Part shown: one piece after another, positions 1-48,346 of the stretch
Numbering within the stretch: position 1 is the stretch's first letter
How the letters are laid out: the number at the start of each line of letters is the position of its first letter
Assembly (NCBI GenBank): GCA_017452475.1
Contig: JAFTMJ010000007.1
Span: 1 to 48,346, forward strand
Length of the DNA stretch: 48,346 nucleotides
Reading direction: 5' to 3'
From: Clostridia bacterium
Lineage (GTDB): Bacteria; Bacillota; Clostridia; Oscillospirales; CAG-272
The notes under the pieces: generated by a model
What the model saw: the letters and a program-made list of their open reading frames with translations, nothing else
Told to the model about the DNA's origin: nothing
The model's database searches: none
Position numbers and translations under genes: made by a program

Positions 1-1
1 A

Positions 2-550
2 ACCAACGAAAATAGCCTTTATTTTCACGCACAATATAGACGAGTAAATCCACTGCCTTATATGGAAAATTACACAATACTTGATAATATTAGAGGCAAC
101 GGTGTATATGTTGGAACATATATGCATTGGGGCGTAAAATCCAACGGCTGGTGGGGAGAGGGCGAAATCAAATTCTATATTGATGGCGACGATGCTTTCC
201 CAACCATATGTGGCACTGGTACAGAGGACTATTTTGGTGGTGCGTACAATTTTGATGTTGATGGAAAATATGTTGAATTTTCAACCCCGTATCAAGGCTT
301 ATCAAAGGTAAACAAAACGGATTCAACCTACATATCACAAAGATATTTTGATATGTATCGTTTCCATATAACAGACCCTGTCTATTTTAAAGAGAATTTA
401 AGAGTAACAATTCAAGCCTTGGGCTGGAGAAGCGATGGCAGATATCTGCCGCTTCAGGATGACATTTCCTCTGTGGCATATTGGTACTCTGATAATTTGA
501 ATGATACCTATCCAAAATTCCCAAGCAAAAATGACTTGGAAATAATATAA
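2..550 (+). CDS. GH172 (DUF2961) family protein, 3' part only
   Basis: The reading frame is open from the window edge to the stop at 548-550, so this is the C-terminal 182 residues of a longer protein; the ATG at 62 is internal because family-like sequence (NSLYFHAQYRR, then NPLPYMENYTILD) runs upstream of it. The fragment carries the DUF2961 core: GVYVGTYMHWG, GWWGEGEIKFYIDGD and GTGTEDYFGGAYNFD. Characterised GH172 members act on fructofuranose or arabinofuranose linkages, including difructose anhydrides; that is family knowledge, and the substrate here cannot be read from the fragment. It converges on the LRR protein across a shared terminator. A GH32-like hydrolase and a sugar kinase lie nearby, which fits a furanoside or fructan theme but is not proof of one. 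Confidence 0.85.
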   Translation, partial: TNENSLYFHAQYRRVNPLPYMENYTILDNIRGNGVYVGTYMHWGVKSNGWWGEGEIKFYIDGDDAFPTICGTGTEDYFGGAYNFDVDGKYVEFSTPYQGLSKVNKTDSTYISQRYFDMYRFHITDPVYFKENLRVTIQALGWRSDGRYLPLQDDISSVAYWYSDNLNDTYPKFPSKNDLEII

Positions 551-564
551 CCAATATTTTAAAC

Positions 565-597
565 AAAAAAGACACGAACGGTGGTTCGTGTCTTTTC
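565..597. terminator. bidirectional terminator between GH172 and LRR genes
   Basis: A perfect 9-bp stem (571-579 with 584-592, GACACGAAC) has a GGTG loop. It is flanked by an A-run on the left and a T-run on the right, so it can stop transcription arriving from either of the two convergent genes. Confidence 0.85.
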
Positions 598-610
598 GTT
601 TGTAATGTTT

Positions 611-2803
611 TTATGCTTTGCTTGAAAGCTGCGCTAATACATCGTTAAAGGAGTCAAAGCAATATTTCTCGTTTTCATCGAGTGCGCCGTTTTGCATATA
701 GTAGTACTCGGTTGTTTCCCCGTCGGATACTGCCACATATGCGCCCATTGCGATTTGCGCAGTCTTTTGAGCCTCGGTTTCGAAGCCGATTATTTTAACT
801 TCAAATGCGGCGGTTGCGTATTCTGTTACATCTGCAACGATGGCGCAGGGATTTGCTTCGCCGTCTACGAATATGTCACTGCCATTTAATCTATCCTTCA
901 AGGCTGCAAAAATGCCGTATGAAACGGTTTTTCCTGTTACTTCCTTGTATTCTGCAAAGGCTACATTATTTACAGTAAAGCCAATTGCAATTCCACCATT
1001 ACCGTTTTCCGGAGCTGAATAGCCAAGGCAAATGAAGATAGCAGGAACGGTGGTTGTTTCCTTGTATGTACAACCGTCGTTTGTGCAAGCAACTGTTTTT
1101 GTGCCAGAAGCAGTATAGCTTGTGTATACAATTGTGGTAGTTAAGCTTTCTGTTCCCTCGTGCTTAGCAATGCTTGCACCACATCTTTGGCATTCACCTA
1201 CGCAATTTACTACATTTACAGCTTCACCATGCTCGCCCTCATAGAATGCGTCACATTCATTGTAGTCGTAAATTATGTAGTTGCCACTTGCGTAATTATC
1301 AGGATTAGCACTATAATCAGCCCAACTGATTTGATTAGCTCCTGTAAATTTTCCATTATTATCTGTTGGAGACTTTGTTGAATTTAGGAAATTGTACATT
1401 GATGTTGCAAGCTGTTCCTTTGTGCCAGTATAGAAAAACTTAATATTGCTTGATTTTCCACACTCGAACGCATATGATACCTGATAGGTTGTTTCAGGTT
1501 TTTGTGCATAGAAGCTTGCAGGAATATAAAATTCTTCTATGGAATTTGCACCGTATGTAAAGCTATGGTGGTCAATTATGCTATTAGTAAAATACTTAAA
1601 GTTTGCACCAAGTCTTATCTTTTTAACATTTGCGCCTTGGAATACTCTTTCTCCAACTGTTGTAACATTTTTACCAAAGGTTACGTCATCAATTGTAGCG
1701 GTTACAAAATACCAGCTTGGAATTGCTGTTATCCAATCTGCAAAAACAATTTTTGTTATTTTTGCTCTGCCGAAAAATCCACTTGCAAGAAGAACTGATG
1801 TATCAGCATTACCAAAGGTTACAAGCTGTATTGTGCTTTCTGCCAAGGGTCCATAATCATTATAGCCGTTACTACCGAACATTTCAACAGATGTAATGGT
1901 TGAAGGAACGATAAAGGCTTGTAAGGTAGAGATATCTCCAAAGGCTCTACCACCAATTGTCTCTAGTCTTGATTTTTCTGTAAACGGGCTGGTTACAAGC
2001 TGAGTAAAGCTGAAAGCATGTTGACCTATTGTTTTTACAGAATCAGGAATAGTAATATACTTAAGACCTGATTTGTGGAAAGCCAGATTGCCTATTGTTT
2101 CAAGGTTATCATTGCTTCCAAAGGTTACTCTTTCAAGTGATGTGGTATTATAAAAGGCTGCGCCATCATTTACACTTACACCCTCAATCAAGGTAACGCT
2201 TGATGGAATGTTCACCTCGCGAAGGCACTTTGCCTCATAAAAACAAACTTTTGAAATTGTTTCAATAGGCATTTCGCTTGGCATTTCGCACACAAGAACT
2301 TTTGAGCCTTGAACAATTCTTTCCGGCAGGGTTGTCAAGGTTGCTGGCAAATAAACAAACAAAATTTCTGTGCCAGTTGGGTCCCAGTAATTTTTATTCT
2401 TGTATCCGCCGTCTGCAAGATTAAGGGTGGTAATACCCTTGTCGCTTGGGAAATAAACTGATACAACATTTTTAGTGTTGACAGTGCTTGTTTTGTAGCT
2501 GTATGTACCGTCAGTTAAGGTAGCATAATTTTCGTCAAGAGTTAAAACGGAAGCAACTGTTTTTATGGTGTTGCCATTTTCTGATGATGTGCCTGTTACA
2601 TACCAGGTAAGTGCATTACCCTGTGTGTCAGTCTTTGGGAAGGAGCCCTCATATGATGTGATTATTTGGCTATTATCTGCATCGTATCTAAATAGCTCAT
2701 TTCCGTCACGGTCTCTGTAAATATACGTAGCACTAACGCTTATTACAAAAACACAAGCTAATAATGCCATCATTGTTAGCATTAAAAGAATTTTCTTTTT
2801 CAT
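611..2803 (-). CDS. secreted BspA-like leucine-rich-repeat protein
   Basis: A 730-residue exported protein. The N-terminus MKKKILLMLTMMALLACVFV is a signal peptide with likely cleavage after VSA near residue 25. From about residue 100 to 440 there are irregular BspA/LRR_5-type repeats, seen as recurring pieces such as TIGNLAFHKSGLKYITIPDSV, RLETIGGRAFGDISTLQAFIV and VTTVGERVFQGANVKKI. About residues 530-590 hold a Cys-rich stretch (CVGECQRCGA). The last ~135 residues form a separate conserved-looking domain ending in QLSSKA, with no LPXTG, SLH or transmembrane anchor. BspA-type repeats serve in adhesion or binding; the ligand here is unknown. The start has AAGGAG seven bases upstream. It has its own MerR-type promoter, matching the one in front of the kinase-hydrolase operon. 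Confidence 0.8.
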   Translation of the reverse strand: MKKKILLMLTMMALLACVFVISVSATYIYRDRDGNELFRYDADNSQIITSYEGSFPKTDTQGNALTWYVTGTSSENGNTIKTVASVLTLDENYATLTDGTYSYKTSTVNTKNVVSVYFPSDKGITTLNLADGGYKNKNYWDPTGTEILFVYLPATLTTLPERIVQGSKVLVCEMPSEMPIETISKVCFYEAKCLREVNIPSSVTLIEGVSVNDGAAFYNTTSLERVTFGSNDNLETIGNLAFHKSGLKYITIPDSVKTIGQHAFSFTQLVTSPFTEKSRLETIGGRAFGDISTLQAFIVPSTITSVEMFGSNGYNDYGPLAESTIQLVTFGNADTSVLLASGFFGRAKITKIVFADWITAIPSWYFVTATIDDVTFGKNVTTVGERVFQGANVKKIRLGANFKYFTNSIIDHHSFTYGANSIEEFYIPASFYAQKPETTYQVSYAFECGKSSNIKFFYTGTKEQLATSMYNFLNSTKSPTDNNGKFTGANQISWADYSANPDNYASGNYIIYDYNECDAFYEGEHGEAVNVVNCVGECQRCGASIAKHEGTESLTTTIVYTSYTASGTKTVACTNDGCTYKETTTVPAIFICLGYSAPENGNGGIAIGFTVNNVAFAEYKEVTGKTVSYGIFAALKDRLNGSDIFVDGEANPCAIVADVTEYATAAFEVKIIGFETEAQKTAQIAMGAYVAVSDGETTEYYYMQNGALDENEKYCFDSFNDVLAQLSSKA

Positions 2804-2841
2804 TGTATTTCTCCTTTGTTATAAAATTTATAGTCATTTCT

Positions 2842-2872
2842 ATTGTAAACTATAACCTTGGGTCAAGGTCAA
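2842..2872 (-). promoter_or_regulatory. MerR-type promoter/operator of the LRR gene
   Basis: On the minus strand, -35 TTGACC (2867-2872) and -10 TACAAT (2842-2847) are separated by 19 bp, longer than the usual 17 and typical of MerR-activated promoters. The spacer core, in plus orientation CTATAACCTTGGGTCAA, matches that of the promoter at 5876-5906 with one base different. Confidence 0.75.
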
Positions 2873-2901
2873 GTGTTTTTTGAAATATTTTTGAATTTTT
2901 A

Positions 2902-4104
2902 TTAAAGGTCCTCAAATACAAGCTCTCCGTTTTCCTTGGCAGTAGCGCATTTAAAGGTCATTTTTCCTGCATAGCCATCTATTGGCTCAAAGCCTGTAAA
3001 TACAAGCTTTCCGTTCCATTCGGCGCATTTTGGCACGCCTGCACAGGGGATTAGCTCATCGGTTACGGAAACAAAGCCATCAAAGGGCTTTTCTGACACT
3101 AAATATTTGGCTCTGCCACGAATACTAAATACAAGATAGTATTTTCCATTGTATTTAAAATAGTCGGGGCACTCCGGATGGTCGCTATTTTCAACCACGT
3201 GTATGGGTTTTTCTGCCTCCTCCCACTTTTCTAAGTCCTTTGATACATAGTGAGCAAGACAGCCCTTATTTTCTTTGACAAGCACGGTTGTTAAAAACAT
3301 ATGATATAATCCGTCCTCGCCCATTATTACCTTTGGGTCTCTTGCAACAGGACCATTATATTTTTCTGAAAGGGTAAAGCCAAAGGACTCGTCCTTTTTA
3401 AAATGATAGCCGTCATAGGATACGCTTCTTGTAATTATTGCAGGCAAGCCACTGCGTCTTATGGTGTAGTATAAATGCTCCTCATTTCCCTTTCGTATCC
3501 AAGAGCCTGTACATATAGAGCCCTCCTGCTTTTTGGTAATAGGCACTGCCATAGGGTGTATGCTCCACGTTTTAAAGTCCTTAGTTGATATATGCTCCCA
3601 TTGGTGAGCGCCCATTCCCCATTTACTTTTATGGTGGTGCCTGTCCTTTAGGTACAAAACGTGATACTCATCTCCGCGCACATAGGGCATACAATCTCCC
3701 ACAAACACTCCGTTTCCCGGATACCAGCCCTGCGCATTTTCAAAGGTGCCAATTACGCTTGGCTCTTCCTTTTCCTTCGCTACATATTCCTTAGCCTGTA
3801 TATCTATGCTACCTACAAATGTATCGCCGATTTCAAAAAGCCTTGTGCCACAGGGCCACTCCTCATCCATTACCGTGCCGTTTACATATAACTCTATTCT
3901 GTAATCAAGAAATATAGCCTTAATTTTGTCCCCTTCCTTTACTTCACAGCTTAATTCAAGAGGACGCTTATTAAAATCATACTGTGCTGATATGGTAAGA
4001 GCACCATCAATGGCTTGTATTTCAAGAGTTTTTCTTCCGTTTTTAAAGGACACGGCATAAATTTGATTTTTTGCAATTTCAAATGCTATAATAAAGTCTT
4101 TCAT
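2902..4104 (-). CDS. GH32-like cytoplasmic glycoside hydrolase with N-terminal beta domain
   Basis: A 400-residue protein without signal peptide. Residues 125-400 look like a five-bladed GH32/GH43-superfamily catalytic domain: FVGDCMPYV (candidate nucleophile D137, in place of the classic WMNDPNG), GSICTGSWI, the RDP motif at 255-257 (D256, transition-state stabiliser) and HPECPDYF (candidate acid/base E311). Residues 1-115 look like the beta-sandwich that GH32 enzymes normally carry at the C-terminus (LELSCEVKEGD, RIELYVNGTVMDEEWP), so the order appears reversed. GH32 enzymes hydrolyse fructosyl linkages in sucrose, sucrose-6-phosphate or fructans; exact specificity is not readable. It starts one base after the stop of the kinase fusion, with GGAGGG overlapping the kinase end, so the two form an operon. 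It is probably intracellular and acts on an imported sugar. Confidence 0.75.
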   Translation of the reverse strand: MKDFIIAFEIAKNQIYAVSFKNGRKTLEIQAIDGALTISAQYDFNKRPLELSCEVKEGDKIKAIFLDYRIELYVNGTVMDEEWPCGTRLFEIGDTFVGSIDIQAKEYVAKEKEEPSVIGTFENAQGWYPGNGVFVGDCMPYVRGDEYHVLYLKDRHHHKSKWGMGAHQWEHISTKDFKTWSIHPMAVPITKKQEGSICTGSWIRKGNEEHLYYTIRRSGLPAIITRSVSYDGYHFKKDESFGFTLSEKYNGPVARDPKVIMGEDGLYHMFLTTVLVKENKGCLAHYVSKDLEKWEEAEKPIHVVENSDHPECPDYFKYNGKYYLVFSIRGRAKYLVSEKPFDGFVSVTDELIPCAGVPKCAEWNGKLVFTGFEPIDGYAGKMTFKCATAKENGELVFEDL

Positions 4105-4105
4105 A

Positions 4106-5827
4106 TTACCCTCCTACATACTCTGAAAAGCCATTATTATACTTGATTTTTCCAACTGCTAATGCTGAGAAAAGGGCAGCACCTGTTGATGCCTCCTCGT
4201 CAACGCTATTAGCTGAAACAGTTGCTCCAAAGCGCTTGGATATTATGTCCTTTAGAATTTCTGTTCTCTTAATAGCTCCACCGGATGCAACTATGTGCGA
4301 TTTTTTGCAAGGGACCTTTTCATAAAGCTCATAAAGCTCATTACACATTCCCTTAAGCACCCCTAAAACAAGGGCTTGCGGAGTAAAGCTGTGTCTATCT
4401 ATATTTTTAATAGAGCCTCTTAGGTTAGGGTCGCTACGCTTTCCACAGAAAAAGGCATCAACCAAAAGTCCCTCTTCTCCATTTTCATAGGCTTGCTTGG
4501 CTAACTGATTTATTACGCTATATTGAGATTTTTCCTGTACCCCTGCGCTTACCATATAGCTTCTGAAAAATTCCTCAACCATTGAATATGCAAAGCCACC
4601 ACAAAGGGCTGAGCCACAAACTAAGTATTTCCCCTCAATGAGTGGACGTAATTCCAGCTCCTTATCTACCTCTTGATATTCGTCAGTTGCATAGGAAATT
4701 TGGGACCCTGTGCCAATATTTACAAGCATGCTGTCCTCATTTTTACTAACCGAGCCTAAAAAGCTTGCTTGATTATCTCCTATTGGAATAGCTACCGGTA
4801 TACCCATACATTTTCCTATGATTAAGCTTTCATCACTCACCTGCGGTAAAAGCTCCTTATCTATTCCAAGAAAGGATAGCTTGTCATATTTAAAGCTACT
4901 GTTTTTTACATCAAGCATACCAAGGCTACCACCCAAGGATGTGTGAGTTATAACCTTTTTGTTACCGCATATTTCCATTGCAAATAAATCCATTATTGTA
5001 CAAATACCGCAAGCTCCCTTTGGCACAAGTCCCTTTAGCATATTGTAATAATGTGTTGCTATGCCATAGCCTGTTGAAATATGCTCTTTTGTTATGTCGT
5101 AAATTAAATCACAGGCGGTTTTTTCATCCTTTATTATTTGGTCTGCGCGCTTGTCCTGCCAATTTATAAGGTTAGATACAGCCTGTCCATTTTCATCTAT
5201 ATACACAATTCCGTGCATCTGACCCGTAATGCCAATGCTTACTATATTCTCATAGATTGAAAGAATATGGTACAAAAGCTTTTTGGCTTTTTCCATAATT
5301 ATGGACACGTCCTGCTCCGAAAACGCTCCCCTTCGGGTGTAGGAGCTGTGTGGTAGGGTATATGCTTCTATTTGCTCCTTGTTATCAATATCGTACACGA
5401 GGGCGCTTATAGTTGTTGTGCCGATATCTATGCCCACACAGGGTGTGCCATAGCCACCGTTTCTTGCTTTTTCATTTTCGGTAAAGCTTTCAGTGTTTTC
5501 AAGTGCTTCCAATGAGCTTTTTGCAGAAATGCTTTCGCAAATGCCATATATTTCAGAATTTTTGCCGCTTTCCTTTAGAATTTCAGCCTTTCTTTTTTCT
5601 ATTAGCTCCTCTAAGCTAACTACCCCAAACAGATACAGCTTAATATCGGATATAGCTATGCCAATTCTTCTAAAAAGCTTTATTTCCTTCAAGGCTTTTA
5701 CATCCTTTTCTGTATAATTACGATAACCGTTTTCCTCTCTTGAAATGTTAATTAGTCCCTTGCTTTCATATAAACGGATTGCCTTAGCTGTCAAGCCGGT
5801 TATTTTTTCCACATCATTTATCTTCAT
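4106..5827 (-). CDS. MerR DNA-binding domain fused to sedoheptulokinase-like FGGY sugar kinase
   Basis: A 573-residue fusion. Residues 1-70 are a MerR-type winged helix-turn-helix (KINDVEKITGLTAKAIRLYE, then GYRNYTEKDV and FRRIGIAISDIK); 70-90 resemble the MerR dimerisation helix; a linker runs to about 128. From 129 there is an entire FGGY kinase: GIDIGTTTIS (phosphate loop), GITGQMHGIVY, LINWQDKRAD, STGYGIATHYYN, the catalytic-loop GDNQAS, and a C-terminal ATP-site GGAIKRTEIL. GITGQMHG, NWQD and TIMD recall sedoheptulokinases more than xylulokinases or glycerol kinases. The start is ATG 5827 with GAGGTG six bases before it; the in-frame ATG at 5842 would sit at the SD and adds no conserved residues. 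Inferred role: a sugar-responsive kinase-regulator controlling its own operon. I know of no characterised protein with this architecture. Confidence 0.88.
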   Translation of the reverse strand: MKINDVEKITGLTAKAIRLYESKGLINISREENGYRNYTEKDVKALKEIKLFRRIGIAISDIKLYLFGVVSLEELIEKRKAEILKESGKNSEIYGICESISAKSSLEALENTESFTENEKARNGGYGTPCVGIDIGTTTISALVYDIDNKEQIEAYTLPHSSYTRRGAFSEQDVSIIMEKAKKLLYHILSIYENIVSIGITGQMHGIVYIDENGQAVSNLINWQDKRADQIIKDEKTACDLIYDITKEHISTGYGIATHYYNMLKGLVPKGACGICTIMDLFAMEICGNKKVITHTSLGGSLGMLDVKNSSFKYDKLSFLGIDKELLPQVSDESLIIGKCMGIPVAIPIGDNQASFLGSVSKNEDSMLVNIGTGSQISYATDEYQEVDKELELRPLIEGKYLVCGSALCGGFAYSMVEEFFRSYMVSAGVQEKSQYSVINQLAKQAYENGEEGLLVDAFFCGKRSDPNLRGSIKNIDRHSFTPQALVLGVLKGMCNELYELYEKVPCKKSHIVASGGAIKRTEILKDIISKRFGATVSANSVDEEASTGAALFSALAVGKIKYNNGFSEYVGG

Positions 5828-5875
5828 TTCCACACCTCGCATATGTTAAAGTCAGTGCATTTATATTTTAATTTT

Positions 5876-5906
5876 ATCATACACTATAACCTTAGGTCAA
5901 TGTCAA
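5876..5906 (-). promoter_or_regulatory. MerR-type promoter/operator of the kinase-hydrolase operon
   Basis: Minus-strand -35 TTGACA (5901-5906) and -10 TATGAT (5876-5881) enclose a 19-bp spacer. In plus orientation the spacer contains CTATAACCTTAGGTCAA, whose ACCTTAGGT core is a near-perfect palindrome. Both the long spacer and the position of the dyad are what MerR-family activators bind. The conserved block, including the upstream AAACACTTGAC, recurs at 2842-2872. Confidence 0.78.
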
Positions 5907-5985
5907 GTGTTTTTTCTTAATTTTTACATTTTTACCTTTAAGCAGCTTTGTTGACTTAATTAATGGCATATTTATAAACTACTAA

Positions 5986-6029
5986 GCAAAAAGGCATACT
6001 TGACAATTCAGTCAAGTATGCCTTTTTGC
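5986..6029 (-). terminator. terminator after the MATE gene
   Basis: A perfect 19-bp stem (5986-6004 with 6011-6029) with loop AATTCA. Runs of A and T form the outer part of the stem, so it can end transcription on either strand; the MATE gene ends 29 bases away. Confidence 0.85.
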
Positions 6030-6057
6030 ATTATGCCACACTGGAGTGAGGCGTGCT

Positions 6058-7431
6058 TTATTGTTCACTTATTTTTTCCTTTAATTTTTGTTTCTTCACT
6101 GTTTTTTTCAACACAATCACATAGTTAATTGTCAAGGCAACTATTGTAAACACCCAGGTAATGGGGTGGACAAGATAAAGAATTGACAAGTCGTGATATA
6201 CTTGGAAAACAGTATAAACCCATACAATTCTTATAACACATGTACCGAAAATTGTGATGAGCGACGGAGGCAAGCTTGAGCCGTGACCGCGAATTGCGCC
6301 CGGCATTATACCCATAATACCTGCCAAAAAGTAGATTGGGAACGTATATTTAAGCCTTTGGTATCCATATTCAACTGCTAAGGGATTATCCTTAATAAAT
6401 ATTGCCATAATCCATTTTTTGCCGAAGAACATACCCAAGCCAAGGAACAGTCCAAGCACGGTGGCAACCAAGAGAATGTATCTAAATGCTCTTCTTGCCC
6501 TATCCACCTTGCCTGCGGCAACATTCTGACTTGTAAAGGTTGTCGCAGCATTTTGGAAGGAGTTTAAGGTGACCCACATAAGACCTTCCACAGTACCGAC
6601 AGCCGTGCTTCCTGCAATTGCATCATCACCGAAGGAGTTAACTCCCGACTGCAAGAACACATTTGATAAGCTAAATGCTGCGCTTTGCAAGCCGGCAGGA
6701 ATTCCTATCGCCACTATTCGCTTCAGCTTGTGCCAAGAAAACTCAACATTTTTAAATGAAAACGAGAATAGCCCCTTGTTAACCAAAAGATTAACAAAAA
6801 TCATAATCGAAGAAAGCACCTGTGAAACAACAGTTGCAATAGCAACACCGACAACGCCCATACTGAAAACGCCGCAGAACAAAAGGTTCAAAAGCACATT
6901 GACTAAGCCTGAAACAACAAGGTAAATAAAGGGTCTTTTTGTTTCGCCCGCTGTTCTGAAAACCGCGGCGCAGAAATTATACAGCATTGAAAAGGGAACG
7001 CCTATCATTACTATTCGCAAATAGATTGTTGCTCCCTCTAAAACTCCTCCCGACGGGGTGTTCATCAGAGTTAGCACGGGTTCCGCAACTATAATTCCAA
7101 CAACCGTTACAACAACTCCGAGAATAGGCGCAACTATAACGGCTGTGTCAATAACCTTTTTGACCGACCTTTCATCACGCATACCGAAGTAGAAGGAGGA
7201 CACCACGTCCACACCTGCGGAAATGCCCATAAATAAGCCGATAATTACATTATATATGCTTGTTGTGGCGCCAACCGCCGCCAGCTCCACATCGCCCGAA
7301 AATTGACCTACAACAACAAGGTCGGCAGCATTATATACACTCTGCAAAATTCCCTGCAGCATAATTGGGATTGTAAAAACGATAATTTTTTTAAACAATC
7401 CACCGTTTATCATATCAACGCTTCGTGTCAT
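6058..7431 (-). CDS. MATE family multidrug/cation efflux transporter
   Basis: A 457-residue polytopic membrane protein with about 12 hydrophobic segments in two homologous halves, the MATE layout. Typical features are FTIPIMLQGILQSVYNAADLVVVG in TM1, LAAVGATTSIYN, and the second-half FRTAGETKRPFIYLVVSG and IPAGLQSAAFSLSN. MATE proteins export cationic drugs or metabolites in exchange for Na+ or H+; the substrate is unknown. The open frame extends to a TTG at 7443, but the ATG at 7431 is preceded by GAGG with seven-base spacing, and that SD overlaps the TTG, so the ATG is the better start. It is a single-gene unit with its own promoter and a strong terminator. Confidence 0.9.
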   Translation of the reverse strand: MTRSVDMINGGLFKKIIVFTIPIMLQGILQSVYNAADLVVVGQFSGDVELAAVGATTSIYNVIIGLFMGISAGVDVVSSFYFGMRDERSVKKVIDTAVIVAPILGVVVTVVGIIVAEPVLTLMNTPSGGVLEGATIYLRIVMIGVPFSMLYNFCAAVFRTAGETKRPFIYLVVSGLVNVLLNLLFCGVFSMGVVGVAIATVVSQVLSSIMIFVNLLVNKGLFSFSFKNVEFSWHKLKRIVAIGIPAGLQSAAFSLSNVFLQSGVNSFGDDAIAGSTAVGTVEGLMWVTLNSFQNAATTFTSQNVAAGKVDRARRAFRYILLVATVLGLFLGLGMFFGKKWIMAIFIKDNPLAVEYGYQRLKYTFPIYFLAGIMGIMPGAIRGHGSSLPPSLITIFGTCVIRIVWVYTVFQVYHDLSILYLVHPITWVFTIVALTINYVIVLKKTVKKQKLKEKISEQ

Positions 7432-7456
7432 TTTTTTCCTCAAAAATACTAAATAA

Positions 7457-7511
7457 AGGTGCGCAAATCAAATTGCACCTACATTGTATCACAACAAAAT
7501 CCAAATAACAA
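7457..7511 (-). promoter_or_regulatory. promoter of the MATE gene with inverted repeat at +1
   Basis: Minus-strand -35 TTGTTA (7506-7511), 17-bp spacer, -10 TACAAT (7483-7488). An inverted repeat AGGTGC/GCACCT (7457-7462 with 7475-7480) covers the predicted start of transcription and could be an operator for a local regulator or a leader hairpin. Confidence 0.55.
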
Positions 7512-7522
7512 CCACATAATTA

Positions 7523-7551
7523 AAAAATACGGCAAATATTGCCGTATTTTT
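7523..7551 (-). terminator. terminator after the secA-membrane protein operon
   Basis: A perfect 13-bp stem (7523-7535 with 7539-7551) with a three-base loop; A and T runs form the ends. It overlaps the last codons of the 440-residue membrane protein, and on the minus strand is followed by T-rich sequence. Confidence 0.75.
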
Positions 7552-8872
7552 ATGAGAATGTTAAAATCCTTTTGTAAACCTCGTCGTAGATGTACAGAAG
7601 TGAGCTTATAAAAATAATAATGAACAAAATCTGACACACCAAATCAACAAGCGTCATCCAATCTGCGTATGGGCGCAATATTACCGTTAACGAATAAACA
7701 AGCGCGCTTAAGCCTGCAAAGGATGCGGTTAAAGCAATTTTCTTGTTTGACCGCTTTTCAAACTCTTTCAAATAGTATTCAATATCAACCTCTGAAAAAA
7801 TTCCCCTATGCTTTAGTATATTATGTCTTGCGTTTGACTTCATAACCAATAAAATGAGAACTACAGAGGCAACCAACGCAATTGAAGATAAAATTGCGGA
7901 AACACAAAGGACAAAATACATATCCTCTGCCTCCGAAACCTTTAACATACTTTCCATATTGTATTTTTCAAAATAGCTTTGGCTTGATACCATCTCAAGC
8001 ACATCCAAGCCTATATGAAGCGCCAAAACGCCAAGCAAAGCAACATACAGCTTGTCTATTTTGTAAACCTTCCTTATGATTAAATAAAGGAAGGCTAAAG
8101 AAGCCACAAGGGTAAGCATAAAATCTTGGAAAATATCAACGTTTATGTATTCCCAGGTAAAGTCGAAAATAAACAGGGAGCTAACTGCGATTATAATAGC
8201 TACCCTTATACCGTCCTTTGCCAAAAACAGAGATTTGTTCTTCTCTGTTTTTTCAGAAAAATCATTTTCAATTTTGTCTGTTACCTCTTTTGAGATAGCT
8301 TTTATAAAGAAGCGAATAATTTTAACAAGCCAAATTATTGAAAACGAAAGCGCCACGATTACGGAAAAGCCGATAAACAGTGGCTTAAAGCGCAAAAATG
8401 TGTAATCTGTGTCCAAGGTAAAGGCACTGTTTAAGGAAAGAGCCGTTAAATCAGGTAAAACCGCAAGAACAAGCCTTGCCACAAAGGCAGCTATTGTAAA
8501 CCGCCTAATTTTTGATGATATGCTATGTACCGCCTTATTTTCATACGGCACAATATAAGAAATTGCGCCAAAGAGCTTAACAAAAAACGGAATTCCAAAA
8601 ATCACCTCAACAATACCGAAGCAGAAGGAAAGCAGTAGTGACATTGTTGGGTCAAAGGAGGAAACCATAACTATTGAAAACAGCTTGACCGCTGAAACAA
8701 TTGCCATTTTCCTTGCCGAGGACACAAGCTCCTCAGTGCAGGTATACACATAAGATGCCTTTGAAAATGCCTTAATAATCAGCAAATATGCCACAAGGTC
8801 AGGTAAAATATCAATGTTGGAAACAAGAGGGTTAAACAAAAACACTGACGCTATAATTAAGTACTTAAGCAT
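7550..8872 (-). CDS. polytopic membrane protein of unknown function, secA operon
   Basis: 440 residues with about ten to eleven hydrophobic segments, no recognised motif, and no signal peptide (MLKYLIIASVFLFNPLVSNIDILPDLVAYLLI is itself a membrane segment). A hydrophilic Lys/Glu-rich stretch lies near residues 193-222 and another, with HRGIFSEVDIEYYLKEFEKR, near 355-380. The start codon overlaps the stop of the preceding gene as TAATG, so translation should be coupled to it and, through it, to secA. No function is assigned. The association with secA suggests a role in the envelope, but that is only context. Confidence 0.7.
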   Translation of the reverse strand: MLKYLIIASVFLFNPLVSNIDILPDLVAYLLIIKAFSKASYVYTCTEELVSSARKMAIVSAVKLFSIVMVSSFDPTMSLLLSFCFGIVEVIFGIPFFVKLFGAISYIVPYENKAVHSISSKIRRFTIAAFVARLVLAVLPDLTALSLNSAFTLDTDYTFLRFKPLFIGFSVIVALSFSIIWLVKIIRFFIKAISKEVTDKIENDFSEKTEKNKSLFLAKDGIRVAIIIAVSSLFIFDFTWEYINVDIFQDFMLTLVASLAFLYLIIRKVYKIDKLYVALLGVLALHIGLDVLEMVSSQSYFEKYNMESMLKVSEAEDMYFVLCVSAILSSIALVASVVLILLVMKSNARHNILKHRGIFSEVDIEYYLKEFEKRSNKKIALTASFAGLSALVYSLTVILRPYADWMTLVDLVCQILFIIIFISSLLYIYDEVYKRILTFS

Positions 8873-9504
8873 TATTTGTCCCCCTTGTTCTTCTTATTTT
8901 TGTTAGCAACCTTATTAAACGCCTTATTTAGCGCATCAAACACAGGCACGCCCGAGGTTCCCTTTTCCATATTCTTATCATCCTCATAGCAAATACGGGC
9001 ATAGCAGTTAAACAAAATCACAAGCATAAAGGCGGAGTACAAAATTTGCAAAATCAAGCAAACAATGCCAAGCCTTGGTGTGACAAGCTCACCCTTGACA
9101 AATATGGAAATTATATCACAAATCAAATATGCGGCAATGAAAACGGTGTTAACAATGCTCCAGCCTTGAAGCTTCCTCAGCTCGACCTCCCCAGCAAGCA
9201 GGTAAATGCCCACAAGGATAAGTATAAGCAAGGAAGGCGCCAAAACGCCCTCAAGCTGAATAAGCACACCGTAAAAGATGTTGGCAACGCTACCGAAAAC
9301 ATACATTCCAACACTTGTAAGACTGACAAGAAGCAGGGCTGCAGAGGTTATGGCAGAAGCCACGAAAAGCTTGTTTTGTACCGATAGCTTGTACAGTGCA
9401 AAAAGCATTAGTGCAGAGCCCAAAACATATGTGAAGGAGCTAATCGGCGTTAGCGCCCCAAAATATGTTAAAAACACCGCAAAAAACAATATACCGAAGC
9501 CCAT
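8872..9504 (-). CDS. small polytopic membrane protein of unknown function, coupled to secA
   Basis: 210 residues with about five to six membrane segments and a C-terminal cytoplasmic-looking tail rich in Lys and Asn (ANKNKKNKGDK). I recognise no family. The start overlaps the secA stop as TAATG and its own stop overlaps the next start in the same way, so secA and both membrane genes form one translationally coupled run. It may be specific to this bacterial lineage. Confidence 0.72.
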   Translation of the reverse strand: MGFGILFFAVFLTYFGALTPISSFTYVLGSALMLFALYKLSVQNKLFVASAITSAALLLVSLTSVGMYVFGSVANIFYGVLIQLEGVLAPSLLILILVGIYLLAGEVELRKLQGWSIVNTVFIAAYLICDIISIFVKGELVTPRLGIVCLILQILYSAFMLVILFNCYARICYEDDKNMEKGTSGVPVFDALNKAFNKVANKNKKNKGDK

Positions 9505-11309
9505 TATGCTTCTCCGCCCTGGTTAGCTCCACAGCATTTTTTGTACTTCTTTCCGCTTCCGCAAGGACAAGGCTCGTTTCTGCCCACCTTTTGCTCTGCT
9601 CTTACGGGCTGTTTAACCTGCTTTGCAGGCTTGTTTTGCTTTGCGCCAAAGTTCATAAAGCCCTCTTCTGTCGGCTTTACAACCTGTACACGCTGCATTG
9701 GCTTTTCCTTAGGAATAGCGGACAAAATGCCCCGAACTGTATCGTCACGAATATTAATAATCATATCGTCGAACAGGTCTGCGCCTGCAAGCCTATACTC
9801 ATTGATTGGATTACGCTGAGCGTAGGACTGAAGTCCAATACTGTCGCGAAGGTCGTCCATTGCCTCTAAGTGATCCATCCACTTTTCATCAACATTGCGA
9901 AGAAGGACAACCCTTTCAAGCTCTCTTGCCCCTTCCTCACCGAACAGCTCATCCTTGCTCTGCCAAAGCTTCATAGCGCGGTCGGTCAAGGTGTCCAAAA
10001 TATCATCCGAGTCAAGGCTTTCATCAAGGAAATCCTCCTTTGAGCATAATAGACCCATATATTTGTTCTTAAGCTCTTGCAGCTCCCAAGAATCGCTATC
10101 CCCGTTCAAGTATGCATCAACGGAATCACGAATTGAGGACTTAATCATATTCTCAATCTTAGACTTTAGGTCATTTCCGTCAAGAACATCTGCACGCTGA
10201 GAATAAATTATATTTCTCTGCTGATTCATAACGTCATCATAGGAAAGGACATGCTTTCTCCTTGCAAAGTTCCTACCCTCAAGGCGCTTCTGCGCATTTT
10301 CAATTTGGCTGGAAAGGAGCCTTACATCAAGGGCGGTGTCCTCATCCAAGCCAAGCCTTGAAACGATACCGATTATTCTGTCACCGCCGAAAAGACGCAT
10401 TAAGTCATCCTCAAGGGATATAAAGAAACGGGATTCACCGGGGTCACCCTGACGGCCTGAACGGCCTCTTAGCTGGTTGTCGATACGCCTACTCTCGTGG
10501 CGCTCTGTACCTATTATAAACAAGCCCCCCGCTTCTCTTACCTTTTCAGCCTCGGGCTCTATTTCAACCTTGAACTTGTTATATAGCTCATTAAACACCC
10601 TTCTTGCCTCAAAAACCTCTTCGCTAACGGACTGTGAGCTTCCTGTTGCCAAGGCAATCATTTCCTCCTCATATCCGTCCTTACGCATTTGGTTTTTAGC
10701 AAGGAACTCTGCATTACCGCCAAGCATAATATCAGTACCACGGCCCGCCATATTGGTTGAAATGGTAACGGCACCGAATTTACCTGCCTGGGCAACGATT
10801 TCCGCTTCTCTTTCGTGATACTTGGCATTAAGCACTGTATGCGGAATGCCTGCGCCCTTAAGCTTTTTTGAAAAAGCCTCGGATTTTTCAATGGAAACAG
10901 TGCCGACAAGAACAGGCTGACCCTTTGCGTGGCACTCCTTAATTTGTGCAATTACGGCTCTGTCACGACCCGCACAGCTCCTGTATACACGGTCATTGTG
11001 GTCAAGCCTTATCATTGGCTTGTTTGTAGGTACAACAACAACGTCCAAGTCATAAATCTCACGGAATTCCGCTTCCTCGGAAAGGGCGGTACCTGTCATA
11101 CCGGAAAGCTTTTTATACATTCTAAAGTAGTTTTGGAATGTGATTGTGGCAATTGTTCTGTTTTCCCTTTGAATTTTCACCTTTTCCTTTGCCTCAATTG
11201 CCTGGTGCAATCCGTCGGAATAGCGTCTGCCCGGCATAAGACGGCCTGTAAAGGTATCAACTATGATAATTTGTCCGTCATGAATTACATAATCGGTATC
11301 ACGGTGCAT
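9504..11309 (-). CDS. secA: SecA preprotein translocase ATPase, C-terminal part after a frameshift
   Basis: The frame gives 601 residues from an internal ATG; SecA-like sequence in the same frame continues upstream to about 11440 ([20 protein letters not shown]), so the ATG at 11309 is not a natural start. It holds the second motor half: VDTFTGRLMPGRRYSDGLHQAIEAKE, KLSGMTGTALSEEAEF, GRGTDIMLGG, ESRRIDNQLRGRSGRQGDPG, the helical scaffold and wing, and the C-terminal zinc motif CPCGSGKKYKKCC that binds SecB or lipid. SecA drives protein export through SecYEG. Joined to the upstream frame it would make a normal protein of about 915 residues. Its stop overlaps the next gene. Confidence 0.93.
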   Translation of the reverse strand: MHRDTDYVIHDGQIIIVDTFTGRLMPGRRYSDGLHQAIEAKEKVKIQRENRTIATITFQNYFRMYKKLSGMTGTALSEEAEFREIYDLDVVVVPTNKPMIRLDHNDRVYRSCAGRDRAVIAQIKECHAKGQPVLVGTVSIEKSEAFSKKLKGAGIPHTVLNAKYHEREAEIVAQAGKFGAVTISTNMAGRGTDIMLGGNAEFLAKNQMRKDGYEEEMIALATGSSQSVSEEVFEARRVFNELYNKFKVEIEPEAEKVREAGGLFIIGTERHESRRIDNQLRGRSGRQGDPGESRFFISLEDDLMRLFGGDRIIGIVSRLGLDEDTALDVRLLSSQIENAQKRLEGRNFARRKHVLSYDDVMNQQRNIIYSQRADVLDGNDLKSKIENMIKSSIRDSVDAYLNGDSDSWELQELKNKYMGLLCSKEDFLDESLDSDDILDTLTDRAMKLWQSKDELFGEEGARELERVVLLRNVDEKWMDHLEAMDDLRDSIGLQSYAQRNPINEYRLAGADLFDDMIINIRDDTVRGILSAIPKEKPMQRVQVVKPTEEGFMNFGAKQNKPAKQVKQPVRAEQKVGRNEPCPCGSGKKYKKCCGANQGGEA

Positions 11310-11422
11310 TATTCCGTGCGCCCTGATTGCCTGCTGGATATGGTGGTAAAGCTCGGAGTTTTCGGGTGCAGACAGATTTTCGATTTCAAAATGCTTCTCC
11401 GCCTTTTCAACACCGTACTTTG

Positions 11423-12250
11423 TTAAGGTAACACTTCTTGCCTTTCATCAACGATATAGTCAGCAAGAATATCGTCATGCTCTACCTTTAGATCAAGCTC
11501 CTTAATTACAAACTTTCTGAGCTTTGATACAAAAGCCTCAGCCCTGTCATAAAGATCTGTTGACTTTTGACCTGCGCCTGAAATGATAAGAGGAGTTCTT
11601 GCCTCATCGATAAGGATTGAGTCAACCTCATCAACAATTGCAAAGGTGTGGCCTCTTTGCGCCATATCCTCCTTGTAAATAACCATATTATCACGAAGGT
11701 AGTCAAAGCCAAACTCGTTGTTTGTACCGTAGGTAATATCGCATCTGTATGCGTTGATTTTTTCTTCCCTTGACTGACCGTGAACAACAAGACCTGTTGT
11801 AAGCCCCAAGAACTCGTGGACTCTACCCATTTCCTCACAGCCGAGCCTTGCAAGATAGTCGTTAACGGTAACAACGTGTACGCCGTTACCTGTCAATGCA
11901 TTCAAGTAAGATGGCATAACAGCAACAAGAGTTTTACCCTCACCTGTCTTCATTTCCGCAATTCTGCCCTGATGCAACAAAATACCGCACATAAGCTGAA
12001 CTCTGAATGGGCGCTTGCCAAGAACCCTGTCTGCCGCCTCACGAACCAAGGCAAATGCCTCGGGCAGGATATCGTCAAGAGTTTCTCCGTTCCTTAGCCT
12101 TTCCTTAAACTCATCGGTCTTAGCGCGCATTTCATTGTCAGACATAGCCTTATATTTGTCTGCCAAGCCTTCAATTTCATCAACCAAAGGAATGATTTTT
12201 TTAATTTGACGGTCACTGTATGTGCCGAATATTTTTGTAAAAAGTCCCAT
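11423..12250 (-). CDS. secA: SecA preprotein translocase ATPase, N-terminal part before a frameshift
   Basis: 275 residues covering the first motor domain and start of the preprotein-binding domain: [21 protein letters not shown], Walker [37 protein letters not shown] and the DEAD-type [19 protein letters not shown]. The frame ends at VDERQEVLP, where family members continue as VDEKA..VTLT. Adding one A in the A-run at 11443-11445 (plus strand TTT) restores [19 protein letters not shown] and fuses it to the downstream frame. SecA is essential, so a sequencing or assembly error is the likeliest cause. The region before the ATG has a small GCCA/TGGC hairpin between a distant AAGGA and the start. 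Confidence 0.92.
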
Positions 12251-12361
12251 TTTTTAACGCCAAAATGGCTTCCTTCCATAGCAATACAGAATAATTATAC
12301 TATAAAACTTTTCAAATTTCCACACTTATTTTAAATTTTATAATAATTTAATCTTTTCATA

Positions 12362-12390
12362 TTGATTTTCACCTTTTTTCGTATTAAAAT
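12362..12390 (+). promoter_or_regulatory. sigma-A promoter of trmL
   Basis: -35 TTGATT (12362-12367), 17-bp spacer, -10 TAAAAT (12385-12390). It lies inside the longest open frame and therefore supports the downstream ATG at 12422 as the true start. Confidence 0.6.
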
Positions 12391-12421
12391 GTATCTATCA
12401 AAACAGTTTTTGGAGTTATTT

Positions 12422-12901
12422 ATGCTAAATTTAGTTCTTTTGGAGCCCGAAATCCCACAAAATACAGGAAACATTGCCCGCACCTGTGCCGCAACAGGAG
12501 CAAGACTTCATATGATAAAGCCCTTTGGTTTTGAAATTGACAATGCAAAGCTGAAGCGCGCAGGAATGGACTATTGGTTTCATTTGGAGATTTTTTACTA
12601 TGAAAGCTTAGATGAGTTTTTTGAAAAAAACAAGGATATTGAATTCTATTTGTTTACAAAAAAAGCTTCCCATAGGCACACTGATGTTAAGTACGGGGAT
12701 AACCCCTTCTTTTTCTTCGGTCGCGAAAGCTGCGGCTTGCCCGAAGGCCTGCTTGAAAAACACAGGGACAAGTGTATAAGAATTCCTATGAAGGAGGGAC
12801 TACGTTCTCTTAACCAATCAAACTCTGCCGCTATTGCCGCATATGAATACCTGCGCCAAAGGGATTTTGAAGGGCTTAGCGACATTGGAGGACAATATTA
12901 A
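12422..12901 (+). CDS. trmL: tRNA (cytidine/uridine-34 2'-O)-methyltransferase TrmL (SPOUT)
   Basis: A 159-residue SPOUT methyltransferase of the YibK/TrmL type, which methylates the wobble 2'-hydroxyl of tRNA-Leu. The family opening NLVLLEPEIPQNTGNIARTC, the middle FFGRESCGLPEGLLE and the SAM-knot end RIPMKEGLRSLNQSNSAAIA are all present and of normal length. The open frame extends 20 codons further up, but the family starts at this ATG, GGAG sits seven bases before it, and the promoter overlaps the extra codons. Monocistronic, divergent from secA. Confidence 0.93.
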   Translation: MLNLVLLEPEIPQNTGNIARTCAATGARLHMIKPFGFEIDNAKLKRAGMDYWFHLEIFYYESLDEFFEKNKDIEFYLFTKKASHRHTDVKYGDNPFFFFGRESCGLPEGLLEKHRDKCIRIPMKEGLRSLNQSNSAAIAAYEYLRQRDFEGLSDIGGQY

Positions 12902-12904
12902 ATG

Positions 12905-12932
12905 AAAAAAGAGTGCCGAAGCACTCTTTTTT
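12905..12932. terminator. bidirectional terminator between trmL and cls
   Basis: A perfect 12-bp stem (12905-12916 with 12921-12932) with a CGAA tetraloop and terminal A/T runs, between two convergent genes. Confidence 0.9.
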
Positions 12933-12933
12933 G

Positions 12934-14436
12934 TTAGAACAGTGGCGCAAATGCGGCAATAATCGCCCTAAAAACGCGGATAATCGGAGAAACACGGCAA
13001 TCCTCCAAGGATATTTTTATGCTGTCATTTAAAATACTGTTATAGTCACTCAAAACATCGTTAATAGTGTCTGTTTTATACATCCAAACACCGCATTCGA
13101 AGCTTAAATAAAAGCTTCTGTAATCAAAGTTGACACTGCCTACCGTTGCTATTTTGTCATCGGAAACTACTATTTTTGAGTGGTTAAAGCCCGGCTTGTA
13201 TTCATACACCTTAACCCCTGATTTTATAAGCTTTAAATAATAGGATTTCGTTGCCTGGTCCACCACCCTGTGGTCGGGGATATGAGGCACAACTATTCTA
13301 ACATCCACGCCGCTTTTTGCCGCATTTGTTATTACCTTCAGCATCTCATCATCCACAACGAAATACGGGGTGCTGATATATACATATTTTTGCGCTTGAG
13401 ATATGATGTTCATATATACATTTGCACCCACATTCTCATCGTCAATCGGGCTATCTGCATAAGGCTGAAATATGCCTGTACTTATTTCTTCATATTCAGG
13501 TTTTTCTAAGAGCTGCTTCTCACCCGTTATATATTCCCAAAGGGTCAAAAAGAAAACCTCAAAGCTATATGCGCCCTCTCCGTATAAGGCAATGCCGCAA
13601 TCCTTCCAATAGCCAAATCTCGTTTCACGGTTAATATATTCGTCTCCCAGATTGACACCGCCGCTATATGCTATTTTTGTGTCAACGGTACAAATTTTTC
13701 TATGGTCACGGTAGTTTAAAATAATGCTTGTGACAGGGACAAAGGGATTAAAGGCTTTTACCTTAATTCCCGCAGAAACAAGCGTCTTTATTTCCTTCTT
13801 ACTTATCCTGTCTATACTGCCGAAGTCATCATATATAACCCTTACATCAACGCCTTGGGATGCCTTTTCCTTTAATACCTTTTTAATCTCGTCCCACATA
13901 TGGCTTTCCTTGATTATAAAGTACTCAACATATATGGATTTTTTAGCTGTTTTTAAATCCTCTATAAGCGAGATAAAGTAGTCCTCACCGCAGGAAAAGT
14001 ATCTGCTCCTTGTGTTCTTAACAGGTGGTGAATATGCAAAGCTTTTTATATATTTGGACTGCTTTTCTGCATAAGAGTCATCAAAGTTTATTTCCTCCCT
14101 CTCGTGCAAGCCGTCCTTTATTCTTTCGCTTATGCAAAGCATTTTTTTCTTTCCTCGCTTGGTCATCCAGCTACCCTCTAACATTATGTAAAGGGTAAGA
14201 CCAAACATTGGAAACACAAGCAATAGCAAAATCCAGGCTATTTTATACCCCGAGTTCATATTCCTGTTTACAACATATACACAGCACAGTATAGATAGCA
14301 AAAGAGAGATTGAATAATAGTATACAAACACGCCCTCAAAATAAGCAACAAGCACAAATACAATTAAAAACTGAATTAATATGTTTATTGCCGTTGCAAT
14401 CATCCTGCTCGTAAAAAGCCTTGTAAATCCTTTCAT
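12934..14436 (-). CDS. cls: cardiolipin synthase (phospholipase D superfamily)
   Basis: 500 residues with two N-terminal membrane segments (about residues 12-70) and two PLD catalytic motifs: HRKICTVDTKIAYSGG followed by GDEYI near residue 245, and HSKIVVSDDKIATVGSVNFD near residue 420. The enzyme condenses two phosphatidylglycerols to cardiolipin at the membrane. The length and layout match Gram-positive Cls. It starts 13 bases after dpaB, with GAGGAAAAGAA placed in the gap, so it is probably transcribed with the dipicolinate synthase genes. That would couple this cardiolipin synthase to sporulation. Confidence 0.93.
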   Translation of the reverse strand: MKGFTRLFTSRMIATAINILIQFLIVFVLVAYFEGVFVYYYSISLLLSILCCVYVVNRNMNSGYKIAWILLLLVFPMFGLTLYIMLEGSWMTKRGKKKMLCISERIKDGLHEREEINFDDSYAEKQSKYIKSFAYSPPVKNTRSRYFSCGEDYFISLIEDLKTAKKSIYVEYFIIKESHMWDEIKKVLKEKASQGVDVRVIYDDFGSIDRISKKEIKTLVSAGIKVKAFNPFVPVTSIILNYRDHRKICTVDTKIAYSGGVNLGDEYINRETRFGYWKDCGIALYGEGAYSFEVFFLTLWEYITGEKQLLEKPEYEEISTGIFQPYADSPIDDENVGANVYMNIISQAQKYVYISTPYFVVDDEMLKVITNAAKSGVDVRIVVPHIPDHRVVDQATKSYYLKLIKSGVKVYEYKPGFNHSKIVVSDDKIATVGSVNFDYRSFYLSFECGVWMYKTDTINDVLSDYNSILNDSIKISLEDCRVSPIIRVFRAIIAAFAPLF

Positions 14437-14449
14437 TTCTTTTCCTCAC

Positions 14450-15010
14450 TTAAATAAACAGTGGCTGAATTTGTTTTCTCATCAGTGCCCCGTCGAGTGT
14501 TCCGCGAAGCAACGAAAACTCGCACACTAAGGAGTGTGGTTTGCCGTCCGGGTCATCCTGCTTCATTGGAACAAAGAACACATTTTTTCTTTCCAGAAGT
14601 ATGCTTATGTTTTGTAGGTTGGCTGAAAGTGCATCATTTGAGCAAAGCGCCACAACCAAGGGTCTGTCCGACCTCAGATGTGCTTTTGCCGCCATTGTTA
14701 CCCCTGTGTCAGTTATTCCTCTCGCTATCTTTGCAAGAGTATTGCCTGTGCAGGGAGAAATTATTAGGGCATCAAGAGAAATCTTAGGTCCTAAGGGCTC
14801 CGCGTCCACTATTGTGTGTATGACACTGTTGCCCGTTATTTTTTCAACTTCCTTTATTAAGCCCTCTGCTTTGCCGAAGCGTGTATCCGTATGATACACA
14901 TTATCACTCATAATCGGCAAAATATCATAACCATTTTCTTTAAGCTTCCTTAGCTCCTCTAAGCTTTTCTTATGTGTGCAAAAGGAGCCGCAAAATGCGT
15001 ATCCAATCAT
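14450..15010 (-). CDS. spoVFB: dipicolinate synthase subunit B
   Basis: 186 residues, flavoprotein-like fold. The start MIGYAFCGSFCTHKKSLEEL, LIISPCTGNTLAKIARGITD, TGVTMAAKAHLRSDRPLVVAL and the conserved KQDDPDGKPHSLVCEF identify the DpaB/SpoVFB family. With subunit A it makes dipicolinic acid from the lysine-pathway intermediate in the mother cell; the product is stored in the spore core. The ATG overlaps the end of dpaA by four bases (ATGA). Presence of this pair indicates an endospore former. Confidence 0.94.
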   Translation of the reverse strand: MIGYAFCGSFCTHKKSLEELRKLKENGYDILPIMSDNVYHTDTRFGKAEGLIKEVEKITGNSVIHTIVDAEPLGPKISLDALIISPCTGNTLAKIARGITDTGVTMAAKAHLRSDRPLVVALCSNDALSANLQNISILLERKNVFFVPMKQDDPDGKPHSLVCEFSLLRGTLDGALMRKQIQPLFI

Positions 15011-15756
15011 GTATTACCCTTTTCTGCCAAGGAAAGCTTGCTTTCAATTGCATCAAATATCACCTCTGCCGCACTGTACGGCAAAATTTTACCGGGTAAT
15101 GATGAGCCTATATGAACGCCCTCCATATTTTCAAAGCCATAGGGTGGGGAGGCAAGCTCAATCAAATGCACCCCCTTGGGCATTTGCTCGGTGATATGCT
15201 TAGGCACTATGCTTGACGGCACGGTATTTATGATTATATCGAATTCGGGTAAGCGCTCGATGCTTGACGCTTTATAGCCGTCATGCAATATTTTTGCCCT
15301 TACCTCTTCCCTTCTTGCGTATGCTGACACGGAGGCACCCAAGGATTTTAAAATACGGCACAGAGGTTTTCCAATTCTGCCATAGCCTATAACAATTGCT
15401 TTCTTGCCGTTTACGGACTCCTTCGTTACACTGTGAATATAGGATACAGCGGCTTCCGCTGTCAAACACGCGTTTTTTTGCAAAAAATCCTCATTTTTCG
15501 AATAATCAATTACACAGCCGTCAAAAAAGGATCTTATCCTGCTTTCGTTTCCGCAAAGAACAAGAGTGCTTTTTTTCGTTTTGGCAAGCAGCGCTTCAAG
15601 CTCTTGATGGCTTAGCTCATTGACGATAGAAAGAATGAGACAGTCGCACCCGCAGTAGTCCTCTAAAGGCGAAATAAACGAATCATAGCCCTTTTGAAGC
15701 AACAATTCGTTTACCTTCACATATCTTAAATCCTTTGATACAATATTTATTTTCAT
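15007..15756 (-). CDS. spoVFA: dipicolinate synthase subunit A
   Basis: 249 residues, somewhat shorter than the usual ~290. An N-terminal sensing/catalytic domain (DLRYVKVNELLLQKGYDS) is followed by a Rossmann NAD(P) domain with GYGRIGKPLCRILKSLGASV and then IIINTVPSSIV and LIELASPPYGF, matching SpoVFA. It is the oxidoreductase half of dipicolinate synthase. First gene of dpaA-dpaB-cls; a sigma-K-like -10 lies about 43 bases upstream. The ribosome site AAGGAAA precedes the ATG. Confidence 0.92.
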   Translation of the reverse strand: MKINIVSKDLRYVKVNELLLQKGYDSFISPLEDYCGCDCLILSIVNELSHQELEALLAKTKKSTLVLCGNESRIRSFFDGCVIDYSKNEDFLQKNACLTAEAAVSYIHSVTKESVNGKKAIVIGYGRIGKPLCRILKSLGASVSAYARREEVRAKILHDGYKASSIERLPEFDIIINTVPSSIVPKHITEQMPKGVHLIELASPPYGFENMEGVHIGSSLPGKILPYSAAEVIFDAIESKLSLAEKGNT

Positions 15757-15798
15757 AGCATTTCCTTAACCCATATATTTGAGAATTTCTTCTCACTA

Positions 15799-15807
15799 TA
15801 TTATATG
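15799..15807 (-). promoter_or_regulatory. possible sigma-K -10 element for dpaA
   Basis: On the minus strand the sequence CATATAATA fits the CATANNNTA -10 of late mother-cell promoters. I do not see a convincing -35 AC at the right distance, so this is a partial match only. In Bacillus the equivalent operon is sigma-K dependent. Confidence 0.35.
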
Positions 15808-15827
15808 AATTACAAAATGCCTTGACC

Positions 15828-16568
15828 TTATTTATTGTTTTTTGCAATGAGCATATTGATTGAAAAGCCCTTTGCGCTAAAGTTGCGCTCATACTCGGTT
15901 TTGATATTAACGCTGTTCATATCCGAATTGTGCAAATCAAAGGTGTGATATTCAAGAGTGAATGGAGATTTCTCCACCTCCTCCAAGGAAAAGTCAAATA
16001 GAGGGCGATTGTCGGTTTTGAAATATATTTTTCCGTTTGGAGTAAGAATTCTTGAATACATTTTCAAAAATTCAATGTATGTAAGCCTGCGCTTAGTGTG
16101 CCCTTTTTTGCCCCACGGATCACAGAAATTGATAAAAATACTGTCAACGGAATTGTCGGGCAAATGGGTAAGCAGCTCCTTTGCATCTCCGATTGTGAAG
16201 CGAACATTGCCAAGCTGCTCCTTGCCAAAGCTAATGCTATCGCTTCCTAAAGGGTACACGGTACCGTCCGCCGTTTGCCAGCCGCCGTTTGTGGCTAAAT
16301 CACCCAAATTCCTTGACTTTGCATAGTTTTCTACTGCCAAAACGCAAACATCAAGAATTTTTTCAATGGCTAAATAGTTAAAAACGGGCTCTTGAACGGA
16401 CTTACCCCTTATAAAGTCGCCCTTTCCGCAACCGATTTCAATCCTTAACGGGTTTTTATTCTCATAAATTTCATCCTTGCTTGCAACAAAGCCATCAATG
16501 TCGGTAACCAAAAGCTCACCCAAAAGATTCAATCTTTCGTTACCGTACTTCTTTTTTTTCATTCTCAT
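15828..16568 (-). CDS. trmB: tRNA (guanine-N7-)-methyltransferase
   Basis: 246 residues from ATG 16568. Class-I SAM methyltransferase with RIEIGCGKGDF (SAM loop), VDSIFINFCDPWGKKGHTKRRLT (TrmB signature) and IYFKTDNRPLFDF. It forms m7G46 in tRNA. The frame stays open to 16634, but the extra 22 residues are not family-like; GGAGAAAA lies about 11 bases before 16568. The N-terminal run MRMKKKKYGNERL is basic. An insertion near residues 85-115 between the SAM loop and DAKELL is longer than in short TrmB proteins. Divergent from the TSCPD-polA operon. Confidence 0.92.
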   Translation of the reverse strand: MRMKKKKYGNERLNLLGELLVTDIDGFVASKDEIYENKNPLRIEIGCGKGDFIRGKSVQEPVFNYLAIEKILDVCVLAVENYAKSRNLGDLATNGGWQTADGTVYPLGSDSISFGKEQLGNVRFTIGDAKELLTHLPDNSVDSIFINFCDPWGKKGHTKRRLTYIEFLKMYSRILTPNGKIYFKTDNRPLFDFSLEEVEKSPFTLEYHTFDLHNSDMNSVNIKTEYERNFSAKGFSINMLIAKNNK

Positions 16569-16681
16569 ATTGATATTTTCTCCGTTTTTTGTTAAAATAG
16601 TGGTAAGATTATTACTTAATGTGTATTTTATCACAGTTTTAAGGAAATTTCTATATCTTTTTTGTAAACAAGGAGTTTTTT

Positions 16682-16942
16682 ATGACTTATACGTTCAAAA
16701 CAAGAGGCGTTTGCGCATCTACCATTAATTTTGAGCTAAATGACGGCATTGTTTCCAACGTTTCCTTTATTGGTGGCTGCAACGGCAATCTAAAGGCTAT
16801 TTCAAAGCTGATTGAGGGTATGGAGGCGGAAAAGGTTATCTCCATTTTAAGCGGCAATAAATGCGGCTTTAAAAATACATCCTGCGCTGACCAGCTTTCC
16901 ATAGCTCTTGAAAAAGCATTAATTGAACAGAGTGGTAATTAA
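16682..16942 (+). CDS. TSCPD domain protein (TIGR03905 type)
   Basis: 86 residues. The whole protein is one TSCPD domain, with GGCNGNLKAISKLIEGM and KCGFKNTSCADQLSIALEKAL including the name-giving T-S-C-A-D. The domain also occurs at the C-terminus of some B12-dependent ribonucleotide reductases, where its cysteines may bind zinc; the stand-alone form has no firm function. AAGGAG lies six bases before the ATG. It is the first gene of a run with polA two bases downstream. Confidence 0.88.
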   Translation: MTYTFKTRGVCASTINFELNDGIVSNVSFIGGCNGNLKAISKLIEGMEAEKVISILSGNKCGFKNTSCADQLSIALEKALIEQSGN

Positions 16943-16944
16943 CA

Positions 16945-19452
16945 ATGAAAAATTTACTTATTGTTGACGGCAACAGTATTCTAAACCGCGCATATTACGG
17001 CATTCGCCCTCTTACTACAAAGGAGGGAATCCCTACTAACGCAATCTTCGGTATGATGACAATTTTGAAAAAGCATCTTGACCATATTAAGCCTGACTAT
17101 GCGGTTATTGCCTTTGACCTGCGCGCAAAGACCTTCCGCCATAAGGCGTGTGACTTTTACAAGGCTCAAAGGAAGCCTATGCCCGAGGATTTGGCTCAGC
17201 AGCTGCCATACGCAAAGGAGTGCGTTAAGCTCCTCGGCTTTAACATCGTTGAGTTAGAGGGCTATGAGGCTGACGATATTATCGGTACGGTTAGCCGTAT
17301 GACAAATGAAAATGTACATTCCTACATTTTGACGGGTGACCGCGACTCCTTGCAGCTCATTAATGACAACACCTCCGTTGTCCTTGTTAAAACCAAGGAG
17401 GATATTGTATATAATGAGGAAAAATTCACGGGCGAATACGGTGTTACCCCAACGCAGTACATTGATGTTAAGGCTATAATGGGTGACTCCTCCGACAATA
17501 TCCCCGGTGTTGCGGGAATTGGAGAAAAGGGCGCATTTAAGCTGATTAATGACTTTGGCAGTCTGGACAAGCTATACGAGGAATATGAAGGCTCTACCCT
17601 TTCGCAGGGAATGAAGGCAAAGCTTGAAAACGGACGGGAAATGGCATACACCTCAAAATTTTTGGCAACTATTGTGCTTGATGCTCCAATCAAAAATAGC
17701 CTTGAGGACTTTGAGTATGAGGGCTTGAAGGCGGCGGAGCTTCGCGCAATGTTTACAAAGCTTGAATTTGGCACCTTGATTAAAAAATTCAACCTTGATG
17801 TTGTTACTGCTCCTATTTTTAATGCTATCGAGGAGCCAACAACTCCAAAGGCGACAATTGAAAGAGATTTGAAGTGTGGCTTGCCAGCAAATGTTGAAAA
17901 TGAACCCTGTGCCATACATTTCTTTGACGGTAAGCTATATGTACACACGTCAAGCGGTGAAAGCTACGAGTATGAGGCGGAGTGCGCCAAAGAATTTTTA
18001 AAGAAAACTCCTGTTATTTGCCACGATGTTAAGTCGATTTTAAAGGAATATGAGGTTTGCTGTGTGTTTGACACAATGCTTGCAGGCTATGTTATTTCTC
18101 CATCCGACTCCACCTATGCTCTGCCTGCGCTTTCCATTTCATACCTTGACACGGTTTTTGAGGAAAAATACGGCGCGCAGATAATATACTCACTTTATAA
18201 GGAAATGAAGGCAAGGCTTGAAAGAGATAACACGCTTAATATTTTAACCGATATTGAAATTCCATTGGCTTATGTGCTTTCCTCTATGGAGAAGGAGGGC
18301 TTTAGGGTTGATATTAACGGCTTAAAGGAATACTCCCTTTACCTTACCGAAATGGCTGAGGCGCTAAAGCAAAGAATTTATATGCTTTCGGGGGAGGAGT
18401 TTAACATCAATTCTCCAAAGCAGCTTGGCGAGGTTTTGTTTGACCATATGGGTCTGCCCCACGGCAAGAAAACAAAGACAGGCTACTCCACAAGCATTGA
18501 TGTGCTTGAGGATTTGGCTGATAAATATGAAATTGTCAGCGAGGTTTTGGAATACAGAAAGGTTGTTAAGCTGAACAACACCTATTGCGAGGGCTTGACA
18601 AAGTTGGCAGATGAAAACGGTAGGGTGCATACAACCTTTAACCAAACGGTTGCAGTGACAGGGCGCTTATCCTCCACTGAGCCAAATTTGCAAAACATCC
18701 CTATAAGAACCGAGCTTGGCAAGGCGATGAGAAAGTATTTTATCACCAAGAACGAAAATTATGTTCTTGTTGATGCGGACTATTCACAAATTGAGCTAAA
18801 GGTCCTTGCCCATATGTCCAAGGATGCAAACATGATATACGCATTCAGAAGCGGCGCCGATATACACACAATGACCGCTTCCCAAGTGTTTGGTGTAGCC
18901 CCCGAGGATGTGACTCCAGAGCTGAGAAAGCGGGCAAAGGCGGTTAATTTCGGTATTGTATACGGCATTGGCTCCTTCTCTCTTTCTAAGGATTTGCACG
19001 TTAGCAACAAGGAGGCAAAGCAGTATATTGACTCCTACTTTGCAACATATCCCGATGTGCATAGCTTTATTAAGTCCTTAATTGAGAGCGCTAAGACGGC
19101 GGGTTATGCTAAAACAATGTTTGGCAGAATAAGATACATTCCCGAGCTTGCCTCAAGCAATAAGAATATGCAGGCATTTGGCGAAAGGGCGGCTATGAAC
19201 AGCCCGATACAGGGTACTGCCGCTGATATTATTAAAATTGCTATGATTAATGTTGACAAGGCATTAAGAGAGGCAAAAATTGATGCAAGGCTTATTTTGC
19301 AGGTACACGACGAGCTTATCATTGAGGCTCATAGGGACTGTGCCGAGGCGGCTCATAAATTACTAAAGGAAGAAATGGAAAAAGCTATTACGCTTTTAGT
19401 GCCATTGACTGCGGATGTGGCGGTTGGTGACAACTGGCTGGATGCAAAATGA
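16945..19452 (+). CDS. polA: DNA polymerase I
   Basis: 835 residues. Residues 1-290 are the 5'-3' exonuclease (LLIVDGNSILNRAYYG, EADDIIGT, TGDRDSLQL, MGDSSDNIPGVAGIGEKGA). Residues ~310-450 hold a shrunken 3'-5' exonuclease-like domain in which the first metal-binding D-x-E is absent (AIHFFDGKLYVH), so proofreading is probably lost, as in other small-domain bacterial Pol I enzymes. Residues ~450-835 are the polymerase: motif A DADYSQIELKVLAH near 610, motif B RAKAVNFGIVYG near 660 and motif C QVHDELIIE near 785. Replaces RNA primers and fills repair gaps. Its stop overlaps ispE by four bases. Confidence 0.96.
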   Translation: MKNLLIVDGNSILNRAYYGIRPLTTKEGIPTNAIFGMMTILKKHLDHIKPDYAVIAFDLRAKTFRHKACDFYKAQRKPMPEDLAQQLPYAKECVKLLGFNIVELEGYEADDIIGTVSRMTNENVHSYILTGDRDSLQLINDNTSVVLVKTKEDIVYNEEKFTGEYGVTPTQYIDVKAIMGDSSDNIPGVAGIGEKGAFKLINDFGSLDKLYEEYEGSTLSQGMKAKLENGREMAYTSKFLATIVLDAPIKNSLEDFEYEGLKAAELRAMFTKLEFGTLIKKFNLDVVTAPIFNAIEEPTTPKATIERDLKCGLPANVENEPCAIHFFDGKLYVHTSSGESYEYEAECAKEFLKKTPVICHDVKSILKEYEVCCVFDTMLAGYVISPSDSTYALPALSISYLDTVFEEKYGAQIIYSLYKEMKARLERDNTLNILTDIEIPLAYVLSSMEKEGFRVDINGLKEYSLYLTEMAEALKQRIYMLSGEEFNINSPKQLGEVLFDHMGLPHGKKTKTGYSTSIDVLEDLADKYEIVSEVLEYRKVVKLNNTYCEGLTKLADENGRVHTTFNQTVAVTGRLSSTEPNLQNIPIRTELGKAMRKYFITKNENYVLVDADYSQIELKVLAHMSKDANMIYAFRSGADIHTMTASQVFGVAPEDVTPELRKRAKAVNFGIVYGIGSFSLSKDLHVSNKEAKQYIDSYFATYPDVHSFIKSLIESAKTAGYAKTMFGRIRYIPELASSNKNMQAFGERAAMNSPIQGTAADIIKIAMINVDKALREAKIDARLILQVHDELIIEAHRDCAEAAHKLLKEEMEKAITLLVPLTADVAVGDNWLDAK

Positions 19453-20333
19453 GTACTGTTTATAAGGATTTAGCATACGGCAAAATCAACCTGTATTTAG
19501 ATGTGCTTGACCGTATAGAGAACGGATACCACAACGTGGAGTCCGTTATGCAAAGCGTTTCTCTTTGCGACATTATAGCCTTGGAAATTGACGAGATTGA
19601 CAGGGAAACGGAATGTGAAATCAGCGTTTTTTCTGAAAACGCAAATGTCCCGAACGATAAAACAAATTTGGTGTACAAATGCGCAAAAAAATTTCTTGAT
19701 TACACAGGTGTTAAAGGGAAAAGACTCTCCTTTTCCATTCAAAAGCAGATACCTATTGCGGCAGGAATGGCAGGGGGCAGCAGTGACGGCGCAACCGCTA
19801 TGAAGCTTTTAAACAAAGCACTTGGCGGTCTGCTTTCCTATGAGGAAATGTGTAAGCTTGGCGCAACTGTTGGGGCTGATATTCCCTTCTGCTTAACGGG
19901 TGGGACCTGCATTTGCAAAGGAATTGGCGAGAAAATAACTCCACTTTCATCCTTTAAGGATGTTTTCCTTGTTTGCGCAGTTGACTCCTCCTCTGTTTCC
20001 ACCCCTGTTGCCTTCTCCCTGCTTGATGAAAAATACGGAACAGGCTGTGAACGCTCAAATGATATTGGCATCATTGCCAATGCTATTGAGGACAGAGATA
20101 TAATGGCTGTTGGCAGACTGCTTTACAACAAGTTTGAGGGAGTAATTATACAGCAAAACGAGAATGTTGAAAAAATAAAGAAAATTATGGTTGAAAGCGG
20201 TGCTGTGGGCGCGCTTATGAGTGGCAGCGGTCCGTCGGTTTTCGGCATTTTTATGGATGAAATTTCACAAAATAAGGCGCTTTGCGAGCTTAAAAATTGT
20301 TCAATAAATGCTTTTTTGTGCAAAACCGTTTAA
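19449..20333 (+). CDS. ispE: 4-diphosphocytidyl-2-C-methyl-D-erythritol kinase
   Basis: 294 residues, GHMP kinase. Motif 1 is AYGKINLYLDVLDRIENGYHNVE (catalytic-site K and H region), motif 2 the ATP loop PIAAGMAGGSSDGATAMKLL, and motif 3 ALMSGSGPSVFG. It phosphorylates CDP-methylerythritol in the non-mevalonate isoprenoid pathway, which this organism therefore uses. ATG overlaps the polA stop (ATGA), so the genes are coupled. Confidence 0.95.
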   Translation: MSTVYKDLAYGKINLYLDVLDRIENGYHNVESVMQSVSLCDIIALEIDEIDRETECEISVFSENANVPNDKTNLVYKCAKKFLDYTGVKGKRLSFSIQKQIPIAAGMAGGSSDGATAMKLLNKALGGLLSYEEMCKLGATVGADIPFCLTGGTCICKGIGEKITPLSSFKDVFLVCAVDSSSVSTPVAFSLLDEKYGTGCERSNDIGIIANAIEDRDIMAVGRLLYNKFEGVIIQQNENVEKIKKIMVESGAVGALMSGSGPSVFGIFMDEISQNKALCELKNCSINAFLCKTV

Positions 20334-20348
20334 TTTGTCACTTTCTTG

Positions 20349-21892
<1,544 letters not shown>

Positions 21893-21910
21893 TATAATTT
21901 GCTTAACATT

Positions 21911-21957
21911 AAAGCCGTTCAAAATCGGATACCCGATTTTGAACGGCTTTTTGTTTG
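21911..21957 (+). terminator. terminator after guaB
   Basis: An 18-bp perfect stem (21911-21928 with 21933-21950), loop ATAC, followed by a T-rich tract. The A-run on the left side is short, but convergent transcription of the lipoprotein gene could also end here. Confidence 0.9.
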
Positions 21958-21977
21958 TTTTTTATTTTAGTTGAATG

Positions 21978-23078
21978 TTATTTGACTGTTTTAACTAATA
22001 AATAGACATCAAAATTTTCTGCAAGCTCACTTGTATCTTGAATATACAAGTCGTAGAACTTCACATCGTTTATGCTTAGGTAATCATTTGTATATTGCAA
22101 GTATTGTTCTACAGTTAAATATAGATTGCCGTTTTTGATTTCCTTTTCGGTGATTATAAAATCATATTTTGGCTCGTTTGGTAAGTAAAGCACAACTCTA
22201 AAATCTATTTTGCTGTGCTTGTTGTAATATTCTAAGCCAAAAGATTTTTCAAGCTCTGAGCCTTTTTCAACCACCCATGCAGTCGGATTTTCAGGCAAGG
22301 TGGCACTTGCATTATGTGTTACATAGCCGTGCGATGATTTATCGGGAGAAGGAAGTAAGCTTCCTTCATCATCTGCATAAATTTCATCTTCTATATCATT
22401 TTTTCCATTCACGGTGATTTGTTGCAATTGCTCTGTGTATTCAACCGAATTTTTGGGAACAACAATAAAACTGGTGTATACATAAGGATCTGCCGGTTGT
22501 TCATGTGGAACTTGGTCTTCCGACTTATAGTAATCAAGACATATGTTATATTTGCCTTCACTAAAAATTAAATCATAATACCCAATTAATCTTTTTTCAT
22601 GTGTATCATCATAGAAAAACTGCTTAACACAAACCACATAGTTTAGATCAAGTATACTTGAATCAAATTCAGTAGGTATAATGTATGTTGACAATTCATC
22701 ATATGTTTCTATAAATTTTAAGTACGCACCGACTTTTTTAAGTCCGTCTTCACCTAAAGGTATATCAAAGCAGTCAGAGACTTCTTCATATTCTCTTATT
22801 TCCGGATAGTATATATCCTTTTCTTCGTATCCTATATATACCTTGTTTCCATGTTTTTCGTGTAAATTAGAATTGATATTTGAGTTGATATCGATACTTG
22901 AATCGTTGGATATGTCAGAACCATCATTCAAGCTTATGTCTGTGCTATTGTCAGTTTTGCTATTCGTGTCCGTATCATTTGAATTGCAAGACGAAAAAAT
23001 TCCTATCAAAATAAACGTAACAATCAGCATTGAAAATAGTTTTTTCATAAAATTACTCCTATTCAATAGAATTTTCAT
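21978..23078 (-). CDS. putative lipoprotein, function unknown
   Basis: 366 residues (or 356 from ATG 23048). The N-terminal hydrophobic stretch KLFSMLIVTFILIGIFSSC ends in a lipobox, so it should be a lipid-anchored surface protein. After the Cys comes a disordered linker rich in Asn, Asp and Ser (residues ~32-75), then two poorly defined domains; I recognise neither. Two in-frame ATGs each have a good Shine-Dalgarno sequence (AAGGAG before 23078; AGGAG before 23048); both give a workable signal peptide. It has its own AT-rich upstream region shared with the divergent AI-2E gene. Confidence 0.75.
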   Translation of the reverse strand: MKILLNRSNFMKKLFSMLIVTFILIGIFSSCNSNDTDTNSKTDNSTDISLNDGSDISNDSSIDINSNINSNLHEKHGNKVYIGYEEKDIYYPEIREYEEVSDCFDIPLGEDGLKKVGAYLKFIETYDELSTYIIPTEFDSSILDLNYVVCVKQFFYDDTHEKRLIGYYDLIFSEGKYNICLDYYKSEDQVPHEQPADPYVYTSFIVVPKNSVEYTEQLQQITVNGKNDIEDEIYADDEGSLLPSPDKSSHGYVTHNASATLPENPTAWVVEKGSELEKSFGLEYYNKHSKIDFRVVLYLPNEPKYDFIITEKEIKNGNLYLTVEQYLQYTNDYLSINDVKFYDLYIQDTSELAENFDVYLLVKTVK

Positions 23079-23390
23079 GATTAGATCTCCTTGAATTTAA
23101 TTAGTTTAGTCTTGATTTTTTTAACGCCTGTACTGTTTTTTCTATTTTTTGGAAATCTTTACAATTACATTATACACTATTTTTTTGTTCAAAATATAAA
23201 ATTTCAAATGAATTTACGGTGAATTTTTAGTGAAAATGCGTAAATTCTCAAAATATGATAAATTTTAGGTCGAGCCTTCTCGTTATTTCCTTTATTTTGT
23301 TAATAATTAATATTTTTTTGATTTTCTATTGACTTATTTATTTTTTTGTTATAAAATTTAATTACTACACTTTTTGCACAGGAGATTTCA
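23079..23390. other. AT-rich divergent intergenic region
   Basis: 312 bases without a gene. On the minus strand a TATAAT (23169-23174) is a plausible -10 for the lipoprotein, without a clear -35. On the plus strand the AI-2E promoter lies at 23329-23357. The part between, with many A and T runs, shows no hairpin or repeat that I can support. Confidence 0.5.
23329..23357 (+). promoter_or_regulatory. promoter of the AI-2E family gene
   Basis: -35 TTGACT (23329-23334), 17-bp spacer and -10 TAAAAT (23352-23357), 34 bases before the ATG. Confidence 0.65.
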
Positions 23391-24803
23391 ATGTTCAAGG
23401 GATTCAAGAAAAACGATAACTATTTCATTATTGCTGTATATGCTTTTCTTGTTATTGCTGCCTCAATTGGTTTGATTTGGTTGCTTGTTAATTTCAGCAC
23501 CATTACAGGCTGGGTTGGTGATGTTATAACAGCTATGTCATCGTTTATATACGGCTTCGTAATAGCTTATATCTGTAATGCCATTTACAAAAAGCTGCAC
23601 AAATATGTGTTTAAATTTGTGAGCAAGAAAAAGCCGCGCCCAAGGCTTAGAAAGGCGCTTTCTATCGTATTTACTTATATTATTTTCGTTGCGCTTATTT
23701 CTCTGCTTATTTTGGCAATTATCCCAAGCATTACGGAAAACATCGAAAAGCTTATTAACGAAATCAGTGATTATATAACAAACATTGAAGGCTGGCTGCA
23801 CGACACGCTGACTACTATTTCAAAATATATCCCTGCAATTAAACCGGATGATGCCATTAATTCAATTTACTCCTTCTTCTCTCCTACTGAGGGTGAGGGT
23901 ATCTTTGGCTCCATCCTTGCTTTTGTTGCAGATAATATAATTGCTATAGGTACTACGCTTGTTAACCACATTTTCTATATTTTCGTTGGCTTTATCCTTT
24001 CCATCTACTTCCTTATTTACAAGGATATGATGGTTGCAAAATGTAAGAAGGTTTTCTGTGCCTTGTTCAAGGAAAAGACATACAAGCGCATTGTTGATTT
24101 TGCAAGGTTCAGCGACAAGACATTTGGTAGGTATATGCTTGGCGCTATTGTGGACTCTGCTTTGGTTGGAATTATTCTCTTTATCGTTCTTGCCATTTTG
24201 CAGTACCCATTGGCTCCTTTGATTGCCGTAATTTGCGGTGTTACAAACATTATTCCTTTCTTTGGTCCGTTCATTGGCGCCATTCCGTCTGCTTTGCTCA
24301 TTTTGATTGCTACAGGTGATATCTTCAAGGTTATCATTTTTGCGGTTATCGTTTTGGTTCTTCAGCAGATTGACGGTAACCTTATTGCCCCACATATTCA
24401 CGGTGCATCAACAGGTCTTACACCTATTGGCGTTATTGCTGCCGTTACATTTACCTCACATGTGTTTGGATTTATCGGTATGGTAATTGGCGTTCCGCTT
24501 TGCGCTGTAATTGCTTACTACATTACCCTTCTTATCGAAAAGAAGCTTAAGAAAAAGCATTTGCCGACACAAACGGAATATTACCGTGTGGCTGATGTTT
24601 ATGAAGATGAGAACTTTGCCAAGGCAAGATATGCCTTAGAGGCGGAGGAAAGCCTTGACAACTCCGAAACCATTGCAACCGCCGCCATCAAGGAGGAGGT
24701 GCTCCAGGAAATTAAGGAGCAGGTTGTTGAAAAGGTAATGAATGAGGCGCTCGACAACATTAACGAGGAAGCCGAGCAAAAGGTTATTGACGGCGATGTA
24801 TAA
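23391..24803 (+). CDS. AI-2E family transporter
   Basis: 470 residues with about eight membrane segments in the AI-2E/UPF0118 layout: two N-terminal helices (IIAVYAFLVIAASIGLIWLLV and a second near 40-60), a basic loop (KFVSKKKPRPRLRK), a large central segment and the family signature near 270-340 with GVTNIIPFFGPFIGAIPSALL and DGNLIAPHIHG. Family members include TqsA and Na+/H+ antiporter-like proteins; the substrate cannot be told. The C-terminal ~90 residues are an acidic, helical tail (EVLQEIKEQVVEKVMNEALD) likely to be cytoplasmic. GGAG lies seven bases before the ATG. It is a single-gene unit ended by a terminator. Confidence 0.9.
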   Translation: MFKGFKKNDNYFIIAVYAFLVIAASIGLIWLLVNFSTITGWVGDVITAMSSFIYGFVIAYICNAIYKKLHKYVFKFVSKKKPRPRLRKALSIVFTYIIFVALISLLILAIIPSITENIEKLINEISDYITNIEGWLHDTLTTISKYIPAIKPDDAINSIYSFFSPTEGEGIFGSILAFVADNIIAIGTTLVNHIFYIFVGFILSIYFLIYKDMMVAKCKKVFCALFKEKTYKRIVDFARFSDKTFGRYMLGAIVDSALVGIILFIVLAILQYPLAPLIAVICGVTNIIPFFGPFIGAIPSALLILIATGDIFKVIIFAVIVLVLQQIDGNLIAPHIHGASTGLTPIGVIAAVTFTSHVFGFIGMVIGVPLCAVIAYYITLLIEKKLKKKHLPTQTEYYRVADVYEDENFAKARYALEAEESLDNSETIATAAIKEEVLQEIKEQVVEKVMNEALDNINEEAEQKVIDGDV

Positions 24804-24811
24804 ATACAAGC

Positions 24812-24840
24812 AAAGAGCTGATTAATTTCAGCTCTTTTTT
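24812..24840 (+). terminator. terminator after the AI-2E gene
   Basis: A 10-bp stem (24812-24821 with 24828-24837), loop TTAATT, then a T-run. Confidence 0.88.
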
Positions 24841-24894
24841 GTTTATTCTTCTCTTTTTGGCAAATAATAAATAAAAACAAAAGGAGAATTGCAA

Positions 24895-26145
24895 ATGAAA
24901 GCAAGAATTTACTCTATAAAAGCACGAGAAATTATTGACTCTCGGGGGACACCTACTGTTGAAGCAACCGTAACCCTGTGCGGTGGCTACAGGGGTACTG
25001 CCTCCTCACCCTCCGGGGCTTCCACAGGCATTTTTGAAGCGCTTGAGCTAAGGGACAAGGAAAAAAGGTATTTTGGCAAGGGAGTTTTAAGGGCGGTTGA
25101 AAACATAAACAAAATCATTGCCCCCAAGCTTGTTGGCAGTAAGGGCGCAACTGTAAGGTATATTGACAAAAAGCTAATTTCCTTAGACGGAACGGAAAAC
25201 AAAAGTAGGCTGGGAGCGAATGCAACCCTTGCAGTTTCCTTAGCCTTGGCAAAGGCGAATGCTAAGGAGCTTGGTGTTCCGCTATACAAGTACATTGGCG
25301 GTATTTGCGCGGAAAAGATGCCCATACCTATGATGAACATTTTAAACGGCGGCGCCCACGCAACAAACAACCTGGATATACAGGAGTTTATGATTGTGCC
25401 CTTCGGCTTTGATGAGTTTAGCCAAGCTCTGCGGGCAGGATGCGAAATTTACAACGAGCTAAAGAAAATACTAAAAGGCAGAGGTCTTTCCACATCCGTG
25501 GGTGACGAGGGAGGCTTTGCGCCCGATTTAGAGAGCCACGAGCAGGCTATTGAATTAATTGTTGAGGCGATTAACGGCGCAGGGTACGACACGGACAGGG
25601 TGAAAATTGCCCTTGATATTGCCGCCAGCGAGTGGTGGGAGGGGGATGGAAAATATATGCTCCCAAAGCAGAAAAAGGAATATACAACCGCTGAATTAAT
25701 TGATAAATGGAGTAGCTTAATAAGCAAATATCCTATTCTCTCCATTGAGGACCCCTTAGGGGAGGAGGATTACGATGGCTGGACAGAAATCACAAGCCTC
25801 TTGGGCAAAAGAGTGATGCTTGTGGGGGATGACCTATTTGTAACGAATTCAAAAAGGCTAAAAATGGGCTTTGACAAGAAAATGGGCAATTCTATTTTGA
25901 TAAAACCGAACCAAATCGGCACTCTTACCGAAACATTGGAGGTTATTTATATGGCGAAAAGCAAAGGGTATAACACCATTATTTCCCACCGTTCGGGTGA
26001 AACGGATGACACCTATATTGCGGATATTGCCGTTGGAACAAACGCAGGCTTTATCAAAACAGGGGCACCCTGCAGAATGGACAGGGTTTCAAAATACAAC
26101 AGACTGCTAAGAATTGAAGAGGAAATTTACAGAAATGTTAAATGA
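24895..26145 (+). CDS. eno: enolase (phosphopyruvate hydratase)
   Basis: 416 residues, slightly shorter than the usual ~430. The N-terminal signature [15 protein letters not shown], the loop [17 protein letters not shown], acid/base [10 protein letters not shown] (Glu), Mg2+ ligands in [18 protein letters not shown] and LVGDDLF, and the catalytic Lys in [14 protein letters not shown] are all present, as is [18 protein letters not shown]. It interconverts 2-phosphoglycerate and phosphoenolpyruvate. AAGGAG eight bases upstream selects ATG 24895 over the in-frame TTG at 24889. A short inverted repeat follows the stop. Confidence 0.95.
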
Positions 26146-26160
26146 GGGAATTTTCCCTCA
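26143..26160 (+). terminator. weak hairpin at the end of eno
   Basis: TGAGGGAA and TTCCCTCA form an inverted repeat straddling the stop codon (26143-26150 with 26153-26160). No clear T-run follows, so it may stabilise the mRNA end rather than terminate. Confidence 0.4.
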
Positions 26161-26200
26161 TATACATATATTAAATAATTAAATTATTTTTAAAGTTAAC

Positions 26201-26229
26201 TTGACTTTATAAAAGTTATATGTTATACT
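26201..26229 (+). promoter_or_regulatory. strong promoter of the SRP RNA gene
   Basis: -35 TTGACT (26201-26206), 17-bp spacer, -10 TATACT (26224-26229) with an upstream TG giving an extended -10. Transcription would begin about 30 bases before the base of the SRP RNA, implying 5' processing. Confidence 0.8.
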
Positions 26230-26267
26230 ATTTGCGTGTGAATTTTACACAATATTTAGCCAAATAC

Positions 26268-26574
26268 AAGCTGTGATATAAGGTCATACTATCCGGGGCG
26301 GTAGCGGTGCCCTGTACCTGAAATCCGCTATAGCAGGGGTGAATTCCCATTTTGAGGGATATTCTTGTGTGGTCAGCACCTTTAACAGAAGCGTTGACGG
26401 ATGAGTCTTGCGCAATTGTCGGCTGTGAACCGTGTCAGGTGGGGGACCAAGCAGCACTAAGCAGTTGTGATGATGTGCCGCAAGAGTGCTTGTCTCGAGC
26501 AGATGCTAAGGGAACGCGCATGTAAGGATATTTCGATCTTTGGGTGTATGATCTTATATGACAGCTTGTTTTTT
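26268..26574 (+). ncRNA. ffs: signal recognition particle RNA, large Bacillus type (with Alu domain)
   Basis: The 5' Alu domain shows GGGGCGGTAGCGGTGCCCTG and CCTGAAATCCGCTATAGCAG. The S domain helix 8 has GAACCGTGTCAGG, then AAGCAGCACTAAGCAG around a GNRA loop GGGA at 26443-26446. The loop is closed by U-A, G-C, G-C pairs (26440-26442 with 26447-26449) where many bacteria have UCC/GGA with GGAA, a compensated change. The two ends (26268-26289 with 26546-26567) pair over 22 positions with one mismatch and one G-U, and a T-run follows at once (26569-26574), so the closing helix also looks like the terminator. Location before dnaX is as in Bacillus. The RNA works with Ffh in membrane targeting. 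Confidence 0.95.
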
Positions 26575-26605
26575 ATACCGAGCAAAGTACAGAAAGGAGC
26601 TTTTT

Positions 26606-28168
26606 ATGCATCAGGCATTATACAGAAAATACCGCCCTGCCGTGTTTGACGATGTGTACGGACAGGAGCATATAACATCAATTTTGAGATATGAAGCTAT
26701 GCATAGCTCCGTATCTCACGCATATTTGTTCTCCGGATCCCGCGGAACAGGTAAAACCACCTGCGCAAAAATTCTTGCCAAGAGTGTAAACTGCCTTAAC
26801 CCTAAGGACGGAAATCCCTGTAACGAGTGCGAAAACTGCCGAGCTATTGACAGCGGCAACACAACTGACGTTATTGAAATGGACGCTGCCACAAACACAG
26901 GTGTTGACTACATACGAGATTTGCGTGAAAATGTTATGTACACCCCTGCAATGCTGAAAAAGCGCGTTTACATCATTGACGAGGCGCATATGCTTTCCGA
27001 CAGCGCTTTTAATGCTCTTTTAAAGACAATCGAGGAGCCGCCTGAGCATGTTTTATACATTTTTGCGACAACCGAGCAGCATAAAATCCCCGCAACCATA
27101 ATCTCCCGTTGCCAGCGCTTTGAGTTTAGGCGCATTTCACTTAAGTCCTTAGTTGAAAGGCTTATGTACATTGCCAAAAACGAGAACATTGATTTAACCG
27201 AGGAGGGCGCAACTCTTATTGCAAAAACCGCACAGGGCGGTATGCGTGACGCAATTAGCTTAATGGAGCTTTGCGCAGGCTCACACAAAACCATAACTGC
27301 CCAGCTTGTTAACGAAATCCTTGGTACAAGCTCATATGACAAGATGTGCCGGGTTGCTAAAAATATTGCAGAAAAGAATTACGGCAAGCTATTTGAGGCT
27401 ATAAATGAAATTGTTACATCATCAAAGGACATTTTGGTTTTCTTTGCTGACTTGACCGCCTTTTACAGAGATATGATGGTTCAAAAATCCAATGTGGCTC
27501 AAAGCTATTTGGAGCTTTTACCCTCCGAAAGCAAGCTCCTTTCAGAAACCGCTTCTCTTTTTAATATGGCGACGCTTATTTACCACGCAACATTACTTGA
27601 TGAGGCATATGCCAATATGCTAAGAAACCCAAGCGGAAAGAGGCTTTGCGCGGAAATCACGCTTATGAAAATGTGCGACCCTAAGCTAAGTGACTCAAAT
27701 GAAGCAATTCTTTCAAGGCTCGCCGGCTTGGAGGACAAAATTACCCTTTTATCAAAGGGCGCAATTGTACAAGCCCCCGCGCCTGTAATCGAGGTAAGCC
27801 AAGAGACCGAGGAGCAGATAAACCAAGAGGCGATGACCGTTAGTGAGAGTGAAAGCCCGAAAGCAAGCGGCGACACGGGCTTGACCGAAATTGAGTGCTG
27901 GGATGATATAATTGCCAAGGTAATGGAAAACGACGCCCCTGCAGGAAGCTTTTTGCGTGGGTCAAGCTGCTATTACTCAAGCAAGCACCAAGTATACTAT
28001 TTGGTTGCCTCCAATCCGTTTGCGGTTCAGCTTTTGAATTCGGATAAAAATTTAAAAAGCATATATAATGCTATGCTCCTTTGCGACATAGAAATCGGTA
28101 GCCCGTCACAAATAAAGGTTACCGCTAAGAAGGTTAAGGACATTGTTTCCGACCTTGATGAGTTTTGA
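26606..28168 (+). CDS. dnaX: DNA polymerase III subunits gamma/tau
   Basis: 520 residues. Clamp-loader AAA+ ATPase: start ALYRKYRPAVFDDVYGQEH, Walker A GSRGTGKTTCAK, a four-Cys zinc site beginning with CLNPKDGNPCNECENC, Walker B IIDEAHMLS, and sensor-1 IFATTEQHKIPATIISRCQRF. After about residue 370 comes a variable acidic linker (EVSQETEEQINQ) and a C-terminal domain that would bind the polymerase. I see no A-rich slippery heptamer, so programmed frameshifting to gamma is not evident. The start is ATG 26606 with AAAGGAG before it; the longer frame from 26558 runs into the SRP RNA 3' end. First gene of dnaX-ebfC-recR. Confidence 0.95.
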   Translation: MHQALYRKYRPAVFDDVYGQEHITSILRYEAMHSSVSHAYLFSGSRGTGKTTCAKILAKSVNCLNPKDGNPCNECENCRAIDSGNTTDVIEMDAATNTGVDYIRDLRENVMYTPAMLKKRVYIIDEAHMLSDSAFNALLKTIEEPPEHVLYIFATTEQHKIPATIISRCQRFEFRRISLKSLVERLMYIAKNENIDLTEEGATLIAKTAQGGMRDAISLMELCAGSHKTITAQLVNEILGTSSYDKMCRVAKNIAEKNYGKLFEAINEIVTSSKDILVFFADLTAFYRDMMVQKSNVAQSYLELLPSESKLLSETASLFNMATLIYHATLLDEAYANMLRNPSGKRLCAEITLMKMCDPKLSDSNEAILSRLAGLEDKITLLSKGAIVQAPAPVIEVSQETEEQINQEAMTVSESESPKASGDTGLTEIECWDDIIAKVMENDAPAGSFLRGSSCYYSSKHQVYYLVASNPFAVQLLNSDKNLKSIYNAMLLCDIEIGSPSQIKVTAKKVKDIVSDLDEF

Positions 28169-28199
28169 TTAAAATTGAAGTTATAGAAAGGAAATTATT

Positions 28200-28553
28200 A
28201 TGAGAGCTAATATTCCAAAGGGTCCGAGCATGAACGAAATGCTAAGACAGGCACAAAAAATGCAAGAGGATATGCAAACCAAGCAGGCAGAGCTTGAGGA
28301 AAGAGAGTACGAGGTTAGCGCAGGCGGCGGAGTTGTTAAGGTTAAGATTAACGGTCGCCGTGAGGTTTTAAACATTGATATTGCTGAGGAGATTGTTGAC
28401 CCTGACGATATCGAAACCTTGTCCGACATCCTTGTTGCGGCTGTTAACGAGGCAATAAAAAAGGTTGACTCCACCTCTAATGAGGAAATGGGCAAAATCA
28501 CAGGCGGTACGGCAGGTATGGGCGGTATGATGGGTATGCCCGGCTTATTCTAA
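28200..28553 (+). CDS. ebfC: YbaB/EbfC family nucleoid-associated protein
   Basis: 117 residues. Helical N-terminus (MNEMLRQAQKMQEDMQTKQAELEER) forming the tweezers coil, a beta sheet with GGGVVKVKINGRREVLNIDI, then LSDILVAAVNEAIKKV, and a Gly/Met-rich tail (GGTAGMGGMMGMPGLF) typical of Firmicutes members. It binds DNA as a dimer and is almost always placed between dnaX and recR, as here. AAGGAAA precedes the ATG. Its stop overlaps recR as TAATG. Confidence 0.95.
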   Translation: MRANIPKGPSMNEMLRQAQKMQEDMQTKQAELEEREYEVSAGGGVVKVKINGRREVLNIDIAEEIVDPDDIETLSDILVAAVNEAIKKVDSTSNEEMGKITGGTAGMGGMMGMPGLF

Positions 28554-29152
28554 TGGATAGCTTGGTTAAGCCATTGCAGGACCTGGTTGACAAATTCCGT
28601 TCCCTTGACGGGGTTGGACAGAAAAGCGCAATGAGAATGGCGTTTTCTATCCTTGATATGCCCGATGCGGATGCTTACGCCTTCGCACAGGCTATTCTTG
28701 ATGCGAAAACAAAGATAGGGCTTTGCTCTGTTTGCCAAAACATTTCAAGCGAGGAAATATGCCCCATTTGCGCCTCAAGCACCCGTGACCACAGTGTGGT
28801 TTGCGTTGTTGAGGATTACCAGGCGGTAATTGCCCTTGAAAAGGTTAAGGAGTTTTCAGGCGTTTACCATGTTCTCCACGGTACAATTTCTCCAATGAAG
28901 GGAATTGGTCCTGACCAGCTCAAAATCAAAGAGCTTTTAAACAGAATCAATAACGATGACATAAAAGAGGTTATCGTTGCAACTAACCCAACAGTTGCGG
29001 GCGAAGCCACAGCTATGTACATTTCAAGAATTTTAAAGCCACTTGGGCTTAAGGTAACAAGGATTGCAAACGGTCTGCCTGTTGGCGCTGACCTTGAATA
29101 TGCAGATGCTGTTACTCTCTACCGAGCTATTATGGGTAGACACGATATTTAA
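28553..29152 (+). CDS. recR: recombination mediator RecR
   Basis: 199 residues of normal length. N-terminal helix-hairpin-helix (RSLDGVGQKSAMRMAFSIL), C4 zinc finger CSVCQNISSEEICPIC, Toprim domain starting VVCVVEDYQAVIALEK with GVYHVLHGTISPMKGIGPDQL, and the C-terminal ATNPTVAGEATAMYISRIL and RIANGLPVGADLEYAD. Loads RecA on gapped DNA with RecO. Coupled to ebfC. Confidence 0.96.
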   Translation: MDSLVKPLQDLVDKFRSLDGVGQKSAMRMAFSILDMPDADAYAFAQAILDAKTKIGLCSVCQNISSEEICPICASSTRDHSVVCVVEDYQAVIALEKVKEFSGVYHVLHGTISPMKGIGPDQLKIKELLNRINNDDIKEVIVATNPTVAGEATAMYISRILKPLGLKVTRIANGLPVGADLEYADAVTLYRAIMGRHDI

Positions 29153-29172
29153 CTTTTTAGACTGGAATTAAT

Positions 29173-30306
29173 ATGGAATACATCTTTTTTGACATAGAAT
29201 GTGCCAACTGCTTCCACGGTCGAGGAAAGATTTGCTCCTTCGGCTATGTAATTACAGATGAGCAGTTTAACATCATTTCAAAAAATGATATTTTAATGAA
29301 TCCTCATTCAAGGTTCCATTTGTGCGGTCACGGAAATCACCCCGGAATCACCTTGGGGTACGATGAAAAAACCTTTAATAAATCCCCCGACTTTCCTAAG
29401 CACTACAAAAAAATCAAGGAGCTTCTTACCAAGCCTGACCGTTTGGTTTTCGGCTTCTCTGTTATGTCCGACGCAGGATATATAAAAAGCGAGTGCGAGC
29501 GCTTCCACCGGGAGCTGTTTGACTACAGCTTTATTGATATACAAAGGATATACACCGATTATAAGGGGCTTGACAACACCCCGTCCCTTATCAAGTGTGC
29601 CCATGAATATGGCGTTGACGACACACAGGATGTACATAGAAGCGATGATGACTCATACTTCACTATGAGGGTGCTAAAGGGCTTGTGCGAGGAAACAGGG
29701 TTAAGCGCCACTGAGCTTATTGAAAAATACCCACACTGCAAGTGCTGGTGCAAGGGTGGCGAGCTTGGATCTGAGTTTTTAAAATACAAGGAATTATTAA
29801 AGGCACAAAAGCTGACCAAAATGGAAAAGCTGACAGGAAGCCCACGCGCAAACTGGGTACACTCCTCCGAAAAGAATGCTGAGGAGCTTTCAACCTACAT
29901 TAAGCGTGTGTTTGTTACCCGTTCCTCCCCTTCTCCACTTTGCGGAAAGAAGGTGTGCATAAGCTCCCTTTATGAGGAATATCATTTTAACGAAATGATG
30001 AATATTATATCACTGCTTGCGTCAATTGGAGCTAAGTACACAAGGCACGCATACTCCTGCGACTACTTTGTTGAGCATAGCATTGTTGACAAGCACGGCA
30101 AGGAATATTGCTGCTACAGGCGAGAAAAGGCACAGCTTATTAATGATACCGAGAGGGAAATAACCTTTATTCCCTTAGACACACTCCTTTGCTTACTAAA
30201 CACCGACGAAAAAAACATTTCCGCCCTTGACAGGAGCAAGCTGACCCCCACAAGGAGAGGAACTAACAAGCCATTTTTCCGTAAGCAAAAGATTACTAAT
30301 GTGTAA
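29173..30306 (+). CDS. DnaQ-like 3'-5' exonuclease with C-terminal BRCT-like domain
   Basis: 377 residues. Residues 1-170 are a DEDDh exonuclease: YIFFDIECAN gives D7 and E9, FGFSVMSDAGYI gives D100, and DVHRSDDDSYFTM gives H155 and D160, so all five catalytic residues can be placed. Residues ~255-345 resemble a BRCT fold: LCGKKVCIS, then MMNIISLLASIGAKYTRH and CDYFVEH. A Cys-rich piece (HCKCWCKGG) joins them. The role is inferred to be DNA end processing or repair; it starts 20 bases after recR and may share its transcript. The basic C-terminus (KLTPTRRGTNKPFFRKQK) could bind nucleic acid. I do not know a named orthologue. Confidence 0.78.
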   Translation: MEYIFFDIECANCFHGRGKICSFGYVITDEQFNIISKNDILMNPHSRFHLCGHGNHPGITLGYDEKTFNKSPDFPKHYKKIKELLTKPDRLVFGFSVMSDAGYIKSECERFHRELFDYSFIDIQRIYTDYKGLDNTPSLIKCAHEYGVDDTQDVHRSDDDSYFTMRVLKGLCEETGLSATELIEKYPHCKCWCKGGELGSEFLKYKELLKAQKLTKMEKLTGSPRANWVHSSEKNAEELSTYIKRVFVTRSSPSPLCGKKVCISSLYEEYHFNEMMNIISLLASIGAKYTRHAYSCDYFVEHSIVDKHGKEYCCYRREKAQLINDTEREITFIPLDTLLCLLNTDEKNISALDRSKLTPTRRGTNKPFFRKQKITNV

Positions 30307-30316
30307 ATACTAAATT

Positions 30317-30345
30317 AAAACGGCGACAATAAAAGTCGCCGTTTT
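30317..30345 (+). terminator. terminator after the recR-exonuclease unit
   Basis: An 11-bp stem (30317-30327 with 30335-30345), loop AATAAAA, with A and T runs at its ends. Confidence 0.82.
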
Positions 30346-30371
30346 GGTTTTTATAGAAATTATCAAATATA

Positions 30372-30408
30372 ATATGCCCGCAAAATCCAAATGATTTTGC
30401 GGGCATAT
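30372..30408. terminator. second hairpin, probably ending the minus-strand radical-SAM operon
   Basis: A perfect 16-bp stem (30372-30387 with 30393-30408) with loop CAAAT, placed four bases beyond the DUF2344 stop. The T-run is poor on the minus strand (TATTATATTT) and somewhat better on the plus strand. Confidence 0.7.
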
Positions 30409-30411
30409 GTT

Positions 30412-31077
30412 TTATTTAAACTCGTTTAACTCTTCATCAAGCATTTTGTTGCGCATTATCGTGCAGTACTCATCAATAGAATTGGAATCCATAATTTTAA
30501 GGTACTTGGCAATTGCTTGAACAATGAGTTCGGGGTTCAGGTTACTCTCATTACCTGCATTTACCACCGTATTTATAACAACAGTGCCGTTTTGCGCCGA
30601 TGCGTTAAGGGATTTAATGAAGGTACAAATGTCAACCTCTCGCTCTCCGCTTTTAGACTTTTTAGTGATAATGCATTCCTTGGAAAACAGTGAGTTAACA
30701 TTATCGGCTGTATCAGCCTGTATTTTGGGAGAATGAAGCACAATTGTATAATCCGCATACGCAATGCTTTTAAACTTCACCTCGGGGCTGTATACCTCTA
30801 AAACCTCCATTTCCCGTGGGAAATTCCTTTGAACGCGCTCCTTAATTTCCTCAAAGCTCATATAAGAGTTAATTTTGAAGTCCATAAGCTCGCAGGTGCT
30901 TTCCACGCCCACAGGCAACGGAAGGGCAAAAACAATCCTTGGCTGGGGGTTAAAGCCCTCACTATACCAAATATCAACCCCTGAACGGACAATTATCCTT
31001 TGCATTGTGCGCGCCAAATCAAGATGGGAAATGTACATAAGATCCCCAAGCTTGGTAAACTTTATTCTTACAGGCAT
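30412..31077 (-). CDS. DUF2344 / TIGR03936 radical-SAM-associated protein
   Basis: 221 residues. The family opening PVRIKFTKLGDLMYISHLDL and GFNPQPRIVFALPLPVGVES are clear. Members pair with TIGR03960 radical-SAM proteins, sometimes as fusions, and their job is unknown. Here the ATG overlaps the stop of that partner as TAATG, which fixes the start at 31077 rather than the longer open frame to 31098. Last gene of the rlmB operon. Confidence 0.9.
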   Translation of the reverse strand: MPVRIKFTKLGDLMYISHLDLARTMQRIIVRSGVDIWYSEGFNPQPRIVFALPLPVGVESTCELMDFKINSYMSFEEIKERVQRNFPREMEVLEVYSPEVKFKSIAYADYTIVLHSPKIQADTADNVNSLFSKECIITKKSKSGEREVDICTFIKSLNASAQNGTVVINTVVNAGNESNLNPELIVQAIAKYLKIMDSNSIDEYCTIMRNKMLDEELNEFK

Positions 31078-32927
31078 TATTTCTTTTTCGGGCACCATGT
31101 AAGCTCCTTTCCAAGCCTGTTAGCACCACAGCCCGAGCATTTCTCCTTGCAGTTAGGTGTGGTTTTGCTTTCATATGCTTTTTTGTTCTCTGAAATCATA
31201 AAGCTCTTGTTAACTCCAATGTCAATTACATCCCAAGGAAGTATTTCATCATAGCCTATTCTTCTGTTTGCATAGAAGGATGGGTCAATGCCGCATTCCT
31301 CAAAAACTGTCATCCACTTATCATAATCAAAATGCTCGTCCCAAGCATCAAAGCGCATACCCTTACCAACTGCGTGGGCAATTGCCTTGGAAAGACGGCG
31401 GTCACCCTTGGAGAAAACCGCCTCTAAGCGGGAAACCTTAGCCTCGTGCCAAGTATACCTAACCTTACGGTCTGTAATTTTTTCACCCAAAAATCTTTGT
31501 TTGTCAACCAAGCTTTCAAGGGTGTCCTGTGGCTCCCACTGGAACGGTGTATGTGGCTTTGGAACAAAGCAAGAAACACTAATTGTAACCTGTACGGGCT
31601 TTTTAGGTCTTACAGGCATTTTATAAAATTCATCAACCACATGCTTGGCAAGAACGGAAATACCCTCAATGTCCTCGTAGGTTTCGGTTGGCAAGCCGTT
31701 CATAAAATATAGCTTAACCTGGCTTTTTCCACCCTCAAATGCCAGGCGAACCGCATTCAACAAATCATCCTCATAAAGGTTCTTGTTAATGGCATCTCTA
31801 AGCCTTTGTGTGCCTGCCTCGGGAGCAAATGTAAGTCCGCTTGATCGAACACCGCTGACCTTACGCATCAGCTCCTTAGTAAAGCTGTCCGCACGTAAGG
31901 AGGGCAAGGAAAGGTTGATTTTATTTTTATTTGTCCAATCAAGAAGCAAATCCGTCGCCTCGTTCAAGCAGGAATAGTCACTTATTGAAAGGGAGGTTAA
32001 GGAAATCTCCGTATAACCCGTATTCTTGTATATCTCCTGCGCCTGTGCGTTTAGCACCTCGGCGCTCTTTTCCCTAACGGGGCGGAAAACCATACCTGCC
32101 TGGCAGAAGCGGCAGCCCCTTATACAGCCACGGAAGGTTTCGAGCATAATTCTGTCGTGTACCGTTTCGATATAAGGCATAACAGGCTTTACAGGGAAAT
32201 ATGAGGTATTAAGGTCCTCAACCACCCTCTTCTCCACCTTTTTGGGAACATCCTCGTATTTTGGCTCAAAGCGCTTTATAGTGCCATTCTCATTATATTC
32301 CACACAATAGAGTGAGGGAACATAGAAGCCCTTTAAGTGAGATGCCTCACGTAGGAAGGCTTGCTTTGAGTATGTGCCATTCTTTTTCATATCAATATAG
32401 AGCTGTGAAAGCTCGCAAAGAGCCTCCTCACCCTCACCAATACTGAAGATATCAAAGAAATCAGCCACAGGCTCGGCATTATAGGCACAAGGGCCGCCGC
32501 CGAGCAAAATTGGGTACTCCTCGCCCCTGTCCTTAGCAAAGATAGGAATGCCTGCCAAGTCAATCATATTAACGGCGGTTGTATAGCAAAGCTCATACTG
32601 CAGGGAAATTGCCATAATGTCAAAATCCTTAACATTGTCTTTGCTTTCAAGAGCATACAGAGGAACGCCGTTTGCTCTCATCTGCTCCTCCATATCATCC
32701 CAAGGCGCAAATACCCTTTCGCACCAAACACCCTCCATCTCGTTAAGAGCGCCGTAGAGGATTTTAATGCCAAGGTTAGACATACCTATTTCATATGTAT
32801 CGGGAAAGCAGAAGGCGATGCGAAGGTCAACCTTACTTTTATCCTTTATAATCTGACCGAATTCGCCGCCAGTGTATCTGCCCGGCTTTTGAACAGACTT
32901 CAAAATCGTACTAATATTTTTTTGCAT
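31077..32927 (-). CDS. TIGR03960 family B12-binding-type radical SAM protein
   Basis: 616 residues. An N-terminal Rossmann region of the B12-binding type (RIAFCFPDTYEIGMSNLGIKI, ISLQYELCYTTAVNMI, PILLGGGPCAYNAEPVADFF) precedes a radical-SAM core with the cluster motif RGCIRGCRFCQAG (three Cys) and SLPSLRADSFT. The C-terminus has a further Cys cluster, CKEKCSGCGANRLG. Substrate unknown; the family is widespread in Clostridia and normally adjacent to TIGR03936, as here. It starts one base after the P-type ATPase-like gene's stop. Confidence 0.93.
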   Translation of the reverse strand: MQKNISTILKSVQKPGRYTGGEFGQIIKDKSKVDLRIAFCFPDTYEIGMSNLGIKILYGALNEMEGVWCERVFAPWDDMEEQMRANGVPLYALESKDNVKDFDIMAISLQYELCYTTAVNMIDLAGIPIFAKDRGEEYPILLGGGPCAYNAEPVADFFDIFSIGEGEEALCELSQLYIDMKKNGTYSKQAFLREASHLKGFYVPSLYCVEYNENGTIKRFEPKYEDVPKKVEKRVVEDLNTSYFPVKPVMPYIETVHDRIMLETFRGCIRGCRFCQAGMVFRPVREKSAEVLNAQAQEIYKNTGYTEISLTSLSISDYSCLNEATDLLLDWTNKNKINLSLPSLRADSFTKELMRKVSGVRSSGLTFAPEAGTQRLRDAINKNLYEDDLLNAVRLAFEGGKSQVKLYFMNGLPTETYEDIEGISVLAKHVVDEFYKMPVRPKKPVQVTISVSCFVPKPHTPFQWEPQDTLESLVDKQRFLGEKITDRKVRYTWHEAKVSRLEAVFSKGDRRLSKAIAHAVGKGMRFDAWDEHFDYDKWMTVFEECGIDPSFYANRRIGYDEILPWDVIDIGVNKSFMISENKKAYESKTTPNCKEKCSGCGANRLGKELTWCPKKK

Positions 32928-32928
32928 T

Positions 32929-35115
32929 TTATTTTAGCTTTGGCATTGATAACAATGATGCGAGCATCATAACAACCACAAAAATCATATGGTAGCCAAC
33001 AATATGGGCGGAGTAAAAGAAGCTTAGCTTACCGAATGTCCAAAGGGCAAGAAGCACAGCGCCGCCGATTGATGAAATTATCTTAATTGCCTTTAATACC
33101 TTTCTTGTTGATAAAATCTTCTTGCACACAGGAATCGCCTTGATAAGTGACCTCGACAAGCCCTTGGATACAATTTTACTGTCCTTTGCGGCGGTTGGCT
33201 TTGTAACCTCCGTAACGGAGCTTAGCTTAATAACCCTTAAATCACGCTTTTTAAAGGATGTAACCTTCTTTATAAGCTCATTGTTTAGGTTAGGGTCAAA
33301 GGAGCGAATTCCAACGCCTGTGCCGTTTTTATTTAAGAGCCTAACTACCCTTAAAAATTCTTCATCAATATCGTACTTAATGAATATCTTTGCCGCAAGC
33401 ACACCGTTAATTGCAATGTACATAGCGCTTGTGCCTGTCTTTACCTCACGCTCGTTACCAACCTCAATGCCTTGTGAGGTCATACCGAACTTGTCAGCAA
33501 AAATAACCTTCTCGTTATCGATTTTTACAACCAAATAGCTCCTGCCCGAGCACATAAACCTAACGCGCTTGCTTGAAAGGATAGACTCGTTTGCGGCGGC
33601 ATCAAACACCTCGGCAAGTGGACCGCCAACCAAGGAAAATCCGTTTGATGCGTAGTAAAGCACCTTTTCGATTGTATAATCGTTATACACATGGAAGTGC
33701 TGAATTTTAATGTTTTGAGGTGGGAATGCGGTGGTGTCATTAACGACCACAACATCTGTACCCGCATACTCGTTAATTGCCTCCTCGCCTATTATGGCAA
33801 CACCGTCATCAAAGAGCCTTTTGTTTCCTATGTAGAAGGGCACGCTGTATGCACATAGAACGCCGATTGGCAGCATAAGCATAACGCCAATACCCCAGTA
33901 TGCGGTAAGCTGTGATGCGCTGCCTATACGAATTGCGGAAATAATTGCAAACACAACGGGCAAAATCAGAGCCACAAGATAGTAAATGCCCATAAATTTG
34001 CCAATGCTTACATTTGAGTTTGTGTTGTAAAAGAAATTCTTTACAAATCCGGTTTTTCCAACACGGGCAATTTGACCGTTATACTCACCGTTTGAGGTGG
34101 TAGTAAATGTGTCATACTCCGCCTCCGCATTGTTCTGCTGAACTCTTTCAAGAATAAACTTTGTGTCCTTGCCCGAAATTGCCCTAAAGCCGTACTCCTC
34201 TCTTACCACATTGACAAAGGAAAAAAGAATTGTTCCTACCAAAATTGCGGCTGTAACAAAGTTAAACATGCTTGGACTTGTGTAACCGAAGGAAACCAAA
34301 ATTATGGAGGTAACACTGTGAATTACGGAAATAATCAAGGCGACAACACCCACAGACTCCGGCAAAAAGTCCTTAGACAATATGGAACGGAAGCCGTGGT
34401 ACACCTGCTCATATGCAAAAGCGGCACATAAAGCAAGCAAGCCAAGGCTAATGCCTATATGTAGATACGGATAGCTTGAAATATTGAATATGCCCGTTGG
34501 CTCGCTTAAAAACAGTGAAATATTTTCTGCAAAGAACAAAAGAACTGTACAAATTATGGACATAACAAGGCGCTTACCTATGCCGCTAACCGCGTAGTCA
34601 TACATTTTCTTTATATCCTTGTTTTGAAGCCTCTCCCTGTACTCGTAGCTTTCGCCCGTTGCCTCAAGCTCGTCCTCGTCACCCTCGCCCGAGCTGTCCT
34701 TTTCCACAACTGTTTTTACAGAGCCGGAATTTTTAATTCCAAATGTCTCCATAAACTTTTTATCTGCATGAGCATTGCTCGCAAACATCTCATCAACTAT
34801 AAAATTCTCGTCAGAGTCCACATTTGTATCGTGCCAATCGGACATTCTTGAGCTGCTGCCTTGCAAGTCCTCATTTACATTTTCAGTAATTTTATTGAAG
34901 ATTGCCTCATCGGGGGAAACAAGCGGGATATCCTCACCCAAGGGTGCCGCCTGCCTGTTTTCTGCAATATCCATAGGTATAGTTTCCGGATCGTCAAGCC
35001 GTGTTGAAGGAGCCTTTACTTCGCCCTTTTCTTTAATCTTTTTCTCGGCAGATTCAACGGAAGCAACATCCGCAGAGCCGACATTTAGCTTGATTTGAGT
35101 AAACTTTTCTTCCAT
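32929..35115 (-). CDS. P-type (P1B-like) ATPase homologue with degenerate catalytic motifs
   Basis: 728 residues. Residues 1-165 are acidic and probably disordered. About 180-305 hold four membrane segments, 310-370 a possible actuator-like domain, 375-430 two more segments, 450-665 a cytoplasmic domain, and 675-725 two final segments: the P1B-ATPase plan. The stretch MLMLPIGVLCAYSVPFYIGN, then GVAIIGEEAINEYAGTDVVVVNDTTAFPP, lines up with the CPC helix and the GILIKGGEALE...VVFDKTGTLT of metal pumps, but DKTGTLT is replaced (N459 or D460 at the aspartate position), TGD reads SFD (605-607), the CPC site is absent and no GDGxND is found. Transport by phosphoenzyme is therefore unlikely. Between rlmB and the radical-SAM pair; AAGGAG precedes the ATG... 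read on the minus strand as GGAGATTT. Confidence 0.7.
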   Translation of the reverse strand: MEEKFTQIKLNVGSADVASVESAEKKIKEKGEVKAPSTRLDDPETIPMDIAENRQAAPLGEDIPLVSPDEAIFNKITENVNEDLQGSSSRMSDWHDTNVDSDENFIVDEMFASNAHADKKFMETFGIKNSGSVKTVVEKDSSGEGDEDELEATGESYEYRERLQNKDIKKMYDYAVSGIGKRLVMSIICTVLLFFAENISLFLSEPTGIFNISSYPYLHIGISLGLLALCAAFAYEQVYHGFRSILSKDFLPESVGVVALIISVIHSVTSIILVSFGYTSPSMFNFVTAAILVGTILFSFVNVVREEYGFRAISGKDTKFILERVQQNNAEAEYDTFTTTSNGEYNGQIARVGKTGFVKNFFYNTNSNVSIGKFMGIYYLVALILPVVFAIISAIRIGSASQLTAYWGIGVMLMLPIGVLCAYSVPFYIGNKRLFDDGVAIIGEEAINEYAGTDVVVVNDTTAFPPQNIKIQHFHVYNDYTIEKVLYYASNGFSLVGGPLAEVFDAAANESILSSKRVRFMCSGRSYLVVKIDNEKVIFADKFGMTSQGIEVGNEREVKTGTSAMYIAINGVLAAKIFIKYDIDEEFLRVVRLLNKNGTGVGIRSFDPNLNNELIKKVTSFKKRDLRVIKLSSVTEVTKPTAAKDSKIVSKGLSRSLIKAIPVCKKILSTRKVLKAIKIISSIGGAVLLALWTFGKLSFFYSAHIVGYHMIFVVVMMLASLLSMPKLK

Positions 35116-35135
35116 AAATCTCCTTTCAATATGGC

Positions 35136-35993
35136 TTATTTACCGCGTTGAACCCTTGCCACATGGCAAAGAATAACCGATGCCGCGGTAGACACATTAA
35201 GTGAGTTAACCTTGCCGTACATAGGTATGGAAACGATGTAGTCACTGTTTTCCTTGACTATTCTTGAAACGCCGTTACCCTCAGAGCCGAGAACAATTGC
35301 GCAAGCACAGTTAAAGTCGGTTTCGTAATACGGGGTGCCCTCCGCCTCGGAGGTGAAAATCCAAACTCCCTTTTTCTTGAGTGCCTCAATTGTTGCGGAA
35401 ATATTTGCAACCTTTGCAATGAGCATATGCTCAATTGCGCCTGCTGAGGACTTATAAACCGTTGGGGTAATGCCAACTGCCCTACGCTTTGGAATAACGA
35501 TGCCGTGGGCGCCTGCACATTCAGCACAACGGATAAGCGCGCCCAAATTGTGCGGGTCCTCAATAGAATCCGCAATAACGATAAGCGGCTTCTCTCCCCT
35601 TTCCTCGGCTAAGCTTAGCATATCATCAATTGTGGAATACTCCTTCATCGCGGCCTGCGCCACAATGCCCTGATGATTTGCACCTTCAGCCAAAAAATCA
35701 AGCTTTTGCGCTTCAACCTCCACAATGGGAATACCCTTTGACACTGCCTCAGCAATCAAAACGGTAATTGAACCCTCGTGGCTGCCGCCCTTCTTTACAT
35801 ATATTTTGTCAACGGTGCGCTCACTCTTAAGCAGCTCTCGTACAGCATTTCTGCCAACGACCATACCGTTATCCTCTTTTTCCTCGTTATTAAAGCCCCT
35901 GTTCCTATCGCTTGCACCCTTTGTAAAATTGTTAAACTCTCTTTTTTCAAAGCGGCCTTTATCCTTGCTGAAACCTTTTCTCTTATTTTCCAC
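35136..35993 (-). CDS. rlmB: 23S rRNA (guanosine-2'-O-)-methyltransferase RlmB family
   Basis: 285 residues from a GTG start with GGGGAG seven bases upstream. A basic, disordered N-terminal tail of about 44 residues precedes the substrate-binding domain (VVGRNAVRELLKSERTVDKIYVKKG) and the SPOUT domain with DSIEDPHNLGALIRCAECAG, VLGSEGNGVSRIV and IPMYGKVNSLNVSTAASVIL. The enzyme methylates G2251 of 23S rRNA in E. coli; the exact target in this organism could also be another TrmH-type site. First gene of the four-gene minus-strand operon. Confidence 0.92.
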   Translation of the reverse strand: MENKRKGFSKDKGRFEKREFNNFTKGASDRNRGFNNEEKEDNGMVVGRNAVRELLKSERTVDKIYVKKGGSHEGSITVLIAEAVSKGIPIVEVEAQKLDFLAEGANHQGIVAQAAMKEYSTIDDMLSLAEERGEKPLIVIADSIEDPHNLGALIRCAECAGAHGIVIPKRRAVGITPTVYKSSAGAIEHMLIAKVANISATIEALKKKGVWIFTSEAEGTPYYETDFNCACAIVLGSEGNGVSRIVKENSDYIVSIPMYGKVNSLNVSTAASVILCHVARVQRGK

Positions 35994-36027
35994 GATAGCT
36001 CCCCTTAATCACATTATTTATCAGTAT

Positions 36028-36056
36028 ATTATAACATAATAATTTAACTTTGTACA
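36028..36056 (-). promoter_or_regulatory. promoter of the rlmB operon
   Basis: Minus-strand -35 TGTACA (36051-36056, 4/6), 17-bp spacer and consensus -10 TATAAT (36028-36033). Confidence 0.65.
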
Positions 36057-36074
36057 GTATTTTTTCAAAAATGC

Positions 36075-36108
36075 AAAAAAAGAGCTTCCACAATAAAGTG
36101 AAAGCCCT
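36075..36108 (-). terminator. terminator after the zinc-ribbon gene
   Basis: An 11-bp stem with two G-U pairs (36098-36108 with 36081-36091) and loop of six, followed on the minus strand by a run of T. Confidence 0.82.
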
Positions 36109-36138
36109 TTGAAACCAAAAATTAATATAAATATTGAA

Positions 36139-36411
36139 TTACTGATTTTTCTCTGCGAAGCACTCGCTACAATAAACAGGTCTGTCATTGCTTGGCTGGA
36201 AAGGAACCTTTGCTTCCTTACCGCACTGTGCACAAACAGTTGTAAAGAACTCTCTTGGAGCTTTTGCTGCGTTCTTCTTTGCATCTCTGCAAGCCTTGCA
36301 TCTCTGAGGCTCGTTCTGGAAGCCCTTTTCTGCGTAGAACTCCTGCTCACCTGCTGTGAAAACAAATTCAGCTCCGCAATCCTTACATGTTAGTGTTTTG
36401 TCCTGATACAT
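36139..36411 (-). CDS. small zinc-ribbon protein
   Basis: 90 residues with two ribbons: CKDCGAEF with CKACRDAKK in the N-terminal half and CAQCGKEAKVPF with CSECFAEK in the C-terminal half, four CxxC pairs in all. This matches the small probable-zinc-ribbon proteins common in anaerobes; no function is established. It sits between the SigH-like gene and rlmB, and GGAGAGAG precedes the ATG. It probably derives from the sigma-gene transcript or from a promoter in the 52-base gap, and it has its own terminator. Confidence 0.88.
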   Translation of the reverse strand: MYQDKTLTCKDCGAEFVFTAGEQEFYAEKGFQNEPQRCKACRDAKKNAAKAPREFFTTVCAQCGKEAKVPFQPSNDRPVYCSECFAEKNQ

Positions 36412-36463
36412 TTTACTCTCTCCTCTAGGTATGATTTATACAAGGCTTTTGCCTTTGTAACCG

Positions 36464-37039
36464 CTAATCAACTGTCTTTTTGAGCTTCGACCTAATCCTG
36501 TAAATTGCATTGTTCACAGACCTTACGCTCCTGCCCGTTAACAAGGAAATCTCTTTTGCACGCCTACCCTCTAAGTAAAGAGAAAAAATCCTTTTCTCAT
36601 ACCCGGAAAATGAACTTTCTGCAACCGATAATAGCTTTTCACTAAGCTCCCTTTGAACAACAGTATCCTGTGGGGACCAGCTATTTTCTGCCCCAACATT
36701 ACTTTCACCCTTTTTGCGCTTAAGTGACCCCTGCTTACGAACACAGGACACAAGCTTATTCCTTATGCAAACCTTGGCAAATGCGCCAAAGGTAACACGT
36801 TGCGTTTCCACATCATACCGCATAACCGCTTTATAAAACGCTACCTTAGATTCCTGCAAAAAATCATCAAAGGAGCTATACTCTGTGCTACACATTTCGA
36901 AGTACTTACGGGACATACTGTCCATAAGGTTTTTATATTGCTCACAAAGCAGGTTAAAAGCGGTATCATCCCCAGCCCTTGCCTGTAAAATAAGCCCAAT
37001 ATTATCCATACGCCTCATCCCGATTACTTCAAATTGCAT
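36464..37039 (-). CDS. sigma-70 family RNA polymerase sigma factor, SigH-like
   Basis: 191 residues with region 2 (FNLLCEQYKNLMDSMSRKYF, DFLQESKVAFYKAVMRYD, TFGAFAKVCIRNKLVSCVRK) and region 4 (SGYEKRIFSLYLEGRRAKEI, then LTGRSVRSVNNAIYRIRSKL). It resembles SigH/Spo0H, and the place beside rlmB is also that of sigH in Bacillus and many Clostridia, so entry into sporulation is a reasonable role. It is shorter than SigH of Bacillus (218). The start is unsure: ATGs at 37039, 37018 and 37009 are in frame and none has an ideal ribosome site. Confidence 0.85.
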   Translation of the reverse strand: MQFEVIGMRRMDNIGLILQARAGDDTAFNLLCEQYKNLMDSMSRKYFEMCSTEYSSFDDFLQESKVAFYKAVMRYDVETQRVTFGAFAKVCIRNKLVSCVRKQGSLKRKKGESNVGAENSWSPQDTVVQRELSEKLLSVAESSFSGYEKRIFSLYLEGRRAKEISLLTGRSVRSVNNAIYRIRSKLKKTVD

Positions 37040-37078
37040 AAATGGGTAAAAGACCTCATATTTCTATGAAGTAATCTT

Positions 37079-37107
37079 AGTTTATCAAAAAAAGTTGTTT
37101 TTGTCAA
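37079..37107 (-). promoter_or_regulatory. sigma-A promoter of the SigH-like gene
   Basis: Minus-strand -35 TTGACA (37102-37107), 17-bp spacer, -10 TAAACT (37079-37084), about 40 bases before the first ATG. Confidence 0.75.
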
Positions 37108-37193
37108 GTACTTTTTTACATTTTCGTGAAAAATATCAAATTTTAGTGCATTTTTTTGTGCAATATGACAAAATATGGTTAAATTCGATACGA

Positions 37194-37745
37194 TTATTCA
37201 AAAATGTAATTCCTATCTCCCGAGAGCAAGGCTAACATACCGCGGAAAACAATTTCCGGCTTTCTTGGGAAATTGTATAAAATTTTGTCCGCCTCCTTTT
37301 CACTGTCAACATCCAAGGTAACATCAAGAATTTTCCTGCCCTGCTCTATTATTTCACAGTGAACGCTGTACTTACCGTTTCCTATTGGTGTTTTTGTACA
37401 ATCCGTCTTTGCGCCCCGCTTAACAAAGGAAAGGTTCCTTATGGCGCTCCTGTAGCTAACCTCTTTTATCCAGGTTGGAATTTGGTCATTTAGCTGAATT
37501 GCAATTTCCTCACCTGTTGCGGACACTATGTATGCAGGGTTGCCCGCTTGGTCAACCTCGCCTGAATCAATAATATGCTTTGCATCAACAAGCTCAGTAA
37601 AGCAATCCCCACAGTCAAAATAGCTAACCAAATTTTCTTGGTATAGAATTGAGCTTACATCATTAAGCGAAAGGGGATAACCTATCCTTTCCATAAGATA
37701 AAGTATGAAAATCTTTATCTCGTTTTTATCCTTCATCGTTTCCAT
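37194..37745 (-). CDS. DUF4364 family protein
   Basis: 183 residues. The N-terminal KNEIKIFILYLMERIGYPLSLNDV and SYFDCGDCFTELVDAKHI, followed by TGEEIAIQLNDQIPTWIK, are characteristic of DUF4364, whose N-terminal half has a winged-helix look. Probably a DNA-binding regulator; targets unknown. Common in Clostridia. Divergent from the spoIIP-like gene. Confidence 0.85.
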   Translation of the reverse strand: METMKDKNEIKIFILYLMERIGYPLSLNDVSSILYQENLVSYFDCGDCFTELVDAKHIIDSGEVDQAGNPAYIVSATGEEIAIQLNDQIPTWIKEVSYRSAIRNLSFVKRGAKTDCTKTPIGNGKYSVHCEIIEQGRKILDVTLDVDSEKEADKILYNFPRKPEIVFRGMLALLSGDRNYIFE

Positions 37746-37777
37746 TTTTCTCTCCCGACAATTTTCTTGCTTAATTT

Positions 37778-37806
37778 ATGATATCACACTTTCAAAAAAT
37801 TATCAA
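37778..37806 (-). promoter_or_regulatory. promoter of the DUF4364 gene
   Basis: Minus-strand -35 TTGATA (37801-37806), 17-bp spacer and -10 TATCAT (37778-37783). Confidence 0.6.
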
Positions 37807-37843
37807 TATGATTTTACTTTTCCGAAAAAATTCGAATGATGAT

Positions 37844-37871
37844 AATATTTTCCTTCCGCAAAGCATAGAAT
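37844..37871 (+). promoter_or_regulatory. sigma-E-like sporulation promoter of the spoIIP-like gene
   Basis: -35 AATATT (37844-37849) and -10 CATAGAAT (37864-37871) with a 14-base gap. The mother-cell sigma-E pattern is roughly ATATT, 13-14 bases, CATACAnT, so this is a close match. The native spoIIP gene of Bacillus is sigma-E dependent. Confidence 0.65.
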
Positions 37872-37895
37872 TAAATAAAAACAAGGAGTACTTAT

Positions 37896-38915
37896 ATGGA
37901 GGAAAACAAGCTGGTGCCAATGGGACCTACAGAAATAGTATTAAAGGAGCTGCCAAGAGAGGTTACGGTTGAAAAAAGCAAAAGAAAAATAAGGAAAAGG
38001 CGCAGAAGAGTATGGATTTTGCCCTTACTTTTGCTTATTGCCTTGACGGCGGTTTTGATAATTAGATACAACGAGAATATACAAGGCTATATCCAAAGTG
38101 TATTTAATGATGAAGAAAATGAAGCAATCAGTGACAAAAACAATACGCAAAGAGTGCCAAGTGACGACAAGACAGTTGACACAAATGACGCTTTTATCCA
38201 CACATCCCCCGCTAAAATGGAATTTATAAACGAAAGCAACAGACAAATTGACCTAAGCACATTAAGCTATGATTTGCCAAAAGCAACAAATATATATGAT
38301 AGCTATTCTAAGGAATCGCCTGTTGTTTTAATTGTTTCCTTTTCACCAAAGGAGTGCTATACTACATCAAGCAACTATAATGAAAGCACGGATTTCTACT
38401 CAGGCACAAAAAATGTAGGAGAAATTGGCAAGGCATTGTGCGAGGAATTGAATAAAAATGGCATAAATACATTGCATTTTATCGACACAGGGTACAACGG
38501 TTCCCTTGTTTACAGCAAGGAAATGTATGTTAATGCAATCAATGATATTTTAAAGAGCAACCCAAGCATATCTTACATAATTGATGTTTCAAGAGGTGTA
38601 GATCTCGATTCAAATATGAATATGCACAAGGAAGCTGTAGATGTGGCGGGCGAGTATGTGCCAACTGTTGGCTTAATCTACGGCGGTGAAAACGAAATGT
38701 TAGAAAAAAGCGTATTTTTTGGAAATAGCCTTGCAAGCACACTCAACAAAAGCTACACCCTTGTTAGCAAGCAAACCGTTAGTAAATACGGTCTTTTCCA
38801 GAGCTTTGGCATACCATCTATAAGAGCTGATATCGGTTCTTTTTCCTGCACATACGAGGAGGCTTTAACCTCCGCTATGCTTTTTGCCCAAGGGCTAACC
38901 GAATTATTAAAGTAA
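37896..38915 (+). CDS. SpoIIP-family protein with lost zinc ligands (probable pseudoenzyme)
   Basis: 339 residues: basic N-terminus (KSKRKIRKRRRRVW), one membrane helix at ~38-57, a linker to 140, then a SpoIIP-type domain. In active SpoIIP the domain contains HTHTxE, a YNGSYSRS block preceded by His, DIHRD and HPNW. Here these are SFSPKE (148-153), GYNGSLVYS (199-207), DVSRG (230-234) and EKSVFF, so each conserved His is gone while the fold-defining neighbours (Glu, Tyr, YNGS, Asp, Arg, SIRADIGSF-like end) remain. SpoIIP is normally the amidase/endopeptidase that with SpoIID and SpoIIM thins peptidoglycan during engulfment. This copy is probably structural or regulatory. AAGGAG precedes the ATG; the promoter is sigma-E like. 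Confidence 0.78.
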   Translation: MEENKLVPMGPTEIVLKELPREVTVEKSKRKIRKRRRRVWILPLLLLIALTAVLIIRYNENIQGYIQSVFNDEENEAISDKNNTQRVPSDDKTVDTNDAFIHTSPAKMEFINESNRQIDLSTLSYDLPKATNIYDSYSKESPVVLIVSFSPKECYTTSSNYNESTDFYSGTKNVGEIGKALCEELNKNGINTLHFIDTGYNGSLVYSKEMYVNAINDILKSNPSISYIIDVSRGVDLDSNMNMHKEAVDVAGEYVPTVGLIYGGENEMLEKSVFFGNSLASTLNKSYTLVSKQTVSKYGLFQSFGIPSIRADIGSFSCTYEEALTSAMLFAQGLTELLK

Positions 38916-38939
38916 AAAAGCCGACTCAGTCGGCTTTTT
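38915..38939. terminator. bidirectional terminator between spoIIP-like and mecA-like genes
   Basis: A 10-bp stem (38915-38924 with 38930-38939) with loop CTCAG and A/T runs forming the base; it overlaps the end of the mecA-like gene. Confidence 0.85.
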
Positions 38940-39507
38940 AGCATCCCCTTAAATTACTTATGGCATCCTTTTTACAAATGCACTTATAATGCTCCTTAAC
39001 ATAGGCGCATTGACTTTGTCTAAGCCCTTGGGAGTATTCCGTCAAAAAGGCGTATTTCAGGTCTTTTATCGACACGTCATCGAGAATTATGTAAAAATTT
39101 CTGCTACTCTCATCATAGTAAAGCGAGCTTTGCGCTTTATATTTTATCTCGTTTAGCCTATATGCCACCGACAATAAATCATCAAGGCTTTCAAGCATAA
39201 AAACGGAGCTTATGGGTCTTTGCTTTTTCACCGTCTCTTGGGGAATTTTTTCCTTATACATTTCCGCCCCTACCTCCACCTTGCTAACAAATATTTCACA
39301 GCCCCCATTCTTACCAAAGAATATTTCGGCAGAAATTTTTTCTCCGTTAATCTTAAATAGGCTCTCTCTTTTTGCATCCACCAAAACCTTAACGAAGCTA
39401 TTTCTTGTTTCCTTGCTGCTTAAATCTTGGTTTAAGCCGTAACCGTTTGCTTCATTTCTGTTTAAGCTGATTTTCATGGCATCACTACCAATTTTTATAA
39501 TTTCCAT
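38938..39507 (-). CDS. MecA-like ClpC adaptor protein
   Basis: 189 residues. N-terminal domain MEIIKIGSDAMKISLNRNEA with KINGEKISAEIFFGKNGGCEIFVSK, a short linker, and a C-terminal part with FMLESLDDLLSVAYRLNEI followed by SLYYDESSRNFYIILDD, the two-domain plan of MecA. In Bacillus MecA binds substrates and ClpC, sending regulators such as ComK for degradation. Similarity here is visible but not strong, so the match could be to a divergent relative. AGGAG seven bases upstream selects ATG 39507; the longer frame to 39528 places that SD inside the gene. Confidence 0.7.
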   Translation of the reverse strand: MEIIKIGSDAMKISLNRNEANGYGLNQDLSSKETRNSFVKVLVDAKRESLFKINGEKISAEIFFGKNGGCEIFVSKVEVGAEMYKEKIPQETVKKQRPISSVFMLESLDDLLSVAYRLNEIKYKAQSSLYYDESSRNFYIILDDVSIKDLKYAFLTEYSQGLRQSQCAYVKEHYKCICKKDAISNLRGC

Positions 39508-39682
39508 AATCATTCTCCTTTTTACCATTATATCGGCTTTATGCTAATTTGTGCAAGGTGTAATAAATGTAAGCAAAAGCTAAAAATGGAACGGATGATG
39601 TTTTTTGTGATATTATTGGCAATCTTGCATTTTTTGGATTTTCAAAAAATATATTTTACTAAGAAACTTTTAGGAGATGCAT

Positions 39683-40960
39683 ATGAAAAAGACCTTATTG
39701 TTTACAGTAATTTTAGCTTTTGCTCTTAGCTTAACCGCTTTTGCCAGTCAAAAGCTCTCCCCTGCTATTGATGTTATAGCCAATGACTTCTCTATGGTGA
39801 AATCCTCGATTGCTTACAACAGTGAAATTGTTTTTGATGTTAGTGACTTTGACAACGCAGTAGGCGCTAATGTTAATTCAATAACCGTTACCTCCTTGCC
39901 TAACAAAGGCGTCGGTAGGCTTATGCTTGACAACTTATATGTAGTTGAAAAGCAGGTTATTGACCGAGAGGACTTCTCTATGCTTAAGTTTGTGCAAACA
40001 ACGGAAAGCGATGCAAAAGCTGTTTTCAAATTTAAGCCAAATGACAGTAGCTATGAAATTGAATGCACCTTAAAATCGCTTGAAAGTGTAAATTTATCCC
40101 CTGTGGCAACAAACGGTGAAAGTGTTTCTGCCTGGACTAATATGAACATTTCCTGCTTTGGCACGCTAAACGGCTATGACCCCGAGGGCGGCGCTTTAAG
40201 ATTTGAGGTTGTTTCCTATCCGGAAAAGGGGCTATTGATTGTATCAAACACTTCAACAGGTGACTTTGTGTATACACCTTATGAAGATATGAGTGGAACG
40301 GACACCTTTTCGTACAGAGTTAGAGACGAACACGGCAGCTATTCCGAAATATGTACGGTTAAAATGAAGGTTGAAAAGCCAAGTACCACCTTGGTTTTTA
40401 ACGATTTAGACAATGAAAGATGCTTAAATGCGGCAATTGTAATGCACGAAAACAGCTTAATGGGAATTATACAGAACAAGGACGGAAGCCTATCATTTAG
40501 ACCAAACGAGAAGGTTACAAGGGAGGAATTTATTGTCCTTGTTATGAAGGCAATGGGTGCTAAGGAGGCGCCTGCCCTTGATAAGACCCGCTTCGCAGAT
40601 GATAAGGATATTTCAAAGGAATATAAGGGATATATTGAAAGCGCATATTCCTTAGGCATCATCAGCGGCTTAAGCAAGGGTGACGGAGTTTACATTTTAC
40701 CGAAGGAAAGCATAACTACTGCAGAGGCGGCAATGATAATCAACAAAATTATCGGTGCCAAAATTGATGCAAGCATAACGGTTTTTGCAGACAGCGACCA
40801 AATTCCAAGTGAGGCAAGAAATGCCATAACTGCTCTTACAGAGCTTGGAATTTTAACAAAAGTAAACGGCAAAATCAACCCAAACACACCCCTTACAAGG
40901 GCACAAACCGCACAAATCCTTATGTCCTTGCTCGAATACAGAGGAAAGCTTAACAAATAA
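39683..40960 (+). CDS. S-layer-homology surface protein with Ig/cadherin-like domain
   Basis: 425 residues. Signal peptide MKKTLLFTVILAFALSLTAFA, cleaved after about residue 20. Residues ~130-235 resemble a bacterial Ig/cadherin-like repeat (SPVATNGESVSAWTNMNI, GYDPEGGALRFEVVSYPEKG, DTFSYRVRDEHGSYSE). From ~240 to the end there are about three SLH modules (FRPNEKVTREEFIVLVMKAM, LPKESITTAEAAMIINKI, NPNTPLTRAQTAQILMSLL), which attach proteins to the pyruvylated cell-wall polymer. Function of the outer part is unknown. AGGAG six bases before 39683 sets the start over ATG 39677. Terminator directly downstream. Confidence 0.85.
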   Translation: MKKTLLFTVILAFALSLTAFASQKLSPAIDVIANDFSMVKSSIAYNSEIVFDVSDFDNAVGANVNSITVTSLPNKGVGRLMLDNLYVVEKQVIDREDFSMLKFVQTTESDAKAVFKFKPNDSSYEIECTLKSLESVNLSPVATNGESVSAWTNMNISCFGTLNGYDPEGGALRFEVVSYPEKGLLIVSNTSTGDFVYTPYEDMSGTDTFSYRVRDEHGSYSEICTVKMKVEKPSTTLVFNDLDNERCLNAAIVMHENSLMGIIQNKDGSLSFRPNEKVTREEFIVLVMKAMGAKEAPALDKTRFADDKDISKEYKGYIESAYSLGIISGLSKGDGVYILPKESITTAEAAMIINKIIGAKIDASITVFADSDQIPSEARNAITALTELGILTKVNGKINPNTPLTRAQTAQILMSLLEYRGKLNK

Positions 40961-40964
40961 CATA

Positions 40965-41000
40965 AAAAAACAGATTTTCGGAGTCGAAAATCTGTTTTTT
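40965..41000. terminator. bidirectional terminator between SLH and rqcH genes
   Basis: A 16-bp perfect stem (40965-40980 with 40985-41000) with loop GAGT; A-run left, T-run right. Confidence 0.9.
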
Positions 41001-41001
41001 C

Positions 41002-42747
41002 TTATTTAATTTGCATTTCCTTAATCTTCTTTTCATCGGGGGTAACATATGCGGTCCAATTCACATGGTAAATAACATATCCCGGCTTTGAGCCGGCAGG
41101 CTTTTTGACGTGCTTTGCGTTGGTGTAGTCAACGGCAATATTGTTGCCCTCCGCCTTGGAGTAATATGCGGCAATTTGCGCAGCCTCGGTAAAATCTACC
41201 TCGCTTGGCTCCTCCTTGCATTGCATAACCACATGAGAGCCCGGCATATTTTTAACATGGAACCACCAGTCGGTTTTCTCCGCAATTTTCGTTGTAATAT
41301 AGTCATTTTGCGTATTGTTTTTGCCGCAAAGCACCGTATATCCGCCGCTTGTTTTAAACCTTAAGGGCTTTGGGGATTGTGACTTGGAAATATTGTACCC
41401 CTTCATCCTGGAGGCGTAGCCACTATGGTATAATTCATCCCTAATTTGCACCAAATCACTCTCTCCGTCCGCTTTGGTAAGGGAGTCAAACACCGTTGCA
41501 ATATATTCAAGCTCCTTTTTACCAAGCTCCATTTGCTTTTGAAGCTCTTCCTTTGCTTTTTTGAGCTTTGTGTACTTTTTGTAATATCTTTGGGCATTTT
41601 GTGACGGTGAAAGGCGGCTATCAAGCTCGATTTCCACTTCGGGACAGCTTTCATCGTAGTAATTAACAAGCCTCACCCTTTCCTGCCCGCGCTTAATTGC
41701 ATATAAATTCGATGTAAGCAAATCCGCAATCATGCGTATTTCCTCTGCCTTATCGCATTGGCTTAGCTCCTCTGCTTGGAGTGAAAGCTTTTTAACTATC
41801 CTTGCCTCCGCATTTGTAAGAAGCCTAAAAATGTCACTTGATTTTTGTCGTATCCTCTCGTTTTTACCCTTCTTTGTAAAGAAGGCATCCACAAGCTCAC
41901 CAAAGCTGCCTTGCTCCGCGCAGGTGTAGCTTTTACCGTAAAAGTCAAGGGGAGTGTATGAAAACTCCACCGGCTCGCCCGCATCGTTTGACACAAGGTA
42001 CGGCTTTGCCTTATTTTGCCTTACACTTTCGACAATTTCAAAAAAAGTGGCGACAAGTGTCTGTTTTTCACATTCCTCAAGCAAGCCGTCTATGCTTCCC
42101 GACGCACGGTACGCCACCTGCCTTGCGGTGGACATGGCAATTCCTGCAAAGGTTCCGCTTATAAATTTGTCAATTCGCATACTCTTTGGTGCGTTTCCAA
42201 ATGCATTATCAATTTGTTGGGCTGTAACAGTTGATGTATCAAGCTTGTCCTGCTTCGGCGGAAGCTCATAGGTCATACCAACCAATAGCTGCCTTTGCAT
42301 GCTTACCGAAAAGTCAACCGCCTTTAAAAGTGCCAAAATCCTTTTGTTAGCATCTGTTAAAATAATGTTGCTGTATTTGCCCATTATTTCACAAATTAAA
42401 TATTTTTTCGATTTAAAGCCCATCTCATCATAGGCATCAAACTCAAGCTCACACACACGCTCAAAGCCAAGGGTCCTTGCCCCTGTCATTTTAGAGCCGT
42501 TTAAGTGCTTCCTTAAAAGCATACAAAGCATTGGCGCCTTTTGTGGGTTTTCCGCTTGAGTTGCGGTTATATTTATTCGTGGGCAGTTTGCCCCTGCGTT
42601 AATTAAAATTTTAAAGTTCTTTTCCTTAGAGTGCATAAGTAGCACAAGCTCATCGTTTGCAGGCTGGTAAATTTTTTCCACTCTGCACTCCCTGTGTGAC
42701 CCTATTTCATTAACCACACAGTTAAGCATTGCCGCGTCAAAAGCCAT
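41002..42747 (-). CDS. rqcH: NFACT family protein RqcH (Rqc2 homologue)
   Basis: 581 residues. NFACT-N (MAFDAAMLNCVVNEIGSH, then VEKIYQP, LLRKHLNGSKM), a helix-hairpin-helix and long coiled-coil middle (about 280-440, rich in Lys, Glu and Gln), and a C-terminal NFACT-R domain with GGYTVLCGKNNTQND and WWFHVKNMPGSHVVMQ. RqcH adds alanine tails to peptides stuck on 50S subunits, marking them for degradation; older annotations call the family fibronectin-binding protein. Standalone gene with consensus-like promoter. GGAGAAC lies six bases before the ATG. Confidence 0.93.
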   Translation of the reverse strand: MAFDAAMLNCVVNEIGSHRECRVEKIYQPANDELVLLMHSKEKNFKILINAGANCPRINITATQAENPQKAPMLCMLLRKHLNGSKMTGARTLGFERVCELEFDAYDEMGFKSKKYLICEIMGKYSNIILTDANKRILALLKAVDFSVSMQRQLLVGMTYELPPKQDKLDTSTVTAQQIDNAFGNAPKSMRIDKFISGTFAGIAMSTARQVAYRASGSIDGLLEECEKQTLVATFFEIVESVRQNKAKPYLVSNDAGEPVEFSYTPLDFYGKSYTCAEQGSFGELVDAFFTKKGKNERIRQKSSDIFRLLTNAEARIVKKLSLQAEELSQCDKAEEIRMIADLLTSNLYAIKRGQERVRLVNYYDESCPEVEIELDSRLSPSQNAQRYYKKYTKLKKAKEELQKQMELGKKELEYIATVFDSLTKADGESDLVQIRDELYHSGYASRMKGYNISKSQSPKPLRFKTSGGYTVLCGKNNTQNDYITTKIAEKTDWWFHVKNMPGSHVVMQCKEEPSEVDFTEAAQIAAYYSKAEGNNIAVDYTNAKHVKKPAGSKPGYVIYHVNWTAYVTPDEKKIKEMQIK

Positions 42748-42780
42748 AAAAGTTCTCCTAACTGTTTACTGTTCCCTCTA

Positions 42781-42809
42781 ATTTTACTACATTTTCTGCC
42801 GTATGTCAA
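42781..42809 (-). promoter_or_regulatory. sigma-A promoter of rqcH
   Basis: Minus-strand -35 TTGACA (42804-42809), 17-bp spacer, -10 TAAAAT (42781-42786). Confidence 0.8.
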
Positions 42810-42859
42810 ACAAAATTAATATTTATTTTCAATTACATATAGAAATTTCGTTAATTATA

Positions 42860-42868
42860 TGTTATAAT
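42860..42868 (+). promoter_or_regulatory. extended -10 promoter of lon
   Basis: TGTTATAAT gives a consensus -10 (42863-42868) with the upstream TGn element; the -35 is poor. I see no HrcA (CIRCE) or CtsR box nearby. Confidence 0.5.
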
Positions 42869-42919
42869 ATATTCTAAATAATTATATCTTACGCATTCGA
42901 TCACAAGAAAGGAACATTT

Positions 42920-45334
42920 ATGGCAAAATACACTGAAATGTCTGAAGGCTTTACCCTCCCTATGCTGCCGCTTGTGGGCGCGGTTTTTGCCTTTCCAAAT
43001 ATATCAATTACAATAGACATATCCGACCCAAAATTAAAGAATGCGGTTGAAGCCGCTGAAAAAACCGACACATATGTTTATCTTGTTACACAGAGTAATC
43101 CGTTTTTAGAAAAGCTTCAAATTGAAAGCCTGTATCCTGTTGGCACCATTGCCAAGGTTAAGCAGGTTACCAAAAGAGGGCCAAAGACAACGCTTGCATC
43201 CTTCGAAAGCATTTGCCGCGCCGAGCATACCAGCATACATTATGCTGGCAGCTTTTATATGTGCAATGTAACCGCAAAAAGGCTTGACATCAGCGATTAT
43301 GATGAGGATATGGAGCAAGCAATGCTAAGGGTTCTTCGTGAGAAAACCAAGGTGGCGGTTTCTATGTTCGCCTCTCCATCAAAGGACCTAATGGCACAGT
43401 TCCAGGCGGTTGACGACATTGACTTTTTGTCCGACTTATGCGGCGCTTTAATTCTTACCCGCCCAGAGGACAAGTATGCTCTTTTAGAGGAATACGATAA
43501 ATTTAAGCGCGCCCAGCTTGCCATTGACCTAATGGACAAGGAAATCAAGATTATTAAGCTTGAGGGCAACATAAAAAGAAAAACCAACGCAAAAATTGAT
43601 GAAAGCCAAAAGGAATATTACCTGCGTGAGCAGCTAAAGATTATTCAAAACGAGCTTGGCAACGACTCGCAGAGCGAAAGCGAGGAGCTTTACGAGCAGA
43701 TTATGGCTAAGCGCTTCCCAAAAAGAGTTGAGGAAAAGCTGCTAAAGGAGCTTTCAAAGTTTAACAAGGCGCCCTTTGGCTCACCTGAGTCTGCGGTTTT
43801 GCGTACTTACCTTGAAACCTGCTTGGAAATCCCATTTGAGAAGTTTTCAAATGATGAAACAAGCGTTGCAAATGCCCGCAAGGTGCTTGAAAAGGATCAC
43901 TATGGGCTTGAAAAAGTGAAGGAGCGCATACTTGAATTCATTGCGGTTAAGGAAATTAACCCGGATGTTAAGAACCAAATCATTTGTCTTGTCGGCCCTC
44001 CGGGTGTAGGTAAAACCTCCCTTTGCTCCTCTATTGCAAAGGCACTTAAGAGGAAGTATGTCCGTGTTTCCTTAGGCGGAATCCGTGACGAGGCTGAAAT
44101 CAGAGGACACAGGAAAACCTATGTTGGTGCAATGCCCGGCAGAATTATTAATGCCCTTTGCGAGTGCAAAACCGCAAACCCGCTTATGGTGCTTGATGAA
44201 ATAGACAAGATGACCTCAGACTCAAGGGGCGACCCTGCCTCTGCCATGCTTGAGGTGCTTGACAGCGAGCAAAACAAGTCCTTCCGCGACCACTTTGTGG
44301 AGATGGAAATCGACCTTTCCCGCTGTATGTTTATTGCAACCGCCAACACCCTTGAGGGCATTCCTGCTCCACTTATCGACCGTATGGAAATTATTGAGCT
44401 TTCCTCTTACACTAAGACGGAAAAGTTCCATATTGCAAAGAACCATCTGCTCGGCAAGCAGCTAAAGCTCCACGGCTTGAACAAGAGGATGTTAAAGCTT
44501 AGTGACGATGCTATTTATAAAATCATCGACTCCTACACCGCCGAGGCAGGCGTGCGCGGACTTGAAAGAATTATTGCCTCCCTTTGCAGAAAAAGCGCAA
44601 AGGAAATAATTGAAAACAAGGCTAAGACCGTAGCAATAAATGCTGACAACCTAAATAAGTACTTAGGCACTGAAAAGTATGAAAGCGAAAAAATCGATGA
44701 GGACAACCAAATCGGTGTAGTTAACGGTATGGCATACACTTCAATCGGCGGCGACCTGTTAAAGGTTGAGGCCTCAGTTATGAAGGGCAACGGCAAGCTC
44801 CAGCTAACAGGAAAGCTGGGCGAGGTAATGAAGGAATCCTGTGAGATTGCCATTAGCTTTATCCGCGAAAATGCTGAAAGGCTTGGAATTGACCCTGACT
44901 TTTACGCAAGCTCCGACATACATATCCATGTGCCCGAGGGGGCTGTGCCTAAGGACGGTCCGAGCGCAGGTGTAACTATCACCACCGCACTTGTAAGCGT
45001 TCTTGCAAACAGACCTGTAAGACGTGATATTGCAATGACAGGTGAGATTACCCTCCGTGGCAAGGTGTTGCCAATTGGCGGCTTGAAGGAAAAGACCCTT
45101 GCCGCTTACACGGGTGGTGTTACCAACATTATTATTCCCAAAAAGAATGAAAAGGACCTTGAGGATATTGATGCTACAGTCAAGGAGGGTGTTAACTTTA
45201 TCCCCTGCTCTACTGTTTTTGATGTTTTGGATGTCGCCTTCGCTGAGGAGGAGGTTATTGCCATTATTCGCAACAATGTCCCAAAATTAGTTAGAAATGA
45301 AAGTAAATGTAAACAATGTAAGCCTAAAAATTAG
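42920..45334 (+). CDS. lon: ATP-dependent protease La (Lon)
   Basis: 804 residues. N-terminal substrate domain ([17 protein letters not shown]), coiled segment around 190-250 ([17 protein letters not shown]), AAA+ module with [18 protein letters not shown] near 357 and DEIDKM, and the C-terminal Ser-Lys protease with [17 protein letters not shown] (catalytic Ser near 684) and [11 protein letters not shown] (Lys near 725). The first ~20 residues are longer than the usual hydrophobic start. Degrades misfolded and regulatory proteins. First gene of the run to scpB and beyond; engB begins inside its last 38 bases. GAAAGGAAC precedes the ATG. Confidence 0.95.
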
Positions 45335-45902
45335 TGCAGGCAATCCAAGCCAATTTGTAAGAGTGCCTTTGCCCCAAATTGCATTTTCAGGCAGGTCGAA
45401 TGTGGGCAAAAGCTCACTTATTAACACCCTGCTTAACAGAAAATCCTTAGCAAGGGTTAGCTCTGCCCCGGGAAAAACCATAACCGTTAACTTTTACGAT
45501 GTTGACAAGAAGCTTTTCTTGGTGGATTTACCCGGCTACGGATATGCGAAAAGAACTAAGGAGGACCAGTTAAAATGGTCCACATTGGTTGACGGCTATT
45601 TTACCAACAACCCTAATTTAGACCTGTTACGTCTTGTTGTTCAGCTTGTGGACTCAAGAATTGGACTTACCAAGGATGACAGGGATATGGTTGAGTTTTT
45701 AAACCAAATGGAGCTGCCTTATATTATTGTGGCGACAAAAACAGACAAGCTAAACAAAACCGAGCGAGAAAAGGCGGTTAACTCCTTAGTTACCGACCCC
45801 TCTATCGCGCCCGGCACACAAATTATACTCTTTTCCTCCGAGAGCAAGGAGGGAAAAGCCGATGTGTGGGATGCCATACTTCGTTATGCCTTACGGGAGT
45901 GA
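45297..45902 (+). CDS. engB: ribosome biogenesis GTPase YsxC/EngB
   Basis: 201 residues. G1 GRSNVGKSSLINTLL, switch region APGKTITVNF, G3 DLPGYGYAK and G4 ATKTDKLNK. It assists late 50S assembly. The start lies 38 bases within lon in another frame, an overlap that is unusual in length but the [15 protein letters not shown] start is the only one that gives a complete N-terminus. lon-engB is also the Bacillus order. Confidence 0.95.
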   Translation: MKVNVNNVSLKISAGNPSQFVRVPLPQIAFSGRSNVGKSSLINTLLNRKSLARVSSAPGKTITVNFYDVDKKLFLVDLPGYGYAKRTKEDQLKWSTLVDGYFTNNPNLDLLRLVVQLVDSRIGLTKDDRDMVEFLNQMELPYIIVATKTDKLNKTEREKAVNSLVTDPSIAPGTQIILFSSESKEGKADVWDAILRYALRE

Positions 45903-45904
45903 CA

Positions 45905-46582
45905 ATGGATTACATTATTGATTTCTTGTTGGAGCTTATAATTACTGCTCCTATCATACTGTTTGCGCTTACATTCCACGAATGCGCCCACGGCTTTGCC
46001 GCATACAAGCTGGGCGACCCAACTGCCAAGTATATGGGCAGGCTAACCCTAAACCCTTTAAAGCATTTAGACCCTATTGGCACTATTTGTATGCTCTTTG
46101 CGCATTTCGGTTGGGCAAGGCCTGTACCGATAGATATTAGCAATTTCAAGCACACAAAAAGGGATTTGGCTCTTAGCGCCTTGGCCGGACCTGTTGCTAA
46201 TCTGCTCCTTGGCTTTATCGGTTGCTTTTTATATGTTTTAACCCTTAATCTTTTGCCTGACTATTTTACAAGTGAGATAACCTTTAATCTTGCAAGGATT
46301 TTGGTGACCTTTGTTTACTATTTAGGCTGGTTAAACATTTCTCTTGCCCTATTCAATCTTTTGCCCATCCCTCCCCTTGACGGCTCAAAAATTCTTTACG
46401 CTTTTTTGCCGCCCAAGGCAAACAACTGGTGCAAGATGCACGAGCGTGAGATTGGGCTTGGATTTATGATTATTCTTATTGTTGACTCAAGGCTACTGGG
46501 CGGATACATCACCTACGGGCTTTCATTCGGAGTTAACGCTGTGTTTGACCTTTTTGTAAGCTTATTTCGATTAATGTTTTAA
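45905..46582 (+). CDS. site-2 protease family membrane metalloprotease (YwhC type)
   Basis: 225 residues with about five membrane segments. The zinc motif HECAH (H25, E26, H29) is in the first helix, ALSALAGPVANLLLG in the third, and LPIPPLDGSKIL carries the third-ligand Asp. This matches the short site-2 protease family without PDZ. Such proteases cut within membranes; the substrate is not known. The open frame begins at 45866 inside engB, but GGGAG and ATG 45905 after the engB stop set the start. Next to scpA in many Clostridia. Confidence 0.92.
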   Translation: MDYIIDFLLELIITAPIILFALTFHECAHGFAAYKLGDPTAKYMGRLTLNPLKHLDPIGTICMLFAHFGWARPVPIDISNFKHTKRDLALSALAGPVANLLLGFIGCFLYVLTLNLLPDYFTSEITFNLARILVTFVYYLGWLNISLALFNLLPIPPLDGSKILYAFLPPKANNWCKMHEREIGLGFMIILIVDSRLLGGYITYGLSFGVNAVFDLFVSLFRLMF

Positions 46583-46590
46583 GGAATATT

Positions 46591-47367
46591 ATGGAACAAA
46601 TTATTTATAAAATCGAGCAATTTGAGGGACCCTTAGATCTTTTGTTAAGCCTTTTGGCAAAAAACAAGATGAGCATTGAGGACATACAAATTGCGGTTAT
46701 TTGCGACCAATATATTGAGTATATTGAAACTGTACAATCCTATAATATTGAGCTTTCTGCGGAGTTTTTGGTAATGGCGTCTCAGCTTATGCTTATTAAG
46801 AGCAGGAAGCTGCTACCACGCGCAGATGAGAACGAAAAGGACCAGGACGAGGAGGAGCTTAAGTTAGCGCTTTTGGAATATGAAAGGGCAAAGGAGGCTT
46901 CCTCAAAGCTTGGCAGCCTATACTCTATTTACAACGGCAGAATGGAAAAGGATACTGATGAAATTCCTGCTGACCGTTCTTATGTTGCCGAGCATGATGT
47001 GAATCTATTATCCTTAGCGCTTATGCGTATTATCAATACAATTGAAGCAACCGATGAGGTAGCAAGCGAAAAGATAAAGCCCCTTATAAGCACAAAGACC
47101 GTTTCGGTTGGAGAAAGAGTTTTCTTCATTTTGCGTGTGCTTATTAACTGCGGTGACCGCGCGGATGTTATGGAATGCTTTAGCGATGTTGTAACTAAGC
47201 ACAAGGCGGTTGCCACCTTTATGGCGCTGCTTGAAATGCTAAAGGCGGGCAGGATTTATATTGAGGAGCAGGATTATGCGGTTGAGGATGAGGACGGCGT
47301 TATCAACCTTAACAGCGGTGTATATATTTGCTTGAAAAAAGGGAAACTAAGTAAGCAGGAGAGCTAA
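46591..47367 (+). CDS. scpA: segregation and condensation protein A
   Basis: 258 residues, kleisin subunit of SMC-ScpAB. N-terminal YKIEQFEGPLDLLLSLLAKNKMSIEDI, SAEFLVMASQLMLIKSRKLLP and the C-terminal winged helix with VATFMALLEMLKAGRIYIEEQ. Links SMC heads for chromosome condensation and segregation. Start AAGGAATATT before ATG; scpB starts one base after its stop. Confidence 0.95.
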   Translation: MEQIIYKIEQFEGPLDLLLSLLAKNKMSIEDIQIAVICDQYIEYIETVQSYNIELSAEFLVMASQLMLIKSRKLLPRADENEKDQDEEELKLALLEYERAKEASSKLGSLYSIYNGRMEKDTDEIPADRSYVAEHDVNLLSLALMRIINTIEATDEVASEKIKPLISTKTVSVGERVFFILRVLINCGDRADVMECFSDVVTKHKAVATFMALLEMLKAGRIYIEEQDYAVEDEDGVINLNSGVYICLKKGKLSKQES

Positions 47368-47368
47368 G

Positions 47369-48127
47369 ATGGACAACGGACATACTATTGATATTAATAA
47401 TACTGAGGCTGCCATTGAAGCTATTCTCTTTGCAGCCGGACACCCGATTACATATGAAAAATTGGCAGAGGTTTTGGACCTGTTTGAAAGCCAGGTTAAG
47501 GAAAAGGTTATTGCCTTTGCCGAGGAATACAACAACGATGAGAAAAAGGGCATTATGCTCTTGACCTTTGAGGACAAGTGCCAGCTTTGCACAAAGGAGC
47601 AATACCTCCCCTGCATTAAGGATGCTCTTGGAATTAGGAAGGGCGGCAACCTTTCCGCTTCATCACTTGAGGTTTTGGCAATAATAGCATATAACCAGGG
47701 CATCCGCCCCGTTACCCGTGCCTTTGTTGATATGGTCAGAAAGGTTGACAGTGCGTACATTGTAACAAGCCTTTGCGAAAAGAACCTTATTGAGCCTTGC
47801 GGTCGTCTTGATGCACCGGGCAGGCCCCATGTATACAGAACCACATCCACATTTTTAAGGTGCTTTGGCATTGACTCCTTGGAGCAGCTACCATATGTTG
47901 AGCTGCCTATGGCGCAAAATGAGGGTGAGATTATTCCCCTTGATATTGAAATTCCCGAGCCACGCAAGGATGAGGGCGATGATGCAACCGAGCAAAATGA
48001 CATTAAAACGAATACTAACGAGCCGGATACCGTTTTAGATGAAAGCGAGTCTTTAAGCAGCACCGATATCGAAAACAGCGAGGAAGAAAACGAGCTTGAC
48101 ACAGAAACCGAGGACCAAGAGGACTAA
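47369..48127 (+). CDS. scpB: segregation and condensation protein B
   Basis: 252 residues. Two winged-helix domains (AAIEAILFAAGHPITYEKLAEVL and LSASSLEVLAIIAYNQGIRPVTR) with the ScpB signature LIEPCGRLDAPGRPHVYRTT. After about 185 a long acidic, disordered tail (DEGDDATEQNDIKTN and beyond, ending in TEDQED) is longer than in Bacillus ScpB. Dimer that binds ScpA. GGAG lies within the end of scpA. The complementary strand carries a 251-codon open frame, which is a shadow. Confidence 0.94.
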   Translation: MDNGHTIDINNTEAAIEAILFAAGHPITYEKLAEVLDLFESQVKEKVIAFAEEYNNDEKKGIMLLTFEDKCQLCTKEQYLPCIKDALGIRKGGNLSASSLEVLAIIAYNQGIRPVTRAFVDMVRKVDSAYIVTSLCEKNLIEPCGRLDAPGRPHVYRTTSTFLRCFGIDSLEQLPYVELPMAQNEGEIIPLDIEIPEPRKDEGDDATEQNDIKTNTNEPDTVLDESESLSSTDIENSEEENELDTETEDQED

Positions 48128-48170
48128 TTAACCTTAAGAACCGTTAAATTAAGCAGAAGGAGGGGATACA

Positions 48171-48346
48171 ATGCCAATATTTGTATATGTTTTATTGGGC
48201 ATTGCCCTGCTTATTACCGGGTTACTGTTTTCAAGAGCTAAGGTATATATTATTTATGAGGATACCCTGCAGGTATATGCCAAATATCTTTTTTTGAAGT
48301 TTCACATTCTTCCCCCTAAGGAAAAGGAAAAAAAGAAAATCAAATA
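48171..48346 (+). CDS. DUF2953-like protein, 5' part only
   Basis: The first 58 codons before the window ends. AGGAGG precedes the ATG. One membrane helix (VYVLLGIALLITGLLF) is followed by AKVYIIYEDTLQVYAKYLFLKFHIL and a run of Lys/Glu (EKEKKKIK), matching the start of DUF2953 proteins, which commonly follow scpB in Clostridia and precede the spore-coat-related gerW/ytfJ. The call relies on context and N-terminal pattern. Confidence 0.65.
   Translation, partial: MPIFVYVLLGIALLITGLLFSRAKVYIIYEDTLQVYAKYLFLKFHILPPKEKEKKKIK

Follow-up and report, generated by a model that had tools for sequence, protein, structure and literature searches.

The window, i.e., the whole analyzed stretch of 48,346 nucleotides of the Clostridia bacterium contig JAFTMJ010000007.1, contains on its minus strand a gene (positions 4106–5827; ATG at 5827, stop codon at 4106–4108) encoding a 573-aa protein in which a MerR-type domain is joined to an FGGY carbohydrate kinase. 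The frame from 5827 to 4106 is open throughout, so that both parts are translated from one ORF with the corresponding Pfam domains. The mechanically called ORF is longer, starting at the in-frame ATG at 5842; the ribosome-binding site GAGGTG (5833–5838, minus strand) precedes the ATG at 5827 by 5 nt. The MerR winged-helix DNA-binding domain occupies residues 1–66 (5630–5827), as judged from the MerR_1 profile, the matches to CueR chains, and pN/pS, and the FGGY kinase region with the ATP loop, GQMHG, and GDNQAS occupies residues 129–573 (4109–5443; Pfam, XylB profile, and Foldseek). AlphaFold2 placed two helices after the wHTH (residues 72–86 and 92–101; 5525–5614), which are the candidate dimerization/coupling segment. 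The second gene of the operon (2902–4104, minus strand), starting 1 nt after the stop codon of the fusion, codes for a 400-aa GH32-like hydrolase with the GH32N domain (Pfam). Next to it on the same strand lies a gene (611–2803) for a secreted 730-aa BspA-type LRR protein (LRR_5 in Pfam), a putative regulon member. At the edge of the window (2–550, plus strand), the contig start truncates a DUF2961 (GH172-type) gene, whose remaining C-terminal part is convergent with the LRR gene. A strong inverted repeat (AAAAAGGCATACTTGA...TCAAGTATGCCTTTTT; 6000–6045) separates the fusion operon from a MATE transporter gene and is likely the terminator of the latter.

The sequence-only reading had proposed a single MerR–FGGY protein with intact kinase motifs, and both proposals were borne out. 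The MerR_1 domain (residues 1–66) scored 58.9 bits against the cutoff of 21.6, and FGGY_N (residues 131–358) scored 84.4 bits against 28.8 within a two-domain kinase spanning approximately residues 129–573; GIDIGTTT, GQMHG, and GDNQAS are all present. The same architecture was confirmed across the relatives, with MerR_1 and FGGY_N found in 20/20 and FGGY_C in 18/20 fusions (Pfam). The FGGY_C of the window copy fell short of E 0.01, being too diverged to score, and the NCBIfam XylB profile spanned both kinase domains (residues 131–562) at 119.3 bits, below its equivalog cutoff of 380.25. The AlphaFold2 model of the fusion (pLDDT 88, pTM 0.88) matched solved FGGY kinases over both domains (3ll3, E 1e-29, Foldseek). 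In the alignment of 20 fusions, D139, T142-T143, GQMHG, and D356 (numbering of a 578-aa protein) were invariant, and the kinase-only orthologues, some of which also retain the GH32-like partner (e.g., G016), keep the same motifs. These features speak for an FGGY half that is still catalytically active.

At the other end of the protein, CueR chains matched residues 1–61 and the recognition helix resembles that of CueR; the NCBIfam CueR equivalog scored 54.9 bits against the required 147. The helix after the wHTH is broken in the monomer model (77–91 and 97–106), whereas the typical MerR dimerization helix is longer. The MerR half probably binds DNA and dimerizes. The linker (residues ~110–128) is poorly conserved and modeled with low confidence, and neither another effector domain nor a metal-site loop was visible between the wHTH and the kinase in Pfam searches or in the alignment of 20 fusions.

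A joined frame of this kind might be a sequencing or assembly artefact uniting two separate genes, and two observations point that way. The secA gene of the same contig (9504–12250, minus strand) is split into two frames, 11423–12250 and 9504–11309, its second half resuming in another frame at about 11420–11425, probably due to a base error in the contig; moreover, the relative G025 has its two halves in different frames. Against the artefact stand at least 24 intact fusions from independent assemblies, distributed over the genus, its family, and two more families within the order. Since so many independent assemblies share the joined frame, the fusion cannot be a base error, and it is real, as had been claimed, rather than a product of an artefact near codon 120. 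In protein searches, 10 of the 29 genomes of the genus had the intact fusion (94 to 62% identity) and one more a frameshifted copy; the family sample added another ten genomes (64 to 38% identity). Further named gut MAGs carry it as well, and the order has it in two more families, represented by G302 (65%) and G365 (60%). Among the matches listed for 291 class-level genomes, none from outside the order aligned from the MerR start; one Lachnospiraceae MAG from outside the order (L097) has the MerR–FGGY architecture with a broken frame. No fusion was found among the matches listed for the plasmid collection. In G025 (L151, 9230–9345, minus strand), the frameshift falls where the linker has six consecutive A, the adjoining sequence still aligns in the other frame, and the operator is still present in the promoter. 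The view of this copy as separate proteins or an ancestral gene pair was rejected because the halves go out of frame at the A6 run. Taken together, we regard the artefact as having practically no chance of being correct.

Nonsynonymous changes were few relative to synonymous ones in the MerR part (pN/pS about 0.13–0.25) and in the kinase part in every pair compared, with the linker looser. Hence, purifying selection acts on both halves. In the kinase tree, the fusions intermingle with kinase-only genes, giving about 10 state changes, so the MerR half was lost or gained repeatedly. A single old fusion followed by losses of MerR is favored because the junction, the operator, and the partner gene are all the same. 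A tblastn search for MerR remnants 5' of kinase-only genes found one only in G025. The same kinase subfamily is widespread without MerR, also in the relatives G004 and G016; the kinase is therefore not dependent on the switch. The N-terminal fusions on eight stand-alone kinases (L045, L089, L090, L094, L099, L108, L109, and L111) lacked a MerR-like start and were judged to be an upstream reading frame.

MerR activators work on promoters with 19–20 bp between the -35 and -10 motifs (PMC9909328). The fusion operon is preceded by such a promoter/operator (5876–5906, minus strand; TTGACA-N19-TATGAT) with a candidate dyad ACATTGACCTAAGGTTATAGT at 5883–5903. Among candidate promoters no farther than 110 bp from the start, the best one had a spacer of exactly 19 bp in 23/23 fusion loci (e.g., TTGACA-N19-TATAAT), and two more loci agreed, making 25/25 readable fusion promoters, with the ambiguous frameshifted G025 copy left out. 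As a background, 700 other genes of the same loci yielded 137 promoter-like matches, of which 9 were best at 19 bp; the corresponding number for the kinase-only genes was 0 of 16 examined. The published CueR signal is ACCTTCCC-(5)-TGGAAGGT with a 19-bp spacer (PMC1526738). The best candidate dyad center in the fusion promoters was spacer position 8, where this signal falls, and the L165 site, TTGACCTTACCGTAAGGGGAAGGTTTATAAT, is nearly a CueR site. The dyad symmetry was matched by 88/500 column-shuffled spacers and is not significant alone. The case for a DNA target rests on the spacer length and on co-occurrence, because the symmetry did not beat the shuffles.

Among the 29 genus genomes, the operator was present in 11/11 with the MerR part and in 0/18 without it, including two kinase-only genomes (Fisher 3e-8, the genomes not being independent). 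A reversed-pattern control gave 0 matches in the genus genomes. The co-occurrence is partly circular, since the operator pattern was built from the fusions' self promoters; for this reason, independent support is confined to the genomes empty of operators and to eight extra sites. Overall, the comparative data give good support to DNA targeting by the fusion, in line with the earlier proposal that its DNA-binding half is active and autoregulating. At the family level, a broader operator pattern also picked up operators probably belonging to other MerR proteins. In one genome (G030; contigs C14, C24, C36, C37, and C59), another kind of MerR-like 19-bp promoter occurs eight times, mostly as TTGACTTTTACCCTGCGTAAAAGTTTATAAT or a near variant; these copies look like a separate multi-target MerR regulon.

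The sequence-only reading had also described paired operators near the gene. These are best read as two separate MerR-type promoters, that of the fusion operon and a second operator copy upstream of the LRR gene (2842–2872, minus strand; TTGACC-N19-TACAAT). The 2.1-Mb genome to which the window belongs has three operators in all, the third one preceding a GH4 gene on contig C39. The eight non-self sites in the genus were all located in MerR-bearing genomes: ahead of LRR genes in G000 (the copy in the window) and in three other fusion genomes (G011, G017, and G025), a GH38-like gene in G011, and GH4 genes in G000 and G001, with the eighth site, in G002, in the matching place ahead of a contig end. 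The GH4 protein exceeds the cutoff of the alpha-galactosidase subfamily.

In most fusion loci, the GH32-like gene lies behind the kinase gene, and a full secreted GH32 gene adjoins several of these loci. In the GH32-like protein, D137, R255-D256-P257 (ARDP), and E311-C312 are conserved, and the nearest structures to its model (pLDDT 94) were levanases and beta-fructosidases (Foldseek). With this relative of beta-fructosidases as the operon partner, a fructose-type ketose is expected as the substrate and seems more likely than sedoheptulose. The initial label of sedoheptulokinase was not supported: the best named matches, xylulokinase and gluconokinase, were far under their cutoffs, and a sedoheptulokinase model was absent from the Pfam/NCBIfam results, as was such an enzyme from the PDB matches. 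In another genomic setting, eight kinase-only relatives (L077, L078, L091, L095, L101, L105, L107, and L177) lie behind genes for a PFL-like glycyl radical enzyme and a radical-SAM activase, some of these loci also adjoining an MPI-cupin gene; they are candidates for an undescribed sugar pathway.

We propose that the fusion is a one-component regulator–enzyme: a MerR activator that controls its own operon and whose effector domain is a catalytically active ketose kinase (probability about 0.7). As a dimer, the MerR half would bind within the 19-bp spacer in its own promoter and in a small number of others. The GH32-like enzyme would release fructose or a close ketose, to be phosphorylated by the FGGY half. 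Binding of the sugar (and ATP) would shut the kinase cleft; FGGY domains are known to close on sugar binding (PMC3245297). The closure might be relayed via the helices and the linker (residues about 72–128) and reset the MerR dimer, which would then twist the promoter and allow transcription to start. The induced set would comprise the kinase and GH32-like genes, the LRR protein, and the GH4 gene elsewhere in the genome, and the signal would decay as the kinase consumed the sugar. That the FGGY kinase is the inducer sensor, the closure of its cleft on its own substrate switching promoter twisting so that occupancy sets expression of the pathway, appears to us only somewhat better than an even bet. 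Direct sensing of the sugar and ATP, as suggested by the sequence-only reading, is plausible, and both sugar-gated switching and kinase activity are inferred.

In many ROK regulators, the kinase fold serves chiefly as a sensor. By analogy, the kinase half could be a ligand sensor that does not phosphorylate and through which the MerR half regulates, as in ROK repressors. We consider this improbable: the ATP-loop, GQMHG, and GDNQ residues do not vary among the 20 fusions, selection on the kinase is that of an enzyme, and the motifs recur in the kinase-only orthologues, of which some, such as that of G016, have the same GH32-like partner. Alternatively, translational fusion might do nothing but ensure co-expression of the two halves, the MerR part being constitutive or responding to something else. 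The coupling could indeed be loose, as the linker is so poorly conserved and so uncertainly modeled. The retention of the joint in several genera and three families, and the lack of any other visible effector domain or metal-site loop between wHTH and kinase, speak against mere co-expression, which we judge unlikely, though less so than the non-phosphorylating sensor. The active kinase as the effector of a MerR activator remains the preferred reading.

The principle of an enzyme acting as a regulator is already known from ROK proteins, NadR, and RbkR. NadR combines an HTH with NMN adenylyltransferase and ribosylnicotinamide kinase, being a metabolite kinase and a regulator in one. The archaeal RbkR likewise unites an HTH and riboflavin kinase in a single protein (PMC8305020). 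Both differ from the fusion in having unrelated HTH and kinase folds and in serving vitamin/cofactor pathways rather than sugar catabolism. The ROK regulators NagC, Mlc, and XylR share with the fusion the combination of an HTH with a sugar-kinase fold and the regulation of sugar genes. They have another HTH and another kinase family and are mostly repressors; within the ROK family, some proteins are kinases and others regulators (PMC4856308). The fusion protein had no match to a ROK domain in Pfam. The parallel drawn earlier is a fair one of function, not of kinship.

If the proposal is correct, a single polypeptide couples the occupancy of an enzyme to transcription in a natural system that has a defined operator, a three-target regulon, and related genomes lacking the MerR half (G004 and G016). 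A new sugar-responsive switch is then predicted for gut Clostridia, and the protein may be useful as a scaffold for biosensors. Work on MerR–FGGY or MerR–sedoheptulokinase proteins was not found in the literature that could be searched, in agreement with the initial statement that no studied fusion of this kind was known. Within the searchable literature, both the combination of MerR and FGGY and the use of an activator instead of a repressor are new. With CueR-type MerR activators, the fusion shares the N-terminal wHTH with the LTxKAIRxYE and NGYRxY segments and the 19-bp-spacer promoters, but its effector is a sugar kinase of ~445 residues instead of a metal loop, a GyrI-like domain, or a B12 domain; in the searchable papers, this would be the first described case of a metabolic enzyme in the effector position of a MerR activator. 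With the xylulokinase/gluconokinase-like FGGY kinases (solved examples 3ll3 and 3gbt), it has in common two actin-like domains, the ATP loop, and the catalytic GD motif. The identity to the solved members is only ~20–25%, the kinase part is shorter (about 445 versus ~490 residues), and it carries a DNA-binding domain, which would be the first such case for an FGGY kinase in the searchable papers.
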